Shown one piece after another: positions 1 to 64,000 of a stretch of DNA of 64,000 nucleotides; position 1 is the stretch's first letter; each line of letters opens with the position of its first letter. Origin of the DNA: Sporomusa termitida (GTDB taxonomy: Bacteria; Bacillota; Negativicutes; Sporomusales; Sporomusaceae); assembly GCF_007641255.1 (NCBI RefSeq), contig NZ_CP036259.1, positions 744,001 through 808,000 of the forward strand, given 5' to 3'. The notes beneath the pieces are model-generated. The model was not told the origin of the DNA. It saw nothing but the letters and a program-made list of their open reading frames with translations, and ran no database searches. A program made the position numbers and the translations under genes.

Positions 1-1
1 G

Positions 2-1045
2 GACTTTGTCCTGGCCGCCAATCAGCTGCCGGAAGTAACGGCAGTATATTCCACCTATAAAAGCGATTCTCCCGGTTATGAATTTGTAGTGGACCGGGAA
101 AAGGTGAAAAATATGGGGATTGCGTTAAATGATGTATTCACGGCTTTGCAGGTTAATTTCGGCGGCACCCAGGTAAATGATTTCAATATGTTTAACCGTA
201 CCTATAAAGTGGTTATGCAGGCCGATACGATGTTCCGCAATGAAGCGGACATGACGCGGTTTATCAATGTCCGGTCAGCGAATGGCACCATGGTTCCGTT
301 AGATACCCTGCTGACCCCGAAGCTGACTACCGGGCCGTCCATTATTTCCCGGTTCAATGCCGCGCGCAGCATTCCGATAAACGGCTCCGTCAGCGAAGGT
401 TACAGCTCGGGCCAGGCCCTGGCTGCCATGGAGAGACTGGCCAGGGAAACGCTGCCGGCCGGATTTAATGTGGAATGGTCAGGGCAAAGCCGGGAGGAAA
501 AAAAGGCCGGCAGCACGACTATGCAGATTCTGGCGCTGGCCCTGGTATTTGTCTTTTTATGCCTGGCGGCGCTGTATGAGAGCTGGAGCATTCCGTATGC
601 GGTTATGCTTTCCGTGCCAACCGGCATTTTCGGGGCCTTACTGTCTCAATATGTTATGAATCTGCAAAACAGTGTCTATATGCAGATTGGGGTAATTATG
701 CTAATTGGCTTAGCCGCCAAAAATGCAATTTTGATCGTCGAATTTGCGAAAGTCAGGGTGGATAAAGGGATGGAACCGGTTAAAGCCGCGATTGAGGCCG
801 CCGCTTTGCGGCTGCGGCCGATTCTGATGACCTCCTTTGCCTTTATTATCGGCTGCCTGCCGCTGGCGCTGGCCAGCGGCGCCGGGGCCGGGGCCAGGCA
901 GGCAATGGGCACTGCGGTTGTTGGCGGCATGACGATCGCCACCGCGTTGGGCATTTTTCTCATCCCCGTATTATTTGTGGTTGTGGAATGGGTTGCGGCT
1001 AAATTGCCCGGGAAGAAAAAGCAAGCGGCCGGCTGCTCCGACTGA
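2..1045 (+). CDS. RND efflux pump inner-membrane subunit, C-terminal part (5' truncated by window)
   Basis: The reading frame is open from base 2 to the TGA at 1043-1045, so only the last ~347 residues of a protein that is normally about 1,040 long are present. It carries the second porter and docking region and then the final transmembrane bundle: a hydrophobic run around LALALVFVFLCLAALYESWS, the segment containing GLAAKNAILIVEFA that is typical of AcrB/MexB/HAE1 pumps, and a closing helix before a Lys-rich tail. Members of the family use the proton gradient to expel drugs, bile salts or solvents across a two-membrane envelope with a periplasmic adaptor and an outer-membrane channel. The presence of such a pump supports a diderm host. 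Substrate cannot be told. No downstream partner gene follows; a hairpin closes the unit. Confidence 0.93.
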   Translation, partial: DFVLAANQLPEVTAVYSTYKSDSPGYEFVVDREKVKNMGIALNDVFTALQVNFGGTQVNDFNMFNRTYKVVMQADTMFRNEADMTRFINVRSANGTMVPLDTLLTPKLTTGPSIISRFNAARSIPINGSVSEGYSSGQALAAMERLARETLPAGFNVEWSGQSREEKKAGSTTMQILALALVFVFLCLAALYESWSIPYAVMLSVPTGIFGALLSQYVMNLQNSVYMQIGVIMLIGLAAKNAILIVEFAKVRVDKGMEPVKAAIEAAALRLRPILMTSFAFIIGCLPLALASGAGAGARQAMGTAVVGGMTIATALGIFLIPVLFVVVEWVAAKLPGKKKQAAGCSD

Positions 1046-1063
1046 TATTTTGCGAATTAAGAA

Positions 1064-1100
1064 CAGCTCATCTGGCCAAAGTCAGGTGAGCTGGCTTTAT
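1064..1100 (+). terminator. Putative terminator after the RND pump gene
   Basis: Arms CAGCTCATCTG (1064-1074) and CAGGTGAGCTG (1083-1093) pair over 11 positions with one G.T wobble, and are followed by GCTTTAT. The T tract is weak, so termination may be inefficient. Confidence 0.5.
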
Positions 1101-1144
1101 ACGGGTTTATTTCCATATATTTCTGGTTTTTGGCGCTGTTGTTC

Positions 1145-1173
1145 TTGACAAAGCAATTGCTCTGTACAATAAT
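1145..1173 (+). promoter_or_regulatory. Possible sigma-A promoter for the cyclopropane synthase gene
   Basis: TTGACA (1145-1150) is followed after 17 nt by AATAAT (1168-1173). The predicted leader to the ATG at 1388 would be about 210 nt, and I see no recognised riboswitch in it. The -10 box is imperfect. Confidence 0.35.
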
Positions 1174-1387
1174 AACAGCTAACAAACATTAGCTGAATTT
1201 GCCTGCCGTAAAATTCTGTTTTAAAAGAGCTAAAATCATGAACCGCTACTGGCTTGATGTATTGGTGGCAATATTGCAGGAATGCCCGGGTTTCCGGCCT
1301 TAAGCATTCTGCCACCCCGGCTGAGTGAAGGCCATGTGGCAGCGCCTGCATGGTAAATGCGAATTCATTGTGAGGAGGAGAAAACCT

Positions 1388-2563
1388 ATGTTAAAGAAAA
1401 TTGCTTTAAAATTATTGTTACACAAATGGAAACGAGGCGGGTTTAACGTCGTGTTTTGGGATGGCGAACAAGAGTCTTACGGCGATGAGGCGCCGGCATT
1501 TACAATTACATTCAAACAGGAACCTCCCCTCAGGATTGGCAGTGACGATGCTGTGCTATTGCTGGGAGAAGCCTATATGGACGGTATCCTTGAGATTGAA
1601 GGCTCAATGGACGAGGTGCTGCGCGTTGTTTTTCTTAACAGCCCTCCCGGGGCAAACGCTGCCGACAAAAAAGCAAATGCCCAGTCAGATTCCGCCGCCC
1701 AACAGAGAAATATCCACCATCATTATGATCTGGGCAATGACTTCTTCAAACTATGGCTGGATGAAACCATGAGCTATTCCTGCGCTTATTTTAAGACGCC
1801 TGACGATTCCCTGACCCAGGCCCAGCTCCAGAAAATCGATCATATCCTGAAAAAAATAAATCTCAGGCCCGGGGACCGGTTGCTGGACATTGGCAGCGGC
1901 TGGGGCTGGCTCATTATTAAAGCCGCACAGCAGTACCAGGTGCAGGCTACCGGCATTACCCTGAGTACAGAGCAATACCAGGGGACCAGACAGCGTATCA
2001 GGGAGCTGGGGTTGGAGCAGCAGGTGGATATCCAACTAGTAAATTACCAGGACTTTGAAGCCAGCCAGCCCTGTTTTGACAAAATAGTCAGTATCGGGAT
2101 GTTTGAGCACGCCGGCCGGGAAAACCTGGCCAAGTATATGCGTAAAGTCAGCGATTTGCTGGTGCCTGGCGGCGTATCCCTAGTACATACGATAACCGGC
2201 ATGTTTGAAGAAACCAGCAATGCCTGGATAGGGAAATATATCTTTCCCGGCGGTTATGTGCCGTCATTGCGGGAAACCGTATGGTTGCTGCCTCAATTCG
2301 ATTTTCACCTGCTGCATGCGGAAAGTCTGCGCCTGCACTATGCGATGACACTTGACCGGTGGTACAAAAACTTCGCCGGACAGCTTAGCGCTGTCCGGGC
2401 CAAGTATGATGAGCGCTTTATCCGCATGTGGAGTTTGTATTTGCGCGGCTGTGCTGCGGCTTTTCGGGTTTCCGGGCTGGATGTCTATCAGTTATTGTTT
2501 ACCAAAGGCTTAAATAATGACCTTCCTTTAACTTACCGGCATCTTTATCATGATGCAATATAA
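1388..2563 (+). CDS. cfa: Cyclopropane-fatty-acyl-phospholipid synthase family methyltransferase
   Basis: This 391-aa protein is an S-adenosylmethionine-dependent enzyme that adds a methylene bridge across cis double bonds of membrane phospholipid acyl chains. The N-terminal ~120 residues form the lipid-binding region. The SAM fold starts near LLDIGSGWGWL, preceded by IHHHYDLGNDFFKLWLDETM, both hallmarks of the CFA/mycolic acid synthase family. The later SIGMFEHAGRENL is also typical. The frame is open 21 codons upstream (from 1325), but the ATG at 1388 is chosen because GAGGAGGAG lies just before it. It appears to be monocistronic. CFA formation usually accompanies stationary phase, acid or solvent stress. 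A related lipid methyltransferase activity cannot be excluded. Confidence 0.93.
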   Translation: MLKKIALKLLLHKWKRGGFNVVFWDGEQESYGDEAPAFTITFKQEPPLRIGSDDAVLLLGEAYMDGILEIEGSMDEVLRVVFLNSPPGANAADKKANAQSDSAAQQRNIHHHYDLGNDFFKLWLDETMSYSCAYFKTPDDSLTQAQLQKIDHILKKINLRPGDRLLDIGSGWGWLIIKAAQQYQVQATGITLSTEQYQGTRQRIRELGLEQQVDIQLVNYQDFEASQPCFDKIVSIGMFEHAGRENLAKYMRKVSDLLVPGGVSLVHTITGMFEETSNAWIGKYIFPGGYVPSLRETVWLLPQFDFHLLHAESLRLHYAMTLDRWYKNFAGQLSAVRAKYDERFIRMWSLYLRGCAAAFRVSGLDVYQLLFTKGLNNDLPLTYRHLYHDAI

Positions 2564-2669
2564 CCTTACCAGCAAGGGACGGGATAAAGAGCGCAATACT
2601 CGTTAGTAACCGTGTAATTCGTCAGTCCAAGCCGCCCCTGGCCTGAAAGTGCGGCTTTAGGCCGCTCCT

Positions 2670-2873
2670 TTACTTGCAGGGGCAAATATAAGGCCGGTCC
2701 GGTTTGGGCACAGTTTTGGCAGTGGTAACGTTAACCACGGCCATATTTTTTTTCTGCTGTTTTTCCACCTGAATCGTACCCCTGACGGTCAGCCAGGTGT
2801 CTGTCGGATAAGTGGTGGCAGTGCCATATACGTCCCTAGGGAGAGCGTTGGCAATAGCTTCGATAACCGGCAT
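2670..2873 (-). pseudogene. C-terminal fragment of a DUF1980 (YcgQ/TIGR03943-like) protein
   Basis: The 67-aa frame reads DTWLTVRGTIQV near its middle and ends TAKTVPKPDRPYICPCK. This resembles the closing beta-barrel segment of DUF1980 proteins, the soluble partner of a predicted permease (YcgR/YcgQ type) that often sits beside zinc regulators. The membrane part and the Cys-Cys-Ala-Asp region of the full-length family are absent, and no frame upstream supplies them, so I read it as a relic. The Zur-like regulator and ZnuA lipoprotein immediately to the right fit that origin. It could instead be an independent small protein; there is no clear ribosome-binding site. Confidence 0.45.
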
Positions 2874-2920
2874 GCTCTCACTCTTCCGTACATGCTACCT
2901 AATAATATTTACACTAAATA

Positions 2921-2949
2921 TTTACAATTACAATTCATTGTAGTATAAT
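2921..2949 (+). promoter_or_regulatory. Promoter with palindromic operator in the spacer, upstream of the Fur/Zur-family gene
   Basis: TTTACA (2921-2926) and TATAAT (2944-2949) are 17 nt apart. The spacer holds a perfect inverted repeat, TACAATTCATTGTA (2929-2942). A repressor bound there would exclude RNA polymerase, which suggests autoregulation by the Fur-family protein encoded 38 nt downstream. The sequence differs from the Bacillus Zur box, so the assignment is inferred from position. Confidence 0.6.
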
Positions 2950-2986
2950 CGTAAATAGTAATATTATTATTTAAGAGGTAACGCAT

Positions 2987-3409
2987 ATGGAAAAATGGAT
3001 TGCTGCCCTGCGGGCACAAGGCTTTAAGGTTACACCACAACGCCGGGTTGTGATTGAGGCGTTGCAAACAGGGGGCAAGTTTACTACCGCTCAGCAAGTG
3101 TTAGAGGCGGTACGGCAGAAGTTTCCCGAGATGAGTCTGGATACCGTTTATCGCAATTTGAGCCTGCTCGTTGAAATCGGCCTGGTGCATGAGGTGCGGA
3201 CCAAGGGGCGGGAGGGCAATGTTTTTGAGATTGCTGTAGCCGGCCATCATCATCACACGGTATGCCTGCAATGTGGCAAGGCCGAGTGCCTGGATTTTTG
3301 CCCTATCCATGAACAGGATTTGGCAAGGGCCGAGGGGGGCGGTTTTAAAATTACTGCTCATTCCCTGGAATTCTATGGCTATTGCGCCGCTTGCCGCCAG
3401 ACCGGTTGA
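2987..3409 (+). CDS. Fur-family metalloregulator, probably Zur-like
   Basis: The 140-aa protein has the Fur winged helix (residues ~1-80, with TPQRRVVIEAL and SLDTVYRNLSLLVEIGLV) and a C-terminal dimerisation/metal domain. Metal ligands are visible as the His cluster GHHHHTVC and two CxxC pairs, CLQC and CAAC, the structural zinc site found in Zur, PerR and Fur. The closest functional clue is context: the next gene, 28 nt on, encodes a histidine-rich ZnuA-type zinc-binding lipoprotein, so a zinc-responsive repressor is the best guess. The ATG follows AGAGGT. A perfect palindrome lies in its own promoter. Fur or PerR specificity is not excluded from sequence alone. Confidence 0.88.
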   Translation: MEKWIAALRAQGFKVTPQRRVVIEALQTGGKFTTAQQVLEAVRQKFPEMSLDTVYRNLSLLVEIGLVHEVRTKGREGNVFEIAVAGHHHHTVCLQCGKAECLDFCPIHEQDLARAEGGGFKITAHSLEFYGYCAACRQTG

Positions 3410-3437
3410 TGCGGTCACATATATAAGGGGGTTGCTT

Positions 3438-4415
3438 ATGAAACTTATGGTAAAAATTGGACTGATGTGCCTGTTGGGGGCGGCTGTGTTACTGGCAGGC
3501 TGCGGCGGCAAAACAAAATCCACCCAGTCGTCACCGGATAAGCTTAAGGTTTTCGCGACGGTGTATCCTGTATATGATTTTGCCAAACAGGTGGGCGGCG
3601 ATAGGATTGAGCTGGTCATGCTGATGCCGCCAGGGGCGGAACCCCATGACTGGGAGCCAACGCCCCAGGATATTATCAAGCTTAAGTCGGCGCAGCTGGT
3701 GCTCTATCATGGCGCCGGGCTTGAACCTGTTGATAAGCTGCTGAGTAAAGACGTACTGGCGACCGTAAAAGCTGTCGAGGTGAGTAAAGGCATTACCCTG
3801 CTTGCCAGCCAGGAAGACCACGGGCATGCAGACGAAGCGGACGACCATCATCATGATCAGGATGAAAAGACAGAGCACCATGCGCATGAGTCGGAGACAG
3901 ATCCCCATGTCTGGCTTGATCCGGTCAATGCCCAGCAGGAGGTAAAGACCATTGCCGCGGCCCTGAGTGAGGTGGACCCTGCCAATGCCGACTATTACCA
4001 ACAGAATGCGGAACGGTTTATTCAGGAATTAGCCCAACTGGACAATGACTATCAAGCCACGCTGGCTAAAGCGGCCAGGCGCGATATCATTACCAGCCAT
4101 ATTGCCTTCGGTTATCTGGCTAAGCGGTATAACCTTGAACTGATTGGCATCATGGGGCTAGCGCCGGATAGCGAGCCTACGCCCGACAAAATGGCCAAAG
4201 TCGTTGATTTTTGCCGGACCCACCAGGTTAAATACATATTTTTTGAAACCCTGGTCAGCCCCAAACTGGCTGAAACCATTGCTAAAGAAACCGGGGCAGG
4301 CCTCCTGGTGCTCAATCCGCTGGAAAACCTGACTGCCGAGGAAATGAAACAGGGTAAAGACTATTTATCGGTTATGCGGGAGAATTTGGCCAATCTGGCT
4401 AAGGCTTTACAATAA
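3438..4415 (+). CDS. znuA: ZnuA-type metal-binding lipoprotein of a zinc ABC transporter
   Basis: The 325-aa substrate-binding protein of cluster A-I captures Zn(II) (or Mn) outside the cytoplasmic membrane for an ABC permease. A lipoprotein signal ends with the lipobox LAGC near residue 20. Metal-ligand regions include PHDWEPTP, DPHVWLDP and the HIAFGYLAKRY segment, and between the first two lies a His/Asp/Glu-rich loop (about residues 128-154) with several HH and DHHHD groups, typical of zinc-specific members. The frame is open further upstream, but the ATG at 3438 has AAGGGGG before it and starts the signal peptide. No znuB or znuC gene follows; the transcript ends at a terminator, so the permease and ATPase must lie elsewhere. 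Confidence 0.92.
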   Translation: MKLMVKIGLMCLLGAAVLLAGCGGKTKSTQSSPDKLKVFATVYPVYDFAKQVGGDRIELVMLMPPGAEPHDWEPTPQDIIKLKSAQLVLYHGAGLEPVDKLLSKDVLATVKAVEVSKGITLLASQEDHGHADEADDHHHDQDEKTEHHAHESETDPHVWLDPVNAQQEVKTIAAALSEVDPANADYYQQNAERFIQELAQLDNDYQATLAKAARRDIITSHIAFGYLAKRYNLELIGIMGLAPDSEPTPDKMAKVVDFCRTHQVKYIFFETLVSPKLAETIAKETGAGLLVLNPLENLTAEEMKQGKDYLSVMRENLANLAKALQ

Positions 4416-4493
4416 TAAATACCCAATAATCTACAGGCAGCAAGGGAGTTCCTGTCTGTAATGCTTATTCGCTATTGTGGAGAATAGATATAG

Positions 4494-4525
4494 AAAACGA
4501 CTTGGCTTGTGCCAAGTCGTTTTTA
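4494..4525 (+). terminator. Rho-independent terminator after znuA
   Basis: A perfect stem, AAAACGACTTGGC with GCCAAGTCGTTTT, closes a TTGT loop and runs into TTTTTA. The A-rich 5' arm means it could act in both directions. Confidence 0.85.
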
Positions 4526-4639
4526 CTTGCCCCGTCAGAATTTATAAAAATTCGCTGCTATGATCTAAGGGATAAGAAAAATCTTTGACTTCTACCGGCG
4601 TCCTCTAGGACCTGGTATAAGCCATGTAGAGCATGTAAA

Positions 4640-4664
4640 AAATCCTGCTGAGTCAGCAGGATTT
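4640..4664 (-). terminator. Terminator of the minus-strand gene ending at 4676
   Basis: AAATCCTGCTGA and TCAGCAGGATTT form a 12-bp stem. Read on the minus strand it ends in a run of six T residues. Confidence 0.8.
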
Positions 4665-4675
4665 GAAAGCCGGTA

Positions 4676-5029
4676 TTAGTCTTTTAACTGGGAAACCAAT
4701 GCCTGAGGAGCCGTTGCTGACTGCGCCAAGGCGGCAATGCCTGCCTGCTGGGCTGTCTGTAAGTGAATAAGGGGAGCAGCTTCTGCAGCTGCGGTGGCCG
4801 CAGCCACCCGCATTTCCGGTTCACTGGCCGGTAACCGGTTGGGTAGCGTATTTTGGCTGCCGCTTAATTCTACTAAATAGGCCGGGCCGATCCGGGTGTT
4901 TAGGTCCTCAGTTTTGTCAGCCGCGCCTGTTGCCAAACCTGTCGTAATACGAGTTTCCTGGGTCTTGTCTGTTGCTGATTTTGTAAATTGATAATCGGTA
5001 TCTGCAATCATAAGGTTTACCGACGGCAT
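4676..5029 (-). CDS. Hypothetical protein with a flagellin-like C-terminal tail
   Basis: I do not recognise this 117-aa protein with certainty. Its last ~25 residues, with AQQAGIAALAQS followed by APQALVSQL, resemble the terminal helix of flagellins (QAGxAMLAQANxxPQxVLxLL), whereas the middle is Ala/Thr-rich and low in hydrophobic residues. There is no signal peptide. The ATG at 5029 is preferred over one six codons upstream because AGGAGGT precedes it. It has its own promoter and terminator, so it is a single-gene unit. It may be a flagellin-related small protein or simply an Ala-rich helix; the resemblance is only an impression from reading the sequence. Confidence 0.6.
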   Translation of the reverse strand: MPSVNLMIADTDYQFTKSATDKTQETRITTGLATGAADKTEDLNTRIGPAYLVELSGSQNTLPNRLPASEPEMRVAAATAAAEAAPLIHLQTAQQAGIAALAQSATAPQALVSQLKD

Positions 5030-5063
5030 AGCCTGCACCTCCTGCAATCTTCACCTTACCCCT

Positions 5064-5092
5064 ACTATGCTACCATACCCATGAAATGTCAA
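5064..5092 (-). promoter_or_regulatory. Sigma-A promoter for the 117-aa hypothetical protein
   Basis: On the minus strand TTGACA (5092-5087) is separated by 17 nt from CATAGT (5069-5064), 35 nt ahead of the ATG at 5029. Confidence 0.5.
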
Positions 5093-5123
5093 GACAAATC
5101 ATTAAAAAAGCAGACGGTTTCAG

Positions 5124-6083
5124 TCAGCCCGGGTCCCGCGCACTTGACGCCGGCGCTTCAGGCCCCTGAACGAAAGGTTTTGTGACAGTCAGCAGCCACA
5201 TACCGAGCACGATGAGTAATCCCCCCAGCCAGTGGCTCCAGTTTATTTGCTCATCGAGCAATAATACCGACAAAATCAGGGCAGTCAAAGGCATTAAGCC
5301 GGAAAATGCCGCTGCCACTGCCACGTCGCAGCGTTTGATTCCCTGGTACCAGCAAATAAACGCCAGGGCTGTAACGAAAAAACCATACCAGGCTAAGGCC
5401 AGCCAGCCGCTTACCGGTAGTGATAAAAGTGCTTCTGCCTGGTTTTCTGCTATTGCCGGGCCAAGGCAGATCACTAAGGCCGTACCTGCTACCAGGGAAG
5501 CCCAGACAGCGGGCTGTACAATCAGTGCTTGACCGGCCGCAGTTGTAATACTGCTGCGGCGGGACAACAGGTTGAACAGAGACTCACTCAGGGCGGCGCA
5601 AAGCACCAGTAGATTGCCCGGCAGGTGATTGTCCGCCCAAACAATACCGGCAGACCATAATCCCTGGATGGTCAAAATGCCGGCAACTGTGCAGCCGATG
5701 CCCAGACAGCGCGCCGGGCTTAAGGGTTCCTGCAAAAAAATCCAGCCCAGCAAGGCCGTAAACGCCGGGGTCGCCCCGGTGAGCAAGCCTGCTTCGCCTG
5801 CGCTGGTGTGGCGCAGTCCCAGCAGTAAAAACAGCCGGAATAAAAAAATGCCCAGTAATGCCTGCAGCAGCAGTCGGCGCCAGTCATTGCCGGTCAGCCG
5901 CCCCAGGCTGCTGAGAATCTCAGGCCCATAGAATGGCACCAGTCCCAGCAGGGCAAAGAACAGGCTGACGGCGGTAATGGTAAAAGGCTCTAATACTTCG
6001 CAAACCAGGCGGCCGGCTATGATCGAAGTGCCCGCCAGGCTAAAGGCTGCGGCCAAAAACAGTGCTCCGGCAACTGACTGCAT
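5124..6083 (-). CDS. DMT-superfamily (EamA) transporter
   Basis: The 319-aa protein consists of two EamA repeats of about five transmembrane helices each (residues ~4-140 and ~155-300), the layout of inner-membrane drug/metabolite exporters. Helix-edge sequences such as TSAGEAGLLTGATPAFTALLGW and the later AAFSGLMPLTALILS are typical of the family. AGGGGG lies eight bases before the ATG. It is divergent from a MocR-type regulator 117 bp away, an arrangement often seen when the regulator controls an amino-acid or vitamin-related exporter. The substrate cannot be derived from sequence; PLP vitamers or amino acids are only guesses from the neighbour. Confidence 0.88.
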   Translation of the reverse strand: MQSVAGALFLAAAFSLAGTSIIAGRLVCEVLEPFTITAVSLFFALLGLVPFYGPEILSSLGRLTGNDWRRLLLQALLGIFLFRLFLLLGLRHTSAGEAGLLTGATPAFTALLGWIFLQEPLSPARCLGIGCTVAGILTIQGLWSAGIVWADNHLPGNLLVLCAALSESLFNLLSRRSSITTAAGQALIVQPAVWASLVAGTALVICLGPAIAENQAEALLSLPVSGWLALAWYGFFVTALAFICWYQGIKRCDVAVAAAFSGLMPLTALILSVLLLDEQINWSHWLGGLLIVLGMWLLTVTKPFVQGPEAPASSARDPG

Positions 6084-6114
6084 GATAAATCCCCCTCTCT
6101 GGCTATTTACGCTT

Positions 6115-6190
6115 CCAGTTATGATATAATAGTAACAAATTGACTGGTATTAGCCAGAGCCAGTAGAAGGCGAAAATCAGGGTGCCAGTT
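6115..6190 (+). promoter_or_regulatory. Divergent control region with repeated CCAGTT/CTGG elements
   Basis: The 117 bp between the divergent exporter and MocR genes contain TATAAT (6125-6130) reading toward the MocR gene, CCAGTT twice in direct orientation (6115-6120 and 6185-6190, exactly 70 bp apart) and CTGG-N6-CCAG (6144-6157) between them. MocR proteins are known to bind distant direct repeats, so these are candidate binding sites; I could not test them against other genomes. Confidence 0.4.
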
Positions 6191-6200
6191 AGGAGGGCTC

Positions 6201-7571
6201 ATGTGGGGAATTGCGTTGCAGCGTCATAGCGAGGTTGCTTTAGCCCGTCAGCTTTATCAAATACTGCGCGAGAAGATGACCGACGGGCAGCTTAGACCGG
6301 GGGAGGCGCTGCCCTCCACCCGGGAACTGGCCAAACAGTTGGCTTTATCCCGGAATACAATCTGTGAGGCCTACGAAATGCTGGCGGCAGAAGGGTACAT
6401 TATCAGCAGCCAGGGGGCAAAAACCAGGGTCGCTGATGGCTTGCAGCTGGAGAAAGCAGCGCCGGCGTTTACAGAAAATACCCCGCCGGCAGCACCGGCT
6501 ATTGCCGCTGATTTTCAGACAGGCCGCCCGGATATCCGGCAGTTTCCCAGACATCTCTGGCTGCAATTGCTGCGTAAGGCGACCAATGAACTTTCGCCTC
6601 AGCTGTGGGGCTATTCAGGCCCGGCCGGTCTGCCGGTCCTGCGGCGGGAGATTTCTGCCTGGCTGTACAGAAGCCGGGGGCTTGCTGCTGAGCCGCAGGA
6701 TATTTTCATTACCGCCGGTGCCACCCAGGGGCTGAAGCTGCTGGCCGGCGAAGGACAGGCGATGATTCTGGAGGACCCCTGCCACAGCGGCCTGCGGCAG
6801 GTATTGCAGAACCGGGGCATTTCGATTTATCCGGTGCCGGTCGACCGGCAGGGGCTGCAAACCGGCAATCTGAACAGAAACGGCGCGTGTGCAGTCTATG
6901 TGACCCCGTCCCATCAGTTTCCCCTGGGCGGGATCCTGCCGGCCAGCCGTCGCGCCGAGCTGGTCCGTTATGCCCGGGAGAACGGGCTGTATTTGCTTGA
7001 AGACGATTACGACAGCGAGTTTCGCTATGCGGGACCACCGGTGGCCCCGCTTTATTCCCTGGACCCGCAGCAGGTGATTTACATCGGTACGTTTAGTAAA
7101 ATCCTGTTTCCGGCCTTGCGTATCGGCTATGTGATTCTGCCGCGCCGGCTGCAGGCACGGTGGCGGCACCTGCGTACCTATGCCGATGTCCAGAACCCGC
7201 CTTTTGCCCAGGCCGCCCTGGCTGAGTTCCTGCAGAACCGCAAGCTGGACCGGCATATCCAAAATATGCGCAGGCTGTACGGACACCGGCGCCACATACT
7301 GCTGCAGACGCTGACGGCAATGTTTGGCCCTGGCTGGTCGGCCTGGGGGGATACCGCCGGCCTGCATCTGGCCGTGGAATTTCCCGGTATGCGTTTTGAT
7401 GATATGTTTGTCCGGCACTGCCAAAGTAAGGGGCTGCGGCTGGCGACGGTTGAAACTCACTGCCTCCGTAAAGGCGAGCATCGGGACAAGCTGCTGTTGG
7501 GCTATGGACACCTGGAACCGGCGGAAATTAAACAAGGCCTGGCCTTATTGCGTACTGCTTTCCCCGCTTAG
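6201..7571 (+). CDS. MocR-type GntR regulator with aminotransferase domain
   Basis: This 456-aa transcription factor joins an N-terminal GntR winged helix (residues ~12-75; GEALPSTRELAKQLALSRNT) to a class-I aminotransferase fold (residues ~100-450) that binds pyridoxal phosphate as effector. The PLP-lysine is in GTFSKILFPALRIGY, and EDDYDSEFRY carries the Asp that contacts the pyridine nitrogen. GGAGGG precedes the ATG. Family members such as PdxR and GabR sense PLP alone or with an amino acid. The divergent DMT exporter is the obvious candidate target. The effector is unknown. Confidence 0.93.
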   Translation: MWGIALQRHSEVALARQLYQILREKMTDGQLRPGEALPSTRELAKQLALSRNTICEAYEMLAAEGYIISSQGAKTRVADGLQLEKAAPAFTENTPPAAPAIAADFQTGRPDIRQFPRHLWLQLLRKATNELSPQLWGYSGPAGLPVLRREISAWLYRSRGLAAEPQDIFITAGATQGLKLLAGEGQAMILEDPCHSGLRQVLQNRGISIYPVPVDRQGLQTGNLNRNGACAVYVTPSHQFPLGGILPASRRAELVRYARENGLYLLEDDYDSEFRYAGPPVAPLYSLDPQQVIYIGTFSKILFPALRIGYVILPRRLQARWRHLRTYADVQNPPFAQAALAEFLQNRKLDRHIQNMRRLYGHRRHILLQTLTAMFGPGWSAWGDTAGLHLAVEFPGMRFDDMFVRHCQSKGLRLATVETHCLRKGEHRDKLLLGYGHLEPAEIKQGLALLRTAFPA

Positions 7572-7590
7572 CCAAAGGGGGAAAGGACAC

Positions 7591-7642
7591 AAAAAACACT
7601 GCCGGCGCGTCAGTCACTAGACTGAGCCGGCAGTGTTTTTTT
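7591..7642. terminator. Bidirectional terminator between converging mocR and beta-barrel genes
   Basis: ACACTGCCGGC (7596-7606) pairs with GCCGGCAGTGT, preceded by A6 and followed by T7, so it can serve both converging genes. Confidence 0.85.
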
Positions 7643-7682
7643 AGATCTGGGTTACCCGGTTGCTGGTCCTGGCCGGGTCCGG

Positions 7683-8219
7683 TTAAAACGTATAGTTGAT
7701 ACCGAAGCCGACACCATCAGCGGTGTCTGTATCGTCTTCCTTGTAGGATTTATAGCCAAGGTGCAGAGCGGTTTGATCAGTCAACTGGTAGTTTAGACCG
7801 GTTTGCCACTCGGTGGCAAGACTGTTTGTTGTTACCGATGCATAGCCGTCAAGCCTCGGGCCTAAGTTGGTGCTGGCGCCGATGCCGTAAAATACCTTGG
7901 AGCCTTCGTCGTAATCACGGTTGCCAAGCATAAGCCGGAAATTCGGGTCAAGCTTGTAATGGGCGTAGATGTCGGTTGTCTTGGCAGAATAGCCGGAGTA
8001 AGCATAAGAATTTCTTTCCAGGCCGAGAATTACTTTGTCTGACAATGCATGTTCCAGATAAAAGCTGTCGTCGTTAAGGTCTTCCCCGTATACGGACAGG
8101 TTGTAGTGGTTGTAGCCAATGGTAGAATCACCTTGCTGTAAATCAGTCAGCGGCGCGGCGAAGCCGACGCTGGCCGTAAGCATTGTTCCGGTGAGAATAG
8201 TCAGGATTTTTTTATTCAT
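7683..8219 (-). CDS. Small outer-membrane beta-barrel protein
   Basis: The 178-aa product begins with a Sec signal peptide (MNKKILTILTG...ASVGFAAP) and ends in an alternating strand closing with Tyr-Thr-Phe (GFGINYTF), the C-terminal aromatic signature recognised by BAM. Between them are repeated amphipathic strands rich in Tyr and Gly (DSFYLEHALSDKVILGLER, YGIGASTNLG, HLGYKSY), compatible with an eight-stranded barrel. This is direct evidence for a second membrane. The frame continues 16 codons upstream, but GAGGAGG sits properly before the ATG at 8219. Function is unknown; small porin-like and OmpA-like barrels look like this. Confidence 0.75.
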   Translation of the reverse strand: MNKKILTILTGTMLTASVGFAAPLTDLQQGDSTIGYNHYNLSVYGEDLNDDSFYLEHALSDKVILGLERNSYAYSGYSAKTTDIYAHYKLDPNFRLMLGNRDYDEGSKVFYGIGASTNLGPRLDGYASVTTNSLATEWQTGLNYQLTDQTALHLGYKSYKEDDTDTADGVGFGINYTF

Positions 8220-8340
8220 GATATATATTCCTCCTCTGAATAGAGTAATCTGTGAGGTTCTACCCAAAGATTACCACAAATGTGTGACAAAAATGTGACA
8301 ACTGCCAGACCGGGCAAACTATGATTTCCGCGGTTGCTTT

Positions 8341-8374
8341 TAAGAACTGGCGTCATATCTTCGATATATATAAT
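8341..8374 (+). promoter_or_regulatory. Candidate promoter(s) of the HD-GYP gene (sigma-28-like and sigma-A -10)
   Basis: TAAG (8341-8344), 15 nt, then TTCGATAT (8360-8367) fits the sigma-28/SigD pattern TAAA-N15-GCCGATAT with three mismatches; TATAAT (8369-8374) overlaps downstream as a possible sigma-A -10 without a good -35. Flagellar sigma control would suit a cyclic-di-GMP enzyme, but the match is imperfect. Confidence 0.3.
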
Positions 8375-8413
8375 ATAACAAAGAAGCAACAGGGTCAAGG
8401 GAGGTGAATTTCA

Positions 8414-9547
8414 ATGCAGAGTATATCCTTAGATGAAATACAGCCGGGGATGCTTTTGGCAAAACCCCTTATTCTGGCGGATGGCACAATTTTACTCCAT
8501 GAGGGCACCGAGGTAAAGGCCCGATATATCAATTATCTGCGTGATAAAGGGTTTACCTCCTTGTTTGTCGGCGAAACTGCTGTTACTGTTGAGGACGTAG
8601 AGGACTGCTATGATTCCAAACATAAACAAGCGGCTATGGCCGCAGCCCATGAGGTAGTGAATCAGTTTCGCGTTGGCAAAGGCATTCAGCTGGACCGGGT
8701 AAAAATGATTGTCAGTGACCTGATTGACCAGCTTGGCCAGAAACCGGAAAACATGATTCACCTTCTCGATCTGCGCCGTAAAGAAGAGTATATGTTTTCT
8801 CATGCCGTCAACACCTGCATTTTGTCGGTTATGACCGGGCTGGCCATGGGGTATGATGCCAAACAGTTAAGTGAACTGGGGTTGGCAGCCATGCTGCATG
8901 ATATCGGTAAAATTAGATTTTCCCCGCAATTAGCCCGGCAATTTCCCCATTATTTAACCAAACAGGACAAAGAGGAGTACCGGCGGCATTCTTTCTATTC
9001 TTTGGAAATCCTGCGGGAGAACACTACTTTGTCAACTGAGGTTATTAATGCCTGCTTCCAGCATCACGAGCGCTGGAATGGCAGCGGTTATCCCCTGGGG
9101 CTCAAAGGGGCTGCTATTTCCGAATATGCGCAAATTATCAGTATTGCCGATGTGTATGACCGTTTGCTGGTGGGGATGCCGCACCGTCTGCCAACACCTA
9201 TCTATTATGCGGTTGCTATTTTGAACAAAGCCGCCGGCGAGTATTTTAATCCGGCGATTGTCGAGCGGTTCAATCAGAATGTAGCTGTTTACCCCATGGG
9301 CAAGACGGTGAAGCTTAGCAATCAGCAGAGTGGCCTGATTCTGGGGGTTGGCATCAAGAGTAAAACGATCCCTGTTGTTCGCCTTACCGCCGGCCAGGAC
9401 GGCAATGATATCAATCGGATTGTGGAGCTGGATTTGGCAAAAAATCCTGACCTTTTCATCCTGGATATTGAAGAATTATATTCAAGTTATGCCCAGGCCT
9501 ATGCCGATCGTGCGCATGTGTATCATACAAAAATCGAGCAGGTATGA
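8414..9547 (+). CDS. HD-GYP domain protein, predicted cyclic-di-GMP phosphodiesterase
   Basis: The 377-aa cytoplasmic protein has an N-terminal ~100-residue region beginning IQPGMLLAKPLI, common to stand-alone HD-GYP proteins, followed by the HD-GYP domain. Catalytic metal ligands are visible: HDIGK at residues 162-166, HHE at 217-219 and GYP at 225-227. Enzymes with intact HD and GYP motifs hydrolyse c-di-GMP to pGpG or GMP. There is no transmembrane segment or receiver domain, so the input is unclear. GGGAGGTGA precedes the ATG. A GGDEF/EAL protein at the far end of the window shows that the organism uses this messenger. Confidence 0.92.
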   Translation: MQSISLDEIQPGMLLAKPLILADGTILLHEGTEVKARYINYLRDKGFTSLFVGETAVTVEDVEDCYDSKHKQAAMAAAHEVVNQFRVGKGIQLDRVKMIVSDLIDQLGQKPENMIHLLDLRRKEEYMFSHAVNTCILSVMTGLAMGYDAKQLSELGLAAMLHDIGKIRFSPQLARQFPHYLTKQDKEEYRRHSFYSLEILRENTTLSTEVINACFQHHERWNGSGYPLGLKGAAISEYAQIISIADVYDRLLVGMPHRLPTPIYYAVAILNKAAGEYFNPAIVERFNQNVAVYPMGKTVKLSNQQSGLILGVGIKSKTIPVVRLTAGQDGNDINRIVELDLAKNPDLFILDIEELYSSYAQAYADRAHVYHTKIEQV

Positions 9548-9567
9548 CCGGGCAAGGTACAGGACTA

Positions 9568-9602
9568 AATAACCAAGGCTGCCGCCGGCAGCCTTGGTTA
9601 TT
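9568..9602. terminator. Bidirectional terminator between HD-GYP and coat-protein genes
   Basis: AATAACCAAGGCTGCC and GGCAGCCTTGGTTATT form a 16-bp perfect stem with a 3-nt loop between the two converging genes. Confidence 0.85.
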
Positions 9603-9614
9603 AACGCTTGGTTT

Positions 9615-10109
9615 TTATTGAACGTTATACAGGCCTTTACTGCTCAGGTAGTTGAAGATCCCTTCACCGTGCTTTTGCTCTTCTTTTTGGATATGGTTCA
9701 AAGCCTGGCGCACATTGGTGTCGGTAAATTCAAAAATAGCTGTGTCATAGGTGTTAGAGACATATTTCTCTGTCATCAGCATATCTTTACAAAGCATGGC
9801 ATCGGCAGTGTTCGTGCTGGCAGCAGAGGCAGACGGGGCTGCCGCCGTTGCCTGACCGGATTGAGACTGGGCCTGCGCGGGCTGTTGCCCCTGCTGGGCC
9901 TGGTTCATATTGGGAACCTGCCCGTTCATGATGGCGGTTATTGTATTCAGGTGCTGCTGCTCCTGTTGCGCGAAAGATTGAAATAACTGTTTAAGTTGAG
10001 GATCACTTGCCTGGGCGGCATATTTCTGATACTTTTCAATACATACTTTTTCATGGGTTTCCTGGTCTTTCAGAAGGGTTGTTTCTTTCTGGGTAAGTTG
10101 TAATGCCAT
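9615..10109 (-). CDS. Spore coat protein, CotF-like (ferritin-like helical bundle)
   Basis: The 164-aa protein has two helical parts separated by a Gln/Ala-rich linker (about residues 68-98). The N-terminal helix pair carries KDQETHEKVCIEKYQKYA and FAQQEQQHLNTI, while the C-terminal part, with MLMTEKYVSNTYDTAIFEF and ending YLSSKGLYNV, matches the Coat_F pattern. Proteins of this family are structural components of endospore coats or ferritin-like proteins of sporulating Firmicutes. GGGAGGC precedes the ATG. Its presence argues that the organism forms spores. No sporulation promoter was convincingly seen. Confidence 0.75.
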   Translation of the reverse strand: MALQLTQKETTLLKDQETHEKVCIEKYQKYAAQASDPQLKQLFQSFAQQEQQHLNTITAIMNGQVPNMNQAQQGQQPAQAQSQSGQATAAAPSASAASTNTADAMLCKDMLMTEKYVSNTYDTAIFEFTDTNVRQALNHIQKEEQKHGEGIFNYLSSKGLYNVQ

Positions 10110-10193
10110 AGGTCAGCCTCCCTTGTTTTTTTATCCTGATAGAAAGTATACCTTTCGCCTGGATAAGGGCAACAGCGGCTTACGCTTTCGCCA

Positions 10194-10222
10194 ACGGCTC
10201 GGCGCAAGCCGTGTTTTCTTTA
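10194..10222 (+). other. Small hairpin with T-rich tail in the leader region upstream of the flavoredoxin gene
   Basis: ACGGCT and AGCCGT flank a 7-nt loop and are followed by GTTTTCTTTA. It might be a weak terminator, but no plus-strand gene lies upstream of it. The rest of 10110-10296 shows no gene. Confidence 0.3.
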
Positions 10223-10296
10223 TAGCTTTCCCAGGATCGCAGTGGTCATTCCCTACCGGCAACATTTTGCTGGCCGCGGTTGCTTTTACAGTTCCC

Positions 10297-10331
10297 AATA
10301 GATACTAAGAAACGAAAAAGTGCGTACTTGC
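10297..10331 (+). promoter_or_regulatory. Copy 1 of a 35-nt operator shared with the hxlR locus
   Basis: This element matches 51526-51560 at 31 of 35 positions, in the same orientation relative to the downstream flavoprotein gene. Its core is AAGT-GCGT-ACTT, an inverted repeat of the kind HxlR/YodB regulators bind, with a conserved TACTA 12 nt earlier. The 3' end overlaps the -35 box TTGCCA, as expected for repression. The most likely ligand is the HxlR protein encoded at 51119-51502. Confidence 0.75.
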
Positions 10332-10356
10332 CAAAAAAACTATTATTGTCTATCAT
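10328..10356 (+). promoter_or_regulatory. Promoter of the flavoredoxin/monooxygenase operon
   Basis: TTGCCA (10328-10333), 17 nt spacer, TATCAT (10351-10356), 49 nt before the ATG at 10405. The -35 lies inside the shared operator. Confidence 0.6.
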
Positions 10357-10404
10357 TACATCAGATGATAAAAATGGGGAAACTTACTATAAAGGAGTGA
10401 AAGT

Positions 10405-10977
10405 ATGAAAAAATCAATCGGTGCCAAGACCTTTGCCATGCCTGCGCCGGTATGGGTGGTAGGGACCTACGGGGCCAACGGCGAGCCGAATATCATGACT
10501 GCTGCCTGGGGTGGCATTTGCTGCTCAACCCCGCCGTGCGTAGCCGTGTCTTTGCAAAAGATCCGGGCCTCCTACGACAATATTATTAAACGCAAAGCCT
10601 TCACTGTCAGCATACCGTCGAAAAAGTTTATTAGTGAAGCTGATTTTGCCGGAATGGTCAGCGGCAAAGACGCGGATAAATTTGCCGCTGCCGGTTTGAC
10701 CGCTGTTAAAAGTGAACTGGTGGATGCCCCGTATGTGCAGGAGTTTCCCCTGATATTGGAATGCAAATTAGTGCATACAATTGAGATCGGGCTGCATACC
10801 CAGTTTATTGGCGAGATTGTTGATGTCAAAGCAGAGGAAGCTGTGCTGGGCGACAATGGTCTGCCGGTGCTGGGAAAGGTAGATCCCTTTTCCTACAGCC
10901 CGCCGGAAAGGTTATATTATGGTGTGGGTCAGAGTGTAGGGCAGGCCTATTCTCTTGGTTTGAAATTTAAAAAGTAA
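10405..10977 (+). CDS. Flavin reductase family protein (flavoredoxin-like)
   Basis: The 190-aa protein is an FMN-binding split-barrel reductase. Diagnostic stretches are NIMTAAWGGICC near residue 30, the region KIRASYDNIIK that contacts the flavin phosphate, and a C-terminal YYGVGQSVGQAY. Flavoredoxins accept electrons from ferredoxin or NAD(P)H and reduce small acceptors or supply FMNH2 to a partner monooxygenase. The next gene, 17 nt downstream, is a small cofactor-free monooxygenase, so the pair is an operon. AAAGGAGTG precedes the ATG. The promoter carries the 35-nt operator also found at the hxlR locus, which implies induction by quinones, diamide-like electrophiles or another redox signal. 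Confidence 0.9.
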   Translation: MKKSIGAKTFAMPAPVWVVGTYGANGEPNIMTAAWGGICCSTPPCVAVSLQKIRASYDNIIKRKAFTVSIPSKKFISEADFAGMVSGKDADKFAAAGLTAVKSELVDAPYVQEFPLILECKLVHTIEIGLHTQFIGEIVDVKAEEAVLGDNGLPVLGKVDPFSYSPPERLYYGVGQSVGQAYSLGLKFKK

Positions 10978-10994
10978 ATGAGCGGAGGCTGTCT

Positions 10995-11294
10995 ATGATT
11001 GTTTTAGTAGCAACTATGAAGGCCAAGCCAGGTAAAGAAACAGAGCTTGAGAATATTCTTACATCAGTCATGCCCAAGGTAGAACTGGAACAGGGTACGC
11101 TGCAATATGTGCTGCACCGTTCGCAGCAGGACGCCGGTAAGTTTCTTTTTTACGAAAAGTACGTGGATAAAGCAGCCCTTGACTTTCATGGGTCTACCCC
11201 CTATCTGCAAGAACTGTTTAAAGCAATTGCCGGCCTGTTGGCAGAAAAACCGACTATTGACTTATATGAAGAGGTTGCGGGTATCAGTAAATAA
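10995..11294 (+). CDS. Antibiotic biosynthesis monooxygenase (ABM) family, YgiN-like
   Basis: The 99-aa protein shows the ferredoxin-like ABM fold: MIVLVATMKAKPGKE, then GTLQYVLHRSQ and FLFYEKYVDKAALDFH, ending with a short strand. Dimeric members such as YgiN act on quinols or other aromatic compounds without a cofactor. Co-transcription with a flavin reductase under a putative HxlR operator suggests a two-gene quinone or electrophile detoxification unit. GGAGGC precedes the ATG and a strong terminator follows. The substrate is not known. Confidence 0.88.
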   Translation: MIVLVATMKAKPGKETELENILTSVMPKVELEQGTLQYVLHRSQQDAGKFLFYEKYVDKAALDFHGSTPYLQELFKAIAGLLAEKPTIDLYEEVAGISK

Positions 11295-11305
11295 ATTGAA
11301 ATGGC

Positions 11306-11351
11306 AAGACCTTTATTCAGCCTGCTGCAGGCCGGAATAAAGGTCTTTTTT
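11306..11351 (+). terminator. Terminator of the flavoredoxin/monooxygenase operon
   Basis: AAGACCTTTATTC pairs with GAATAAAGGTCTT around an internal CCTGCTGCAGG hairpin, followed by T6. Confidence 0.85.
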
Positions 11352-12178
11352 AGATAAGGCAATATCTGCTTTCTTCAATCATACGGCTGCTGCAGGCAGG
11401 TCAGAACTCCAGGCGTACCTGGTAACGGGAGACAGGCAGCCCGTTTTTTTCCCTAGTCGGTTGCATAATTTACAGTCTATGGGTTAATATAAGAAAGCTC
11501 TGACGTGCTCGACACACGTCAGACCGGCAAGTTGTCTAGCCGAACGGTTAGCCCGGATCAAAGGCTATAAGAAATAACCGCAATTCCTGAAGTGAACCCC
11601 TTTTATTATACCAGTAAATTCCAGACTCAACAATATACGGGGACATTTGTTAGATATTTGGGGACGCCAGACTGTGCGAAAGCAGTCTGACGTCCCTGTT
11701 GTCCTCTGCTATCAAAAATAAGAAAGCCATGCCGGTATTCCGCCTGGGAAGGCCCGGCCAGCCATCCAGTATCCAGCCTTGGGACTGAAGTGGTAACGCC
11801 AGGTCTAAGCGCAGGCAGGAAGGGCAGTGGGCCGAAAGCGCACGCTGAAGATGCAGAAGGCAACTGAAGACAAAACACTTCATAAAAGTCTATTGCAGAA
11901 CCGTATCACACTGGCCACGGCAAAAAATATAAACCTCCTGTCAGAGCTCGTGTAGCTCTGACAGGAGGTTTATGCCTTTAGCGGTAATGTCGCTTTTTTT
12001 TCTCAATAAACTTGGTGAGCGTTTTATATTTCTTATCTGTACCTATTTAAAATGTAAGTTCTGCCTATTTTAATAGTATCAAAATTGTTTTATAATACAA
12101 ACATGTTTTGCAAAAGGTCTAATAGTGGTGATAGTAAAACTCAAGCTTTAATAAGACGGGAAAGGTGGAAAAAACAGT
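11352..12178. other. Gene-free 0.8-kb interval with several isolated hairpins
   Basis: No convincing coding frame was found; short frames here lack ribosome-binding sites and family resemblance. Three hairpins stand out: CTGACGTG/CACGTCAG near 11500-11520; GGGACG..CAGACTG with CAGTCTG..CGTCCC at 11660-11695; and an 18-bp perfect stem AAACCTCCTGTCAGAGCT with its complement at 11931-11971. TATAAT at 12091-12096 may be the -10 box of the following ECF gene. The segment may hold decayed sequence or small RNAs. Confidence 0.5.
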
Positions 12179-12736
12179 ATGGAACAACGGTCTTTCAGTC
12201 AAACAAAACAACTAGTCTATGCAGCATTGGGCATTGCTCTCGTATTTATTTGTACAGTATTTGTTAATGTTCGTCTTCCCATTGCTGCTAATGGCGGTTT
12301 AATTCATTTAGGGAATGTGCCTTTATTTATAATTGCCATTCTTTACGGGCGCCGGTTTGGCGCTTTGGCGGGAGGAATTGGCATGGCTCTTTTTGACGTG
12401 GTGGGCGGCTGGTTTCTGTGGGCGCCCTTTACCCTGATCATTGTCGGGTTCATGGGGTATACGGTCGGCGCTATTTGCGAAAAGAACCAGACTCTTAAGG
12501 CTTATGTCCTGGCTTTGGCAGCGGCTTGTATTATTAAGGTAGTTGGTTATTATGGTGCCGAAGGGATTATTTACGGCAATTGGCTCGCGCCGATGACATC
12601 GGTACCGGGTAATCTCGTTCAGATCGGCGTGGCGTCAGTAATTGTGCTGCCTGTCGTGCTCAAGTTGAGAAAGCATAGAGCCTTTTTATCCGGGCAGGAG
12701 GCGGCGGATAAAAAACATCGCCAACTGTCTTGCTAA
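12179..12736 (+). CDS. ECF transporter S component (vitamin-type substrate binder)
   Basis: The 185-aa membrane protein has about six helices. It begins with KQLVYAALGIALVFICTVFV and continues GGLIHLGNVPLFIIAILYG and GALAGGIGMALFDVVGGW, typical of energy-coupling-factor S subunits. These bind a vitamin or precursor and share the EcfAAT module encoded elsewhere. The basic tail (KKHRQLSC) is cytosolic. The leader from ~12100 pairs GTCT with AGAC about 50 nt apart, but I could not match it to a known riboswitch, so the substrate remains open. Start: ATG at 12179 after GGAAAGGTGG. Confidence 0.85.
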   Translation: MEQRSFSQTKQLVYAALGIALVFICTVFVNVRLPIAANGGLIHLGNVPLFIIAILYGRRFGALAGGIGMALFDVVGGWFLWAPFTLIIVGFMGYTVGAICEKNQTLKAYVLALAAACIIKVVGYYGAEGIIYGNWLAPMTSVPGNLVQIGVASVIVLPVVLKLRKHRAFLSGQEAADKKHRQLSC

Positions 12737-13112
12737 AACGTACCGGATACTACTTGAAAATCTGCTCCAAAATATATAGCCTTGAGAAAGGAGCGATTTC
12801 ACTGCCTGACATTCGTGTTCATCTCTACTTTAACGTTAACTGGGGCCAATAGGCAGGAAGCCCTTTACCGGTTGCGCCCCAATGCAATCCCGTGTGCGCA
12901 GCTTCGATTGCGCGAATGAAGCTGCAATCACGGGCTTTGTCAAGAGCGGTGGCGATATTGTCAAGATTTTTTAAATATCGGCGTTTTCTCTCGAAAGCCG
13001 TGTTTTCTTCTCCCTAGAGTGTGCAGGAATAAGATGAATAATAGCGAATACGGTAATAGAATATTTTTATAATTTAACTATAATTAATCTATTACAATCT
13101 GATAGGTGGTCT
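12737..13112. other. Intergenic region with a nested hairpin
   Basis: No gene is visible. CCCGTG (12889-12894) pairs with CACGGG (12929-12934), enclosing GCAGCTTC (12898-12905) with GAAGCTGC (12918-12925), a two-tier stem of about 46 nt. A second small hairpin, CGGC/GCCG, lies near 12980-13003 with a T-rich tail. AT-rich promoter-like sequence precedes 13113. It may contain an uncharacterised leader RNA for the downstream activator gene, or a terminator. Confidence 0.4.
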
Positions 13113-13895
13113 ATGAAAGCTAAAATAGTTGCCGGCATTGATGCCGGTTCTTCGGCAATTAAGCTGACGTTGTATGATGGCAAAACCATGGCCAATAGCC
13201 TTTGTCCGGCCGGCTGGGCGCCGCAGGAGCAGGCCGCCGGTCTGCTGGCGGCGGCATTGGCCGGCAAAAGCCCGGCGCAGGCGGCTTATATTGTGGGGAC
13301 AGGTTATGGCCGGCTCGGTCTGCCGTTTGTAACTAAGGCCATGACGGAAATAACCTGCCATGCCAGAGGGGCAGGTTATTTATTGCCGGCAGCCAGGACG
13401 GTCATTGATATCGGCGGCCAGGATGCCAAGGCCATCAGGGTGGATGAGGCCGGCAAGGTTGAGGATTTTGTGATGAATGATAAATGTGCGGCCGGCACCG
13501 GCCGGTTCCTGCAGGTTATGGCGCAGGCCCTGGGGCTTGCCATTGCTGACATCGGTGCGATTGAGGCCGATCCGGACGGCCCGGCATGTAGGATAAACTC
13601 GATGTGCACTGTCTTCGCCGAATCCGAGGTGATTGGCCTTGTCAACCGGGGCGTCCCCCGGGAGGCAATTATTGCCGCCTTGCATACTTCAATTGCCAAT
13701 AGGGTGGCAGTTATGGCCGCCGCCATTCAGCCGCTGCCGCCGGTGGCGTTTACCGGCGGCGTGTCCCAGAACCAGGCTCTCCGGCGTCAGCTGGCGCTGC
13801 GGCTGGGGCTGTCTGTTATTACCACCGGGCAGGCAATATTTGCCGGTTCGATCGGGGCGGCACTGTATGCCTGGGAGGCTGCCGGTCAGCTTTAA
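13113..13895 (+). CDS. Acyl-CoA dehydratase activase-type ATPase (BadF/BadG/BcrA/HgdC family)
   Basis: The 260-aa protein is an ASKHA-fold ATPase whose dimer holds one [4Fe-4S] cluster and, on ATP hydrolysis, drives an electron into a partner Fe-S reductase. Visible motifs are the phosphate-1 loop GIDAGSSAIKLTL, VIDIGGQDAKAI, and the cluster cysteines in MNDKCAAGTGRF and MCTVFAESE; FTGGVSQN is the adenosine motif. The partner is encoded 27 nt downstream. Gene order and sequence match the YjiL/YjiM-type pair in which the partner carries a double-cubane [8Fe-9S] cluster, rather than a 2-hydroxyacyl-CoA dehydratase with two subunits. Confidence 0.92.
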   Translation: MKAKIVAGIDAGSSAIKLTLYDGKTMANSLCPAGWAPQEQAAGLLAAALAGKSPAQAAYIVGTGYGRLGLPFVTKAMTEITCHARGAGYLLPAARTVIDIGGQDAKAIRVDEAGKVEDFVMNDKCAAGTGRFLQVMAQALGLAIADIGAIEADPDGPACRINSMCTVFAESEVIGLVNRGVPREAIIAALHTSIANRVAVMAAAIQPLPPVAFTGGVSQNQALRRQLALRLGLSVITTGQAIFAGSIGAALYAWEAAGQL

Positions 13896-13922
13896 AAACT
13901 TGTATAAATGGGGGAGCAGTTT

Positions 13923-15032
13923 ATGGCAGATGCGTTTACGATGCTTAAGGATATTAAGGCAGCAGGCAAAAAGGTTGTCGGTTTTTACTGTGTCTATGCA
14001 CCGCAGGAGCTTGTGCTGGCGGCCGGTGCCCTGGGGTTTTCCCTGTGCGCGACCAAAGAAGAGGGGATTCCCGACGGGGAGAAGTCACTGCCCCGTAATT
14101 TCTGTCCGCTGATTAAATCTTCCTATGGCCTGGCGGTGACGGATAAGTGTCCGTATTTTCTGTATGCCGACCTTATTATTGGCGAAACAACCTGTGACGG
14201 CAAGAAAAAAATGTTTGAGCTTATGAAAGGCTTTAAAGCGGTGCATGTCATGAAAATGCCGCAAAGTTATCTGGCTGACAGCGACAAGGCTTATTGGCTC
14301 CATGAGGTACAGGTATTAAAGGAACTGCTGGAGGCTGAGCTTGATACCCAAATTACTGATGAAAAACTGCAGGCCGCCATTCAGGTCCTGAACGAAGAAC
14401 GGCGGCTGATGCAGCAACTGGCCGGCTATTTGAAAAATGACCCGGTCCCCATGACCGGTCAGGATTTCCTGAAGCTGCTCTGGGGCCGGAACTTTGTGAC
14501 CGACCGGGCCGCGTTTGCCGAGCAAATCAAGGCGGTTATCAGTGATATCGAAGAGAGTGTCGCCAATGGGGAAGCGGCCAGGCCCCAAGGCGCCAAGCGG
14601 ATTTTGGTTACCGGTGTGCCGACCGGGGTCGGCGCCGACAAGGTGATCAAGATTATTGAAGACTGCGGCGCCGCTGTCGTCTATATTGAAAACTGTTCAG
14701 GGATGAAGCAGTATGTTACGCTTGTGGATGAAACCAAGCCGCCGCTGACGGCTATTGCTGAGAAATATCTGGCGATTCCCTGTTCCTGTATGAGCCCGAA
14801 TCCCACCCGGATGGAGCAGCTTGACCAACTGGTCGGGGAATATCGCGTTGACGGTGTTGTTGATATTACCTGGCAGGGCTGTCATACCTACAATGTTGAA
14901 AGCCGGGTGGTAAAAGAATTTTTAAAACAAAACGGCAATACCCCGTTTTTGCAGATCGAGACCGATTATTCCCAGGGCGATGTTGAGCAAATCACAACCA
15001 GGGTCCAGGCTTTTCTGGAGATGATGGGATAA
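13923..15032 (+). CDS. Double-cubane-cluster-containing anaerobic reductase (YjiM-like)
   Basis: The 369-aa protein resembles the single-subunit members of the HgdB/FldC superfamily shown in Carboxydothermus to hold a [8Fe-9S] double cubane. Conserved segments include GFYCVYAPQELVLAAGALGF, the cysteines in NFCPLIKSSYG and DKCPYF, TTCDGKKKM, IPCSCMSPN and WQGCHTYN. Such enzymes carry out ATP-coupled very-low-potential reductions of small substrates; the physiological substrate is unknown. The frame begins at 13908, but that ATG overlaps the only good Shine-Dalgarno (GGGGGAG), so the ATG at 13923 is preferred. It forms an operon with the activator upstream. Confidence 0.88.
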   Translation: MADAFTMLKDIKAAGKKVVGFYCVYAPQELVLAAGALGFSLCATKEEGIPDGEKSLPRNFCPLIKSSYGLAVTDKCPYFLYADLIIGETTCDGKKKMFELMKGFKAVHVMKMPQSYLADSDKAYWLHEVQVLKELLEAELDTQITDEKLQAAIQVLNEERRLMQQLAGYLKNDPVPMTGQDFLKLLWGRNFVTDRAAFAEQIKAVISDIEESVANGEAARPQGAKRILVTGVPTGVGADKVIKIIEDCGAAVVYIENCSGMKQYVTLVDETKPPLTAIAEKYLAIPCSCMSPNPTRMEQLDQLVGEYRVDGVVDITWQGCHTYNVESRVVKEFLKQNGNTPFLQIETDYSQGDVEQITTRVQAFLEMMG

Positions 15033-15033
15033 C

Positions 15034-15669
15034 TCACATACGCTGCCGGCAGCAGCCGGCAACAGGGCAGCCCGCGCAGGCGGGCTGTTTTTTGCAATGC
15101 CGTTTGGCATGCTCCACAATCAGGCCGTGAAACTCCCCGTACAGATACACATCCTGCGGCAGGTGCGCTTCCAGCTGCAGCCGCAAGCCGTCATAAGTGG
15201 CCGGGAGGTCATAACCAAGCCGGTGCAATAGGCGTTTTGTATAGGTATCTACCACAAAAAAAGGTTTGTTCAGGGCATACAACAGGATGGAATCAGCGGT
15301 TTCCCGGCCGATGCCTTTTACGGCCAGCAGTTCAGCCCGGAGTGCTTCGCCGTCACCGGCGGCCGCTATTTTTATATTATACTCATACTTTTCATACCAC
15401 TGGGTCAGAGCTTTTAGTTTCAGCGCCTTTTGGTTATAATAGCCGCTGGAGCGGATGAGCTGGGCCAGTTCTTCGGTCTGTACCCCGGCAATAAAGGCTG
15501 GCGATAACCGGTCGCCTAAATTGGTCAAGGCCTTTTCCACATTGGTCCAGGTGGTATTTTGCGTCAGAATGGCACCTGCCATCATTTCAAAGGGTGTCTC
15601 GGCCGGCCACCAGTTTCGCTGACCATAGGCAGTCAGCAGGGTATTGTATAGCTCATATAATCCACGCAT
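15034..15669 (-). CDS. Endonuclease III-like HhH-GPD DNA glycosylase (MagIII-like)
   Basis: The 211-aa base-excision repair protein has the helix-hairpin-helix LLAVKGIGRETADSILLYAL, the catalytic Asp in FFVVDTYTKRLL, and a C-terminal [4Fe-4S] loop with cysteines in HCKKQPACAGCPVAGCC. The lysine that gives EndoIII its lyase activity (GRKTA in Nth) is Glu here (GRETA), as in monofunctional alkyl-base glycosylases such as MagIII, so removal of 3-methyladenine-type lesions is more likely than pyrimidine oxidation damage. The start at 15669 has AAGGAG; the frame is open further upstream but without a ribosome-binding site. Confidence 0.88.
   Translation of the reverse strand: MRGLYELYNTLLTAYGQRNWWPAETPFEMMAGAILTQNTTWTNVEKALTNLGDRLSPAFIAGVQTEELAQLIRSSGYYNQKALKLKALTQWYEKYEYNIKIAAAGDGEALRAELLAVKGIGRETADSILLYALNKPFFVVDTYTKRLLHRLGYDLPATYDGLRLQLEAHLPQDVYLYGEFHGLIVEHAKRHCKKQPACAGCPVAGCCRQRM
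15068..15093 (+). terminator. Terminator of the reductase operon, embedded in the opposing glycosylase gene
   Basis: CAGCCCGC and GCGGGCTG form an 8-bp GC-rich stem followed by TTTTTTG on the plus strand. The same bases encode, on the minus strand, part of the Fe-S cysteine motif of the converging glycosylase gene, whose stop is only 1 nt beyond the reductase stop. Confidence 0.6.
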
Positions 15670-15789
15670 ACTATTGCTCCTTACCATTATGCCGGGCGGC
15701 GTAGTCGGGAGGACAAAATCCCTGTATCTATTATAATCGGTTTTATGGTTAAATGCCTCCTTAAATTGTAAAAAAAGCAAAGGATATAC

Positions 15790-15818
15790 TTGACAAATGT
15801 TCTCAGCTTAGCTATCAT
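15790..15818 (+). promoter_or_regulatory. Promoter of the SAM-riboswitch/metX transcript
   Basis: TTGACA (15790-15795), 17-nt spacer, TATCAT (15813-15818). Transcription would start about 25 nt before the riboswitch. Confidence 0.75.
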
Positions 15819-15850
15819 TTATACATTACAACCCGCTAATTTCATATTAA

Positions 15851-15961
15851 CTCTTATCCAGAGAGGTCGAGGGACTGGCCCGATGACACCCGGCAACCGG
15901 CGTATTTACGCAGAGGTGCTAATTCCAGCAGGAATCAGTAGATATTCCTGGGAGATGAGAG
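15851..15961 (+). ncRNA. SAM-I riboswitch (S box)
   Basis: The leader contains the conserved S-box landmarks in order: CTCTTATCCAGAGAGGTCGAG, GGCCCGATGACACC, CGGCAACCGG, GAGGTGCTAATTCCAGC and finally GGGAGATGAGAG, whose end pairs with the opening CTCTTATC to form P1. Such riboswitches bind S-adenosylmethionine and then favour a downstream terminator. It controls the homoserine acetyltransferase gene, but its expression platform is separated from the gene by two inserted 161-nt repeats. Confidence 0.96.
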
Positions 15962-15983
15962 GGATTAGGTATATATTAATATG

Positions 15984-16006
15984 CCCCCTCTAGCGAGGGG
16001 GTTTTC
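15984..16006 (+). terminator. Terminator of the SAM riboswitch
   Basis: CCCCCTC and GAGGGGG with a TAGC loop are followed by TTTTC. It lies 22 nt after the aptamer and is the expected expression platform. Confidence 0.85.
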
Positions 16007-16020
16007 AATTTTTATTACCT

Positions 16021-16181
16021 AGTGCCTTGACAAAGTCAAATGTTAGGTTATACAACGCATCTTTTCCCGCACTGCTTCGTTGTCGTCGCCTTACAGATTG
16101 CCGATCTGCGCGGTTCCTCCGCCTTACATTGCGAAAAAATCTACGTTGTCTAAAACTAACATCTAACTGTGCCAAGGCACT
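16021..16181. repeat. 161-nt palindromic (MITE-like) element, copy 1
   Basis: The element starts AGTGCCTTG and ends CAAGGCACT, and about 38 bp at each end are imperfect inverted repeats (both arms contain ATGTTAG and, farther in, ACAACG when read inward). The interior carries nested hairpins such as CAGAT-TGCCG-ATCTG. It is immediately followed by a second copy with about five differences. There is no coding frame with a start signal. The structure resembles a non-autonomous transposable element or a mobile RNA-fold element. Confidence 0.85.
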
Positions 16182-16342
16182 AGTACCTTGACAAAGTCAA
16201 ATGTTAGGTTATACAACGCATCTTTTCCCGCACTGCTTCGTTGTCGTCACCTTACAGATTGCCGATCTGCGCGGTTCCTCCGCCTTGCATTGCGAAAAAA
16301 TCTACGTTGTCTAAACCTAACATCTAACTGTGCCAAGGTACT
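16182..16342. repeat. 161-nt palindromic (MITE-like) element, copy 2
   Basis: This direct tandem copy begins AGTACCTTG and ends CAAGGTACT. The first and last differences from copy 1 (G to A near the left end, C to T near the right end) are compensatory, so the terminal base pair is kept. It ends 30 nt before the metX start, so RNA polymerase released from the SAM terminator must cross both folds. Confidence 0.85.
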
Positions 16343-16372
16343 GGTTAAATCATTACAAAGGGGGCTAAGTTC

Positions 16373-17584
16373 ATGGTTGTTACCTTTTTTCCCGGTTTTA
16401 GATGGCGGTCACAGCTCAAGCTGGCCCAAATTGCCAGCCCGGAAGATCCTTTTACCCTGGAGCAGGGCGGTTGTTTAACCGAGATAACGGTGGCGTATGA
16501 AACCTATGGTACACTGTCTGCGGCCGGTGACAATGTCATCCTGGTGGCGCATGCGCTGACCGGTGACAGCCACCCGGCGGCCCACGGGCCCTATGATGAG
16601 CAAGGCTGGTGGGAACCGTTAATCGGTCCCGGGCGGACGCTTGACACCGACCGGTTTTATGTTATTTGCGCCAATGTGCTCGGCGGCTGCCAGGGGACAA
16701 CAGGTCCCGCTTCGCCTGATCCGGCTACCGGCCGGGCCTATGGCATGGGTTTTCCGGAGATAACCGTTAAAGATATGGTAAAGGTCCAGAAACGGCTGTT
16801 GGAAGTGCTGCGGATTCAGCACCTGGCGCTGGTCATTGGCGGTTCGATGGGCGGGATGCAGGCGCTGGAATGGGCGGTAAGCTATCCGGGTTTTATTGAT
16901 GCCGTTGTTGTGATTGCCGCCCCAGGCTATGCAGCCCCTCAGGCCATTGCCTACAATCGGGTGGGCCGCCAGGCGGTTATGCTTGATCCCGCCTGGCAAA
17001 ACGGTAATTATTATGGCGGGCCTGGCCCGGAGAAAGGCCTGGCGGCGGCCCGGGCCCTGGGCATGATTACCTATCAGAGCGAGTTGTCTATGGCCTATAA
17101 GTTTGGCCGGCGCACACGGAGCGGACAGTTTGAAGTGGAAAACTATTTAGACTACCAGGGCGCGAATATCGTTAAACGCTTTGATGCCAATTCCTATCTC
17201 TATCTGTTGCGGGCCCTGGATCTTTTCGATATAAGCGCCGGTTACGCAACGTATGAGGATGCTTTGGCCCGCATCGATGCCCGGATGCTGATTGTCGGGG
17301 TCAGTTCCGATATCCTGTACCCGCCGCATCAGCAGGAAGAATTGGCGGCAACCTTGCGCCGGGTGGGCATCCGGGCCGAATTGGCGGTGATTAACAGCCC
17401 GCACGGTCATGACGGATTTCTGATCGATTTTCAATTGCTCAGGCCAATCCTTACCCGCTTTATTGATGCCGCCCTGCCGGCGCCGGTTACTGTGCCGATC
17501 AGGCAATGGTTCCGGTTCCGGGCGTCCAGCCTGGCCTATCTCGGCGCCCGCCTGATGCCGGCGGTAGAGCTCCGGGAGGTGTGA
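16373..17584 (+). CDS. metX: Homoserine O-acetyltransferase
   Basis: The 403-aa alpha/beta-hydrolase enzyme transfers the acetyl group of acetyl-CoA to homoserine, the entry step to methionine by direct sulfhydrylation or transsulfuration. The nucleophile lies in GGSMGGMQALEWA, the catalytic Asp in GVSSDILYPP and the His in NSPHGHDGFLID. AAAGGGGG precedes the ATG. Regulation by SAM is clear from the S-box upstream. Other methionine genes are not adjacent. The leader of over 500 nt is extended by two palindromic repeats, which may add a second layer of control or reduce expression. MetX versus succinyltransferase specificity is not settled by sequence. Confidence 0.94.
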   Translation: MVVTFFPGFRWRSQLKLAQIASPEDPFTLEQGGCLTEITVAYETYGTLSAAGDNVILVAHALTGDSHPAAHGPYDEQGWWEPLIGPGRTLDTDRFYVICANVLGGCQGTTGPASPDPATGRAYGMGFPEITVKDMVKVQKRLLEVLRIQHLALVIGGSMGGMQALEWAVSYPGFIDAVVVIAAPGYAAPQAIAYNRVGRQAVMLDPAWQNGNYYGGPGPEKGLAAARALGMITYQSELSMAYKFGRRTRSGQFEVENYLDYQGANIVKRFDANSYLYLLRALDLFDISAGYATYEDALARIDARMLIVGVSSDILYPPHQQEELAATLRRVGIRAELAVINSPHGHDGFLIDFQLLRPILTRFIDAALPAPVTVPIRQWFRFRASSLAYLGARLMPAVELREV

Positions 17585-17711
17585 GCGTAACCCTTTCTCC
17601 CTTGTATAACTACAGGTAATTATGCCTATGCATAATAGATATTTTACTTAAGTGGCCGATACCTTTACAATCAATGTAAGCGCCAGTCATTTAGGTAAAG
17701 GGGAGAAACAT

Positions 17712-17879
17712 ATGCAAGCGTTACTAACATGGCTATTCGGCTATAAACTGCCGTCCAATGATAAGGGGTTAACAAAACCGGGTGTGCTTGTTGATAAACG
17801 GGAAAAAATTGTACCCATTCCTGTTACGCAGGACATAACCAGGACCAAGGAATTTTGGGACCGGGCTGTACCCTCGTAA
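17712..17879 (+). CDS. Hypothetical small protein (55 aa)
   Basis: The frame starts at ATG 17712 after GGGGAGAAA. The protein begins MQALLTWLFGYKL, continues with KREKIVPIPV and ends FWDRAVPS; it is short, slightly basic, with no transmembrane segment or Cys motif. I do not recognise it. It stands alone between metX and a LysR gene. A stem-loop with a T tract at 17923-17965 could be its terminator. Confidence 0.5.
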   Translation: MQALLTWLFGYKLPSNDKGLTKPGVLVDKREKIVPIPVTQDITRTKEFWDRAVPS

Positions 17880-17922
17880 CCACAAAATACTCTTGACAGT
17901 TATTGGTAAGGCCAGCCATAGT

Positions 17923-17965
17923 ATAAGGTATATAGTTCTTTTTTGAACTATGTACCTTATTTTTT
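17923..17965 (+). terminator. Strong hairpin with T tract upstream of the LysR gene
   Basis: ATAAGGTATATAGTTC (17923-17938) pairs with GAACTATGTACCTTAT over 16 positions with one mismatch and is followed by TTTTT. It may terminate the 55-aa gene. TTGACA at 17893-17898 with weak -10 candidates lies before it, so it could also act as an attenuator in the lysR leader. Confidence 0.65.
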
Positions 17966-17986
17966 GATGGAGGAGCATATTTTTTT

Positions 17987-18889
17987 GTGGACATTCTGCA
18001 TTTAACATATTTTATTGAAGTAGCAAAGCAGGGGAGTTTTACCAGAGCAGCCCAGGCACTTCATGTTTCGCAGCCGTCTATCAGCAAGATGGTGCGCAAT
18101 CTGGAGAATGAACTCGGGGTTATCCTGATCGACAGGTCAGGCCGGAAAACTAAACTGACTGATGCCGGCCAGGCGCTTTATGAACACGGGATTAACATCA
18201 TCGCTTCGCTCAACAATGCCGCTGCCGACCTGGATGCGTTGATCGGCTGCCGCAAAGGGCAGATTCGTATTGGGATTCCGCCAATGGTTGAGACGAGCTT
18301 TTTTGCGATTGCTATTGGCGAATTTAAGAAAAAATATCCTGATATTCTGATTGATTTAATCGAGGTTGGTTCGAAAGCGATTGAAAAGATGGTGGAAGAA
18401 GGTCAGCTGGAAATCGGGGTCGTAGTGTTGCCCGTTAAAAATAAAGCAAACTTTTCGCTGTTTGCTTTTGTTAAAGATCCGATCCAGCTCATTGTTCACC
18501 CGGAGCACCGGCTGGCGGCCCGGGATATTGCCCATATTACGGACTTAGCCGATGAGTCGGTGGTTATGTATCGTAAGGACTTTGCCCTGCATGACCATAT
18601 TATCGAAAAGTGCCGGGAATATGGTTTTATGCCCAGGGTATTGTGCGAAAGCTCGCAGTGGGATTTTATGGTGGAAATTGTGGCCGCTAAGCTGGGGGTG
18701 GCCCTGTTGCCCAAAATGGTATGTGCCAAACTGGCGGGTGGTGTTGTGAAAGCCTTGCCCCTGGCGGAGGAAATCAGGCCCTGGCATTTGGCTGTAATCT
18801 GGAAAAAAGATACCTATTTGTCCTATGCCGCCCGGGAATGGCTGAATTATACCGCCTGTTTATTTGGTGTTGACGTAAGACTGAAATGA
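17987..18889 (+). CDS. LysR-family transcriptional regulator
   Basis: The 300-aa protein begins with GTG after GGAGGAG. The N-terminal winged helix (residues 1-60) contains SFTRAAQALHVSQPSISKMVRNLE, and the effector domain (90-295) has two alpha/beta lobes. The helix SISKMVRNLENELG and overall layout resemble the CidR/YwbI-like branch common in Firmicutes. Target and effector are unknown; neither neighbour is divergently arranged in the usual LysR way. Confidence 0.88.
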   Translation: MDILHLTYFIEVAKQGSFTRAAQALHVSQPSISKMVRNLENELGVILIDRSGRKTKLTDAGQALYEHGINIIASLNNAAADLDALIGCRKGQIRIGIPPMVETSFFAIAIGEFKKKYPDILIDLIEVGSKAIEKMVEEGQLEIGVVVLPVKNKANFSLFAFVKDPIQLIVHPEHRLAARDIAHITDLADESVVMYRKDFALHDHIIEKCREYGFMPRVLCESSQWDFMVEIVAAKLGVALLPKMVCAKLAGGVVKALPLAEEIRPWHLAVIWKKDTYLSYAAREWLNYTACLFGVDVRLK

Positions 18890-19140
18890 AGCCGGACTCC
18901 AGGCCGGCGCAGAAGCGGCCTGCTGAACAAAAAAAAAGCCTTAGACACCTGGTCTTTAGGCTCATGACGTGGGCATATTTAATGCCTGTATATAGTTTAC
19001 ACTTTACAGAACTATAAGTAAAATACATAAAACGAATAGCTTTTATTACCTAAAGTTATATATGCCGTACTGCTGCTGGCTGTGGGGGTCTGGACGATGG
19101 TGCGGGTGCGGGACTAAGAGCAGGCAAGGAAACAACAATA

Positions 19141-19174
19141 AAACAGGCAGGGTGGCTAGCCACCCTGACTGTTT
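19141..19174 (-). terminator. Terminator of the signal peptidase gene
   Basis: AAACAGGCAGGGTGGCT and AGCCACCCTGACTGTTT pair over 17 positions with one mismatch, just after the minus-strand stop. The region 18890-19140 holds another weak hairpin (GCCTTAGAC/GTCTTTAGGC) and no convincing gene. Confidence 0.75.
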
Positions 19175-19180
19175 GCTATC

Positions 19181-19744
19181 CTATAGGGTCATGACTACTT
19201 TTCCGAGCACATGACTGACCGGAACGGGTCCGATATAGCGGCTGTCGCTGGAGTTGTTGCGATTATCGCCTAACACGTACACCTGGTTGGACGGGATAAT
19301 GACCTTTTTCGGAGCGGCTACCCGCATAGTTTCCTTGAGATAAGTTTCGTCAAGCAAGGTGCCGTTACGGTATACTTTTCCATCCTTGATTTCAATGGTA
19401 TCGCCCGGCTTGCCGACAACCCGCTTTATCCAGATATGATTGTCGACCTCGGCCAGTTTGGCAACACTAAGATAAGTGGAGACCGGGTCGGCCAGGTCGT
19501 CTTTTACGCTGCGCTCCCGGAACACACGGCTGTCAATAATAACAATGTCACCATATTCAGGCACATTGGCAAAGGTGTGGGACCACTTCGATACAAAAAC
19601 ATAATCATTGTTATGCAGGTTGGGCTCCATCGAGTTCCCTACTACCCGGGTGGGCTGAAAGACAAAGGCGTTAATCACAATGGCCAGTGCTAAGGCCACA
19701 GCCAGGCTATAGGCCCAGTCGGCAATTTCTTTAATGAGTTTCAT
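19181..19744 (-). CDS. lepB: Type I signal peptidase
   Basis: The 187-aa protein has an N-terminal membrane anchor (AYSLAVALALAIVINAFVF) and the S26 serine-lysine protease domain. The catalytic Ser is in GNSMEPNLHNND, the general-base Lys in WIKRVVGKPGDTIE, and box E is GDNRNNSSDSRYIG. It cleaves signal peptides of exported proteins at the outer face of the cytoplasmic membrane. AGGGGGA precedes the ATG. It is a single gene divergent from the CO dehydrogenase gene. Confidence 0.95.
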   Translation of the reverse strand: MKLIKEIADWAYSLAVALALAIVINAFVFQPTRVVGNSMEPNLHNNDYVFVSKWSHTFANVPEYGDIVIIDSRVFRERSVKDDLADPVSTYLSVAKLAEVDNHIWIKRVVGKPGDTIEIKDGKVYRNGTLLDETYLKETMRVAAPKKVIIPSNQVYVLGDNRNNSSDSRYIGPVPVSHVLGKVVMTL

Positions 19745-19902
19745 TATTGAATTCCCCCTAATATTAAAAGTTTAACAGATAGCGTTAGCGGGGGCAAGGG
19801 TTATTCCGAATAAGCAGTATGGAATTATTGACAGGCCTGTATATAAGAATACTCTTTTGGTAATAAACTAAGATCAGAAATCAAAGGAGGTACAGGACCT
19901 GT

Positions 19903-22029
19903 ATGGCTAATGATACGCTAATCAAAAGTGATGATACGACCAGCCGCGGTGATGTGGAATCAGTGCCTAATAAAGGCGATGCCAGCAGCACGAACAATCC
20001 GGACGGGCATTTTGACGTGCATAAGAACGCCAGGAAATATTATGATATCGAAAAAGCCCCGGCCTCTATGCCGGCAGTACATAAGTGGCAGCGGGAGCAT
20101 ATCAAGGTGCAGGATCAGTCGAAAGACGGTTTTCCGCTCAATGTCATTATTGATCCGGCCCTGCGCGAGATGTATCAGCATGTCCATGCGCAAGGTCTGA
20201 CCAATGTGTTTGATCGCTTTGAACAACAGGAGAAGATTCGCTGCAATTTCTGTTCTTCCGGTCTGTCCTGCCAGCTGTGCGCCAACGGCCCTTGCCGGAT
20301 CAGCCCCAAAGCCCCCCGCGGCAATTGCGGTGTTGATGCCGATGTTATGGTGGCCAGGAATTTTGTGTACCGCCATGTAACCATTGGCACCTCGGCGAAT
20401 ATCTTTCACGCCCAGCAGGCTGCCCGGGCCCTGAAAGCTGCTGCCGGGAACCCCGACAGCGGCCTTAAAATACGGGACAGTCAAAAGCTTTTAAAATATG
20501 CGGAAATGGCCGGCTTAAACAGCCGTGAGGAGTTAAACAAAGTCGCGGTTAATTTTGCCGACTGGGTGCTGGCCGATATGGGCAAACCCTACTGGGAAGA
20601 AGCCGCGATGGTGAAAGCATTCGCTCCTGCCAAACGCCAGGAGCTGTGGCGGAAGCTGAATATCTACCCCGGCGGTGGCTTCAGTGAGGTTGGTTTTGCG
20701 CAAACAAAGTGTATGACTAACCTCAACGCAGATGCTGTTGACTTTCTGTTAACCTCAGTCCGGCTGGGCATAATCAACGAATACCAGGGCTTGTTCGCCC
20801 TTGACATACTTCAGGAAATACTTATGGGCACCCAGAAAATCCGGGCGGCCAAGCAGAATATGGGACTCCTGCAAAAAGATAAGGTCAATATCATTACCAA
20901 TGGCCATATGCCCCTCACGGCGCATGTGGTTATTGAACTGGCCTCCACGCCGGAATGGCAGGATAAAGCCCGGCAGGCCGGCGCCAGCGGCCTGCAGGTG
21001 CTGGGCCATGTCTGTGAGGGGCAGCAGCTGCTCAACTATAGTGATACCGGGGCAATGAGCGCTTACGCCGGCCAGGAGGGCGAGTGGCTTTCGGAGGAAT
21101 ATCTTCTGGCCACCGGTGCCGTGGACCTGTTTATGTTTGACTATAATTGCACCATTCCCACCCTGCCGCTTTATGCCCAGCGGTTTGGCACAATGATGGT
21201 AAGTACCCATGAAGTCATCCGCATGCCTGGTACCGAGGTTGTCGAGTTTAAGCCGGCAGAGATGAAACAGCAGGCAGCAAAAATTCTCGATATGGCCGTC
21301 AGCGCCTTTGGTAAACGGAAAGCGGAAAATCGTGAGGTATATATTCCCCCCCATGTTTCCGAGGGCTGCATGATTGGTTTTAGCACCGAGTCGGTTAAAG
21401 AAGCGCTCGGCGGCACCTGGAAACCGCTGATAGATGCCATTGCTGCCGGTAAAATCCGGGGTATCGCCACAATTGTCGGCTGCACCACCGCCCGCTACGG
21501 CCAGGGTGGCAGTAATATTTTCCGCATTACCAAAGGCCTGATCGAAAAAGACATTCTGATTCTATCCGGCGGCTGCACGTCTTCGGTAATGGAATACACC
21601 GGCCTAACTAATCCGCAGGCCGCCGAAGAATGCGGCCCCGGCCTGAAAGAGGTGTGTAAGGCCCTGGGAATTCCGCCGGTACTTTCTTATGGCGCCTGTG
21701 TCGATATCGGTAAAATGACGCAAACTGCCAAGGAAATCGCCGATGCCTTAGATGTGGATACCAATAAACTGCCGCTTGTTATTGGCGCCCCGGAATATCT
21801 GGAGCAGAAGGCGGTTGCTGATGCCTGCACCGCCATTGCTTTAGGCTGGCTCGTCCATGTCGCCCCGGTACCGTCCGTTACCGGCAGCGAGCTGGTGGTT
21901 AAGACGCTGACCGAAACCACTGAAACCCTGGGTCTGGGGAAACTCACGGTCGAAACCAGTGCCGACAAGACGGTGCAAATCTATGTGAACCATATTGAAA
22001 AGAAACGCAAAGAGCTGGGCCTGAATTAG
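19903..22029 (+). CDS. cooS: Anaerobic carbon-monoxide dehydrogenase, catalytic subunit
   Basis: The 708-aa Ni-Fe enzyme interconverts CO and CO2 and is central to, or accessory to, the Wood-Ljungdahl pathway. Cysteines for the D and B clusters are C114, C117, C123, C126, C131 (in RCNFCSSGLSCQLCANGPCR). C-cluster ligands and surroundings are seen in GHVCEGQQLL, FDYNCTIPT, GCTTARYGQGGSN, SGGCTSSVMEY and YGACVDIGKM. The N-terminus is about 70 residues longer and polar compared with typical CooS. AAAGGAGGT precedes the ATG. No cooF, cooC, acsA partner or hydrogenase gene adjoins it, so this is a stand-alone CODH; electrons presumably go to a soluble ferredoxin. Confidence 0.96.
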   Translation: MANDTLIKSDDTTSRGDVESVPNKGDASSTNNPDGHFDVHKNARKYYDIEKAPASMPAVHKWQREHIKVQDQSKDGFPLNVIIDPALREMYQHVHAQGLTNVFDRFEQQEKIRCNFCSSGLSCQLCANGPCRISPKAPRGNCGVDADVMVARNFVYRHVTIGTSANIFHAQQAARALKAAAGNPDSGLKIRDSQKLLKYAEMAGLNSREELNKVAVNFADWVLADMGKPYWEEAAMVKAFAPAKRQELWRKLNIYPGGGFSEVGFAQTKCMTNLNADAVDFLLTSVRLGIINEYQGLFALDILQEILMGTQKIRAAKQNMGLLQKDKVNIITNGHMPLTAHVVIELASTPEWQDKARQAGASGLQVLGHVCEGQQLLNYSDTGAMSAYAGQEGEWLSEEYLLATGAVDLFMFDYNCTIPTLPLYAQRFGTMMVSTHEVIRMPGTEVVEFKPAEMKQQAAKILDMAVSAFGKRKAENREVYIPPHVSEGCMIGFSTESVKEALGGTWKPLIDAIAAGKIRGIATIVGCTTARYGQGGSNIFRITKGLIEKDILILSGGCTSSVMEYTGLTNPQAAEECGPGLKEVCKALGIPPVLSYGACVDIGKMTQTAKEIADALDVDTNKLPLVIGAPEYLEQKAVADACTAIALGWLVHVAPVPSVTGSELVVKTLTETTETLGLGKLTVETSADKTVQIYVNHIEKKRKELGLN

Positions 22030-22044
22030 TAAGACCGGCTAAAC

Positions 22045-22099
22045 AAAAAAAGATTGCCACGGCATTGCTTAGCAGCGGTCAGCCGTGGCAATCTTTTTT
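22045..22099 (+). terminator. Terminator of cooS
   Basis: AGATTGCCACGGC and GCCGTGGCAATCT flanked by A7 and T6-7 form a strong hairpin with an 18-nt loop. Confidence 0.88.
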
Positions 22100-22253
22100 C
22101 CGGATGTCTTTCTCCGGTATTCTGACGATAATAACGCCGTCGGTTCTGGGAAAAAAATTCGATTAGCTGTCGGAGATAAGCTATAATATAACTGTTATAT
22201 CATTACCCAGCCTGGTTGTATATTTGAGTGACGAAGAGGAGGGTTTTTCTTTC

Positions 22254-23099
22254 ATGCAAGACCATGAGCATAAAACAGATATGCAGGCGGTGTTAGAGGC
22301 CTTTAACCTGCTGGCGCCCTATCTCCAGCAACTATTTGAAGATGATGTTACACTGTCGGTGACCGATAAGCAAAAATACCTGACTATCCTGCACAGTCCC
22401 AGCATCAGGGTTAATGTCAAAGACGGCGATCCCCTGCCGGCAGGATCGTCTTCCAGCAAGGCTATTGCCCAGGCAGCGGCCATATCGATGGTAATACCCA
22501 AGGAAGTAGTCGGTATTGATGTGCGATCCGTTGATGTGCCGGTGAAAGACAACCAGGGCCAGGTAATCGGGACGATTGGTATTGCTAAAAGCCTTAACCG
22601 GCAGCGGGAGGTCTATAATCTGGCCAACAGTCTCTCCGCCTCACTCCGGCAGATTACCGACGGGATCAGCCATGTAGCGGCCGGTATTCAGGATCTGGTT
22701 ACCTCTAATAAGGAGCTGCTGCAGTATACGGATGAAGCTAAACATGATACCAAGGATACGGATGAGGTCGTGGCTTTTATTAAAAATGTCGCCGGCCAAA
22801 CCAATCTTTTAGGTCTGAATGCTGCAATTGAGGCGGCCCGTGCCGGTGAGCTTGGGCGGGGGTTTAGTGTGGTTGCCGGGGAAATCAGGAAACTCTCAAG
22901 CTCCAGTAACGAAAGCATAAGCCAGATTAATGCCATTTTGCAGCGGGTTCAATCCCAGGTTGGTTTGATTGGCCAGGGAATTCATAAGGCGAATGCGGTG
23001 GTCGAGGAGCAGGCCGCAGCTATCCAGGAGATAACGGCTTCCATTCAGGAGCTTAACGCCGCTGCCGGCATTCTGGAAAATATGGCGGAGAAGCTCTGA
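22254..23099 (+). CDS. Soluble methyl-accepting chemotaxis protein with short signalling domain
   Basis: The 281-aa protein has no transmembrane helix. Residues ~10-130 resemble a PAS-like sensor found in cytoplasmic Firmicutes chemoreceptors ([40 protein letters not shown]), and residues ~135-281 carry a short MCP signalling hairpin whose tip is [23 protein letters not shown] at 22224 is in frame, but GAGGAGGG supports ATG 22254. TATAAT is present at 22182-22187. The ligand is unknown. There are no che genes nearby. Confidence 0.85.
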
Positions 23100-23189
23100 T
23101 TCGCGGCTGCAGATAACCGCAGGCTAGGCAAAATGTAACTGGAAGCTCAGTGCTGTGTGTGCTGAGTTTTCTGCTGTGCATTGTACTGG

Positions 23190-23240
23190 TACCATACTGT
23201 AAAAAGACGAAAGTATTCCGGATTTTTTTACAGTATGGTA
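23190..23240 (+). promoter_or_regulatory. Perfect 16-bp inverted repeat upstream of the YitT gene
   Basis: TACCATACTGTAAAAA (23190-23205) and its exact complement (23225-23240) are separated by 19 nt and end 47 bp before the ATG. The right arm has no T tail, so an operator or an RNA fold in the leader is more likely than a terminator. Confidence 0.55.
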
Positions 23241-23287
23241 GAATCCTATTAGGGGTAAGATGAATGTAGGATTAATTGGAGGAATGT

Positions 23288-24139
23288 ATGCGAAATAAGT
23301 TTAATCAATACTTTTGGGTAGCTGTCGGCTGTGTTATCGCCAGCATTTCCATTAATGGGTTTTTGGTCCCCCATCACCTGCTTAGCGGCGGGATTTCCGG
23401 TCTGGCTATTATTTTTTATTTTTTGTTTGGCCTGCCGATCGGCATACAGATCTTTGTGATGAATATCCCGTTGCTTTATGCTGCCTACCGGCTGCTGGGG
23501 AAAGACTATACGATCAACACAATATTTGGCACCATCCTTTTTTCTGTGGCCGTCGATGGCACTCGGTTTTTTTCGCAGTACAACCTTATTGATGACCCTA
23601 TCATCTCCGCCCTGACCGGCGGGGTGATTTCCGGGATTGGCAGCGGCCTTATTTTCCGGGTCAATGGCAATGCCGGCGGACTCGATATCGTTGCTGCCAT
23701 TGTCAAAAAATACTATTCTCTTAATTTTGGGGTCGTTGGTTTTGCCATTAACTGTGTTATTATGGTGGTTGCCGCCCTGTTATTCGGGCTTAAGCTGGCC
23801 ATGCTGACGCTATTTGCCATGTTCGTCACCGCTAACCTGACCGATAAGGTGGTAGAGGGCTTTAACCGCAGGAAAACGGTCTTTATCGTTTCCTACAATA
23901 CTGACAGTATTGTTTCGTCCATCCTAAAAGAGGTGGGGCGGGGGGTTACTATCCTTAACGGCGAAGGCGCTTTTACCCATCAAAGCAAGCAGGTGCTGTT
24001 TGTCGTCGTCAGTCTTACCCAGATTGCGAAGATTAAACAGCTTGTCCACGAGTCTGATCCCCAGGCGTTTATGATTGTTCAGGATGCGGCTGAAGTTATG
24101 GGGCGGGGCTTTACGCTGCCGAACTCCAGACAACTATGA
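23288..24139 (+). CDS. YitT family membrane protein (DUF161/DUF2179)
   Basis: The 283-aa protein has five to six transmembrane helices in residues 1-200 (SINGFLVPHHLLSGGISGLAI, GGVISGIGSGLIFRVNGNAGG) followed by a cytosolic DUF2179 domain (VFIVSYNTDSIVSSILKEVG, GRGVTILNGEGAF). YitT proteins are widespread in Firmicutes and their transported substrate is not established. Start ATG 23288 follows TTGGAGG; the frame opens four codons earlier. It is single-cistron, with a striking inverted repeat in its upstream region. Confidence 0.9.
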   Translation: MRNKFNQYFWVAVGCVIASISINGFLVPHHLLSGGISGLAIIFYFLFGLPIGIQIFVMNIPLLYAAYRLLGKDYTINTIFGTILFSVAVDGTRFFSQYNLIDDPIISALTGGVISGIGSGLIFRVNGNAGGLDIVAAIVKKYYSLNFGVVGFAINCVIMVVAALLFGLKLAMLTLFAMFVTANLTDKVVEGFNRRKTVFIVSYNTDSIVSSILKEVGRGVTILNGEGAFTHQSKQVLFVVVSLTQIAKIKQLVHESDPQAFMIVQDAAEVMGRGFTLPNSRQL

Positions 24140-24253
24140 TGAGCGCAAGTTTGCCCAATATTTTCTCAGCTTTTTATTGCTGTCCGGCACTATTTGCGGT
24201 ACAATATTGCTATACGGCCAACCAACCAGAATAACTTCCTGGAGTGACTAGGA

Positions 24254-24337
24254 GGACAGAGCTTTTCGAGCAAAGAAAGGTTCGATAATTCTAGCAACTG
24301 ATTATGCCCCCGGGAAGCTCCTTCTAACCGGATGTCC
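24254..24337 (+). ncRNA. Candidate structured leader RNA upstream of a 35-aa membrane peptide
   Basis: GGACA (24254-24258) pairs with TGTCC (24333-24337), and directly inside it GAGCTT (24259-24264) pairs with AAGCTC (24315-24320), leaving a 12-nt one-sided internal loop (CTTCTAACCGGA) and a ~50-nt apical region. A small TCCT/AGGA hairpin precedes it. It ends about 13 nt before GGAGGT of the small gene, a position where ligand-dependent folding could expose or hide the ribosome-binding site. I could not match it to a riboswitch class I know. Confidence 0.45.
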
Positions 24338-24365
24338 GCCTTCAAATAAACGGAGGTGCATTCGT

Positions 24366-24473
24366 ATGAGCGGACAGGAGATTATGTTGTTAGTACTGGT
24401 GGGGGTTGGCTGGACAGTGGCATTGTATTATAAGTCATGTAAGCTTCTTGGTATTAATACCAAAAAACAATAA
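24366..24473 (+). CDS. Small single-pass membrane protein (35 aa)
   Basis: ATG 24366 follows CGGAGGTG at good spacing. After a short polar start (MSGQEI) comes one hydrophobic helix (MLLVLVGVGWTVALYY) and a basic, Lys-rich tail ending NTKKQ. An intrinsic terminator follows 16 nt later, so this is a self-contained gene. Function is unknown. The well-formed expression signals and the structured leader argue that it is real. Confidence 0.65.
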   Translation: MSGQEIMLLVLVGVGWTVALYYKSCKLLGINTKKQ

Positions 24474-24488
24474 AGTATGTGAATCTAC

Positions 24489-24528
24489 AAAAATCACCAT
24501 TTATGAGATGTTAATGGTGATTTTTTGT
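24489..24528 (+). terminator. Terminator of the 35-aa gene
   Basis: AAAAATCACCA and TGGTGATTTTTT form the stem, followed by GTTT. Confidence 0.8.
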
Positions 24529-24541
24529 TTATAATTTTAGC

Positions 24542-24603
24542 CAATCTTTAACGAATATATAGTCTTAATAAAGATTGACAGTTTATCAGTATATATTTAA
24601 AAT
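24542..24603 (+). promoter_or_regulatory. Catalase promoter with overlapping inverted repeat
   Basis: TTGACA (24575-24580), 17-nt spacer, TAAAAT (24598-24603). CAATCTTTA (24542-24550) and TAAAGATTG (24569-24577) form a perfect 9-bp inverted repeat whose right arm overlaps the -35, a likely operator. It is not a textbook PerR box. Confidence 0.55.
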
Positions 24604-24685
24604 AATGGTACAAGGTTATATAATTTTCCAATATTTTAATTAAAAAAAGAAATCTGTAAAAAAAAATTGTGGTCTGGTAGCGTAG

Positions 24686-24715
24686 TTAGATATAAGGAGG
24701 TGAAAAAGTATCTAA
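24686..24715 (+). promoter_or_regulatory. Inverted repeat enclosing an orphan Shine-Dalgarno in the catalase leader
   Basis: TTAGATA (24686-24692) and TATCTAA (24709-24715) flank AAGGAGGTG, which has no sensible start codon after it. The remaining leader to 24784 is AT-rich with no other element that I can name. Confidence 0.3.
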
Positions 24716-24784
24716 TATAAATATCTGAAATCAGGCATAAGCCATTAAAGTAATCACTAAATAAAATTTGGAGGCTGAGTGTGT

Positions 24785-26299
24785 ATGAGTGATAAGGAAC
24801 AGAAGATTTTAACGACAAATTTGGGTAATCCAGTTTTCCATGATCAAGACTCGATTACCACAGAAAACCCCCGATATACTTTATTGAGTGATACTCATCT
24901 CATTGAAAAGCTGGCTCATTTTGACCGGGAAAGAATCCCCGAGCGTGTTGTGCATGCCAAAGGAACCGCAGCCCACGGTTACTTTGAGGTTACCCACGAT
25001 ATTACTAAATATACCCGGGCGGCTTTTCTCTCTGAGATTGGCAAGAAAACAGATCTTTTTCTCCGGTTTTCCACAGTAGGCGGAGAAAAGGGTTCGGCCG
25101 ATTCGGCAAGAGATCCCAGAGGTTTTTCTATTAAGTTTTATACCGAAGAGGGCAACTATGACATGGTTGGCAATAATACCCCCATTTTCTTTATTCGTGA
25201 TGCCATCAAGTTCCCCGATTTTATACATACACAAAAAAGACACCCGGCTAAGCATACCAAAGACCCTGATATGATGTGGGATTTTCTGTCCCTTACCCCT
25301 GAATCTATTCACCAGGTCACAATTCTTTTCTCTGACCGGGGGACCCCTAAAACCTTCCGACATATGGATGGGCACAGCAGCCACACCTTTATGTTCTATA
25401 ACCATGAGGGCCAACACTACTGGTTTAAATGGCATTTTAAAGCTGACTTAGGCTTTAAGACCCTTACTGAGGCAGAAGCCACTGAATTGGCCGGCAAAGA
25501 CCCGGACAGTGCCACCCGGGATCTGTTTGACAGCATCGAAAAGGGTGATTATCCGTCCTGGACCGCCTATGTGCAGATCATGCCGCCGGAAGACGCCGCC
25601 ACTTACAAATTTGATCCTTTTGATATTACCAAGGTTTGGTATCATGCGGATTATCCGTTAATTCCGGTTGGCAAGATGGTTTTGAACCGGAATCCGGACA
25701 ATTTCTTTGCCGAAGTGGAGCAGTCTGCTTTTTCACCGGGGAACTTTGTTCCGGGAATCGCGGCCTCACCGGACCGGATGCTGCAGGGACGTTTGTTTAG
25801 CTACCCTGACGCTCATCGTCACCGCCTGGGGCCAAACTTTCACCAGATACCGATTAATAAACCTAAGGCCGCCAGTGCCAGCACCTATCAGCGTGATGGT
25901 TTCATGACCGTTGATGACAACGGCGGTGCGGGGCCTAATTATTATCCTAACACCTTTGGCGGACCGGCTCCTGCTCCGGAGTATGCGCCACCGGTGCTGC
26001 CTGTTACCGGCACGGTTGCGCGGCATGAATATCCATTGGCTGATGTGGATTTTGTTCAGGCCGGAGAACTCTACCGCCGGGTAATGAGTGATACCGACCG
26101 GGACCATCTGATTTCGAATATCTGTGGCAACCTGGGGCAAGCCCAAAAAAGAATTCAGCTCCGGCAGGCGGCTTTATTCTATAAAGCAGATGCCGATTAT
26201 GGAAAACGTGTTGCTGAAGCTCTGGGGCTGGAGGTGGCGGCCGTACAAAAACTGGCGGCAATGTCCCAGGCGGAGCGGGTGCAAGCCACATTGGCCTAG
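24785..26299 (+). CDS. katA: Small-subunit haem catalase
   Basis: The 504-aa enzyme dismutates hydrogen peroxide. The distal His is in [16 protein letters not shown], the distal Asn in [10 protein letters not shown], and the haem-ligand Tyr in [14 protein letters not shown]; the length fits clade 3 catalases. GTG 24779 is in frame, but GGAGG is better spaced to the ATG at 24785. In an anaerobe it would protect against transient air exposure. It has its own promoter and terminator, and the long AT-rich leader carries two inverted repeats, so it is probably peroxide- or stress-controlled. Confidence 0.96.
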
Positions 26300-26328
26300 T
26301 GAAAGCAGAGCATGGAGAAAGGGGCTGA

Positions 26329-26436
26329 ATGGCAATGGGGAAGAATTTAGGGATCTACCAATGTCCGGCCGGCGACTATATGCCGGCAGCCTATTGCAAG
26401 CTCCATGGCTTATGGAAATCAAGCATCAAAAACTAA
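26329..26436 (+). CDS. Possible small Cys-containing protein (35 aa) downstream of katA
   Basis: The frame begins at ATG 26329 (or at ATG 26335, which suits the AAAGGGG better). It reads MAMGKNLGIYQCPAGDYMP and then AAYCKLHG, giving a Cys-x10-Cys-x2-His arrangement, and ends in Lys-rich sequence. It could be a tiny metal-binding protein co-transcribed with katA, since the terminator at 26475 comes after it. I do not recognise the family. Confidence 0.4.
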   Translation: MAMGKNLGIYQCPAGDYMPAAYCKLHGLWKSSIKN

Positions 26437-26474
26437 ACGGGCTGAGTTTTTTCCCGCTACAGAAAGCAGATTCG

Positions 26475-26507
26475 AAAAAAGGATGCCTTCAAGGCATCCT
26501 TTTTTCC
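26475..26507 (+). terminator. Terminator of the katA unit
   Basis: AAAAAAGGATGCCTT and AAGGCATCCTTTTTT pair almost without a loop (about 15 bp) and give a T7 tail. Confidence 0.88.
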
Positions 26508-26515
26508 AGTCGAAA

Positions 26516-27385
26516 TGTCACGGGGACGGTTCTCTTGACACACCCAATATTATATGTAAAGATAAATTGTGGGTGATAATTAATGCCGAGACATGCCAGG
26601 CGAAAAAGTCAATCGGGAATTTATCACATAATGCTGCGTGGAAATGAACAAAAGGCAATTTTTGGTGCAAATGAGGATAAGGATAAGTTTGTCAAAATCC
26701 TTTGGCAAAAAAAGCAAGACTCTAAAGAAAAGCTGTATGCATTTTGTATTATGGATAACCATGCCCATTTAGTGTTGCGAGAAGATCTGGAAAGTGGTGA
26801 TCCCGTTCACACGCTCATGAAACGCATTGGCGTAGCTTATGCCAACTATTATAATCAAAAATTAAAAAGGGTCGGTCATGTTTTTCAGGACCGCTTTCGC
26901 AGTGAGCCGGTAGAAGATGAAGCCTATCTGCTTTCCTTGCTCAGGTATGTCCATCATAATCCGCAGAAAGCTGGCGACAAACGTGGTTTAAGTTATCCCT
27001 GGAGCAGTTATGGCCTGTATATGGGTGGTCCGGTTGACCGCAGCCTGTGTGAGGTGGAAGAAATTCTTGAGCTGTTCCATATTAATAAAGCGATTGCCCA
27101 AGAATGCTTTGCCCGGTTTCATCGGGCCGTGGAACCCAAAACCTTCTTGGATGTACCGGAAAGGTCTGATAAAGAACCTGCTGTTATATTACAGGAATTA
27201 TTGGTTAAACATAGAATAAACCCTGAGGATATAAATAAAAGGGAGTGTTTGTCTGCTCTGAGGCATGTCATCCGGGAACTTGTACAGGCAACAGGCATTT
27301 CGCTGCGGCAAGCAGCTGAAATAGTGGGAATTAACAGGGAAAAACTGAGGAAGCTGGTTATGTCAAAAGAACCGTCCCCATGACA
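26516..27385 (+). mobile_element. RAYT-like single-gene element with 25-bp inverted ends
   Basis: The left end (26516-26540, TGTCACGGGGACGG...) and right end (27361-27385) are inverted copies of a 25-bp sequence matching at 23 positions; the shared core is GGGGACGGTTCT. Between them lies one Y1-type transposase gene, whose final codons are part of the right end. Single-gene Y1 transposases bounded by short palindromic repeats are known as REP-associated tyrosine transposases. CCATGACAG is repeated directly beyond the right end. The element separates katA from the carbonic anhydrase gene. Confidence 0.75.
26583..27383 (+). CDS. Y1 (HUH) transposase, REP-associated type
   Basis: The 266-aa protein carries the IS200-like catalytic domain in residues ~1-130: GIYHIMLRGNEQ, the HUH metal motif in MDNHAHLVL, and the candidate nucleophile Tyr in VAYANYYNQK, followed by VGHVFQDRFRSEPV. 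The C-terminal ~60 residues look like a DnaA/HTH-type DNA-binding helix (GISLRQAAEIVGINREKLRKL). Such enzymes cut single-stranded DNA at palindromic ends. The last residues (SKEPSP) are encoded by the right inverted repeat. All catalytic residues are present, so it may be active. The ATG lacks a strong ribosome-binding site. Confidence 0.9.
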   Translation: MPRHARRKSQSGIYHIMLRGNEQKAIFGANEDKDKFVKILWQKKQDSKEKLYAFCIMDNHAHLVLREDLESGDPVHTLMKRIGVAYANYYNQKLKRVGHVFQDRFRSEPVEDEAYLLSLLRYVHHNPQKAGDKRGLSYPWSSYGLYMGGPVDRSLCEVEEILELFHINKAIAQECFARFHRAVEPKTFLDVPERSDKEPAVILQELLVKHRINPEDINKRECLSALRHVIRELVQATGISLRQAAEIVGINREKLRKLVMSKEPSP

Positions 27386-27410
27386 GCCCATGACAGAAGG
27401 AGATGCAGCA

Positions 27411-27959
27411 ATGATTAAAGAATTTGAAGGAATCACACCAACTCTTGATGAAAAAATTTTTATTGCCGATGGTGCCAAGGTGATTGGAGCAGTGACAATG
27501 CAGGCATTCAGCAGCCTGTGGTTTAATGTTGTCGTCAGAGGTGATGTAAACCGGATTGAAATCGGCAAATATTCCAATGTACAGGACAGTAGTGTTGTGC
27601 ATGTTGCTGATGAGCATCCGGCCCTGATTGGCGATTATGTTACGGTTGGTCACAATGCCATTATTCATGGCTGCACAATTGAAGAGCATTGTTTAATCGG
27701 CATGGGGGCAGTCGTGCTTAATGGTGCCGTCGTCGGCAAGGGCAGCATTATCGCAGCCGGCGCCGTGGTTAGAGAGAACCAGGTAATTCCCCCGCACTCT
27801 CTGGTAGTCGGGGTACCGGCAAAAATTATTAAATCAGTGCCGGGAGAGTGGGACAGTATTCATGCACAGGCAATAAAATACAAAACGTTGTGGTCTGAGC
27901 GCTACAAGGTGATGCCGGCGGCCGGCGGTGAGCGCTATCAGGGGGAAAAAATAGTATAG
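27411..27959 (+). CDS. Gamma-class carbonic anhydrase family protein
   Basis: The 182-aa left-handed beta-helix protein has hexapeptide repeats (VIGAVTMQAF, VVVRGDVNRIEIG, NVQDSSVVHV) and the zinc histidines spaced as in YrdA/PaaY proteins (SVVHVADEHP, VTVGHNAIIHGC). Some family members hydrate CO2, others act on CoA esters or have no known activity. ATG 27411 is chosen because AAGGAG precedes it; the open frame starts earlier. A nitroreductase gene follows after 13 nt, so they form an operon. CO2/bicarbonate balance would suit an acetogen, but that is inference. Confidence 0.9.
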   Translation: MIKEFEGITPTLDEKIFIADGAKVIGAVTMQAFSSLWFNVVVRGDVNRIEIGKYSNVQDSSVVHVADEHPALIGDYVTVGHNAIIHGCTIEEHCLIGMGAVVLNGAVVGKGSIIAAGAVVRENQVIPPHSLVVGVPAKIIKSVPGEWDSIHAQAIKYKTLWSERYKVMPAAGGERYQGEKIV

Positions 27960-27972
27960 GGAGGCAAGAGCC

Positions 27973-28608
27973 ATGAAGTTTGACTTTATTTATCAACGCC
28001 ACAGTGTCCGGCAGTTTACCGGTGAACAAATACCTGAGGAGACGATTAAAGAGCTGATTAAAGCCGCTGTCCAGGCTCCTTCCGGCAAAAATCAGCAAAA
28101 CTGGCATTTTGTTGTTGTAACCGATAAAAGTAAAATTGCCGAGATTGCCCGGCTGGTTGAAGCCAAAAATGCCGAGCTGAGCACCTATTTAAAAGATGAG
28201 GCCAAAATTAAGGCTTTTCGGGGCACTGTCGGCTATCATACCGTTTTCAAGGGAGCACCGGTGTTGATTCTGGTTTATGCCGGTCCTTATGAAACCATTG
28301 CTGATATGCTGCTGGCTGACGGTATGATGCCTGCAAGTGAGACTGAACAATACGCCCGGGCCAATCCGGGTATCCAGAACATTGCCGCCGCCATGGAGAA
28401 CCTGCTGCTGGCTGCTGCCAGCAGTGGTTATGGTACTTGCTGGATGACCGGGCCAACCTATGCGGCTGAGGAAATAACCAGGTATGTCGGCTTTGCCAAA
28501 GACGGGTACCATCTGGCCGCAATGACCCCGCTGGGGGTGCCGGCCAATGACAAGATCACAGCAACGCCGCGCAAGCCGGTAGAAGATGTGATGACTATTT
28601 TACGGTAG
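27973..28608 (+). CDS. Nitroreductase family flavoprotein
   Basis: The 211-aa FMN enzyme begins FDFIYQRHSVRQFTGEQIPE and continues KAAVQAPSGKNQQNWHFVVV, the FMN-phosphate region of the family, with AASSGYGTCWMTGP near the C-terminal flavin contact. Family members reduce nitroaromatics, quinones or flavins with NAD(P)H. GGGAGGC lies before the ATG. It is co-transcribed with the carbonic anhydrase-like gene and ends at a strong terminator. The substrate is unknown. Confidence 0.9.
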   Translation: MKFDFIYQRHSVRQFTGEQIPEETIKELIKAAVQAPSGKNQQNWHFVVVTDKSKIAEIARLVEAKNAELSTYLKDEAKIKAFRGTVGYHTVFKGAPVLILVYAGPYETIADMLLADGMMPASETEQYARANPGIQNIAAAMENLLLAAASSGYGTCWMTGPTYAAEEITRYVGFAKDGYHLAAMTPLGVPANDKITATPRKPVEDVMTILR

Positions 28609-28641
28609 CGGCCGGGGTTAAACACCGCCATAATCATATTT

Positions 28642-28684
28642 AACAGGCAGGATGCTGATTAATGAGCATCCTGCCTGTTTTTTT
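28642..28684. terminator. Bidirectional terminator between nitroreductase and DUF1638 genes
   Basis: AACAGGCAGGATGCT and AGCATCCTGCCTGTT form a 15-bp perfect stem with T7 on the plus side; it reaches the last bases of the converging DUF1638 gene. Confidence 0.88.
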
Positions 28685-29348
28685 ATAATGCCGGATAGAA
28701 ATCCTGCAACCGGGTTTCCTGGCCGGGGTTAAGCACAATGAACTCTTCATCCCATGGGCCTGTCAGCAGTTTTTGTAATAACCGCAGGGAACCGGGAACA
28801 ACCCCGTACTGCATATTCAGCCTGGCGGCGAATTTTTGGACGCTATTTACCATCTCGCCGATATCATAGGAACCGGTATCGATAATGAGAAACCGGGTGT
28901 AATGGTGCAGCAGCTTTTTTACCAGCCGCAGGGCCTTTTGCTCCCCATAATGCTCAACCCAGGCTGTATAGGACCACATAATATTCCCGCCAGGATCAAG
29001 CCAGCCTTTGGTCAGGAAATAGGTGCTGATTTCATTGGGGATGCTTTTGCGGGCTTTGGTTGATCCCAGCAGCAAGGTGATGCAGTCATCAATGCGGGGA
29101 ATGACAAGGGTGGCCTGGGCGGCTCTGAGGCCGGTCAGGCCATTGCCGCAGCAGCCAAAGGCCAGGAGAATTACGTCGTCCGTGCTGCTCAGCCCGTTAA
29201 TCTGTTCCTGGAGTTGCCGGCGCAGCTCGTCCGGGGTGTTATGCAAGCCGGAAGCAAAGTAAAATACAGGATAGCTGGTACCTGCCTGTTGCCTGGCCAG
29301 CTCAACCTCAGCCTGCATCGTCTGGCAGGCCAGTAAAATTGTGGGCAT
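28683..29348 (-). CDS. DUF1638 protein, probable member of the sigma-54 methyltransferase regulon
   Basis: The 221-aa protein matches DUF1638, a family of unknown function found with corrinoid methyltransferase genes in anaerobes. Cysteines lie in LLACQTM (near the N-terminus), FGCCGNGLTG (middle) and PRIDDCITLLLGS. The same three positions recur in the second, frameshifted copy at 59818-60418, so they are probably metal or corrinoid ligands (inference). ATG 29348 is selected over GTG 29357 because AAGGGGG is then correctly spaced. It lies 59 nt downstream of the MFS gene on the same strand and is probably transcribed from the sigma-54 promoter at 30793-30808. Confidence 0.85.
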   Translation of the reverse strand: MPTILLACQTMQAEVELARQQAGTSYPVFYFASGLHNTPDELRRQLQEQINGLSSTDDVILLAFGCCGNGLTGLRAAQATLVIPRIDDCITLLLGSTKARKSIPNEISTYFLTKGWLDPGGNIMWSYTAWVEHYGEQKALRLVKKLLHHYTRFLIIDTGSYDIGEMVNSVQKFAARLNMQYGVVPGSLRLLQKLLTGPWDEEFIVLNPGQETRLQDFYPAL

Positions 29349-29377
29349 TAGAGCCACCCCCTTCCATTTGTCTCGCC

Positions 29378-29409
29378 CTAAAACTAAAATCTAACATAAC
29401 CAAGACACT
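29378..29409. repeat. Solo end of the 161-nt palindromic element
   Basis: CTAAAACTAAAATCTAAC followed by CCAAGACACT matches the right end of the elements at 16021-16342 (CTAAAACTAACATCTAAC ... CCAAGGCACT) with a few changes. No left end is visible nearby, so it is a degenerate one-ended remnant. The MFS stop codon (TAG on the minus strand, 29410-29408) uses bases of this end. Confidence 0.6.
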
Positions 29410-30751
29410 ACTGTTTGTCCAAGACCAGGGCGCTCGCTTCTTTTAGGGTTAAGCCCCTTGTTTCCGGCGCCCAGGCCACACAGACCACTAACCCCAGAAA
29501 AGTCAGCAGGGTGCTGAGCAGCATGGTAGTGCTTATGCCCAGGGTTTGTAAAGAATAGGGCAGGGCAAAAGTGCCAATGGCGGCGCCGATCCGGCTGATG
29601 GCAGTCACTACGCCGACGGCCGAGGCGCGGATGCTGGTGGGAAACAGCTCGTTGGGATAGATCCAGTCAAGGGCACTGGGCGGGCCGGAGAAAAAGGCAT
29701 AGACAGCAAAGCCGCAGAAGATCAGCCAGGCCGGGGCTCCGGGCGCTATCCCTAAGACGAACATGGCCAGGGTCATAAAGCTAAAGCTCCAGATGATGAG
29801 GGGACGCCGGCCAAAGCAGTTAACAAGATAGATTGACGCTAGCGTCCCGGTGAGAAAAAATATGTTGATGACGGCATAGCCGATGATCCAGTCATTGCCG
29901 CTGCCCAGACGGAAGGCCGCTAAAATTTGCGGGGCAAAGGTATAAATGGCAAAACACGGCGCTACCTGGAAGGTCCAGAATAAGCCCACAAACAGGGTTT
30001 TTTTGAGATAATCCGGTTCCAGCAGTTTGCGGAGCCGGGTTTTCTCCGTTGCCCCCTCATCCAGGTCCTGCAGGCTGGCATGAGGTCCGTATACCTGTTT
30101 AATCACTGCAAGCGCCTCACCGGTTTGTCCCTTGCTGGCAAGCCAGCGGGGCGACTCGGGGGTGCCCCAGCGCCCGCTCACTAGTATAAGGGCAGGGATG
30201 GCAGCGCTCCCCAGCATCCACCGCCAGGCATCAGGGCCTGTCTGTAACAGCAGGTAGCCGGCGATACCGGCGGCAACGGCACCCGCATACCAGGCGCTGG
30301 CCAGCAGTCCCATCATGGCGCCGCGATACCGGCGGGGTGAGAACTCGGCCAGCAAAGCGGTGGCAATCGGATAATCTGCACCAACCGCCAGCCCAATGAG
30401 AAATCTTAGGAAGACTAGTTCTCCGGCTGTAGTAATAAACATTTGCAAAATTGAAAAAATTATAATCCCAATAAGATCAATTTTGTACATAAACTGGCGG
30501 CCGGTCAGGTCGGTCACATAGCCAAAGACTGCGCCCCCCACCAATAAACCGATCAGGGCGGCGGCGCCGATCATCCCTGTCCAGAAGGAGTCCAGCTGAA
30601 GTTCCGGCTGCAGCTGGAGCAGGGCCATACCGATGATTGTCAGGATATAGCCGTCTAAAAAGGGACCGCCGCTGGTATAAACAGCCAGCTTTTTTAAGAA
30701 AGGCGTCAAGGGTGAATCTTCGACGCCGGGCAAGTGAGTAGTTTTTGTCAT
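29408..30751 (-). CDS. MFS transporter (sugar-porter-like family)
   Basis: The 447-aa, 12-helix permease shows signatures of the sugar/organic-acid porter branch: GGPFLDGYILTIIGMAL in helix 1, GYVTDLTGRQFMYKID in loop 2-3, RFLIGLAVGADYPIATAL, PESPRWLASKG after helix 6 and PNELFPTSIRASAVG near helix 10. AAGGAGG precedes the ATG. A near-perfect sigma-54 promoter lies 42 nt upstream, which ties it to the adjacent PAS-AAA-Fis activator and to the methylamine-type operon on the other side. It may carry a methylated substrate or a demethylation product. Its stop codon comes from a repeat remnant. Confidence 0.9.
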   Translation of the reverse strand: MTKTTHLPGVEDSPLTPFLKKLAVYTSGGPFLDGYILTIIGMALLQLQPELQLDSFWTGMIGAAALIGLLVGGAVFGYVTDLTGRQFMYKIDLIGIIIFSILQMFITTAGELVFLRFLIGLAVGADYPIATALLAEFSPRRYRGAMMGLLASAWYAGAVAAGIAGYLLLQTGPDAWRWMLGSAAIPALILVSGRWGTPESPRWLASKGQTGEALAVIKQVYGPHASLQDLDEGATEKTRLRKLLEPDYLKKTLFVGLFWTFQVAPCFAIYTFAPQILAAFRLGSGNDWIIGYAVINIFFLTGTLASIYLVNCFGRRPLIIWSFSFMTLAMFVLGIAPGAPAWLIFCGFAVYAFFSGPPSALDWIYPNELFPTSIRASAVGVVTAISRIGAAIGTFALPYSLQTLGISTTMLLSTLLTFLGLVVCVAWAPETRGLTLKEASALVLDKQ

Positions 30752-30792
30752 TTTTCAGCCTCCTTGGGTAGATCATGTTATTAAAAAAATAA

Positions 30793-30808
30793 AGCAAATA
30801 TTATGCCA
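30793..30808 (-). promoter_or_regulatory. Sigma-54 (-24/-12) promoter of the MFS/DUF1638 unit
   Basis: On the minus strand TGGCAT-AATAT-TTGCT fits the consensus TGGCAY-N5-TTGCW exactly, with GG and GC ten bases apart. TGAAAAATAA at 30833-30842, 25 nt upstream, is also found within the palindrome upstream of the second sigma-54 promoter (32455-32464). Confidence 0.8.
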
Positions 30809-30851
30809 ATTGCTGTGATAGAGGAGCGATGCTGAAAAATAAATACCGGTT

Positions 30852-30876
30852 AGCCCTGCGCAATGGGCTGTTTTTT
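30852..30876 (+). terminator. Hairpin downstream of the sigma-54 activator gene
   Basis: AGCCC and GGGCT around an 8-nt loop are followed by GTTTTTT on the plus strand. On the minus strand it follows the activator gene but lacks a clean T tract. Confidence 0.4.
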
Positions 30877-30892
30877 ATCTGAAAAGACTTAT

Positions 30893-32347
30893 TCATTTTG
30901 TTTTGTAGGCCGAGGATTTAATGCCCAGCTTACGCAGGCGGTAATGCAGGTCCTGGCGGGAAATGCCCAGTTGCCTGGCACTGTCGCTTACGTTGCCGTT
31001 AGTCAGTCGCAGGGTGTTGTGTATTAACTCGGCCTCACACTGCCGGAGGTATTCCACCAGCGGTTTGCCGGTTGTTTCAGCTGCCGGCAGGGTAGCGGGC
31101 TTTTTTTCCGCTAAATTATTAAGCATGCGTTTTATTAAAAAGGCGGGCAAATCTTCCAGGACCACCTCGGTTGCCGTGCTTTCAACAATACTCATGGCGC
31201 TCTCAATGACATGCTCCAGCTCCCGCACATTGCCCGGCCATTTATATAGGGATAAAAGCTCCAGCAAGTCGGGTGAGATCTGATGAATCGCCAAATGTAG
31301 CTGCTCGTTAAAGCGGGCTATAAACTCCTGGGCGAGTACGGGAATATCCTCCGGGCGCTGTCTGAGGGGCGGGATATGTAAAACAACAGGTGTTAAACGG
31401 TAGAGGAGATCATCCCGGAAAGAGCCGCTGCCGGCAGCTTCATATAAATTCTGGTTGGTTGCGCTGAGGATGCGGCAGTTGATTTTACGCTCGGTTTTGT
31501 CGCCGAGCCGCCGCACCTTTTTATCCTGCAGTAAGCGCAGCAGCTTGGCCTGCAACGGAATACTCAGTGAGTTGATTTCATCCAGGAACAAGGTGCCATT
31601 TTCGGCCTGCTCGCATAGTCCCGGGGCATCAATAGCGCCGGAGAAGGCCCCTTTTACCGTACCCATCAGCAGACTCTCCATCAGGGTTTCCGGGATTGCG
31701 GCACAGTTGACGGCGATGAAGGGGCGTGAGCTATAGGAGCTGGCATTATGGATTCCCTGGGCAAAGAGTTCTTTGCCGGTGCCGGTTTCCCCATAAATCA
31801 TTACTGTCGAGGCGGTTGTGGCTATCCGGCGGGCTTGCTTAACCGCCTGCTTGATTAAGGGGCTGATGCCGACAATGTCATCAAGGGTGAAGCTGGTGCC
31901 GTTGGGCCGGTTTTTTGATTTGTTCTGATCGAAACAGTTGACAACCTTTGTTAAAAGCTCGTTGATAGAGGGGATATCCCGGTTAATGGAGTACACTGCC
32001 GTGAGTTCGCCATCCTCGAAAAATGGATAGGAATTGTAAACAATATCAACCCTTTTTCCGGTATATAAATGATAGGTCATGTACTGCTCCAGAAGCGGTT
32101 TTTTACTTTGCATCACGGCCATGCGCTGCAGGGTCCCCGATGGCAGCGAATAGACGTCAACATCCTTCCTGCCCAGCATATTCGACCTTTTGGTAGCCTC
32201 GATTTTCTCAAAGGCCTGGTTGTAAATCAGGATAGTTCCATCTTTATTGGCCGCATAGACACCTTCCGATATCGCGTCGATAATTTCGTGCAGCAGCCTG
32301 TTTTCCCGGCTTAATTCCTCCCGGCTTTTTTGTTTATGTTCAAGCAA
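30893..32347 (-). CDS. Sigma-54-dependent PAS-AAA-Fis transcriptional activator
   Basis: The 484-aa enhancer-binding protein has an N-terminal helix and PAS domain (residues ~15-125; ISEGVYAANKDGTILIYNQAF), an AAA+ domain (~150-395) with Walker A GETGTGKELF and the sigma-54 contact loop written GAFSGA instead of the usual GAFTGA, and a C-terminal Fis helix-turn-helix (NVSDSARQLGISRQDLHYRL). The first codon is TTG, placed six bases after AGGGGTGA. RocR/PrdR-like activators of this type govern catabolic operons in Firmicutes. It sits between two sigma-54 promoters that fire away from it, so it probably controls both. The PAS ligand is not known. Confidence 0.93.
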   Translation of the reverse strand: MLEHKQKSREELSRENRLLHEIIDAISEGVYAANKDGTILIYNQAFEKIEATKRSNMLGRKDVDVYSLPSGTLQRMAVMQSKKPLLEQYMTYHLYTGKRVDIVYNSYPFFEDGELTAVYSINRDIPSINELLTKVVNCFDQNKSKNRPNGTSFTLDDIVGISPLIKQAVKQARRIATTASTVMIYGETGTGKELFAQGIHNASSYSSRPFIAVNCAAIPETLMESLLMGTVKGAFSGAIDAPGLCEQAENGTLFLDEINSLSIPLQAKLLRLLQDKKVRRLGDKTERKINCRILSATNQNLYEAAGSGSFRDDLLYRLTPVVLHIPPLRQRPEDIPVLAQEFIARFNEQLHLAIHQISPDLLELLSLYKWPGNVRELEHVIESAMSIVESTATEVVLEDLPAFLIKRMLNNLAEKKPATLPAAETTGKPLVEYLRQCEAELIHNTLRLTNGNVSDSARQLGISRQDLHYRLRKLGIKSSAYKTK

Positions 32348-32377
32348 TGAAGATCACCCCTTCACGTAGCGTGTAGA

Positions 32378-32410
32378 GAAAAGAATTTTTTCAGTGACAA
32401 GATTCTTTTC
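32378..32410 (+). promoter_or_regulatory. Inverted repeat, candidate upstream activator site 1
   Basis: GAAAAGAAT (32378-32386) and ATTCTTTTC (32402-32410) are perfect 9-bp inverted arms 15 nt apart, about 175 bp before the -24 box of the BCCT promoter, a usual distance for enhancer sites. Confidence 0.5.
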
Positions 32411-32452
32411 ATTTGCGTAAATCCCTGGTAGACATACTGTTTATTCCGTATA

Positions 32453-32473
32453 GGTGAAAAATAATTCTTCACC
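32453..32473 (+). promoter_or_regulatory. Inverted repeat, candidate upstream activator site 2
   Basis: GGTGAA and TTCACC flank 9 nt (21 bp in all), 110 bp upstream of the -24 box. The left half contains TGAAAAATAA, shared with the region upstream of the opposite sigma-54 promoter. Confidence 0.5.
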
Positions 32474-32582
32474 GGATAGACAAAGTGCTGTTTTTAAAAA
32501 GATAACAGCCTTTGCCGGCAATAAGGGGATTTTTCATAAAAATCAAACTATTCGGGGTTTGTTCCGGCCTTGTTGTCAATTA

Positions 32583-32598
32583 TGGCATAACAATTGCG
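32583..32598 (+). promoter_or_regulatory. Sigma-54 (-24/-12) promoter of the BCCT/methyltransferase operon
   Basis: TGGCAT-AACAA-TTGC has GG (32584-32585) and GC (32596-32597) at the required ten-base spacing. It lies 92 nt before the BCCT start codon. Confidence 0.85.
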
Positions 32599-32689
32599 TT
32601 AGTTACTGGCGAAACCACACCTGGAGGAGGGGAAATAAGGCAGACCGTACAGGCGGAATCATTTAAATTGTAGTCAGGAGGGGCGTGCA

Positions 32690-34279
32690 ATGAGTACAGA
32701 AGAAAAAAAGATTGATCAAATGTTGTTTTGGCCGCCATTATTATTAGTTGCCGTGATCTGCGGGGCAATTATTACGAATCCTGAGGCCGGAACCAATGCC
32801 GTAAACACCGTATTCACCTTTTTAACCGGCCAAATGGGCTGGGCTTATGAAATCTTTGTTCTGGCCAATCTGGGGGTAGTGCTCTACTTTATATTTGGTA
32901 AATTTGCCAATAAGAGATTTGGCGGCGAAAAACCGGAGTTTAGCACCCTGAGCTGGCTGGGGATGCTTTTCTCGGCCGGTACCTCGGCTGCTATTCTGTA
33001 TTGGAGTCCGATTGAATTTTACTTTTATCTCACGGCGCCTCCTTTTGGCTTAGAACCGCTGTCCCCGGAGGCTACAGCCCTGGCGACGGCATACCCCCTG
33101 TTTCACTGGGGACCCAGCAGCTATGCCCTCTATGTCGGGGTGGGCGTTGTATTCGGCTACCTGTTTTTCGTGCAGGGCAAAGAGGTGTTCCGCCCCAGTA
33201 CGGCCTGTGAAGCGATGCTCGGCAGCCATGCCAGCGGTTATGTGGGTAAAGCTATTGACATCTTTTATATGGTAGGGATTATTGCCGGGATCAGTACTTC
33301 GATTGGCCTGGGAACACCGCTGTTGAGCGAGGTTATTACCAAGATTACCGGTATCCCGCATACGCTGGGCCTGGATGCCGCCATCCTGATTATTTGGACA
33401 GTTATTATCGGCATCAGCGTGTACGGGGGACTGGATAAAGGCATCAGGCAATTAAGTGATTTCAGAAACTGGCTGGGCTTTGCCCTGCTGGCTTATGTTC
33501 TGATTGTAGGGCCAACGGCGTTTATGTTTAACAATTTTTTTGACAGCCTGGGTGTTATGTTCAATAACTACTTTAGAATGAGCCTGTATACCGATCCTGT
33601 GCAGAAATCAGGTTTCCCTCAGGGGTGGACAATATTTTACTTTGCCTGGTTTATCGCCTTTGCTTTGAGCACCGGCATCTATCTGGCACGGATCTCACGG
33701 GGCCGAACGGTGCGGGAGTTTACCTTAGGGGCCACCTTCTCCGGTATTACCTGTGTCTACACCTATTTTATGGTTTTTGGCAACTATACCATGGATCTGC
33801 AGGCCCGGGGCGTGTTAAACCTTGCTGAAATTATAAAAACCGAGGGAGTGCCACGGGCGATTGTGGAGATATTTGCGACTTTGCCCTTGGCCTCGGTCAT
33901 CCTGCCGATTATTTTGGTGCTGCTGTTTATTTCCACGGCAACGGTTATTAATAGTATAGCATATACACTTGCTATGGTAACTACTGAAAAATTAAAAGCC
34001 GGTGAAGAACCTGCCAAATGGAACCGGGTATTCTGGGCGCTGGTTTTAGGAGGCCTGTCACTCACGCTCATATTCCTGGGCGGCATGAAACCATTGCAGG
34101 CTGCCTCGGTTGCCGGATCATTCCCGACCATGTTTATCATGGCGATTATCCTGATCGGCTTCATTAAAAAAGCGGGCCGTGAATGGGAGGTCGCCAAGCC
34201 TGAAGGCCTGCCGGCTGCAGGGGACAGTAAGGAGACTGGCCGGCCGGTTAAGCCGGAAAATGAAAATATCAAAGCGTAA
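32690..34279 (+). CDS. BCCT-family (betaine/carnitine/choline) transporter
   Basis: The 529-aa, 12-helix secondary transporter imports quaternary or tertiary amines. The N-terminal helix region, the MGWAYEIFVLANLGVVLYF segment, SWLGMLFSAGTSAAILYWS and the substrate-site stretch GWTIFYFAWFIAFALSTGIY fit the family. The Trp-rich box of betaine importers (WTLFYWAWW) is partly changed to Phe here, so the cargo may be a variant such as carnitine, proline betaine or trimethylamine. GGAGGG precedes the ATG. It is the first gene of the sigma-54 operon and presumably brings in the methyl donor for the methyltransferase encoded two genes later. Confidence 0.93.
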   Translation: MSTEEKKIDQMLFWPPLLLVAVICGAIITNPEAGTNAVNTVFTFLTGQMGWAYEIFVLANLGVVLYFIFGKFANKRFGGEKPEFSTLSWLGMLFSAGTSAAILYWSPIEFYFYLTAPPFGLEPLSPEATALATAYPLFHWGPSSYALYVGVGVVFGYLFFVQGKEVFRPSTACEAMLGSHASGYVGKAIDIFYMVGIIAGISTSIGLGTPLLSEVITKITGIPHTLGLDAAILIIWTVIIGISVYGGLDKGIRQLSDFRNWLGFALLAYVLIVGPTAFMFNNFFDSLGVMFNNYFRMSLYTDPVQKSGFPQGWTIFYFAWFIAFALSTGIYLARISRGRTVREFTLGATFSGITCVYTYFMVFGNYTMDLQARGVLNLAEIIKTEGVPRAIVEIFATLPLASVILPIILVLLFISTATVINSIAYTLAMVTTEKLKAGEEPAKWNRVFWALVLGGLSLTLIFLGGMKPLQAASVAGSFPTMFIMAIILIGFIKKAGREWEVAKPEGLPAAGDSKETGRPVKPENENIKA

Positions 34280-34296
34280 AACATAAACCTGTGTAG

Positions 34297-35229
<933 letters not shown>

Positions 35230-35281
35230 CTGTGCAGCCCGGTTCCCCGGTGAGATATAACATGAAAAAGAGGTGTTGGTT

Positions 35282-36703
35282 ATGATTCCGAAATTTAATG
35301 TATTAACACCCGCGCAGGTTGATCAGGTTCATGAGCAAACTATGAAGATTTTGAGTGAGATCGGCGTAGAGTTCTCCTATCAGCCGGCGCTTGAAGTGCT
35401 GAAGTCGCACGGCCAACGAGTAGAAGGACAGCGGGTGTATTTTTGCCGGCAATTTGTGGAGGCGCAGGTGGCTAAAGCGCCGGCCGAGTTTTTACTCCAT
35501 GCGCGCACCCCCCAAAACAACCTGACAGTCGGCGGGGAAAATATCATCTTTATGCCTGGTTACGGCGCCCCGTTTATCCATGCAGCAGACGGCAGCCGGC
35601 GCAACTCGACCATGGCAGACTTTGATAATTTTGTTAAACTGGCGCAACTGAGCCCGAACCAGCACATGACCGGCGGCAATGCTGCCGAACCGAACGATGT
35701 GCCTGATTCGATCAGGCATTTAAAGATGGCCTACAGCTCCATCATCCATTCGGATAAATGCTTTATGGGCAGTGCCTCCGGTTATGATAAAGCGCAGGAT
35801 AATATTGAAATGACCGCAATTCTTTTTGGCGGCCGGGAGGTTATTAAAGCCAAACCGGCTTTGATTTGCCTTATCAACTCGGTTACCCCCCTGAAATATG
35901 ACGATCGGATGCTGGGCGCCCTGATGGCGTACGCCGAGGCCGGCCAGGCCATGGTTATTGCTTCCCTGGTTATGGCCGGGTCCACAGGGCCGGCCACAAT
36001 GGCCGGTGCGTTAGCCCTGCAGAATGCCGAGGTGCTGGCCGGCATCACCCTGGCCCAGAGTATTAATCCGGGTACACCGGTGGTGTACGGCTCAACCTCA
36101 GCGATTACGGATATGCAGACAGGCTCACTGTCCATCGGTAATCCGGAAGGGGCCTTGTTTACCTCGGCCAGTGCGCAGCTGGCAAGGTTTTACCGGGTCC
36201 CGAGCCGGGGCGGCGGCGGTTTGAGCGATGCCAAGATTGTTGATGCCCAGGCCGGCTATGAATCGATGATGACCCTAATGGCAGCCAGTGTGACCGGGAT
36301 TAACTTTGTCCTGCACACCGCCGGCATTTTGCAATATTTTATGGCCATGTCTTATGAAAAGTTTATCGTCGATGATGAGATTGCCGGAATGATCCTGCGA
36401 TATTTGCGCGGTATTGAATTTGCTGAGGATAAATTTGCCTTTGAGGTCATTGCCAAGGTCGGACCGGGCGGGCATTTCCTGACCCAGAAGCATACCCGGC
36501 AAAATCATGCCAGGGAGCTGCGGCGGGCAACACTCAGTGACCGCCTGTCTTATGACGGCTGGGGAAAAGAGCGGCTGGACACGAATCAGCGGGCCGAGCG
36601 GAAATGGAAGGCGATGCTGGCCGAATATCAGGCGCCGGCACTGGCCAGCAGCACCGACCTGGCTTTGCAGTCCTTTATTAAGACAAGAACGGCTGAATTA
36701 TAA
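35282..36703 (+). CDS. MttB-superfamily methylamine:corrinoid methyltransferase (non-pyrrolysine, MtgB-like)
   Basis: The 473-aa protein belongs to the trimethylamine methyltransferase superfamily but contains no in-frame amber codon, so it is of the non-pyrrolysine class typified by glycine betaine methyltransferase MtgB. Typical segments are VHEQTMKILSEIGVEFSY at the N-terminus, FMPGYGAPFIHAADG, MTGGNAAEPNDVP, STGPATMAGALALQNAEVLA and KVGPGGHFLTQKHT. It would demethylate a quaternary amine and methylate the Co(I) protein encoded 62 nt downstream. AAAGAGGTG supports ATG 35282 rather than GTG 35273. Glycine betaine, proline betaine, carnitine and related compounds are all possible substrates. 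Confidence 0.92.
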   Translation: MIPKFNVLTPAQVDQVHEQTMKILSEIGVEFSYQPALEVLKSHGQRVEGQRVYFCRQFVEAQVAKAPAEFLLHARTPQNNLTVGGENIIFMPGYGAPFIHAADGSRRNSTMADFDNFVKLAQLSPNQHMTGGNAAEPNDVPDSIRHLKMAYSSIIHSDKCFMGSASGYDKAQDNIEMTAILFGGREVIKAKPALICLINSVTPLKYDDRMLGALMAYAEAGQAMVIASLVMAGSTGPATMAGALALQNAEVLAGITLAQSINPGTPVVYGSTSAITDMQTGSLSIGNPEGALFTSASAQLARFYRVPSRGGGGLSDAKIVDAQAGYESMMTLMAASVTGINFVLHTAGILQYFMAMSYEKFIVDDEIAGMILRYLRGIEFAEDKFAFEVIAKVGPGGHFLTQKHTRQNHARELRRATLSDRLSYDGWGKERLDTNQRAERKWKAMLAEYQAPALASSTDLALQSFIKTRTAEL

Positions 36704-36765
36704 GGCCAGCCTGGTTTTCGCAAGGTATTGTACGGAAAATAAAAAGATAACGGAGGTATATGGAT

Positions 36766-37413
36766 ATGGCTGATATTTTTGCAAATCTTAAGCAGGCTGT
36801 TCTTGATGGTGATGAAGAACTGGTGGCCGAATATGCCCAGCGGGTGATTGACGAAAAGATTGATCCGGTCGCCGCGATTGAAAAAGGCCTTATCAAGGGA
36901 ATTGAGGAGCTGGGGGCCAAGTGGAAAGCGGGCGAAGCATTTTTGCCAGATGTCATGATGGCGGCCGATGCTCTTAAAACCGGTCTTGATATGCTGGAGC
37001 CGCTTATTGCCGAGTCCGGCGCCACCGGCGGCGAGGCTAAGGGCAAGGTGATTATTGGTCAGGTAGCCGGTGATATTCATGATATCGGCAAAAATATCGT
37101 CGGCGCTTTGCTGACGGCTGCCGGCTACAAGGTGTATGATATCGGTATCGACCAGCCGGCCGAGAATTTCCTGGCCAAGGCGGAAGAGGTCGGAGCCGGC
37201 GTTATTGCCGCCGGGGCCTTATTAACCACCACAATGGCTGCGCAAAAGCATATTATCGAATATCTTAAAGGCCAAAATGTGCGGGATAAATATAAGGTTA
37301 TGATTGGCGGCGGTCCCACCAGCCAGGCCTTTGCCGATGAGATCGGCGCCGATGCCTGGGCTGAGACTGCTGACGAAGCCGTAATGCTGTGCAATAAGCT
37401 GATTGCCGGCTAA
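36766..37413 (+). CDS. Corrinoid-binding methyl carrier protein (MtbC/MtgC-like)
   Basis: The 215-aa protein has an N-terminal helical cap domain (residues 1-85) and a cobalamin-binding Rossmann domain (90-215). The lower-ligand His is in GDIHDIGKNIVGALL, with GAGVIAAGALLTTTM and VMIGGGPTSQAFADEIGADA completing the DxHxxG...GG fold. It shuttles methyl groups between the MttB-type and MtrH-type enzymes. GGAGGT supports ATG 36766; an ATG at 36760 is too close. No RamA-type corrinoid reactivase is in the window, so reactivation depends on a gene elsewhere. Confidence 0.95.
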   Translation: MADIFANLKQAVLDGDEELVAEYAQRVIDEKIDPVAAIEKGLIKGIEELGAKWKAGEAFLPDVMMAADALKTGLDMLEPLIAESGATGGEAKGKVIIGQVAGDIHDIGKNIVGALLTAAGYKVYDIGIDQPAENFLAKAEEVGAGVIAAGALLTTTMAAQKHIIEYLKGQNVRDKYKVMIGGGPTSQAFADEIGADAWAETADEAVMLCNKLIAG

Positions 37414-37422
37414 ACTGAATAC

Positions 37423-37468
37423 AAACCGGCCTGCCTTTTGCGACTGCACATAGGCCGGCCGGTTTTTT
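37423..37468 (+). terminator. Terminator of the sigma-54 methyltransferase operon
   Basis: AAACCGGCC... pairs with GGCCGGTTTTTT; the T6 tail follows directly. Confidence 0.75.
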
Positions 37469-37559
37469 CCCAGCGCCATAGTTATATCCGGCTTAACCGG
37501 AAATACTAATTGTATTGCGTAATAACCCTTGCCAGGATAGGGGAGGCATATAAGATTCC

Positions 37560-38156
37560 ATGCCTATAGAACTGACGGTGCCAGCGGTTTTTAACAGCAT
37601 AGGTGATCACAGCTATGCTGTGCTGCTGGGAGCCATGCTGCTGGCCGGTGTCGGCGTGCCCTTGCCGGGCGAGCTGACACTGGGGTTTACCGGCTATTTA
37701 GTATATACCGGCCAGGTGGACCTGATGCCGGCGATTGCCGCCACCACGGCCGGTGATTTGCTGGGGGCTGTGTTTAGTTACGGTGTCGGTTATTTTGCCC
37801 GCACCCGGGTTGTAGCCCAATATTTATATTTTTTCCTGCCGGCCGAGGCCAAGCTGGCTAAGCTTACCTGCTGGCTTAACCGCTACGGTATTGCCGCCTT
37901 GATGATCGGCAGGCTGCTGCCTGTTATCCGGGGGGGAATCCCCCTGACCGCCGGTTTTGTCCGGATGAATGCCAGGCTGTACCTGACCGGCAGCCTGATT
38001 AGCTCAGCCGTCTGGTGCAGTGCTATTATTTCTTTAAGCCTGGGCCTGGGCCATAACTGGCAGCAGCTTTCCGGTTTGGCAACAAATGCCGGTCTGGCGG
38101 CTGCCGGCCTGATCATTATTATCTTTGCCGGCGGTTATATGCTGCGCAGGTTATAA
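37560..38156 (+). CDS. DedA/VTT-family membrane protein
   Basis: The 198-aa protein has the DedA (SNARE-associated) arrangement: an amphipathic N-terminus, VGVPLPGELTLGFTGYL, the conserved RLLPVIRGGIPLTAGFVRM (the arginine-bearing reentrant region) and two closing helices. DedA proteins are linked to lipid scrambling or flipping of undecaprenyl phosphate and to membrane homeostasis. GGGGAGGC lies 17 nt before the ATG. A GDPD gene follows 71 nt later; both act on membrane lipids, although co-transcription is uncertain. Confidence 0.9.
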   Translation: MPIELTVPAVFNSIGDHSYAVLLGAMLLAGVGVPLPGELTLGFTGYLVYTGQVDLMPAIAATTAGDLLGAVFSYGVGYFARTRVVAQYLYFFLPAEAKLAKLTCWLNRYGIAALMIGRLLPVIRGGIPLTAGFVRMNARLYLTGSLISSAVWCSAIISLSLGLGHNWQQLSGLATNAGLAAAGLIIIIFAGGYMLRRL

Positions 38157-38227
38157 ATAGTATATTACTATAAAGATAATATAATGGCAGGTAGTATTGC
38201 TGCGGCACTGCTACGGCGGGGGTGAAT

Positions 38228-39280
38228 ATGCTGACTGTGAATTTGGTTGCGGCTAAAGCCGGTACGCAGAGCTTCGATGCCGAGGCCCATCGGGGCGGGC
38301 GGGATGCCAGGCCGGAAAATACACTGATTGCCTTTGCTTATGCCATGACGCTGGGAGTAACTACCCTGGAAATGGATATGCAAATGACCAAAGACGGTAG
38401 AATTGTTATCAGCCATGATCCCTATATGAACAATTATCTGGCTAAAGGCCCGGACGGCCGGTATGCGGAACCCGGGAAATATGATATCCGGACAATGACG
38501 TTAGCTGAGATCAAACAGTTTGACCTTGGCACTATGAACCCGGCCGCCGGCGATTATTATGAAAGCCACGGCAAAACCCAGCTAGCCTGTCCGGGGATGA
38601 AGATGCCTACCCTGGAAGAGGTTTTTGAATTGGTCAAGGCGTATGGTAATGACCAGGTAATGTTTAACCTGGAGACGAAAACCTACCCTGAGCCGGCTTT
38701 GCCGGCGGCTAAGAATAGTCCTGCTCCGGCTGTATTTGTAAAAACAGTCTACAAAATTATAAAAAAATACCGGCTGGAAGACCGGGTTATGCTCCAGTCT
38801 TTTGACTGGCGGAATTTGAAAGCGATGAAAAAGCTGGACCCTGGCATTGCCCTGGCAGCACTTACCTGTGAACAGCCTGCCTGGGGCCGTGGCAGTAGGT
38901 GCCGTCAACCGGGTGAGCCCAGGGCCTCGCCCTGGATGGCCGGTCTGGATATTGATACTTTCAAAGGCGACTATGTAAAAGCCGCCAAGGCTGTCGGCGC
39001 TGATGTCGTATCACCGTACTGGGAAGAGTTGTCTAATGAACTGGTCAGTGAAGCCCATGAGCTGGGCATGAAGGTTGTACCCTGGACTGTAAATCAGCCT
39101 ATTAAGATGAGCATGCTGCTGGCTATGGGCGTAGACGGGATCATCACTGATAAACCGTGGCTGCTGCGGGAGCTGCTGATCAACAGGGGAATTGCTGTAG
39201 CCGCGCCAACGGTCAATGCCGGCAATCCCTACCATACCGGTACCGGAATTGCGGCCGGGGCTGCCAGGATAGGCTTATAA
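38228..39280 (+). CDS. Glycerophosphodiester phosphodiesterase family protein
   Basis: The 350-aa TIM-barrel enzyme shows the GDPD signature EAHRGGRDARPENTLIAF with catalytic His and Arg, TTLEMDMQMTKDGRIVISHD, and a closing GVDGIITDKPW. An insertion around residues 75-125 (KYDIRTMTLAEIKQFDLGT) is common to bacterial GDPDs. No signal peptide is evident, so action in the cytoplasm is likely. It releases glycerol-3-phosphate from deacylated phospholipid head-group diesters such as glycerophosphocholine. GGGGGTG precedes ATG 38228. Release of choline from lipids could feed methylated-amine metabolism, but nothing in the sequence proves that. Confidence 0.9.
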   Translation: MLTVNLVAAKAGTQSFDAEAHRGGRDARPENTLIAFAYAMTLGVTTLEMDMQMTKDGRIVISHDPYMNNYLAKGPDGRYAEPGKYDIRTMTLAEIKQFDLGTMNPAAGDYYESHGKTQLACPGMKMPTLEEVFELVKAYGNDQVMFNLETKTYPEPALPAAKNSPAPAVFVKTVYKIIKKYRLEDRVMLQSFDWRNLKAMKKLDPGIALAALTCEQPAWGRGSRCRQPGEPRASPWMAGLDIDTFKGDYVKAAKAVGADVVSPYWEELSNELVSEAHELGMKVVPWTVNQPIKMSMLLAMGVDGIITDKPWLLRELLINRGIAVAAPTVNAGNPYHTGTGIAAGAARIGL

Positions 39281-39344
39281 TCCCTCTTGGGCAACGGTAG
39301 GATTAGGGCAACCTCCCACCAGACCAGGTTCTGATTATTCTATC

Positions 39345-39373
39345 TTGACGAAATTAATCGAATAATGTAGAAT
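39345..39373 (+). promoter_or_regulatory. Promoter of the hutP-like gene
   Basis: TTGACG (39345-39350), 17-nt spacer, TAGAAT (39368-39373), 30 nt before the start codon. Confidence 0.65.
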
Positions 39374-39402
39374 TAAGGCAGAGTAATATAGAGGGAATGA
39401 GC

Positions 39403-39855
39403 ATGAATAAGCATAAGCCACCGTTTATGGTGGAAAGTAGCAAAAGTGTCGGGACCGCGGCGATGCTGCTGGCCTTAACCCGGACTATGGCCGACGAGGA
39501 TACGGTCAAAGCGATGCTTGCCGAACAGGGCTATAAAGTCGTGGTGACGGAAGTAGGCGGGAATTCGGCTGTGTCTGAATTCCAGGGCAAGGTGACGAAG
39601 GCGGTGCTGGGAGCCGCGCTGAATACCGGCATCATCACTAAGACCTCAGCCAATTACCATGCGCTGCTGCATGCGACCGATGAAGCCAAACGGGGCATCA
39701 TGGTCAATGTAGCGAGCAGTGCCAGTATTGCTGTCAAAATAGCCATTGTGCGGGATAGCCAGTGGGTTGCTGTTGCCTTATTCGGGGAATCGGCGATTCA
39801 TCCGCTGACTAACCATGAGCGGGCAGGTCTGGGGATTATGCATTTAGGTATGTAA
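39403..39855 (+). CDS. hutP: HutP-family RNA-binding antiterminator protein
   Basis: The 150-aa protein matches HutP over its length: VGTAAMLLALTRTM, EVGGNSAVSEFQGKVTKAVLGAA, ANYHALLHATDEAKRGIMVN, and the C-terminal WVAVALFGESAIHPLTNHERAGLGIMH with the His residues that bind Mg in the Bacillus protein. HutP, when bound to L-histidine and Mg, grips NAG-triplet RNA and prevents termination in the hut operon leader. Here no hut gene is near, so it regulates a distant target or several. AGAGGG supports ATG 39403. Ligand specificity may differ. Confidence 0.88.
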   Translation: MNKHKPPFMVESSKSVGTAAMLLALTRTMADEDTVKAMLAEQGYKVVVTEVGGNSAVSEFQGKVTKAVLGAALNTGIITKTSANYHALLHATDEAKRGIMVNVASSASIAVKIAIVRDSQWVAVALFGESAIHPLTNHERAGLGIMHLGM

Positions 39856-39971
39856 AACTAATAGCGAGTGAATGAGGGACAGAGTGGAATTTATTCCAAG
39901 CTGTCCTTTTTGTGTTTTTTAAACCCTCTATACCACGCAAATTATTGATAAAGGACAAGGAGTGATTTATT

Positions 39972-41186
39972 GTGAAAGCACTTGCAGGCATAAGAGTATT
40001 AGATTTAAGCCGGGTTTTGGCAGGACCGTACTGCACAATGATGCTGGCTGATTTCGGCGCAGATATCATTAAGATTGAACCACCTGATGGTGGCGACGAC
40101 TCCCGGGCTTTTGGCCCTTTTATCGGTAACGAAAGCGCTTATTTTATGAGTCTCAACCGGAACAAGCGTTCAATGACCCTGAACTTCAAACGTCAGGCCG
40201 AGTGCGACCTGTTTAAAGAAATGGTAAAACAGGCCGATGTGGTTGTTGAGAACTACCGGCCGGGGACCATGGAGAAATTCGGGCTTGGTTATGATGTTTT
40301 ACAACAGATTAACCCTAAGCTGATCTATGCTGCCTGCTCCGGCTTTGGCCATACCGGGCCATACCGGGATAAACCCGCCTACGATATTATTGTCCAGGCT
40401 ATGGGGGGCATTATGAGTATTACCGGGGCAGAAAACGGGGAACCGACCCGGATTGGCGCTTCTATCGGGGATGTTATTGCCGGCATGTTTACCGCCTATG
40501 GGGTTATGCTGGCCCTGTACCACCGGGAGCGGACCGGGGCCGGGCAAAAAGTTGATGTCGGCATGCTGGATTGTCAGCTGGCAATCCTGGAAAACGCAAT
40601 AGCCCGCTATGTGACTTCGGGAGCAGTTCCCGGACCGTTAGGCAATCGCCATCCCTCGATTACACCTTTTGCGTCTTACACGGCCAGTGATGGTTATATT
40701 ATTGTCGGGGCCGGCAATGACCGCCTGTGGGAACGCTTGTGCACCATCCTGGACCGCCCGGACCTGATAAAAGATCCGCGTTTTGATAATAATGGCCATC
40801 GTACCGCTCATGCCAAAGAGCTGGGCGATATCCTAAATGGAATTTTTAAGGCCGGGACAATTAAGGAATGGCTGGCCATTCTGGAGGCGGCCGGCCTGCC
40901 GTGCGCGCCGATTAACACCATTGATAAGGTTGTCAATGACCCTCATGTTAAGGCCCGGGATATGATTGTGGAGGTGGAGCATCCGGTAGCCGGCAGCCTG
41001 AAAATGCCCGGGGTGCCTGTAAAGCTGTCGGCAACGCCCGGCGCTGTTGAAACCCATGCCCCGCTGTTAGGGCAGCATACCGGGGAGATATTAAAAGAAA
41101 TTTTGGGCTGGGACCAGGAACAAGTTGACTCGTTTTTCAGCAATAAACTAAGTGGCGGCCAGTCCCCGCTTATGCGGGCTGATTAA
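39972..41186 (+). CDS. Family III (CaiB/BaiF) CoA-transferase
   Basis: The 404-aa enzyme moves CoA between carboxylic acids. It begins with GVRVLDL-like RVLDLSRVLAGPYCTMMLADFGADIIKIEPP, followed by FMSLNRNKRSMTLNFK, DVVVENYRPGTMEKFGLGYD (catalytic Asp region), and GHTGPYRDKPAYDIIVQAMGG. The start is GTG preceded by AAGGAGTG. It is probably monocistronic. Partners such as an acyl-CoA dehydrogenase or hydratase are absent, so the acid is unknown; carnitine-like, succinate or aromatic acids are used by relatives. The activator/reductase pair at 13-15 kb is not adjacent and should not be assumed to be its partner. Confidence 0.92.
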   Translation: MKALAGIRVLDLSRVLAGPYCTMMLADFGADIIKIEPPDGGDDSRAFGPFIGNESAYFMSLNRNKRSMTLNFKRQAECDLFKEMVKQADVVVENYRPGTMEKFGLGYDVLQQINPKLIYAACSGFGHTGPYRDKPAYDIIVQAMGGIMSITGAENGEPTRIGASIGDVIAGMFTAYGVMLALYHRERTGAGQKVDVGMLDCQLAILENAIARYVTSGAVPGPLGNRHPSITPFASYTASDGYIIVGAGNDRLWERLCTILDRPDLIKDPRFDNNGHRTAHAKELGDILNGIFKAGTIKEWLAILEAAGLPCAPINTIDKVVNDPHVKARDMIVEVEHPVAGSLKMPGVPVKLSATPGAVETHAPLLGQHTGEILKEILGWDQEQVDSFFSNKLSGGQSPLMRAD

Positions 41187-41218
41187 GATAAAACACACAA
41201 ATAATTGATTAATAGCGC

Positions 41219-41375
41219 TTGCCAAAATAATTAGAGTATGTTATTATCTAAGTGAGCACCATCCTTATAGCGCTTTAGATTCAAGCCCAGTGCAGTAGGT
41301 AGGAAACATCCCGTTTTCCGTTTGTTGCAAATTGGTTATTAATCTGGCAGGATAGTGTTTTTCGTTTATCAAAAA
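41219..41375 (+). ncRNA. Possible independently transcribed structured RNA in the 41.2-41.6 kb gap
   Basis: TTGCCA (41219-41224), 17 nt, TATTAT (41242-41247) form a plausible promoter with no start codon for 330 nt. CAC-C-ATCCT starting near 41257 can pair with AGGAT-A-GTG near 41352, enclosing AGATT/AATCT and GGAAA/TTTCC stems, and is followed by TTTTTCG. A compact ~115-nt RNA is conceivable. The remaining gap up to 41593 holds a 10-bp AGGAGGAAGG/CCTTCCTCCT hairpin (41517-41541) and no gene. Confidence 0.3.
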
Positions 41376-41593
41376 TTAGTTTAAATCGCGTTTGAGCCAT
41401 CCAGTGTAAGTAAAGTGAAGGTGTAAAATCAATTAGCTTGTTTCAATTAGTAATTTGTGTAAGCTTGGTAAGCAGTGTGTACAGTAAATGCTATAGGGAT
41501 GGGCGCTCTCCAGGTAAGGAGGAAGGTTAAGCCTTCCTCCTATTATGTTGTAGGTTGCGGTGCTGCCCAGACGGCGTGCAGGGGGATAAAGCT

Positions 41594-42328
41594 GTGAATA
41601 TATTTTTTTGGGATATTGACGGGACACTGATCAGAACGTCCAAAGCCGGCTTAGTTGCCTTTAGCCAGGCAACCGAAGAGCTGTGGAACAGGTCAGTGGA
41701 TTTTGCCAATATCAAGGCAGCCGGCATGACCGATAATTTTATTGCCAGGCAGATTATCCGGTCAGTGTTCAGGCGGGAGGCAGAACCGGCAGAAATTGAA
41801 CTGTTATGCCGCCGTTATGAATCATTCCTGCCGGCGCAGCTTGCTGCCAGACCGGGCTGGGTTTTACCCGGTGTCCGGGAGATCTTGTCGGGGCTTGCCG
41901 GCCAGGAGGACTGTAAGCTGCTGCTGTTGACAGGCAACAGTTCCTGCGGGGCCCGGATAAAACTCAAGCATTTCGGACTGGCCGATTTTTTTGATTTTTC
42001 TGTCAGCGCTTTCGCCGGGCAGTATGAACTGCGAGTTGACATAGCCCGCAGCGCGCTTGCCAGCGTCCAGGCCAACTGGGGTACTCCTGACAGGCAGGCA
42101 ATATACGTGATTGGCGATACGCCGCATGATATCGAATGTGGTAAGGCCATCGGGGCCTACACCATCAGTGTGGCTACCGGAACCTATTCGGGCGAACAAC
42201 TGGCAAGCTGCTCACCCTGGTGGCATGTTGATACCCTGCCGGCCGCGGAAGATTTTATTAGAAAAACCCGGCTTGTGCCAGGTCCTTCCGGGCGCCGGCA
42301 GGAGCCAGCTGGTCCCTGTAGGGTATAG
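41594..42328 (+). CDS. HAD-superfamily hydrolase
   Basis: The 244-aa protein has HAD motif I FFWDIDGTLIRTSKAG, motif II in KLLLLTGNS, a Lys of motif III near RIKLKHFGLADFFD, and motif IV VIGDTPHDIECGKAIGAYTIS, as in phosphoglycolate phosphatase/beta-phosphoglucomutase-like enzymes with an alpha-helical cap. GTG at 41594 follows GGGGGAT; a frame open from 41555 lacks a ribosome-binding site. A phosphatase on a small phosphorylated metabolite is likely; the substrate is not predictable. Confidence 0.88.
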   Translation: MNIFFWDIDGTLIRTSKAGLVAFSQATEELWNRSVDFANIKAAGMTDNFIARQIIRSVFRREAEPAEIELLCRRYESFLPAQLAARPGWVLPGVREILSGLAGQEDCKLLLLTGNSSCGARIKLKHFGLADFFDFSVSAFAGQYELRVDIARSALASVQANWGTPDRQAIYVIGDTPHDIECGKAIGAYTISVATGTYSGEQLASCSPWWHVDTLPAAEDFIRKTRLVPGPSGRRQEPAGPCRV

Positions 42329-42373
42329 ATTTTTCTTATCCCTTAGATCATAGCCTTGAATTCTGATGGAGTA

Positions 42374-42430
42374 GAAAAAAACAGCAGCCCGCAAGGTACT
42401 GAGTGAAGTGCCTTGGGGCTGCTGTTTTTG
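42374..42430. terminator. Bidirectional terminator between HAD and LUD genes
   Basis: AAAAAACAGCAGCCC pairs with GGGCTGCTGTTTTT. The inner part, CAAGGTACT-N6-AGTGCCTTG, equals the terminal nonamers of the 161-nt repeat family, possibly by chance. Confidence 0.8.
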
Positions 42431-42470
42431 ATTTCCTCAGAATGGATGAAGCGCAATTGCCGTGTGCTCG

Positions 42471-43097
42471 CTAATAACCCAGTTCTTCGCCTGCCAGCCA
42501 GACATGAATAGCAGAGGCCGGCGGACATTTATGAATGACTGTATCCACATTACATAACCGTGTCGGTCCCTGGCAATCGACACAGTAACCGGTTTCCACA
42601 CAAGGATTGGGCCGGTTTAACCGCTTATTGTTTGCCGGGGCTGCTGTGGCCCGGATACGCTCCCGGGCTTCTTCAAGGCTAGCGGCAATTTTATTGATGC
42701 CGGCCAGAACAATAACTTTTTTGGGGCCAAAGATCATGGCTGCGACCCTGTTGCCGGTGGCGTCAGTGTTTACCAGCCGGCCGTCCTGCGTGACGGCATT
42801 GGTGCTTGTTAAAAATACATCACAGGTTAATTGCCGGCGCCGGATGTCTAGTATCTGTTCCGGACTTAGACCTGGTTTGTGATGACATAAAACAGTATTG
42901 CCCCGGGCTTCCAGCTTTTCCACTAATTCAAGCTGGATCAGGGTCCAGGAACCGCCGATCCCTACGGTCGCCGCCGGCGGGATTACGGACAACAGTTGGT
43001 CGATAGCTGCAGCAGCGGTGGGGAAATAGGCGGCAGTAAATCTGTTTTTTTGCAAGGCTGCCACCGTCTGTAAGGCCAGTTTCTCAGTATGCATCAT
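42471..43097 (-). CDS. LUD-domain protein (LutC/YkgG-related)
   Basis: The 208-aa protein belongs to the LUD (DUF162) family: TVGIGGSWTLIQLELVEKLEARG, VFLTSTNAVTQDGRLVNTDATGNRVA, and GPKKVIVLAGINKIA. A C-terminal cysteine set (NPCVETGYCVDCQGPTRLCN) is characteristic of this subgroup and may bind a metal or cluster. LutC proteins work with LutAB in lactate oxidation, but no lutA/lutB genes are nearby, so the role here is uncertain. GGGAGG precedes two adjacent ATG codons (43097 and 43094); the second is better spaced. Confidence 0.85.
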   Translation of the reverse strand: MMHTEKLALQTVAALQKNRFTAAYFPTAAAAIDQLLSVIPPAATVGIGGSWTLIQLELVEKLEARGNTVLCHHKPGLSPEQILDIRRRQLTCDVFLTSTNAVTQDGRLVNTDATGNRVAAMIFGPKKVIVLAGINKIAASLEEARERIRATAAPANNKRLNRPNPCVETGYCVDCQGPTRLCNVDTVIHKCPPASAIHVWLAGEELGY

Positions 43098-43169
43098 TAT
43101 TCCTCCCAAAGTAGAACGTATACTTTATTGCTATAATAAACGGTATCATGATACGATATGTATGTAATT

Positions 43170-44228
43170 TTAAGCAGGTTGCCGGTTTGGCGGCCTGTGA
43201 ATAGCCTGCAGCGAAACCCCGGGCGCTGTATACCGTCTGAAATATTTGGTATGGGACAAGGCTGCCAGCAAGGCGGCAACAGGCTTAAGGCGCAACAGAT
43301 GATGCAGCAGCCAGCAGACAAAGGCCACACTGCCAAGGGTATAGATATATTGTATGAGAAAAATCATAATGCCGGGGGCAATCGACATCACCTCATAACC
43401 AATCTGGCCGGTCAGCCAGTGCGTTACCGGCAGGGAAACAATATAGGCAAAGAGAAAGACGGTCAGGGGGCTAACCTGAATGGATTGCTGCGGGCAAAAA
43501 TTCATACAGGCCATGCAGCTGTCACAGGTGTAGGTCCAGTGCGGTTTGCCGCCGACCATGACAATGGAGGCTTTGGGGCAGAGGCGCTGACATAAGCCAC
43601 AGCCGGTGCAGGTGTTGGACGCAAAGAACAGTTTAGCCAAAACCAACTGGCCAATAATTAAATACATAAGCGATATCCGGGCTAATAAAAGGCCGGTGCA
43701 GAGCGGCAGGAGGCCGCGATAAACGGTCTGGCCGGCGGTGATTGCCTGGGCCAGTTTCGTTACCTTGGCCGCGGCTTTAGCAAAAATGATGTTTACATTC
43801 TTCTCATTCAGCCCCCAATGCACGGCCGTCCAGTTGGAAGGCATATCAACCGCGGCCACGCCCCTTATTTTATAGCCTTTGAACCACAGGAGCAGGGCGA
43901 TCAGATAGCCTGCAGTCCCCTCCATACCAGGCAGGGTTAGGCCGAACATTCTGGTGCCTGCCCGTGTTGGCAGGAGTACAGCATGAATACCGTTGCTCTG
44001 GGGCAGGCGAAATATATATTTTATCATTAACCAGGGGGCGGTAAAGCCATGAGTTGGATAGCTGAAAACCAATAAGTCCTGAGCCCCGATGTTGACGTCG
44101 ATTTGTTTATTTTCGTTAACCTGAAATAATTCGGCGGGGACTTGTTTGACAGACTCTGAAAACCATTTAGCAACCTGGTATGAATTTCCTGTCCCGGTCA
44201 TAAAGAAACCTGTTATTTTAGTGTACAT
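43170..44228 (-). CDS. EFR1-family flavodoxin-ferredoxin fusion membrane protein
   Basis: The 352-aa protein joins an N-terminal flavodoxin-like domain (ITGFFMTGTGNSYQVAKWF, FMN-phosphate loop), transmembrane segments in the middle (RISLMYLIIGQLVLAKLFF), and an 8Fe ferredoxin with CTGCGLCQRLCP and CDSCMACMNFCP, then further hydrophobic helices to the C-terminus. EFR1 proteins are electron carriers of anaerobes, with unknown partners. Start ATG 44228 has GAGGTGA; the frame is open to 44264. It is divergent from an ABC transporter operon. Confidence 0.88.
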   Translation of the reverse strand: MYTKITGFFMTGTGNSYQVAKWFSESVKQVPAELFQVNENKQIDVNIGAQDLLVFSYPTHGFTAPWLMIKYIFRLPQSNGIHAVLLPTRAGTRMFGLTLPGMEGTAGYLIALLLWFKGYKIRGVAAVDMPSNWTAVHWGLNEKNVNIIFAKAAAKVTKLAQAITAGQTVYRGLLPLCTGLLLARISLMYLIIGQLVLAKLFFASNTCTGCGLCQRLCPKASIVMVGGKPHWTYTCDSCMACMNFCPQQSIQVSPLTVFLFAYIVSLPVTHWLTGQIGYEVMSIAPGIMIFLIQYIYTLGSVAFVCWLLHHLLRLKPVAALLAALSHTKYFRRYTAPGVSLQAIHRPPNRQPA

Positions 44229-44453
44229 GCAATTCACCTCATTCCTATTATATAATAAACCCATTTTATATTGTTAAATTATTAATTAAGAACGCCGGAC
44301 CAGTATTCACCTTTGGAGGAAGCGCATCGTAATTGTCGAATTTACTTTTATTAGAGTAAAGATACAGGCTGCAAGTGATACTTGCAGCAGGGAAAAACTT
44401 AAAAATGGAGGGAAAAAGGATTATTTACTAACTGAAAGAAAAGAGGAGTCAAT

Positions 44454-45407
44454 GTGAAAAGGACTATTGGAATCCTGGTTATCTCAATGCTGCTGGTATT
44501 TCTGGCAGGGTGCGGCGGCGGCAAAAAGGAAGATGCAGCACCGCCAGCGGCCCAATTACAAACAATTACGCTGGGACTTATGCCTGATGTCGATTCTATT
44601 CCTTTTATTATCGCCGAGGAAAAAGGATATTTTAAAGAAGAGGGTTTAACAGTAACGCTGAAGCATTTTAAAAGTGCCATGGAACGGGACAGTGCCCTGC
44701 AAAGCGGCAATCTGGACGGGGCTGTTTCGGATATGCTGGCCGAGGCTTTTGCCAAGGCCGGGGGTTTTGATACTGTGATTACCTCGCTGACAACCGGCAG
44801 CTATAAGCTGGTTGTAAATAAAGATATGGCCGCAGCTTCCCTACAGGACTTAAAAGGCAAGGATGTGGCTATTTCCAAGAATACAATTATTGACTATGTG
44901 ACAGACCGGGTAATAACCGAGGGCGGACTGACCGCAGCGGATATTAACAAGGTTGTTATCCCGCAAATCCCGGCCCGGCTGGAGATGCTGCAAAACGGTA
45001 AGATTACCGCGGCGACCTTGCCGGAACCGTTGGCGACAGTGGCTGTTAACAGTGGTGCCAAGGTAATAAAAGCATCAGAGCAGCTAGGGCTAAATCCGGG
45101 GGTGCTGCTATTTACGACCAAGGCAGTGCAGCAAAAAGAGCAAGAAATTCAGGCCATGTACCGGGCTTATAGTAAGGCCGTTGACTATTTAGCGCGGGAG
45201 CCGATGGAAAACTATATTGACTTACTGATCACGAAAGGCGGCTTTCCCCAGGCTGTAAAAGGGGTACTCACCCTGCCTCAGTACAAAAAAGCAGCTGCCC
45301 CGGCGCAAAAAGACATTGATGATGTCATCGCCTGGATGCAGGCCAGGCAGCTTATCCAGCAAAAATACCAGTATTCAGACTTAGTTGATACCCGGTTTGT
45401 CAGATAA
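44454..45407 (+). CDS. ABC transporter substrate-binding lipoprotein (NMT1/SsuA family)
   Basis: The 317-aa protein starts with GTG after GAGGAG and carries a lipoprotein signal ending VFLAGCGGGKK. The mature part is the two-lobed NMT1/ThiY fold: TLGLMPDVDSIPFIIAEEKGYFKEEGL, then RLEMLQNGKITAATLPEP and NPGVLLFTTKAVQ. Relatives bind sulfonates, nitrate, thiamine precursors or riboflavin. The ATPase and permease genes follow with coupled or overlapping starts, making one import operon. No THI or FMN riboswitch is seen in the leader; only a CTGCAAGT/ACTTGCAG hairpin near 44371 was found. Confidence 0.9.
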   Translation: MKRTIGILVISMLLVFLAGCGGGKKEDAAPPAAQLQTITLGLMPDVDSIPFIIAEEKGYFKEEGLTVTLKHFKSAMERDSALQSGNLDGAVSDMLAEAFAKAGGFDTVITSLTTGSYKLVVNKDMAAASLQDLKGKDVAISKNTIIDYVTDRVITEGGLTAADINKVVIPQIPARLEMLQNGKITAATLPEPLATVAVNSGAKVIKASEQLGLNPGVLLFTTKAVQQKEQEIQAMYRAYSKAVDYLAREPMENYIDLLITKGGFPQAVKGVLTLPQYKKAAAPAQKDIDDVIAWMQARQLIQQKYQYSDLVDTRFVR

Positions 45408-45411
45408 TGCG

Positions 45412-46164
45412 ATGATTCGAATTCAAGATCTGACAATGAGTTACGAAACCGGCAGCACCCGCTATGATGCGCTCCGGGATATTAATCTGGAGCTTGCGGC
45501 CGGAGAAACCTGCGCGATCATAGGCCCTTCCGGCTGCGGCAAATCAACTTTGTTGAAAATACTGGCCGGAATTATTACCGACTTTACCGGCACTGTTGCA
45601 ATTAATGAGCAGCCGGTCAGGCCTAAGCAGCAGATCATTGGGTTTATTCCCCAAAATTACGGCCTGCTGCCCTGGAAAAATGTTTATGAAAATATTTGTC
45701 TGGGGTTTAAAATCAAGCATAAAAAACAGGATGAATATGAAACAGATCTCAATTCGCTGGTCCAACTGCTGGGGCTGGGAGGCCTGGAAGCCAGGTATCC
45801 CGGGGAGTTAAGCGGGGGGCAGCAGCAGCGGGTGGCTTTGGCGCGGGCTTTTCTGTTAAAGCCTGACCTGCTGCTCATGGATGAACCGTTTTCCGCCCTG
45901 GATGCTATGACCAGAGAAGAGATTCAGAATGTATTCCTACATGTCTGGCGAAAACACTCGGTGTCCACTATCCTGGTTACTCATCATATGGAGGAGGCGG
46001 TGTACTTAGGCCGCAAGATTGTTATTATGGCGGCTGCTCCCGGCAAGATCAGCCAAATTGTTGATAATCCCTTATTCGGGGTCGATGGTGTGCGGGACAA
46101 TAAGGATTTTTTCCAACTGTGTGTTGCGCTGAGAAAGATGATAAAAGAGGATTGGTCAAAGTGA
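45412..46164 (+). CDS. ABC transporter ATP-binding protein (SsuB/TauB type)
   Basis: The 250-aa ATPase has Walker A GPSGCGKST, the Q-loop in GFIPQNYGLLPW, the signature LSGGQQQRVALARA, Walker B LLLMDEPFSALD and the H-loop LVTHHMEEAVYL. ATG 45412 begins four bases after the stop of the binding-protein gene, so translation is probably coupled; an earlier in-frame start at 45385 would overlap. Powers the import system of unknown substrate. Confidence 0.93.
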   Translation: MIRIQDLTMSYETGSTRYDALRDINLELAAGETCAIIGPSGCGKSTLLKILAGIITDFTGTVAINEQPVRPKQQIIGFIPQNYGLLPWKNVYENICLGFKIKHKKQDEYETDLNSLVQLLGLGGLEARYPGELSGGQQQRVALARAFLLKPDLLLMDEPFSALDAMTREEIQNVFLHVWRKHSVSTILVTHHMEEAVYLGRKIVIMAAAPGKISQIVDNPLFGVDGVRDNKDFFQLCVALRKMIKEDWSK

Positions 46165-46907
46165 AAGATAAAGGCCCGGGGGTTTGGTATTTTTATGGTA
46201 TATTCATTTTCTTAGCGATGTGGCAGGTTGTTTCCCTGGCGGTACAGTTGCCGATTATTCCGTCGCCGGGGAAGGTAGTAGGGAACTTAGCCGCCATTTT
46301 TATGTCTCACATTGCTATTCACGGTTTATACAGCTTATGGCGCATTTTGGCGGGAGTTTTTCTGGCAGTGCTTGTCGGTATCCCCTTAGGGCTTTGTATG
46401 GGCTACTTCCCCGGCTGGGACCGGTTACTGTCGCCAATCGTCTATCTTACCTATCCGATTCCCAAAATTGCACTTTTACCGGTCGTGATGCTGTTATTCG
46501 GTTTAGGGGAGCTTGCCAAAATACTGATGATCTTTCTGATTATTGTTTTCCAGGTCATTATTGCTGTCCGGGATGGAGTTAAAGGCATTCCCAAAGAAAC
46601 TTATTACCCCTTATATTCACTGGGGGCCGGTTTTATGGATGTTTTCAGGGAGATTCTGATTCCGGCGTCTATGCCGAAATTCCTGACATCACTGCGGGTG
46701 GCGATGGCAACAGCGGTCTCCGTATTGTTTTTTACCGAGACATTTGGCACCCAATATGGCATGGGTTTCTTTATCATGGATGCGTGGCTGCGGGTCAATT
46801 ATTTAGAAATGTATTCAGGTATTGTGGTGTTAAGCAGTATCGGCCTTGTTTTATTTGGCACAATCGATTATTTAGAAAGAAAAAAATGCAGTTGGCAATA
46901 TAAGTAA
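46161..46907 (+). CDS. ABC transporter permease (SsuC/TauC type)
   Basis: The 248-aa inner-membrane protein has six predicted helices and the EAA loop (YYPLYSLGAGFMDVFREILIPASMP). The GTG start overlaps the preceding stop by four bases (GTGA), a standard coupling arrangement; the frame is open further up. It completes the NMT1/SsuA-type importer. The sequence LSPIVYLTYPIPKIALLPV is typical of the sulfonate/nitrate/taurine class. Confidence 0.92.
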   Translation: MKDKGPGVWYFYGIFIFLAMWQVVSLAVQLPIIPSPGKVVGNLAAIFMSHIAIHGLYSLWRILAGVFLAVLVGIPLGLCMGYFPGWDRLLSPIVYLTYPIPKIALLPVVMLLFGLGELAKILMIFLIIVFQVIIAVRDGVKGIPKETYYPLYSLGAGFMDVFREILIPASMPKFLTSLRVAMATAVSVLFFTETFGTQYGMGFFIMDAWLRVNYLEMYSGIVVLSSIGLVLFGTIDYLERKKCSWQYK

Positions 46908-46923
46908 TAATAATACAATATTA

Positions 46924-46951
46924 TTGACAAAAATAAATATTATTGTATAAT
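46924..46951 (+). promoter_or_regulatory. Strong sigma-A promoter upstream of the MCP attenuator
   Basis: TTGACA (46924-46929), 16-nt spacer, TATAAT (46946-46951). AATATTATTG occurs twice (46917-46926 and 46936-46945) in direct orientation, overlapping the -35 and -10 boxes; a possible regulator site. Confidence 0.7.
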
Positions 46952-46975
46952 GTTGGTTAATAATATCGGTTAACG

Positions 46976-47041
46976 TCAGTTAATATAAGGTCGGTAATAT
47001 GACTGAACAACCTCTGTGCAGAGGCTTCGGTCTTTTATTTT
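46976..47041 (+). promoter_or_regulatory. Candidate transcription attenuator with mutually exclusive hairpins
   Basis: Hairpin A joins TCAGTTAATAT (46976-46986) with ATATGACTGA (46997-47006), one bulge. Hairpin B joins GACTGAA (47001-47007) with TTCGGTC (47026-47032) and an inner CCTCTG/CAGAGG, followed by TTTTATTTTG. Since 47001-47006 is used by both, A is an antiterminator to terminator B. It lies between the promoter and the MCP start codon at 47069. GTTAA repeated three times in 46955-46984 might be a binding site for a protein or ligand. Confidence 0.55.
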
Positions 47042-47068
47042 GTTTATAGATTAGTAAGGGGGAGAAAT

Positions 47069-49039
47069 ATGTCGATAAGAACGAAAACAGTTGCGCTGCT
47101 CCTGGTTTCCCTGCTGGTTGTTGGTATGATTATTGCCGGTTCGGGTATGTATGTTTTATACCAGCAGACGTTAAACAGTACGCAAGTTTCTATGAATAAC
47201 CAGGCAGTACAGCTGGCCGGACAGGTGACTGATCTTTTTAATTCCTTTGAAAAAAGCGGCAAGGTTTATCAACAGGACAGTGATTTACAGTCCGGTGATC
47301 CAGCGCGTATCCAAGCTAAAATTAACACCTATTTCGGTGTAGCCTGGGGAATTGACCGGCTGAATTTTTTGGATGCCGCCGGCCAAAGGACAGCCCTTGC
47401 CCCTTATGATGCCAAAGTTATCGGGGATAATCTCTCAGACCGGAAATTTTACAAAGATACGGTGGGGGATAAAAAATCGCATATTAGCGATATCATTATC
47501 AACAGGGTTACCGGTGTCCCCTCGGTTGTTGTCACCCAGCCGGTAACCGGGGACAACGGTCAATTGGCGGGGATGGTACTGCAGGCGGTTAATCTGGAAA
47601 CCTTGCAGGACTATCTGGCTCAGGTTAAGGTTGGCTCAACCGGGGTAGCTGCCATTGTCAACCATGACGGCACACTGATCGCCCATTCTAAAAAAGAATT
47701 GCTTAAAGAGCAGAAAAAAATATCCGGGGACCTGATGGCCCGGCTAAGCAGCAGCCCCGGCCGGCTGATTAAGTATACTGACTTGTCTGAGCGCGAGTCG
47801 GTAGCGTTGTTTATCCCTGTCCAAGGTACAGACTGGTTGGCCATCGTGTCTCTGCCGTCAAGTGAATTCCAGGCCGGATTTTTCAGCAGTCTGCAGTGGA
47901 TGTTAACTGCGTTAGGCATTGGCCTTATCCTCGTAGGTTTTATCGGCTGGTGGTATTTGCTCAAAACATTGCGCCCGATTGAAAGCCTGGTGCAGGAAGC
48001 TACCCGCATCGCCGCCGGCGACCTTACACTTTCGCAGCTGAAGCTGGATTCTAATGATGAAATCGGACGACTGGCCCGGAGTTTTGAGCAGATGACCAAA
48101 AATTTGCGGAGCCTGATGCTCCAGGTTGCGGAGGCGACGGAACAGGTAAGTGCCTCTTCTGAACAACTAAATGCCAGTGCCGAACAGTCGGCGCAAGCCG
48201 CCAACCAGGTTGCTGCCGCCATTGCCAGAACCGGCGCCGGTGTTGAACAGCAAACTGCCGGCGTGGCTAACGTGCTGGTTTTAATTGAGGATATTGCCAG
48301 TGGTTCGCGGGAAGGGGCCAATGCCACTAAACTTGCATCTGATATAACCGGCCAGGCCGTACTGGCCACTAATGATGGCAGCAAGGCCGTTGAGAATGCC
48401 ATTCGCCAGATGAACCAAATTCAAAATACCGTCAATGATTCGGCAATGGTTGTTGCCGAATTAGGGGCCAGGTCCAAGGAGATCGGCGTAATTGTCGAAA
48501 CAATTGCCGGCCTGGCGGGCCAGACCAATCTGCTGGCCTTAAATGCCGCTATCGAAGCAGCCCGGGCCGGAGAACAGGGCCGGGGGTTTGCTGTGGTTGC
48601 GGAAGAGGTGCGTAAGCTTGCTGAACAATCGCAGGCGGCTGCCAAGCAGATTGCAGAGCTGATTGCTGAGATTCAGGGTAAAACCGGGCAGGCAGTTGCG
48701 GCTATGTCGGCCGGTACGGAAGAGGTGCAAAAAGGAACGAGTGTTGTTGATCAAGCCGGCATAACCTTTAAAGAGATTGAACGCCATGTTAAAGAGGTGG
48801 CCCAAATCAGCAGCGGCATAGCAGCCGGGCTGAATGAGTCCGTCAATGCCAGCACTCAGGTGCTTGCTGCCATCAAAGCCGTTGATGCCGTCAGCAGGGA
48901 GATTGCCGGCCAGTCGCAGAATATATCAGCCGCCACCGAGGAACAATCGGCATCCATGCAGGAAATCGCCGCCTCAAGTCAGGCCTTATCCCAGTTGGCG
49001 GAAGAACTCCAGCAGGCTGTCGGGCAGTTTAAAATCTAG
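47069..49039 (+). CDS. Transmembrane methyl-accepting chemotaxis protein with Cache sensor
   Basis: The 656-aa receptor has an N-terminal helix (LLLVSLLVVGMIIAGSGMYV), a periplasmic dCache domain (about residues 35-275; FYKDTVGDKKSHISDIIINR, GVPSVVVTQPVTGDNGQL), a second helix (MLTALGIGLILVGFIGWWYL), HAMP (about 305-355) and a full-length signalling domain with tip [20 protein letters not shown]. dCache sensors bind amino acids, organic acids or amines directly. GGGGGAG precedes the ATG. The leader appears to carry an attenuator, which is unusual for a chemoreceptor gene. Confidence 0.94.
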   Translation: MSIRTKTVALLLVSLLVVGMIIAGSGMYVLYQQTLNSTQVSMNNQAVQLAGQVTDLFNSFEKSGKVYQQDSDLQSGDPARIQAKINTYFGVAWGIDRLNFLDAAGQRTALAPYDAKVIGDNLSDRKFYKDTVGDKKSHISDIIINRVTGVPSVVVTQPVTGDNGQLAGMVLQAVNLETLQDYLAQVKVGSTGVAAIVNHDGTLIAHSKKELLKEQKKISGDLMARLSSSPGRLIKYTDLSERESVALFIPVQGTDWLAIVSLPSSEFQAGFFSSLQWMLTALGIGLILVGFIGWWYLLKTLRPIESLVQEATRIAAGDLTLSQLKLDSNDEIGRLARSFEQMTKNLRSLMLQVAEATEQVSASSEQLNASAEQSAQAANQVAAAIARTGAGVEQQTAGVANVLVLIEDIASGSREGANATKLASDITGQAVLATNDGSKAVENAIRQMNQIQNTVNDSAMVVAELGARSKEIGVIVETIAGLAGQTNLLALNAAIEAARAGEQGRGFAVVAEEVRKLAEQSQAAAKQIAELIAEIQGKTGQAVAAMSAGTEEVQKGTSVVDQAGITFKEIERHVKEVAQISSGIAAGLNESVNASTQVLAAIKAVDAVSREIAGQSQNISAATEEQSASMQEIAASSQALSQLAEELQQAVGQFKI

Positions 49040-49050
49040 ACCAGAATGTT

Positions 49051-49086
49051 AAAGCCTGGAATAGCACCTACGCTATTTCAGGCTTC
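49051..49086 (+). terminator. Terminator after the MCP gene
   Basis: AAGCCTGGAATAGC and GCTATTTCAGGCTT pair over 14 positions with one mismatch and are followed by CATTTG. Confidence 0.65.
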
Positions 49087-49297
49087 ATTTGTTTGCTGCC
49101 GCCCGGTCATTTTCCACAATCCCAATACCCCCTGTAGCTGGTCAGGCTAAAATGATTCAGCCTAAAGCCCGCGACAAAGTTTATGAACATACAGGCGTGA
49201 TAAGAGAAATTTAGTTTACAGGACCGGCCGGCAGGATTGTTGCAATAGATACAGAATCTGTAAGGGGAGAAAATAATCATTAGGAGGTGCAAGCTAG

Positions 49298-49891
49298 TTG
49301 ACAACAATACTGGCACTGCTGGGAAGTCCGAAGCCTAATGGTACAAACAGTCTGCTTATTGATGAAGTGCTGCGTGGCGCAGCTGCCGCCGGCGATGTAG
49401 AGGTGCAAAAAATTCTCATTAATGAACTTAAGGTTGCACCCTGTCAGTCTTGCGATTACTGTATGCACACCGGCCGTTGCCGCTTGCGGGATGACATGGA
49501 GTCTGTCTATGAAAAAATTGTGGCTATGGATGCTTTCATTTTTGCCGCCCCGGTGTATTTTAACGGTATGAGTGCCCAGGCAAAAGCGGTGGTTGACCGC
49601 TGTCAGCCTTTTTGGTCGGCAAAATATATTGTAAAAACAGATGTATTTGGCGGACGCAAGCGACCGGGCATATTTATTGCCACCGGCGGCCAGCCCCTTT
49701 ATAATGAACAGTTTATTGGCTCGCTGCATGTAATAAACCTATATTTTAAGATGATCGGCGTAAACAATAGCGGTACCCTGACCCTGGCGGACCTTGATGC
49801 CAGACCATTAGCCGGCCGCCCTGACGATCTGGCCCAGGCCTTTGCGCTGGGCAGGAAGCTAATTGCCGGCGACCGTCATAATGTAAGCTGA
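49298..49891 (+). CDS. Flavodoxin-fold NAD(P)H/ferredoxin FMN reductase (iron-sulfur flavoprotein-like)
   Basis: The 197-aa protein starts with TTG, ten bases after AGGAGGT. It shows the FMN loop LLGSPKPNGTNSLLI and the compact Cys cluster APCQSCDYCMHTGRC, similar to archaeal iron-sulfur flavoproteins (Isf), and the FMN-proximal FAAPVYFNGMSAQAKAVVDR. Such proteins pass electrons from ferredoxin to oxidants such as O2, peroxide or quinones. It is a single gene with a strong terminator; the region 49087-49297 shows no other gene. Confidence 0.88.
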   Translation: MTTILALLGSPKPNGTNSLLIDEVLRGAAAAGDVEVQKILINELKVAPCQSCDYCMHTGRCRLRDDMESVYEKIVAMDAFIFAAPVYFNGMSAQAKAVVDRCQPFWSAKYIVKTDVFGGRKRPGIFIATGGQPLYNEQFIGSLHVINLYFKMIGVNNSGTLTLADLDARPLAGRPDDLAQAFALGRKLIAGDRHNVS

Positions 49892-49899
49892 CCGACGAA

Positions 49900-49939
49900 C
49901 AAAAGAAACCTGCATAAGTTGCAGGTTTCTTTTGTTTCG
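49900..49939. terminator. Terminator after the flavoprotein gene
   Basis: ACAAAAGAAACCTGCA and TGCAGGTTTCTTTTGT form a 16-bp perfect stem. Confidence 0.88.
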
Positions 49940-49946
49940 TAATTAT

Positions 49947-49980
49947 TTATCTATAAATTATCTATAAAATAATGTATAAT
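49947..49980 (+). promoter_or_regulatory. Helically phased direct repeats over the lrp/lysE promoter
   Basis: TTATCTATAAA occurs twice back to back (49947-49957 and 49958-49968), an 11-bp period of one DNA turn, followed by TATAAT (49975-49980) and the partly inverted AGATAAA. This fits cooperative binding of an Lrp multimer at its own promoter. Confidence 0.55.
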
Positions 49981-50012
49981 AGATAAAAAAAGATATAAAA
50001 GAAGGTGAAGGC

Positions 50013-50471
50013 TTGAATGATCATGACTTAAAGATAATACAGCGGCTGATGAATCAGGCCCGTACCACCTGGGCAGATTTGGGCGCGCTTCTCGGCCTGT
50101 CGGCTCCTGCCGCCGCCGACCGGGTCCGTAAGCTGGAAGAAATGGGGGTTATTAAAGGCTACACGGCGCTGATCGATCCTGAGGCTGTGGGTTATGGTTT
50201 GGCGGCTCTCATAGCAGTCACGCTGGACCGTTCCGGGCAGAAACCGGAATTTCTGCAAATGGTTCATACCGTACCGGAAATTCAGGAGTGTCATCATATA
50301 GCCGGGGCCGAAGATTATATTCTAAAAGTGCGGTGCACAAGTACCCGCGACCTGGAACGGCTAATCAGTGAAGAAATCAAATCTTTGCCAGGCATTAGGA
50401 CCCGAACAACCGTAATTTTATCGACCATTAAAGAAACGCCGGTATTGCCGGTTGCCTTTGTGAAAGGATAA
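50013..50471 (+). CDS. Lrp/AsnC-family regulator
   Basis: The 152-aa regulator has an N-terminal HTH (DLKIIQRLMNQARTTWADLGALLGLSAPAAADRV; read in two pieces) and a RAM effector domain (ALIAVTLDRS, ECHHIAGAEDYILKVRC). The start is TTG five bases after GAAGGTG. It is followed six bases later by a LysE exporter gene, so the natural model is an amino-acid-responsive regulator controlling export of that amino acid and its own synthesis. The amino acid is unknown. Confidence 0.92.
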   Translation: MNDHDLKIIQRLMNQARTTWADLGALLGLSAPAAADRVRKLEEMGVIKGYTALIDPEAVGYGLAALIAVTLDRSGQKPEFLQMVHTVPEIQECHHIAGAEDYILKVRCTSTRDLERLISEEIKSLPGIRTRTTVILSTIKETPVLPVAFVKG

Positions 50472-50477
50472 TAAGCC

Positions 50478-51095
50478 GTGGAAATAGTTTTGTTTATAAA
50501 AGGGCTTATTTTAGGATTTTTGATAGCGGCGCCGGTGGGACCTATGGGCCTGCTTTGTATTCGCCGGACCTTAGCTCAGGGCCTGCTCAGCGGTTGTTTT
50601 TCAGGCTTAGGGACTGCAACCGCCGATGCTCTTTATGGCTGTATCGCTGCCTTTAGTCTAACGGCCATAGCCACTCTCGTCCTGGAGCAGCAATTTTATT
50701 TACGCTTGTTTGGCGGCGTATTTTTACTTTATTTGGGTTATACCGCATTTACAGCCGCACCGGGAGAACCAACTGCCAAGCCTGGCGACAAAAGACTTTT
50801 GACCACCTATATATCCGCTTTCTTCTTAACGTTAACCAATCCGCTCACAATTATGTCGTTTGCGGCTGTGTTTGCAGGCTTAGGCCTGGGTGAGGCCGGG
50901 GGCAATTACCAAGCCGCAGGAGTACTGGTTCTCGGAGTGTTTATCGGATCAATGCTGTGGTGGCTGGCCTTAAGCAGTCTGGTGGTGCTGCTGCGCTCCC
51001 GCTTTGATCATAAGCGGCTGGCCTGGATTAACCGGCTTGCAGGGATAATAATTGCCGGCTTTGGCCTAGTGAGCCTTATTGCCAGCCTTTCTTAA
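50478..51095 (+). CDS. LysE/RhtB-family amino-acid exporter
   Basis: The 205-aa protein has six helices and family signatures: FLIAAPVGPMGLLCIRRTLA, LGTATADALYGCIAAFSL, FLTLTNPLTIMSFAAVFAGL. It exports an amino acid using the proton gradient. GTG start after AGGATAA. It is co-transcribed with the Lrp-type regulator upstream. Confidence 0.92.
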   Translation: MEIVLFIKGLILGFLIAAPVGPMGLLCIRRTLAQGLLSGCFSGLGTATADALYGCIAAFSLTAIATLVLEQQFYLRLFGGVFLLYLGYTAFTAAPGEPTAKPGDKRLLTTYISAFFLTLTNPLTIMSFAAVFAGLGLGEAGGNYQAAGVLVLGVFIGSMLWWLALSSLVVLLRSRFDHKRLAWINRLAGIIIAGFGLVSLIASLS

Positions 51096-51118
51096 AGCCG
51101 GTAAGGATGTAGTACTGT

Positions 51119-51502
51119 CTATTTCGGGGATACCAGCTGTTTGTCAGCCTGGCAAGCTGTTGGCTGGCCGGACGGCTCAATCTCATTTACATAATTTTGA
51201 CCCCATTCGCAGAGCGAGGTCAGGATGGGCAAGAGGCTTTTGCCGGCAGGGGTCAGGGAGTATTCTACTTTGGGCGGTATCTGCGTATAGATATACCGGT
51301 TTACCAGGCCGCTTTGTTCAAGTTCTCTGAGCTGCTGGGTCAGCATTTTTTGCGTAACCTTAGGCAGGGCTTTTTTCAGTTCGCTAAACCGCAGGGTATT
51401 TTCGCCGAGATACCATAAAATAAGCGATTTCCATTTGCCGCCGATAAGCTCTAAGGTCAATTCCATCGAACACTGATATTCGGAATTTTTAAAATAAATC
51501 AT
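51119..51502 (-). CDS. HxlR-family redox/quinone-responsive regulator
   Basis: The 127-aa winged-helix repressor starts MIYFKNSEYQCSME; the Cys at position 11 is at the site that YodB and related HxlR proteins use to sense quinones and diamide. The HTH core GGKWKSLILWYLGENTLRFSE and MLTQQLRELEQSGLV follow, with RYIYTQIPPKVEYSLTPAGKSL as wing. The frame is open 69 codons further, but AAGGAC and the family start favour 51502. Divergent from an Fe-S flavoprotein gene; the 142-bp spacer holds a 35-nt element shared with the flavoredoxin operon at 10.3 kb. Confidence 0.92.
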   Translation of the reverse strand: MIYFKNSEYQCSMELTLELIGGKWKSLILWYLGENTLRFSELKKALPKVTQKMLTQQLRELEQSGLVNRYIYTQIPPKVEYSLTPAGKSLLPILTSLCEWGQNYVNEIEPSGQPTACQADKQLVSPK

Positions 51503-51525
51503 AAATATCGTCCTTTCGGTATCTA

Positions 51526-51560
51526 AATAGGTACTAGGAAACAAATAAGTGCGTACTTGC
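51526..51560 (+). promoter_or_regulatory. Copy 2 of the 35-nt HxlR-type operator
   Basis: Identical to 10297-10331 at 31 of 35 positions, including the AAGTGCGTACTT core and the TACTA half. It overlaps the -35 box for the plus-strand flavoprotein gene and lies 24 nt before the hxlR start on the other strand, so it may repress both. Confidence 0.75.
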
Positions 51561-51585
51561 TGAGTTGTATACCAGTACTTATAAT
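51557..51585 (+). promoter_or_regulatory. Promoter of the Fe-S flavoprotein gene
   Basis: TTGCTG (51557-51562), 17-nt spacer, TATAAT (51580-51585), 60 nt before the ATG. It has the same geometry as the promoter at 10328-10356. Confidence 0.7.
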
Positions 51586-51644
51586 TATAACAAAAGAGTA
51601 AGCTTACGAAAATCAAAAAGTGTAAGCCATAAGGAGGATGTAAG

Positions 51645-52223
51645 ATGAAAGTAGTTGCTTTTAACGGCAGTCCGCGGGTGAATGGCAATACTGCGCAGGG
51701 GATTACCATTGTGCTTGCGGAATTAAAAAAGGCAGGGATTGAAACTGAGATGATTCAGCTTGGCGGCCGCAAGGTTTTTGGCTGCCTGGCCTGTGGTAAG
51801 TGCTGGGAAACCAAGAACAACCGCTGTATTCGGCAGGATGATGAGATGAATGCCTTCATTGAAAAGATTCAGGCAGCTGACGGCATTATTATTGGGTCCC
51901 CCACTTATTTTAGCAATGTTTCACCGGAAGTGAAGGCCCTGATTGATCGCTGTGGCTTTGTCGCCAAGGCCAATGGCGGCGATCTGCTCCGGGGGAAAGT
52001 CGGTGCGGCCGTGGTTTCCGTCCGGCGGGCCGGTTCCACGTTCACCTATGCGGCCATAAATTTCTTTTTTGGCATTGCCGAAATGGTTATTCCCAGTTCC
52101 AGCTACTGGAATATGACCTTGGCCCTGGAGCCGGGTGACATTCAAAAAGATGAGGAGGGGATACAAACCTTCCAGACACTGGGCAGGAATATGGCGGGTG
52201 TGCTGCAAAAACTCAATAGTTAA
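51645..52223 (+). CDS. Flavodoxin-fold FMN reductase, iron-sulfur flavoprotein-like
   Basis: The 192-aa protein begins VVAFNGSPRVNGNTAQGI (FMN loop) and carries FGCLACGKCWETKNNRC, the compact Cys set of Isf-type flavoproteins, then GIIIGSPTYFSNVSPEVKAL and KVGAAVVSVRRAGSTF. It likely transfers electrons from ferredoxin or NAD(P)H to a quinone or other electrophile. AAGGAGG precedes the ATG. Divergent from hxlR and preceded by its probable operator, it is the best candidate target of that regulator. Confidence 0.9.
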   Translation: MKVVAFNGSPRVNGNTAQGITIVLAELKKAGIETEMIQLGGRKVFGCLACGKCWETKNNRCIRQDDEMNAFIEKIQAADGIIIGSPTYFSNVSPEVKALIDRCGFVAKANGGDLLRGKVGAAVVSVRRAGSTFTYAAINFFFGIAEMVIPSSSYWNMTLALEPGDIQKDEEGIQTFQTLGRNMAGVLQKLNS

Positions 52224-52261
52224 TAGAGTATAGCTATATGCTCTGCCTGCTCCGGCAATAT

Positions 52262-52291
52262 AAAAAACCGCGGCTGGTCGCGGTTTTTTAT
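52262..52291 (+). terminator. Terminator of the Fe-S flavoprotein gene
   Basis: AAAAAACCGCG and CGCGGTTTTTT flank a short GCTGGT loop. Confidence 0.88.
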
Positions 52292-52380
52292 ATCCCTTGT
52301 ACCCGGCCTGGGGCTGTCTCTGAAGTGTATAACGGTTATTACCCCGGCACATACTTTAGAAAGCAGGGAGTAAATTTGAA

Positions 52381-52659
52381 ATGAGGTTATGCATATGAAG
52401 GATTTTTGTTCTTTCTACCGTAGTAGCTATCACCCAGGACAATCGTGTTGAAACCGCCAGCTCTGTGCAGGATATTCTGACTAACTACGGCTGTCATATA
52501 CGGGTCAGACTGGGGCTGCATGATGCAGACCGCGACCAATGTACGAATAGCGGGATTATTCTCTTGCAAATGTGTGCCGATCAAAAAGTAATCGCAGAAT
52601 TTGAGCAGGCGCTTAATCGGGTCCCCCATGTCAAAACTAAATATATGACCCTGAATTAA
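52381..52659 (+). pseudogene. TM1266-like small regulatory protein with a stop codon near its start
   Basis: From 52399 the frame reads RIFVLSTVVAITQDNR, then VQDILTNYGCHIRVRLGL, IILLQMCADQKVIAEF and ends KTKYMTLN, a layout like the TM1266 / iron-only hydrogenase system regulator family (a ferredoxin-like fold of ~80 residues). In the same frame, ATG 52381 is followed by AGG TTA TGC ATA TGA, so a TGA blocks it. ATG 52395 is in another frame; removing one G (52400-52401) would fuse it correctly as MKIFVLS. An in-frame GTG at 52465 would give only 64 aa. Most likely a recent frameshift or a base-call error. Confidence 0.5.
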
Positions 52660-52674
52660 CCTTGATTTCAGCAG

Positions 52675-53697
52675 TTAGCCATATTCCAACTCAGTGACCA
52701 TAATTTTGCGCAGCTTACGGGCCCGGACTGTCCAGGAGTTTTCACAGGCGAACTGAATTCCGGCAGCCCGTTTTTTTTCATCTGCCGCCGGTGAAAACCC
52801 TGGCAGCATAGCCTCAGTGATGAACGTAACATATTCAGGCGGTATTTCCGGCAACGGGGTGCTCAAAATCGGGATACCGCCGGCAAGATATTCCCAGAAC
52901 TTTACCGGATTGACCCCTCTGGTCATTTCCGTAAGCTTAAACGGGATCAGACTGTAATTAAAATTACTCAGATAGCGGGGCAGCTCAGCATAAGCCTGAT
53001 GGTGCAGATAGTGCATATTGCGATTGGGAAAGGCTATTGTATTTTGGTACAATAACGAACCAATAAACACGAACTCATAATCAGGCAGGCATCTGGCCAG
53101 GGAATTGACCAGTTGCATATCCAGCCAGGGGGCGATGGCGCCGATATAGCCGATAATCGGCTTACTGCCGGTGAAGGGCAGGCAATGGATGTCGTGGCGT
53201 TGCTGCGCAGTTTTAAAATGTTCGTAATCACAGCCATTAGGAAGCAAATGGACTTCTTTGGTGACGATAGATTTGGCCCTGCTGACAAGCGAGCAGGCCG
53301 TGGCCGTGACCACATTCGCCTGTTGTAGCGCCCGGGCATAGTCCGGGAGCCAGGAAATGAATTCGCCGGCCGGTTCATCTACAGAATCAAAGATAATCAG
53401 GTCAGGCTTGGCCGACTGGATTGGCGTGATATGCGCCGGATAGGTGAAATAGGCCGTGATTGGAAGGCCGGGGTAATTGCTCCGGGCCCACTTGACGGCT
53501 GCAGTAAAATCCCAGCCATTGGCCAGCAGCAGGTTTTCTTTAAGCTGGATAATACCGCCAGGGTGACGCTTATACAGGTTTACATTGCAAAAAATGCAGA
53601 TGCAGTCAAGCCCCGCCAGGGCTTTCAGTATTTGTTGCGGGCGTTGGTGCAGATAGTCCCAGTCGATGGTTGGCGGATAGATAATAACAGGCTGCAT
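52675..53697 (-). CDS. Glycosyltransferase (TuaH-like, GT4-type)
   Basis: The 340-aa cytoplasmic protein begins IIYPPTIDWDYLHQRPQQIL, a motif of glycosyltransferases that act early in envelope polysaccharide synthesis, and has a Rossmann C-lobe with PIIGYIGAIAPWLDMQL, FVFIGSLL and NPVKFWEYLAGGIPILSTPLPEI, where the Glu contacts the nucleotide sugar. AGGAGGTGATATC supports ATG 53697; the open frame begins 16 codons earlier. No other polysaccharide gene is adjacent. Donor and acceptor are unknown. Confidence 0.85.
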   Translation of the reverse strand: MQPVIIYPPTIDWDYLHQRPQQILKALAGLDCICIFCNVNLYKRHPGGIIQLKENLLLANGWDFTAAVKWARSNYPGLPITAYFTYPAHITPIQSAKPDLIIFDSVDEPAGEFISWLPDYARALQQANVVTATACSLVSRAKSIVTKEVHLLPNGCDYEHFKTAQQRHDIHCLPFTGSKPIIGYIGAIAPWLDMQLVNSLARCLPDYEFVFIGSLLYQNTIAFPNRNMHYLHHQAYAELPRYLSNFNYSLIPFKLTEMTRGVNPVKFWEYLAGGIPILSTPLPEIPPEYVTFITEAMLPGFSPAADEKKRAAGIQFACENSWTVRARKLRKIMVTELEYG

Positions 53698-53998
53698 GAT
53701 ATCACCTCCTGTCATTATATTCCCGGGTATGGGCTGTTGGTTCATTATTGCCGGCTTAGTGAAAAAAGCTCGTGTATACTTAATTAAGTTGCACGGGCTT
53801 TATTGATTGGCTTTAGTTTATCGGCAGCTTGATTGTGCCGCTTGCCAGCGCAGCGTTTCCCCGGAACCTTAGACTCTTCACCGCTATGAATTACTTGTTA
53901 AAATACAGAAAGATTTATTATTGGATTTCAGGTAAAATGAATATAAGCAAGCAGGCGCCTGCTGCCGGTAAGCCCGGGGCAGTATTTGACAAAATTAA

Positions 53999-54160
53999 GA
54001 GTGGACATGGCGGTGCCAGCTGCTGCAGCAGAGTGATGCCACAATTCTTGAGATTGCTTATGCGACCGGTTTTATAAGCCTGTCTAATTTCTACAAGTGT
54101 TTTCAGGCCCTAACAGGAGATACACCTAACCGGTTTAGAAAAAAGCGAGGTGACTTATAG
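53999..54160 (+). pseudogene. C-terminal AraC-type HTH relic (adaA-like) upstream of ogt
   Basis: The frame from 53999 to the TAG at 54158-54160 reads RCQLLQQSDATILEIAYATG, then FISLSNFYKCFQALTGDTPN and RFRKK, the second helix-turn-helix of AraC-family activators. A stop (TAA, 53996-53998) lies directly upstream, and no first HTH or sensor domain is present. The following methyltransferase gene starts on the last base of this stop codon, as in adaA-adaB operons, so the relic is probably the tail of an adaA gene. Confidence 0.7.
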
Positions 54161-54651
54161 TGTCTTTATATTTTTATCAAACCGATATCGGACAAATTGG
54201 TATCCGCGAACAGGCGGGCAGCATTACGCAGCTTTATTTTGCCGGCGACCAGGTACCGGCGGCTTGCACGCTATCGGAAACACCGGTGCAGAGAGAGGCC
54301 GCCCGGCAATTATCCAGTTATCTCGCCGGCTCACTCGCAGAGTTTACGCTGCCGCTGGCCCCGGCCGGCACTGTTTTTATGCAACAGGTCTGGACCCGGC
54401 TGTGTGAGATCCCGTACGGCACAACCGCTTCTTATCAGGATATTGCTGTAAAAATTGGTAAGCCGCAAGCAGCCCGGGCAGTGGGGCTTGCCAACCACCG
54501 CAATCCTATTCCGATTTTTATTCCCTGTCACCGGGTGATTGGTGCCAATGGTTCCCTGACCGGCTACCGGGGCGGACTTGACCTTAAGCAAAGACTGCTG
54601 GCGCTGGAACAGGGCAGAATTGTCGAAAGGAGTGACTATATCGGTAAATGA
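54160..54651 (+). CDS. ogt: Methylated-DNA-[protein]-cysteine S-methyltransferase
   Basis: The 163-aa suicide repair protein removes alkyl groups from O6-alkylguanine. The acceptor Cys is in IPIFIPCHRVIGANGSLTGY; VGLANHRNPI and RLCEIPYGTTASYQDIAVKI form the DNA-binding helix and Arg finger region. The GTG start overlaps the TAG of the AraC-type relic by one base and is preceded by GCGAGGTG. Its former transcriptional activator appears lost, so expression may now be constitutive or weak. Confidence 0.93.
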   Translation: MSLYFYQTDIGQIGIREQAGSITQLYFAGDQVPAACTLSETPVQREAARQLSSYLAGSLAEFTLPLAPAGTVFMQQVWTRLCEIPYGTTASYQDIAVKIGKPQAARAVGLANHRNPIPIFIPCHRVIGANGSLTGYRGGLDLKQRLLALEQGRIVERSDYIGK

Positions 54652-54730
54652 GCTGGCTTGGCCAGGCATTGAGATAGATATGCGGTTTTTGTCTGTGGCA
54701 AAGTCTTTTATGGATGAATATAAATAGTTA

Positions 54731-54776
54731 AACAGCCAGGGAGTTGCGTCATTTGCGCAACTCCCTGGCTGTTATT
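54731..54776. terminator. Bidirectional terminator between ogt and tctC
   Basis: AACAGCCAGGGAGTTGCG pairs perfectly with its complement (54756-54773) over 18 bp, serving both converging genes. Confidence 0.85.
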
Positions 54777-54793
54777 AGAGATAATCAATCTGT

Positions 54794-55819
54794 CTATTTA
54801 CGTTGATTTTTGATTTTTTCAAGAATGCCGGTATCTTCTAAGGTTGATGTGAGTTTTTGACTATCGGCCAGCCATTTGTCTTGTGTTTCCTGTGGTCCTA
54901 AATATTGAATAGGAAGTCCGATATTGTTCATATTTTTGATAAATTCGGGATCGGAAATCATAGCTTTAAATCCTTCCGCCAATTTGTTTTTTATTGCCGG
55001 CGGCGTTTCTTTAGGTATCGCTATGCCATACCAGTTAGTTAGAGTAATGTCTAATCCCTGCTCTTTAAAGGTAGGTGCCTGCGACAACACAGCATCGTCT
55101 ATTCGTTGTTCCCCTGTTACCGCTAAGATTTTAATGGTACTGTTTTTGACATGTTCTCTAATTACCATCGGATTGACAAAACTAAGGTGCACATGTCCCC
55201 CTAATAAAGCAGCGGTAGCTTCACTTGCGCCGGAAAAGGGAACCTGATCGATAGTAATCTTGGCCGTTTGGGCAAACATCTCACCGAGCAGATGCGGAAA
55301 TGAGCCAATACCACCATGGCCAAATTTTAGTTCCCCTGGATGCTGCTTGGCATAATCTATTAATTCATCAAGTGTTTGCCAGGGTTTGTTCGTTTGGACT
55401 GCCAGGACCATTGGTGTTGCTGCAACTTGTACAATGGGCGATAGTGCAGTTGGATAATTGTATTTAACAGATCCATATAGTGGCAGCAACAGCATATCAA
55501 TACCTGTTATGCCAAGGGTATAGCCATCCGTATTTGCTCCGGCCAATTCATTCCAGCCGATAGTACCTGCTCCTCCCGGGCGATTGACGACTGTCAGCGG
55601 TTGGCCTAAGTATTGGGGTGCAAATTTTTCTAATGAGCGGGCTGTTAAATCCAGGCCTCCGCCTACGGCGAACGGCACAATAACAGTAATTGGTTTTTCG
55701 GGAAATTTAGCAGCTTTGCTGACCGGGATAGTTTGTGTTTGTATATCGCTACAACCTACCAATACTAATACCATCAAAATTGTTATTGACAAACTAACGA
55801 ATATTTTTTTGGGTAGCAT
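54794..55819 (-). CDS. tctC: TctC-family (Bug) solute-binding lipoprotein
   Basis: The 341-aa protein has a lipoprotein signal (MVLVLVGCSD) and the TctC fold: FPEKPITVIVPFAVGGGLDLTARSL, VVNRPGGAGTIGWNEL, GELKFGHGGIGSFPHLLGEM and VPFSGASEATAALLGGHVHL. It binds a carboxylate outside the membrane for the TctAB permease encoded upstream on the same strand. It is the last gene of the kinase-tctB-tctA unit, after an internally deleted paralogue. Family ligands include tricarboxylates, dicarboxylates, nicotinate and others. Confidence 0.92.
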   Translation of the reverse strand: MLPKKIFVSLSITILMVLVLVGCSDIQTQTIPVSKAAKFPEKPITVIVPFAVGGGLDLTARSLEKFAPQYLGQPLTVVNRPGGAGTIGWNELAGANTDGYTLGITGIDMLLLPLYGSVKYNYPTALSPIVQVAATPMVLAVQTNKPWQTLDELIDYAKQHPGELKFGHGGIGSFPHLLGEMFAQTAKITIDQVPFSGASEATAALLGGHVHLSFVNPMVIREHVKNSTIKILAVTGEQRIDDAVLSQAPTFKEQGLDITLTNWYGIAIPKETPPAIKNKLAEGFKAMISDPEFIKNMNNIGLPIQYLGPQETQDKWLADSQKLTSTLEDTGILEKIKNQRK

Positions 55820-55829
55820 AGGTTTTCTT

Positions 55830-56018
55830 TAACACCTGCCTGTCTTTATTTTTTCTGAGCTTTGATTTTTTCTAAAACGCCACTGGCCTGGAGGGTTTTA
55901 GAAAGTTGTTGACTATCAGCGGCTGGAATCTTTTCACTTTGCAGATCACTCAGCCTCCCAACATTATCGAAATAAGAAATACACCTACTAGCGAGAAGCT
56001 AATTGGTTTTTTCCACAT
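55830..56018 (-). pseudogene. Internally deleted tctC paralogue
   Basis: On the minus strand ATG 56018, after AAGGGGG, begins a signal-peptide-like sequence (MWKKPISFSLVGVFLISIML then GG and TGA). In another frame directly after it comes IPAADSQQLSKTLQASGVLE and KIKAQK, which mirrors the end of the intact tctC product (WLADSQKLTSTLEDTGILEK then IKNQRK). Start and end of a second binding-protein gene are therefore kept, while about 300 codons between them are gone. Confidence 0.75.
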
Positions 56019-56048
56019 GGCTGCATACCCCCTTGTTACTCACAGATT

Positions 56049-57557
56049 TTAACAGCTTCCCTCCCTTCGCCGCTTATTGCTTTTGATAAGCCAGCTGGTT
56101 AGATTATAGAGGATGACCAAAGCCCCTATTGTCAGCAGGAGGCTGGAAATTGGCCGGGTAATCATTGCCCAGATATCGCCGTCGCAGATGATTAAGCCGC
56201 GTACTAAGCCCTGTTCCAGGCTTGGCCCCAGGATTACACCGATCAGCAGGGGGCCTGGCTCAAAACCTGTCCGCCGCAAAAAGAAGCCGATGATGCCGCA
56301 GATTACGATTAATACCAGATCGGACATGCTGTTATTGATGGAATATGCCCCGGTGAGGGTCAATAAGGCAATCAGCGGCATGAGGATATTAAGGGGTGTT
56401 TTGAGCATCTGGACAAAAACGCCAATTAATGGCAGGTTAATGATTAAAAGCAGTATATTGCCAATGTACATACTGGCAATTAACCCCCAAAACATGCCGG
56501 GCTGTTCGGTTATTAAGGCCGGACCAGGGGTAATGCCATGAATCATAAAGCCGCTGAGCAAGATGGCGGTAGCGCCGGAGAACGGCAGTCCCAGCGACAA
56601 TAAGGGGATCATGGTGGCGGAAACAGCAGAGTTATTGGCGGCTTCCGGTCCGGCGACCCCCTCAATCGCCCCCTGGCCAAATTCAGCCGGATTTTTGCTG
56701 AGGCGTTTTTCCATGGCGTACGAGGCGAAGCTGGAGATGGTGGCCGCCGGACCGGGCAGTAAACCAACCAGAAACCCGATGACACCGCCGCGGAACATGG
56801 GGGGGACGGAACGCCGCCATTCTTCTTTGGTCGGGTATAGGTCCCGCAGCTTTATGGAGGGCAGGGTGGGCGGTGTGGTGGGTTTTGTCATTACCGTAAG
56901 AATCTCGCCGATGCCGAATATCCCCATGGCCAGAATCGATAATTCAAACCCCCGGTCAAGTTCAGGCACCCCCATGGTAAGACGGCTGATGCCGGATAGG
57001 CTGTCCAGGCCGACGGTGCCGAGCATAATGCCGGTGCTGACCATCATCATCGACTTGAGGGTGGAAGTGCCGGTAAGATTAGTTAAAATGATGATGCCAA
57101 CAAGGGCCAGGGCAAAGTATTCCGGCGGACCGAAGGCGAGTGCCGCCTGTGCTAACGGCGGGGCAAACAGGGTTAAGCCAATTACACCGATGGTACTGGC
57201 AATAAAAGAGCCAATTGCCGATACGGAAAGAGCCGCCCCGGCCCGCCCCCGCTGGGCCATCGGATAGCCATCCAGACAGGTGACCACTGATGCCGCCTCG
57301 CCGGGAACATTGAGCAGAATAGAGGTTGTTGACCCGCCATACTTTGAGCCGTAATAGATGCCGGCAAACATGATTAAGGCCGCCGTGCTGCCCATGGTAT
57401 AGCTAAAAGGCAGCAGCAGGGCAATTGTGCTGATTGTGTCAATTCCCGGTAATACCCCCACCAGCGTCCCGATAATAACCCCAATCGTGCAGGCCATTAA
57501 ATTGGCGGGAACGAGGCTGACTGATAAGCCTTGCAGCAACAGGTCTAAGATTTCCAT
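56049..57557 (-). CDS. tctA: TctA-family tripartite tricarboxylate transporter, large membrane subunit
   Basis: The 502-aa protein has about 12 helices and the TctA signatures: GVLPGIDTISTIALLLPFSY, GIYYGSKYGGSTTSILLNVPG, and in the second half FLVGLLPGPAATISSFASYA with GLPFSGATAILLSGFMIHG. The repeated GxLPGxD/GLLPGPA loops line the substrate pathway. GGGAGG precedes the ATG. It lies 16 nt after tctB and upstream of the deleted and intact binding-protein genes. Confidence 0.95.
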   Translation of the reverse strand: MEILDLLLQGLSVSLVPANLMACTIGVIIGTLVGVLPGIDTISTIALLLPFSYTMGSTAALIMFAGIYYGSKYGGSTTSILLNVPGEAASVVTCLDGYPMAQRGRAGAALSVSAIGSFIASTIGVIGLTLFAPPLAQAALAFGPPEYFALALVGIIILTNLTGTSTLKSMMMVSTGIMLGTVGLDSLSGISRLTMGVPELDRGFELSILAMGIFGIGEILTVMTKPTTPPTLPSIKLRDLYPTKEEWRRSVPPMFRGGVIGFLVGLLPGPAATISSFASYAMEKRLSKNPAEFGQGAIEGVAGPEAANNSAVSATMIPLLSLGLPFSGATAILLSGFMIHGITPGPALITEQPGMFWGLIASMYIGNILLLIINLPLIGVFVQMLKTPLNILMPLIALLTLTGAYSINNSMSDLVLIVICGIIGFFLRRTGFEPGPLLIGVILGPSLEQGLVRGLIICDGDIWAMITRPISSLLLTIGALVILYNLTSWLIKSNKRRREGSC

Positions 57558-57573
57558 GTTTATCCCTCCTGAG

Positions 57574-57996
57574 CTATGGCAGAGTAACTGCTAAATAGTA
57601 ACCAAATACAAGATAGAATATAACCGAGCAGCTGCCGGCCATGGCAACCGGCACCAGCCAGCCGCCGGTATCGGCCACTTTAAACAAATAGAGCAGAAAG
57701 ATAAACGCCGCCGCCAGATAACCGATAATATTCAGGACTGTAATGTAAACGATCAGGCCAATAATAACAAAGATGAATTTAGTCCAGTCGACCATATCCT
57801 GTTTTACCGGCTTACTCAGGCATTGCCGGTTTACGATAAGCAGGACAATGGCCAGCACAATACCGGCTAAACCTGCCAGATTCGGGAGAAATCCGGATTT
57901 GGGGGAATCGATAGTGCCAAAAGTCAGTTGTTGAGCACCAAACAGATAAATACTGCTTCCCAGCAAAAAACACAGGGTAACTATTCGTTCAGCCAT
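57574..57996 (-). CDS. tctB: TctB-family small membrane subunit
   Basis: The 140-aa protein has four helices with FGTIDSPKSGFLPNLAGLAG typical of TctB and a hydrophobic C-terminal half (YITVLNIIGYLAAAFIFLLY). It pairs with TctA in secondary carboxylate uptake. AGGTGATATT precedes the ATG. The gene begins 55 nt after the sensor kinase stop. Confidence 0.9.
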   Translation of the reverse strand: MAERIVTLCFLLGSSIYLFGAQQLTFGTIDSPKSGFLPNLAGLAGIVLAIVLLIVNRQCLSKPVKQDMVDWTKFIFVIIGLIVYITVLNIIGYLAAAFIFLLYLFKVADTGGWLVPVAMAGSCSVIFYLVFGYYLAVTLP

Positions 57997-58051
57997 GTAA
58001 ATATCACCTCAAGTAAGCACATTTTTTAATACTGTGACTACATCGAAACTA

Positions 58052-59479
58052 TCAGGACTGCTTGAAGCCGATGGTAAAGGTTGTCCCCTTTCCCGGGCTG
58101 CTTTCAATACTTAATGTGGCAGAATGGCGCTGGATAATCTGGTAACAAATCGCCAGACCCAAGCCGGTGCCCTGTTCTTTGGTCGTAAAGAAGGGGGTTC
58201 CCAGCTTTTCCCTGATTTCAGGGGGAATACCGACGCCACAATCCTGGATGGACAATAATACCTTCGAGTCAACTGCTTCTGTGTAGATGTTAATGATACC
58301 GCTTTTAGGCATTGCATCAATCCCGTTTCTTACCAGATTTAAAATAAGCTGGCGTATACTGCTTTGGTCTGCAGACACACTGGGTATATCGTCCAAAATG
58401 ACCTTAATCTCGCAATTATTCCGCATGGCATCGGCCTGCAGGAGCGGGTAAATATCATGGATAATCGTATTTAAGTTTATGTAGCTGAATTCCATGTTCT
58501 TATTTTTGGCAAGTGACAAAAACTCCGTAATAATACTGTTGGCACGGTCCAGCTCATCAATCATCAGGTCGAAATTTTCCTTTTGTTTTATAAATTCATT
58601 TTTGATACTGAGAAACTGTAAAAACCCCCGGACGGTTGTCATTGGGTTGCGGATTTCATGGGCAATCCCTGCGGCCATTTCACCAATGATATTCAATCTG
58701 TCCAGTTTTGTCATTTTTTCTGTTTGTTCACTGATGTATTTTAGAATCGGGGTGAATTCCTCAATTTCACTTTTATAATTATAAGTACGGCCGTCAAGGA
58801 TCGATTCGGCAAATGTGCGCAAATCTTTTTTTAATTTTACAAACAACTCGCGAAACACGGCGACACAGACTAATACCATGAGAAACGCACCTAAAAAGGT
58901 ACTAATTGTCCGCCGCCAAAGTACGGAGTAAACGGCATCCTGATTGATCGAGGCGAAGGCATGACCAATAATAACCCCATTTTCGCTAATCGGTTTAACA
59001 TAGGCAAGGGAGTTGGCGCCATGCCAAACGACTGAGCTTTTGTTTTTTATCAGCAGTTCAGTATTGGATTCGTTGATTTGTCGCAGCTTGCAAGGGCTGA
59101 TACCGATAAGTAATGATGTGTCTAATTGTGGCCCAATGGCAACAATACAGTCATACTGACGGGCATAATAACCAAATTTAATGATATCTAAAGGCACAAA
59201 TATTTCGTTTAGCAGGGGGTGGAGCTGCCGGTTGATAGCTAACACCTGCTCCTGGGCCGGTTGCAGGGGGCTAACCTGTTGGGCGGCAATATCTGCAAAG
59301 GAACCGGCGGGCTTTTTCTGGACAAGAAACTCCGTAATGGACATCAGCAATGTGATATTCTTATCGTTCTCCTCTTGTACGTAGAGCCAATGATTATAAG
59401 CGGTAACAGTGATCATTAACAACAAAACAACAAAAACTATCTTAAAGTTCAGTTTTGTCGTTAGATTGATTCTTTTCAT
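58052..59479 (-). CDS. Membrane sensor histidine kinase linked to the Tct transporter
   Basis: The 475-aa protein has an N-terminal helix (IVFVVLLLMITVTAYNHW), a ~160-residue extracytoplasmic sensor with single-cache character, a second helix (FLGAFLMVLVCVAVF), and a kinase core with H-box GIAHEIRNPMTTVRGFLQ, N-box LILNLVRNGIDAMP, DCGVGIPPEIREKLGTPFF and GTGLGLAICYQII. It heads the tctBA-tctC transcription unit. No response-regulator gene is adjacent, which is odd; it may signal to an unlinked partner such as a sigma-54 or CheY-like protein. Confidence 0.92.
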   Translation of the reverse strand: MKRINLTTKLNFKIVFVVLLLMITVTAYNHWLYVQEENDKNITLLMSITEFLVQKKPAGSFADIAAQQVSPLQPAQEQVLAINRQLHPLLNEIFVPLDIIKFGYYARQYDCIVAIGPQLDTSLLIGISPCKLRQINESNTELLIKNKSSVVWHGANSLAYVKPISENGVIIGHAFASINQDAVYSVLWRRTISTFLGAFLMVLVCVAVFRELFVKLKKDLRTFAESILDGRTYNYKSEIEEFTPILKYISEQTEKMTKLDRLNIIGEMAAGIAHEIRNPMTTVRGFLQFLSIKNEFIKQKENFDLMIDELDRANSIITEFLSLAKNKNMEFSYINLNTIIHDIYPLLQADAMRNNCEIKVILDDIPSVSADQSSIRQLILNLVRNGIDAMPKSGIINIYTEAVDSKVLLSIQDCGVGIPPEIREKLGTPFFTTKEQGTGLGLAICYQIIQRHSATLSIESSPGKGTTFTIGFKQS

Positions 59480-59711
59480 CGTTTCCGGTCCCTCAAAATT
59501 GTCGCACCTCTCGTTTTTTAGTTTACTTAAGTCATCGCCGCATGATTACATAATTCATGATATTTTTTCCTTATAATACAAAATTTACCTATCGTATATT
59601 GTAAATGTTTCGCTAATAAATGGGAATATCCTTCTAAAGCTGATATAAATTTGCAATTGTTTGATTATAATAGCGTAAAAAAACGTAAACTGAATCTTGT
59701 ATAGTTTAATA
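59480..59711. other. AT-rich divergent spacer, left part
   Basis: GAGGGACCGG precedes the kinase ATG on the minus strand. Otherwise this 230-nt stretch shows no gene or strong hairpin. Confidence 0.5.
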
Positions 59712-59740
59712 TTGACATGATACGGTGAAAGGGTTATAGT
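59712..59740 (+). promoter_or_regulatory. Strong promoter of the second DUF1638 gene
   Basis: TTGACA (59712-59717), 17-nt spacer, TATAGT (59735-59740). Confidence 0.75.
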
Positions 59741-59755
59741 AAAAACAATTCACAT

Positions 59756-59771
59756 ACGTGTATATACACGT
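59756..59771 (+). promoter_or_regulatory. Perfect 16-bp palindrome at the start of the DUF1638 transcript
   Basis: ACGTGTATATACACGT is fully self-complementary and lies about 16 nt after the -10 box, where a bound repressor would block transcription. Confidence 0.55.
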
Positions 59772-59817
59772 TAATACTGAAACTTAAATATACTTTTATT
59801 CAACGAGGAGGCAGGCT

Positions 59818-60418
59818 GTGAAACTAGGCATTCTGGCATGCAGCATCTATCAGCCGGAGTTAGAAGTAGTTCTGGCGCAAATAAGACGAGACAGACTATT
59901 TGCTTGTGAGTTGGTGGTTACTTATTTACCATTAAAACTGCATTCCAATTTAAAACATTTAAAAGCAGCGATCATTACAGCTTTGGCTGAGATAGCGGCA
60001 GACCGCCTTATCCTGCTTTATGGCTCTAAATGTCACCCGGAGTTTGATGATTTTTTACAAAAGTATCAGTTAGGCCGGGTTTGTTCAGGCTAACTGTATT
60101 GAACTGATACTGGGGGAGCGAATCAATGCGGCGGGCAGTGCCAAGACCTTTTATTTAACTCCCGGGTGGTTAACTAAGTGGCGGGAACTCTTTGATACGG
60201 GTTGGGGAATTGATGAGGTAGCACTTAGGCAGAGTTTCGGGTTTTATGATCAGATATTATTCTTCGATACCGGTGTGAGTGAAATTACCGATGAGATGAT
60301 CCTGAATTTGTTCGAGTACACCCGGGTGCCCATTGTGGGGGAAACCTGGAAACATTTAAAAGTAATATTCTGGCAGCAATCCGGGCGGCAGTCCCGGCGC
60401 CTGCAGGACCATGAATAG
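59818..60418 (+). pseudogene. Second DUF1638 gene, interrupted by a single-base frameshift
   Basis: The first frame starts with GTG after GAGGAGG and gives 91 residues (GILACSIYQPELEVVLAQI, LLYGSKCHPEFDDFLQKYQL), then ends. From 60080 the next frame continues without a gap in homology: FVQANCIELILGERINAAGS, TFYLTPGWLTKWRELF, QILFFDTGVSEITDEM, ending at TAG 60416-60418. One extra G in the run at 60077-60079 explains the break. The joined protein of ~200 residues aligns with the intact copy at 28683-29348, including three Cys positions. It has its own promoter and faces away from the Tct operon. Confidence 0.75.
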
Positions 60419-60426
60419 CCAGAAAT

Positions 60427-60601
60427 TATTCGCTTTAATAAAAACAAGGGCCAGGGATATTTCTGCCAAGATGCGGGCCGGAGGGCGTCTCTCACCGGGG
60501 CGGAATATATCCTTGGGGGTTTTAGTAAACCGGTATCTATCTTCAGCCTCGGCAACAATAATCGGCTGAATGATTCTCGAAGCATTGCATGATATATCCA
60601 C
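60427..60601 (-). pseudogene. ParB-like nuclease-domain fragment
   Basis: A minus-strand frame reads ASRIIQPIIVAEAEDRYRF and, after about ten other residues, PGERRPPARILAEISLALVF. This recalls ParB/Spo0J domains (GIIQPIIV...YEIIAGERRWRAA...VPVIV). The ends are missing and the segment between the blocks does not fit, so I take it as a decayed fragment. The resemblance is by eye only. Confidence 0.35.
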
Positions 60602-60730
60602 TCTTAAGCTTGTGTTGGCATACTAAACATGTACCAGGACAAGCTAGGGGACAACCAAGCTGTCCCCTTGTCCACTTAGCGGACCGGTTGCCGCTTCAGT
60701 AGAGTGAAAGGGTTATTCTGCCGGCGCCGG

Positions 60731-61411
60731 CTATTCTTCAGGTGAAAGCTTGGGCGGGAGCTTGGTTGTATCGCCGCCCATGCGGGCTATCAGGTAGATC
60801 AGAAGCAAGAGGATGGCGATGGTGCCGGTGATTGTTGCCGGGGTTAAATACTGACCAGGCAAATATTCGTAAAGGCCAAAAAGGCCAAAGCCGATAAAGA
60901 CAATGGCGGCAAACCACTTTACGGCCCGTTCCGGGATTCTTTTCCCCAGCACAATGCCAATTATGATCCCAATGCCGTCGGCAACCATCATGCCGGTAGT
61001 TGTTCCCAGCCATACCGGGATAATCGCATTAAATTGAGCGGCTAATGCCACTGTGGCCAGCTGTGTTTTGTCTCCCATTTCGGCGATAAAGAAGGCAATG
61101 GCTACTGTCCAAAAGGGAGTGCGTTTACAGGCTTTGTCCTCGCCGTTGAGTTCATCACCACGGATTGTCCACAAACCGAAGATAATAAAAGAGGCAGCGG
61201 CGGCAAGCTGGATGTAATTCATGGGAATAAAATAGGTCAGGTAGCTGCCGACAACCACGGCAAACAAATGATTGAGTATGGTCGCGGCGAATACGCCCCA
61301 CATGACTGTCCGCCAGCAGTAGCGGGTGGCAAAGGCCATAGCCAGAAGCTGTGTTTTATCACCCATCTCTGCCAGTACTACAAAGACAAGTGAAGTTAAA
61401 AATGCTGTCAT
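60731..61411 (-). CDS. GDT1/TMEM165-family manganese exporter
   Basis: The 226-aa, six-helix protein has the duplicated hallmark VVLAEMGDKTQLLAMAFA and FFIAEMGDKTQLATVALAA. UPF0016/GDT1 proteins export Mn(II) (for example MneA). The start at 61411 has GGGGAGG; the frame opens five codons earlier. Control by manganese is strongly supported by a yybP-ykoY riboswitch in the leader. The acidic C-terminal tail (KLSPEE) is cytosolic. Confidence 0.93.
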   Translation of the reverse strand: MTAFLTSLVFVVLAEMGDKTQLLAMAFATRYCWRTVMWGVFAATILNHLFAVVVGSYLTYFIPMNYIQLAAAASFIIFGLWTIRGDELNGEDKACKRTPFWTVAIAFFIAEMGDKTQLATVALAAQFNAIIPVWLGTTTGMMVADGIGIIIGIVLGKRIPERAVKWFAAIVFIGFGLFGLYEYLPGQYLTPATITGTIAILLLLIYLIARMGGDTTKLPPKLSPEE

Positions 61412-61440
61412 AATAAACCTCCCCAAATGGTGTTATATAT

Positions 61441-61575
61441 AAAAAACGAGACCTTTAGTATGACAATATTAGTCATACTAAAGGTCTCACTATTGACAAC
61501 TGTCAACAACAGAGCCAGATGATTACTCACCAGTATGTTGACTCTGTTCTAGAGCTACTCCCCTTTAGGAGTGTT
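61441..61575 (-). ncRNA. yybP-ykoY manganese riboswitch with terminator
   Basis: On the minus strand the leader reads CTAAAGGGGAGTAGCTC, GTCAACATACTGGTGAG, then TTGACAGTTGTCAATAGTG and AGACC, the conserved aptamer blocks of the Mn(II)-sensing class. It is followed by a 15-bp hairpin (GACCTTTAGTATGAC and its complement, 61449-61486 region) ending in CGTTTTTT, the terminator that Mn relieves. The gene controlled is the GDT1-type exporter. Confidence 0.94.
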
Positions 61576-61996
61576 AAGGAATATTATATTGTTTTTATTC
61601 TACACTACCACGCAGGTATTGTCAAATAACGAATTTCCCCTGCCGGGGAGAGGGGCACTATTCTGGGTAACCGCGGCGGATTGCCATGAGAATAAAGCAG
61701 ATAAGACCTGCGAGCAGCGGGTAGATATAGATACTCCGTTATAAATACTAAAGAGCAGATAAGTAAAGAAGGATGAATACCAGTTGTGTCCCCAAAATCA
61801 GCTCCTTACCGATCATATCAACTTGCCGGCTTGGCCGGGCCGGTACCGGCGGCGGACAGTTCCGCAATCCCCGGCTGGGCAGCGGGTGGGGCGTATGTAA
61901 AAAAAATATGGCAGCACAAGGGGTTTGCTGGTGGAATATCGAAAATGATAAAGAAAGCACTAATAGCTGACATAAGGAAGAGATGAGGTATTTTGG
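61576..61996. other. Interval with relic-like fragments, including an SLH-like piece
   Basis: A plus-strand frame at 61786-61986 reads ADSSAIPGWAAGGAYVKK and KGFAGGISKM, which resembles part of an S-layer homology domain (DAxxIPxWA...YV...GFxxG). The rest of the repeat is absent. A short minus-strand hydrophobic stretch (IYIYPLLAGLICFILMAIRR, 61666-61727 region) has no start codon. Both look like decayed sequence; I would not call either a gene. Confidence 0.3.
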
Positions 61997-64000
61997 TTGC
62001 AAGCTTTGGTAATGTGGTTAGACAAAACCCTGAGCAGAATTTTACTGGCACTATTGATCTTTGTGGCTGGGTTAATACTGGCTGTCGGAATTATTACAAA
62101 AAAATTTGAAGTGAATCTCTATGATTACCGGCGGCAAGAGCTTAAGCGTATTAGTGAGGTCGCCCGCAATTCGATTGAGCCGGTTATTGCCCAGTACCGC
62201 ACCGGGGAATTATCCCGGGAGGCAGTGTTACATAAAGTCCGCGATCGTGTCCGGACCATGACTTACAGCGATATATTTGGGGCAAACTACGTATTTATGA
62301 GCTCTTACCAGGGAGTAATGCTTGTACAGCCGTTTGAGTCCGGTCTGGAAGGCAGTGACCAAAGTCAGCTTACCGATGCGCAGGGTTACCCCATCCTCTT
62401 GTCGCTTATTGAACAGGCCCGCCAGGGGGCGGGGTATGTTACCTATTTTTATCATCCGCCCGGCCGGGCTCAACCACAGCAAAAGGTTTCTTATGTAGTA
62501 GGGATACCTGAGCTTGAAGCCTACATCGGCACAGGCATGTATGTGGAGGATATTCAAACAAGCTACCAGGAGTTTCTTATACAGCTCCAGGGCATATTCC
62601 TGTTTTTCTTTTTACTGGTAATGGGAGCGCAATATACGTTGCTGCAGCCGCTGTTTAGCAGCTATCAGCTGTTAATACAGGCTTTTGACCGGTTTAAGCG
62701 GAACTCTGGGGAAGCTCCCCTGCTTGCGGCTGCAACCTATCGTCAGGGCTCGGAAGCAGAGAGGCTGATTACCGGCTTCAATGCCATGCTGGCAGAAATG
62801 TGGGCCAAAAACACGGCCATGCTGCAGGCCCATGCAGAACTTACCCAAAGCCATGAAGAATTAACGGCCGGTAATGAGGAGCTGATTGCCTTATACACCG
62901 AATTGACAGCTGCTAATGAATTGCTCCGGACCAGCGAAGAACGTTATCGCCTGGCGATGGAAGGTGTCAATGACGTTATTTATGACTGGGATCTGCGTAC
63001 CAATAAAATAGCGTTATCAGAACGCTGGAACAATATCCTGGGGCTGTCTGCCGTGGAGGGGGTTGACATCCGGCTAGGCTGGGAAACGAGGATACACCCG
63101 GAGGATAAAGTGATTCGGGAGCAGGCAATGGCTGATCATTTTACGGGAAAAACACCATTTTATGCTGCCGAATACCGGGTGAGGAACCAAAACGGGGAAT
63201 ATTTTTGGGTATTATCACGGGGGAAAGCTTTGCTGAACGGGAACGGCAGTGTAATCCGCCTGGCCGGATCATTCACAGATATTAATGAGCATAAACGGCG
63301 GGAGGCTGAAATCTGGCGTCTGGCTTACCGGGATCCATTAACCGGACTTGCTAACCGGCGGCTATTAACGGAACGTCTGCGCAGCGAACTGTTATTGGCG
63401 CAAAACGGTCAGGGAAGCGGTACCATGTTATATCTGGATCTCGATAATTTTAAGTTTGTTAACGATTCCTGTGGACATATGCAGGGTGACCAACTCCTGA
63501 TTGAAGTGGCCGGCACCCTTGTACAACTTGTTGGGGAAGATCATCTGGTAGCCCGTTTGGGTGGTGATGAATTTGTGGTACTGCTGACAAATATAAGTGA
63601 GACCACCGTGGTATCCCAGTATGCGGCAACCCTTATCAAAGCCTTGTCCAAAGAAGTTAATCTGTGCGCCCACCCTTTTTTTCTTTCGGTCAGCATCGGC
63701 ATTGCCTGTTATCCCCGTAACGGCACTGAAGTTGATGAAATACTCAAGAACGCCGATACAGCGCTTTATGCAGCTAAAAATGCCGGTAGGAACGACTACC
63801 GTTTCTTTGAAAACTCAATGCAGGAAAACCTGATTCAGAAGCTTAAAATGGAGCGCAGTTTGCGGACTGCGCTCAGCAATGAAGAGTTTCTGCTGTATTT
63901 TCAGCCAATCGTGCAGTTAGCCACCGGCCGGGTTGCCGGTTTTGAGGCGCTGTTACGCTGGCATAATCCCCACCGGGGCCTGATATTCCCGGACAAGTTT
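61997..64000 (+). CDS. Membrane PAS-GGDEF-EAL cyclic-di-GMP enzyme (3' truncated by window)
   Basis: At least 668 residues are present. TTG 61997, seven bases after GAGGT, is preferred to ATG 62012. Domains in order: helix ILLALLIFVAGLILAVGI; periplasmic single-cache sensor (residues ~40-190; VARNSIEPVIAQYRTGEL, VSYVVGIPELEAYIGTGMYV); second helix GIFLFFFLLVMGAQYTL; coiled coil; PAS with PAC (~315-440; YRLAMEGVNDVIYDWDL); GGDEF (~445-610) with DPLTGLANRRLL and the intact active-site LGGDEFVVLL; and the start of EAL (FEALLRW). It may synthesise and/or hydrolyse c-di-GMP depending on the unseen EAL residues. Confidence 0.93.
   Translation, partial: MQALVMWLDKTLSRILLALLIFVAGLILAVGIITKKFEVNLYDYRRQELKRISEVARNSIEPVIAQYRTGELSREAVLHKVRDRVRTMTYSDIFGANYVFMSSYQGVMLVQPFESGLEGSDQSQLTDAQGYPILLSLIEQARQGAGYVTYFYHPPGRAQPQQKVSYVVGIPELEAYIGTGMYVEDIQTSYQEFLIQLQGIFLFFFLLVMGAQYTLLQPLFSSYQLLIQAFDRFKRNSGEAPLLAAATYRQGSEAERLITGFNAMLAEMWAKNTAMLQAHAELTQSHEELTAGNEELIALYTELTAANELLRTSEERYRLAMEGVNDVIYDWDLRTNKIALSERWNNILGLSAVEGVDIRLGWETRIHPEDKVIREQAMADHFTGKTPFYAAEYRVRNQNGEYFWVLSRGKALLNGNGSVIRLAGSFTDINEHKRREAEIWRLAYRDPLTGLANRRLLTERLRSELLLAQNGQGSGTMLYLDLDNFKFVNDSCGHMQGDQLLIEVAGTLVQLVGEDHLVARLGGDEFVVLLTNISETTVVSQYAATLIKALSKEVNLCAHPFFLSVSIGIACYPRNGTEVDEILKNADTALYAAKNAGRNDYRFFENSMQENLIQKLKMERSLRTALSNEEFLLYFQPIVQLATGRVAGFEALLRWHNPHRGLIFPDKF

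What the first reader, a model, noticed from the sequence alone, without database searches (positions are those of the whole stretch)
16021..16342. Tandem 161-nt palindromic elements inserted between a SAM riboswitch and metX, with compensatory terminal changes
Two direct copies (16021-16181, 16182-16342) lie between the S-box terminator and metX. Each has imperfect ~38-bp inverted ends. Between the copies the outermost differences pair up (AGTGCC...GGCACT against AGTACC...GGTACT), so the fold is preserved. Tandem palindromes in a riboswitch leader could pause or stop transcription after the riboswitch decision, or add promoter or RNase sites. The family is not one I recognise.
Basis: seen in the sequence. 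Interest (0 to 1): 0.68.

Follow-up and report, generated by a model that had tools for sequence, protein, structure and literature searches.

The report
Widespread mobile hairpin with conserved core
Two back-to-back copies of a small jumping DNA hairpin sit in front of the metX gene of a Sporomusa bacterium; the same kind of element, with nearly the same unusual core, occurs in many copies across Bacillota, in Actinomycetota and probably in Acidobacteriota, and I found no earlier description of it.

Summary
Two 161-nt copies (97% identical) lie between the S-box terminator and metX, and their outermost difference is a compensated base pair. The interpretation needs changing. The element is not part of the riboswitch: orthologous metX leaders in relatives lack it, and one keeps a bare CTAG at the site. 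About 40 copies are dispersed in this genome. The strand that folds best is the minus strand, antisense to metX. The anatomy is a TA/CTAG-flanked hairpin of about 160 nt. Its outer arms fall into at least six sequence groups only 42-57% alike, yet each pairs with its own partner. Its core, GGCGGAGGA ... GACGACAACGA, is nearly constant and folds as single G-C pairs separated by G-A-type mismatches. Covariation over 48 diverse copies is very strong. All 25 carrier genomes tested (Bacillota, Actinomycetota, Acidobacteriota) have 2 to 85 model hits. No Rfam family, internal gene or conserved neighbouring gene was found. Best reading: a MITE spread by IS630/Tc1-type transposases acting on exchangeable ends, carrying an undescribed structured core that probably acts as RNA. 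The core's function is inferred, not shown.

The parts
16021..16181 (-). Element copy 1 (arm group A); the structured strand is the minus strand
   Evidence: model R1 hit 16055-16145, 72.9 bits
16182..16342 (-). Element copy 2 (arm group A), tandem with copy 1
   Evidence: model R1 hit 16216-16306, 83.5 bits
16115..16123 (-). Core strand 1 of copy 1, GGCGGAGGA
16077..16087 (-). Core strand 2 of copy 1, GACGACAACGA
16276..16284 (-). Core strand 1 of copy 2, GGCGGAGGA
16238..16248 (-). Core strand 2 of copy 2, GACGACAACGA
16019..16022 (.). CTAG at the outer edge of copy 1 (proposed TA target site)
   Evidence: read; TA/CTAG ends across the family
16180..16183 (.). CTAG at the junction of the two copies (proposed target of the second insertion)
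   Evidence: read
16341..16344 (.). CTGG at the outer edge of copy 2 (CTAG with one change)
   Evidence: read
15851..15961 (+). SAM riboswitch (S-box) aptamer; context, not part of the element
15983..16002 (+). S-box terminator hairpin followed by T-rich tail; context
16373..17584 (+). metX-like gene (homoserine O-acetyltransferase, named from its sequence and S-box context); context
   Evidence: ORF

Best explanation
The pair is two tandem insertions of a non-autonomous mobile element (MITE). Step 1 (inferred, supported): a trans-acting IS630/Tc1-type DDE transposase recognises the outer arms as terminal inverted repeats and inserts the unit at TA, preferably within CTAG; the second copy inserted at the CTAG on the edge of the first. 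Step 2 (shown): the arms differ completely between subfamilies and lineages, while an inner core is kept across phyla. Step 3 (shown as conservation and covariation): the minus (S) strand folds into a long hairpin whose inner part is a non-canonical helix in which single G-C pairs alternate with 2x2 mismatches, two of them tandem G-A, capped by a variable but paired hairpin. Step 4 (inferred): this core acts as a single-stranded structure, most likely as RNA when neighbouring genes are transcribed through it, as a binding or processing site that makes insertions tolerable or stabilises transcripts. At metX the element is antisense and downstream of the riboswitch decision, and is probably a tolerated insertion.
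For: Dispersed copies in the own genome and patchy presence in relatives; 2-85 model hits in each of 25 carrier genomes of several phyla. TA at both symmetrical ends in 80 of 100 elements, most often CTAG, the IS630 target (PMC2170065). The own genome's single DDE_3 element has ends CTAGTGACTYGCCAAAGTT, close to CTAGTGCCTTGGCACAGTT of these copies; IS630 elements in other carriers begin CTAGTGC. Metx leaders of relatives lack the element and G006 reads CTAG at the site. Six arm groups pair only with their own partners. Covariation score 0.681 against 0.199 shuffled and at most 0.203 slid. S strand the more stable in 43/43 and 49/56 copies, with 294 against 113 and 225 against 137 G-U pairs. 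None lay inside an ORF; no conserved neighbouring gene.
Against: Ten of 14 carrier genomes searched have no DDE_3 transposase, and the own copy looks broken, so the mobiliser may be something else or extinct. Target duplication is read from one orthologous site with imperfect flank similarity. No transcription data; the S-strand signal fits folded single-stranded DNA as well as RNA. Sense orientation relative to genes is not significant (35 against 22, p 0.11).
Confidence: 0.72

Rival explanations
1. The core is recognised as a folded single DNA strand (hairpin or cruciform) by an unknown recombinase or endonuclease, so the element moves through single-stranded DNA and the arms need only pair with each other.
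For: Pairing of the arms is conserved but their sequence is not, the opposite of what a transposase binding fixed ends would select; S-strand bias; the S strand folds well with DNA parameters (z -10.3); many carriers lack a DDE_3 transposase.
Against: Constant TA/CTAG ends fit IS630-type insertion; the same group-A arms also carry a different core (core II), so arms move without this core; no conserved partner gene near the elements.
Confidence: 0.15
2. It is an ordinary MITE whose palindromy arises by template-switch correction during replication; the core is only an ancestral remnant without function.
For: MITEs are typically long hairpins; some genomes hold many near-identical copies, i.e. 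recent bursts.
Against: Arms and capping hairpin have run through many pair types while the two core strands stay nearly constant, also in model-found copies that were not selected for the exact motif. Template-switch correction would give Watson-Crick palindromes, not strand-biased G-U pairs and conserved G-A mismatches.
Confidence: 0.08
3. One reading: the tandem palindromes are a regulatory part of the metX leader that pauses or stops transcription after the riboswitch decision.
For: They lie in the leader, and the plus strand also folds (z -4.7 for the whole leader).
Against: Same element at dozens of unrelated sites; absent from orthologous metX leaders; structured strand is antisense; no terminator-like tail.
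Confidence: 0.05

Closest known systems
RUP (repeat unit of pneumococcus), a MITE thought to be mobilised by IS630-Spn1
   Same: Short, intergenic, many copies, inverted ends, TA target, ends resembling an IS630 element of the same genome (PMC2229807).
   Different: RUP is 107 bp in one species; this family is about 160 nt, spans phyla, has exchangeable arms and a conserved G-A-rich core.
ERIC repeats of enterobacteria
   Same: 127-bp imperfect palindrome, TA at the ends, intergenic, folds as a long hairpin, orientation-dependent effect on mRNA (PMC2229807).
   Different: No detectable sequence similarity: none of 20,395 E. coli records matches; host groups differ.
bcr1 repeats of the Bacillus cereus group
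   Same: MITE-like intergenic repeat of similar size, partly transcribed within UTRs and operons (PMC3446304).
   Different: Described as specific to the B. cereus group; sequences were not compared here.
IStrons (group I intron carried by an insertion sequence)
   Same: A structured RNA domain carried by a DNA transposon (PMC4227781, abstract only).
   Different: No intron or ribozyme match in the element; much shorter; no evidence of splicing.
REP/BIME palindromes with RAYT transposases
   Same: Intergenic palindromic repeats with many copies.
   Different: REPs are 20-40 bp (PMC3733652 abstract); this unit is 160 nt with TA-flanked inverted ends.

Membership tests
MITE (general) | Short (about 100-200 bp), non-coding, many dispersed copies | tested here: met
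   161 nt; none of the elements classified lay inside an ORF; dozens of copies
MITE (general) | Terminal inverted repeats | tested here: met
MITE (general) | Target-site duplication shown against an empty site | tested here: inconclusive
   TA at both ends in 80 of 100; one orthologous site (G006) reads CTAG without the element, with diverged flanks
IS630-derived MITE (RUP-like) | Ends similar to an IS630 element of the same genome | tested here: inconclusive
   Similar in the own genome for arm group A; other arm groups unmatched; 10 of 14 carriers lack DDE_3
IS630-derived MITE (RUP-like) | Mobilised in trans by an IS630 transposase | not testable with these tools
   needs a transposition assay
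ERIC | Sequence similarity to the enterobacterial repeat | tested here: not met
   no blastn match in 20,395 E. coli records
bcr1 repeats | Sequence similarity and group-specific target duplication | not tested
   no bcr1 sequence was compared; only papers were read
REP/BIME | Unit of 20-40 bp | tested here: not met
   unit is 161 nt
Known structured RNA family (Rfam 15) | Match to a covariance model | tested here: not met
   none at gathering score; at E up to 5 only a plant microRNA hairpin far below its threshold
SAM riboswitch leader component | Present in orthologous metX leaders | tested here: not met
   absent in G001, G004 and G006 by inspection, and G003 and G008 have no copy anywhere

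The most novel reading that the evidence does not exclude
A previously undescribed, cross-phylum class of mobile structured nucleic acid: a non-canonical G-A-rich helix, functional as RNA or as folded single-stranded DNA, that has been carried by many unrelated sets of transposon ends and is kept by selection for its own activity on the host or on a transposase.
Probability: 0.4. Interest if true: 0.82.

Novelty: new variant of a known kind. Interest (0 to 1): 0.6.

Why it matters
In the MITE families described in the papers read here, the ends are the recognised part. In this family the ends vary while an inner helix is nearly invariant from Bacillota to Actinomycetota, which points to a shared, strand-specific function carried by a jumping element of 160 nt. 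With tens of copies per genome it could affect transcripts of many genes. The family has no Rfam entry and was not found in the papers searched; one covariance model finds it, and the core is a direct handle for identifying a binding partner.

Tried and rejected
(1) Riboswitch expression platform: rejected, see the first-reader verdict. (2) Known RNA family: no Rfam match. (3) Plasmid or phage origin: no match among plasmids or phages; of 22 viral-contig pattern hits only 4 have paired arms. (4) Autonomous partner in cis: inverted pairs of elements 1-2 kb apart (L309-L311) enclose no recognisable transposase; all-against-all comparison of neighbouring ORFs gave only ABC ATPases, response regulators and similar common families. 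(5) Gene orientation bias: 35 sense to 22 antisense, p 0.11. (6) Pattern hits in high-GC genomes: many are chance matches without paired arms and were left out of the alignment. (7) A text search for the core letters gave only papers on unrelated subjects, judged by title and abstract; further literature searches found no description. (8) Centring genome searches on other phyla failed because loci are not accepted as centres; carrier genomes were searched by handle instead.

Full report
WHAT IS THERE. The window comes from a 5.3-Mb genome that is most likely a Sporomusa species: a same-genus relative, G005, carries a copy whose flanks look identical to those in a record titled Sporomusa acidovorans. 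Between the S-box terminator (15983-16002) and metX (16373) lie two tandem 161-nt copies that differ at 5 positions; the outermost differences, positions 4 and 158, pair with each other. The minus strand, here called S, folds much better than the plus strand (-72.9 against -49.4 kcal/mol for copy 1).

DISPERSED REPEAT. A blast search of the own genome gives 54 matching segments. The covariance model built here gives 46 hits: about 30 at or above 40 bits, the rest mostly long forms with an insert, plus a few weak 112-nt hits that are probably false. Relatives carry from 0 to 25 blast matches each. No element lay inside an ORF among those classified. The metX leaders of G001, G004 and G006, read directly, have no element, and G003 and G008 have no copy in the genome at all. 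G006 reads CTAG at the place. In the window the sites are CTAG, CTAG and CTGG (16019, 16180, 16341), which fits one insertion at a CTAG, a second at the CTAG on the edge of the first, and one later base change. That reading is inference.

ENDS. Of 100 elements with recognisable inverted ends, 80 have TA at both symmetrical ends, most often within CTAG. That is the target signature of the IS630/Tc1 family (PMC2170065 and the Tenzen papers in its reference list). The own genome holds one DDE_3 transposase, apparently broken into several frames, in a 1.17-kb element with ends CTAGTGACTYGCCAAAGTT, close to the end of the present copies, CTAGTGCCTTGGCACAGTT. IS630 elements in other carrier genomes also begin CTAGTGC, but 10 of 14 carrier genomes have no DDE_3 match. 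The transposase link is therefore the best guess, not a demonstration.

ARMS AND CORE. Within this genome at least six arm groups (A-F) are only 42-57% identical to one another, yet each left arm pairs with its own right arm (-42 to -49 kcal/mol) and far less with those of other groups (-6 to -27). After removal of hits without paired arms, 48 diverse copies gave alignment A1. Covariation is very strong: score 0.681 against 0.199 in shuffles and at most 0.203 when partners are slid; 88.9% of cells paired against at most 50.1% slid. The core strands GGCGGAGGA and GACGACAACGA are predicted to form G-C, (GC/AA), G-C, (GA/GA), G-C, (GA/GA), then a covarying pair leading into a variable hairpin. 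Because the genome-wide pattern selected these two motifs, their invariance in A1 is partly by construction. Model-found copies that were not pattern-selected still keep GGCGGAGGA and GACGACAACG in most cases, usually ending in C rather than A. The S strand is the more stable one in 43 of 43 and 49 of 56 copies and holds the excess of G-U pairs, so constraint acts on one strand. That argues for RNA or folded single-stranded DNA rather than symmetry of the double strand, and against template-switch correction alone.

DISTRIBUTION. In 199 genomes drawn from the phylum, 11 including the own one carry the element (10 of 157 genera; strict filters). All 25 carrier genomes examined have several hits, 2 to 85 each; they were chosen because they held a pattern hit. 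They include Ruminococcus, Lachnospiraceae and Oscillospiraceae MAGs, Ruminiclostridium hungatei, Pelosinus propionicus, Microtetraspora and two Acidobacteria MAGs. Counts in very GC-rich genomes may be inflated; the Streptomyces record, for one, has a pattern hit without paired arms. Microtetraspora (paired arms, CTAG on both sides, 25 hits) is the best actinobacterial case. The acidobacterial cases rest on MAGs.

HOW IT MOST LIKELY WORKS. Mobility: non-autonomous, by a TA-inserting DDE transposase acting on the arms (supported, not shown). Core: a structured site acting in single-stranded form, most likely in read-through transcripts (inferred). ERIC repeats are a precedent: their RNA fold affects mRNA stability in an orientation-dependent way (PMC2229807). 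At metX the structured strand is antisense, so the metX transcript carries the weaker fold; an effect is possible, but nothing indicates that the element belongs to the riboswitch.

COMPARISON. General MITE features are met, except that the target duplication was judged at one orthologous site only and stays inconclusive. It works like RUP and ERIC but is not shown to be a member of either: ERIC similarity was tested and not met, the RUP-type link to IS630 is inconclusive, and bcr1 was not compared. Rfam has no match. The literature library gave no description of this core; absence from that library is not proof of novelty.

LIMITS. There are no expression data. The genome could only be searched, not read whole. 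Taxonomic breadth rests partly on MAGs. The model was trained partly on pattern-selected copies. The two chief uncertainties are the mobiliser and whether the core acts as RNA or DNA.

Noticed in passing
own-genome copies such as L006, L007, L017, L059 (G000:C1:1650247, 534592, 4452861, 1899862): A ~69-71-nt insert (CGCTAACTGATTC...CACGGG) sits at one fixed place in the core, after GGCGGAGGA, in about 20 copies from several arm groups; among 31 genomes searched it occurs only here apart from one fragment in G028.
   Followed up: partly
L017, L019, L027, L028, L069, L072, L319: Chimeric copies join the left arm of one group to the right arm of another, so the outer arms no longer pair; 6 of these 7 carry the insert (6 of 17 insert copies against 1 of 28 without, Fisher p 0.008). 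Unexplained; recombination between copies is likely.
   Followed up: partly
L218, L216, L217, L070 (G000:C1:2472637, 4131575, 3257220, 569728): A second repeat of about 165 nt has the group-A ends but a different inner core (GGGCGAGACAAAATGGTAAAGG...CCATTTTGGCC); roughly two dozen copies here and some in G009, G014 and G019.
   Followed up: partly
window 29362-29410: A lone arm relic of the second repeat (82% match) lies in the intergenic gap between a ORF ending at 29357 and a transporter-like ORF starting at 29408, both on the minus strand.
   Followed up: partly
window 11735-11902: Group II intron D1-D4-6 match (50.8 bits, gathering score 49) in an intergenic stretch; not examined for the rest of an intron.
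   Followed up: no
G000:C1:1755685-1756859 (L213): The only IS630-type (DDE_3) insertion sequence found in the genome appears split into several frames, so a present-day mobiliser may be missing.
   Followed up: partly
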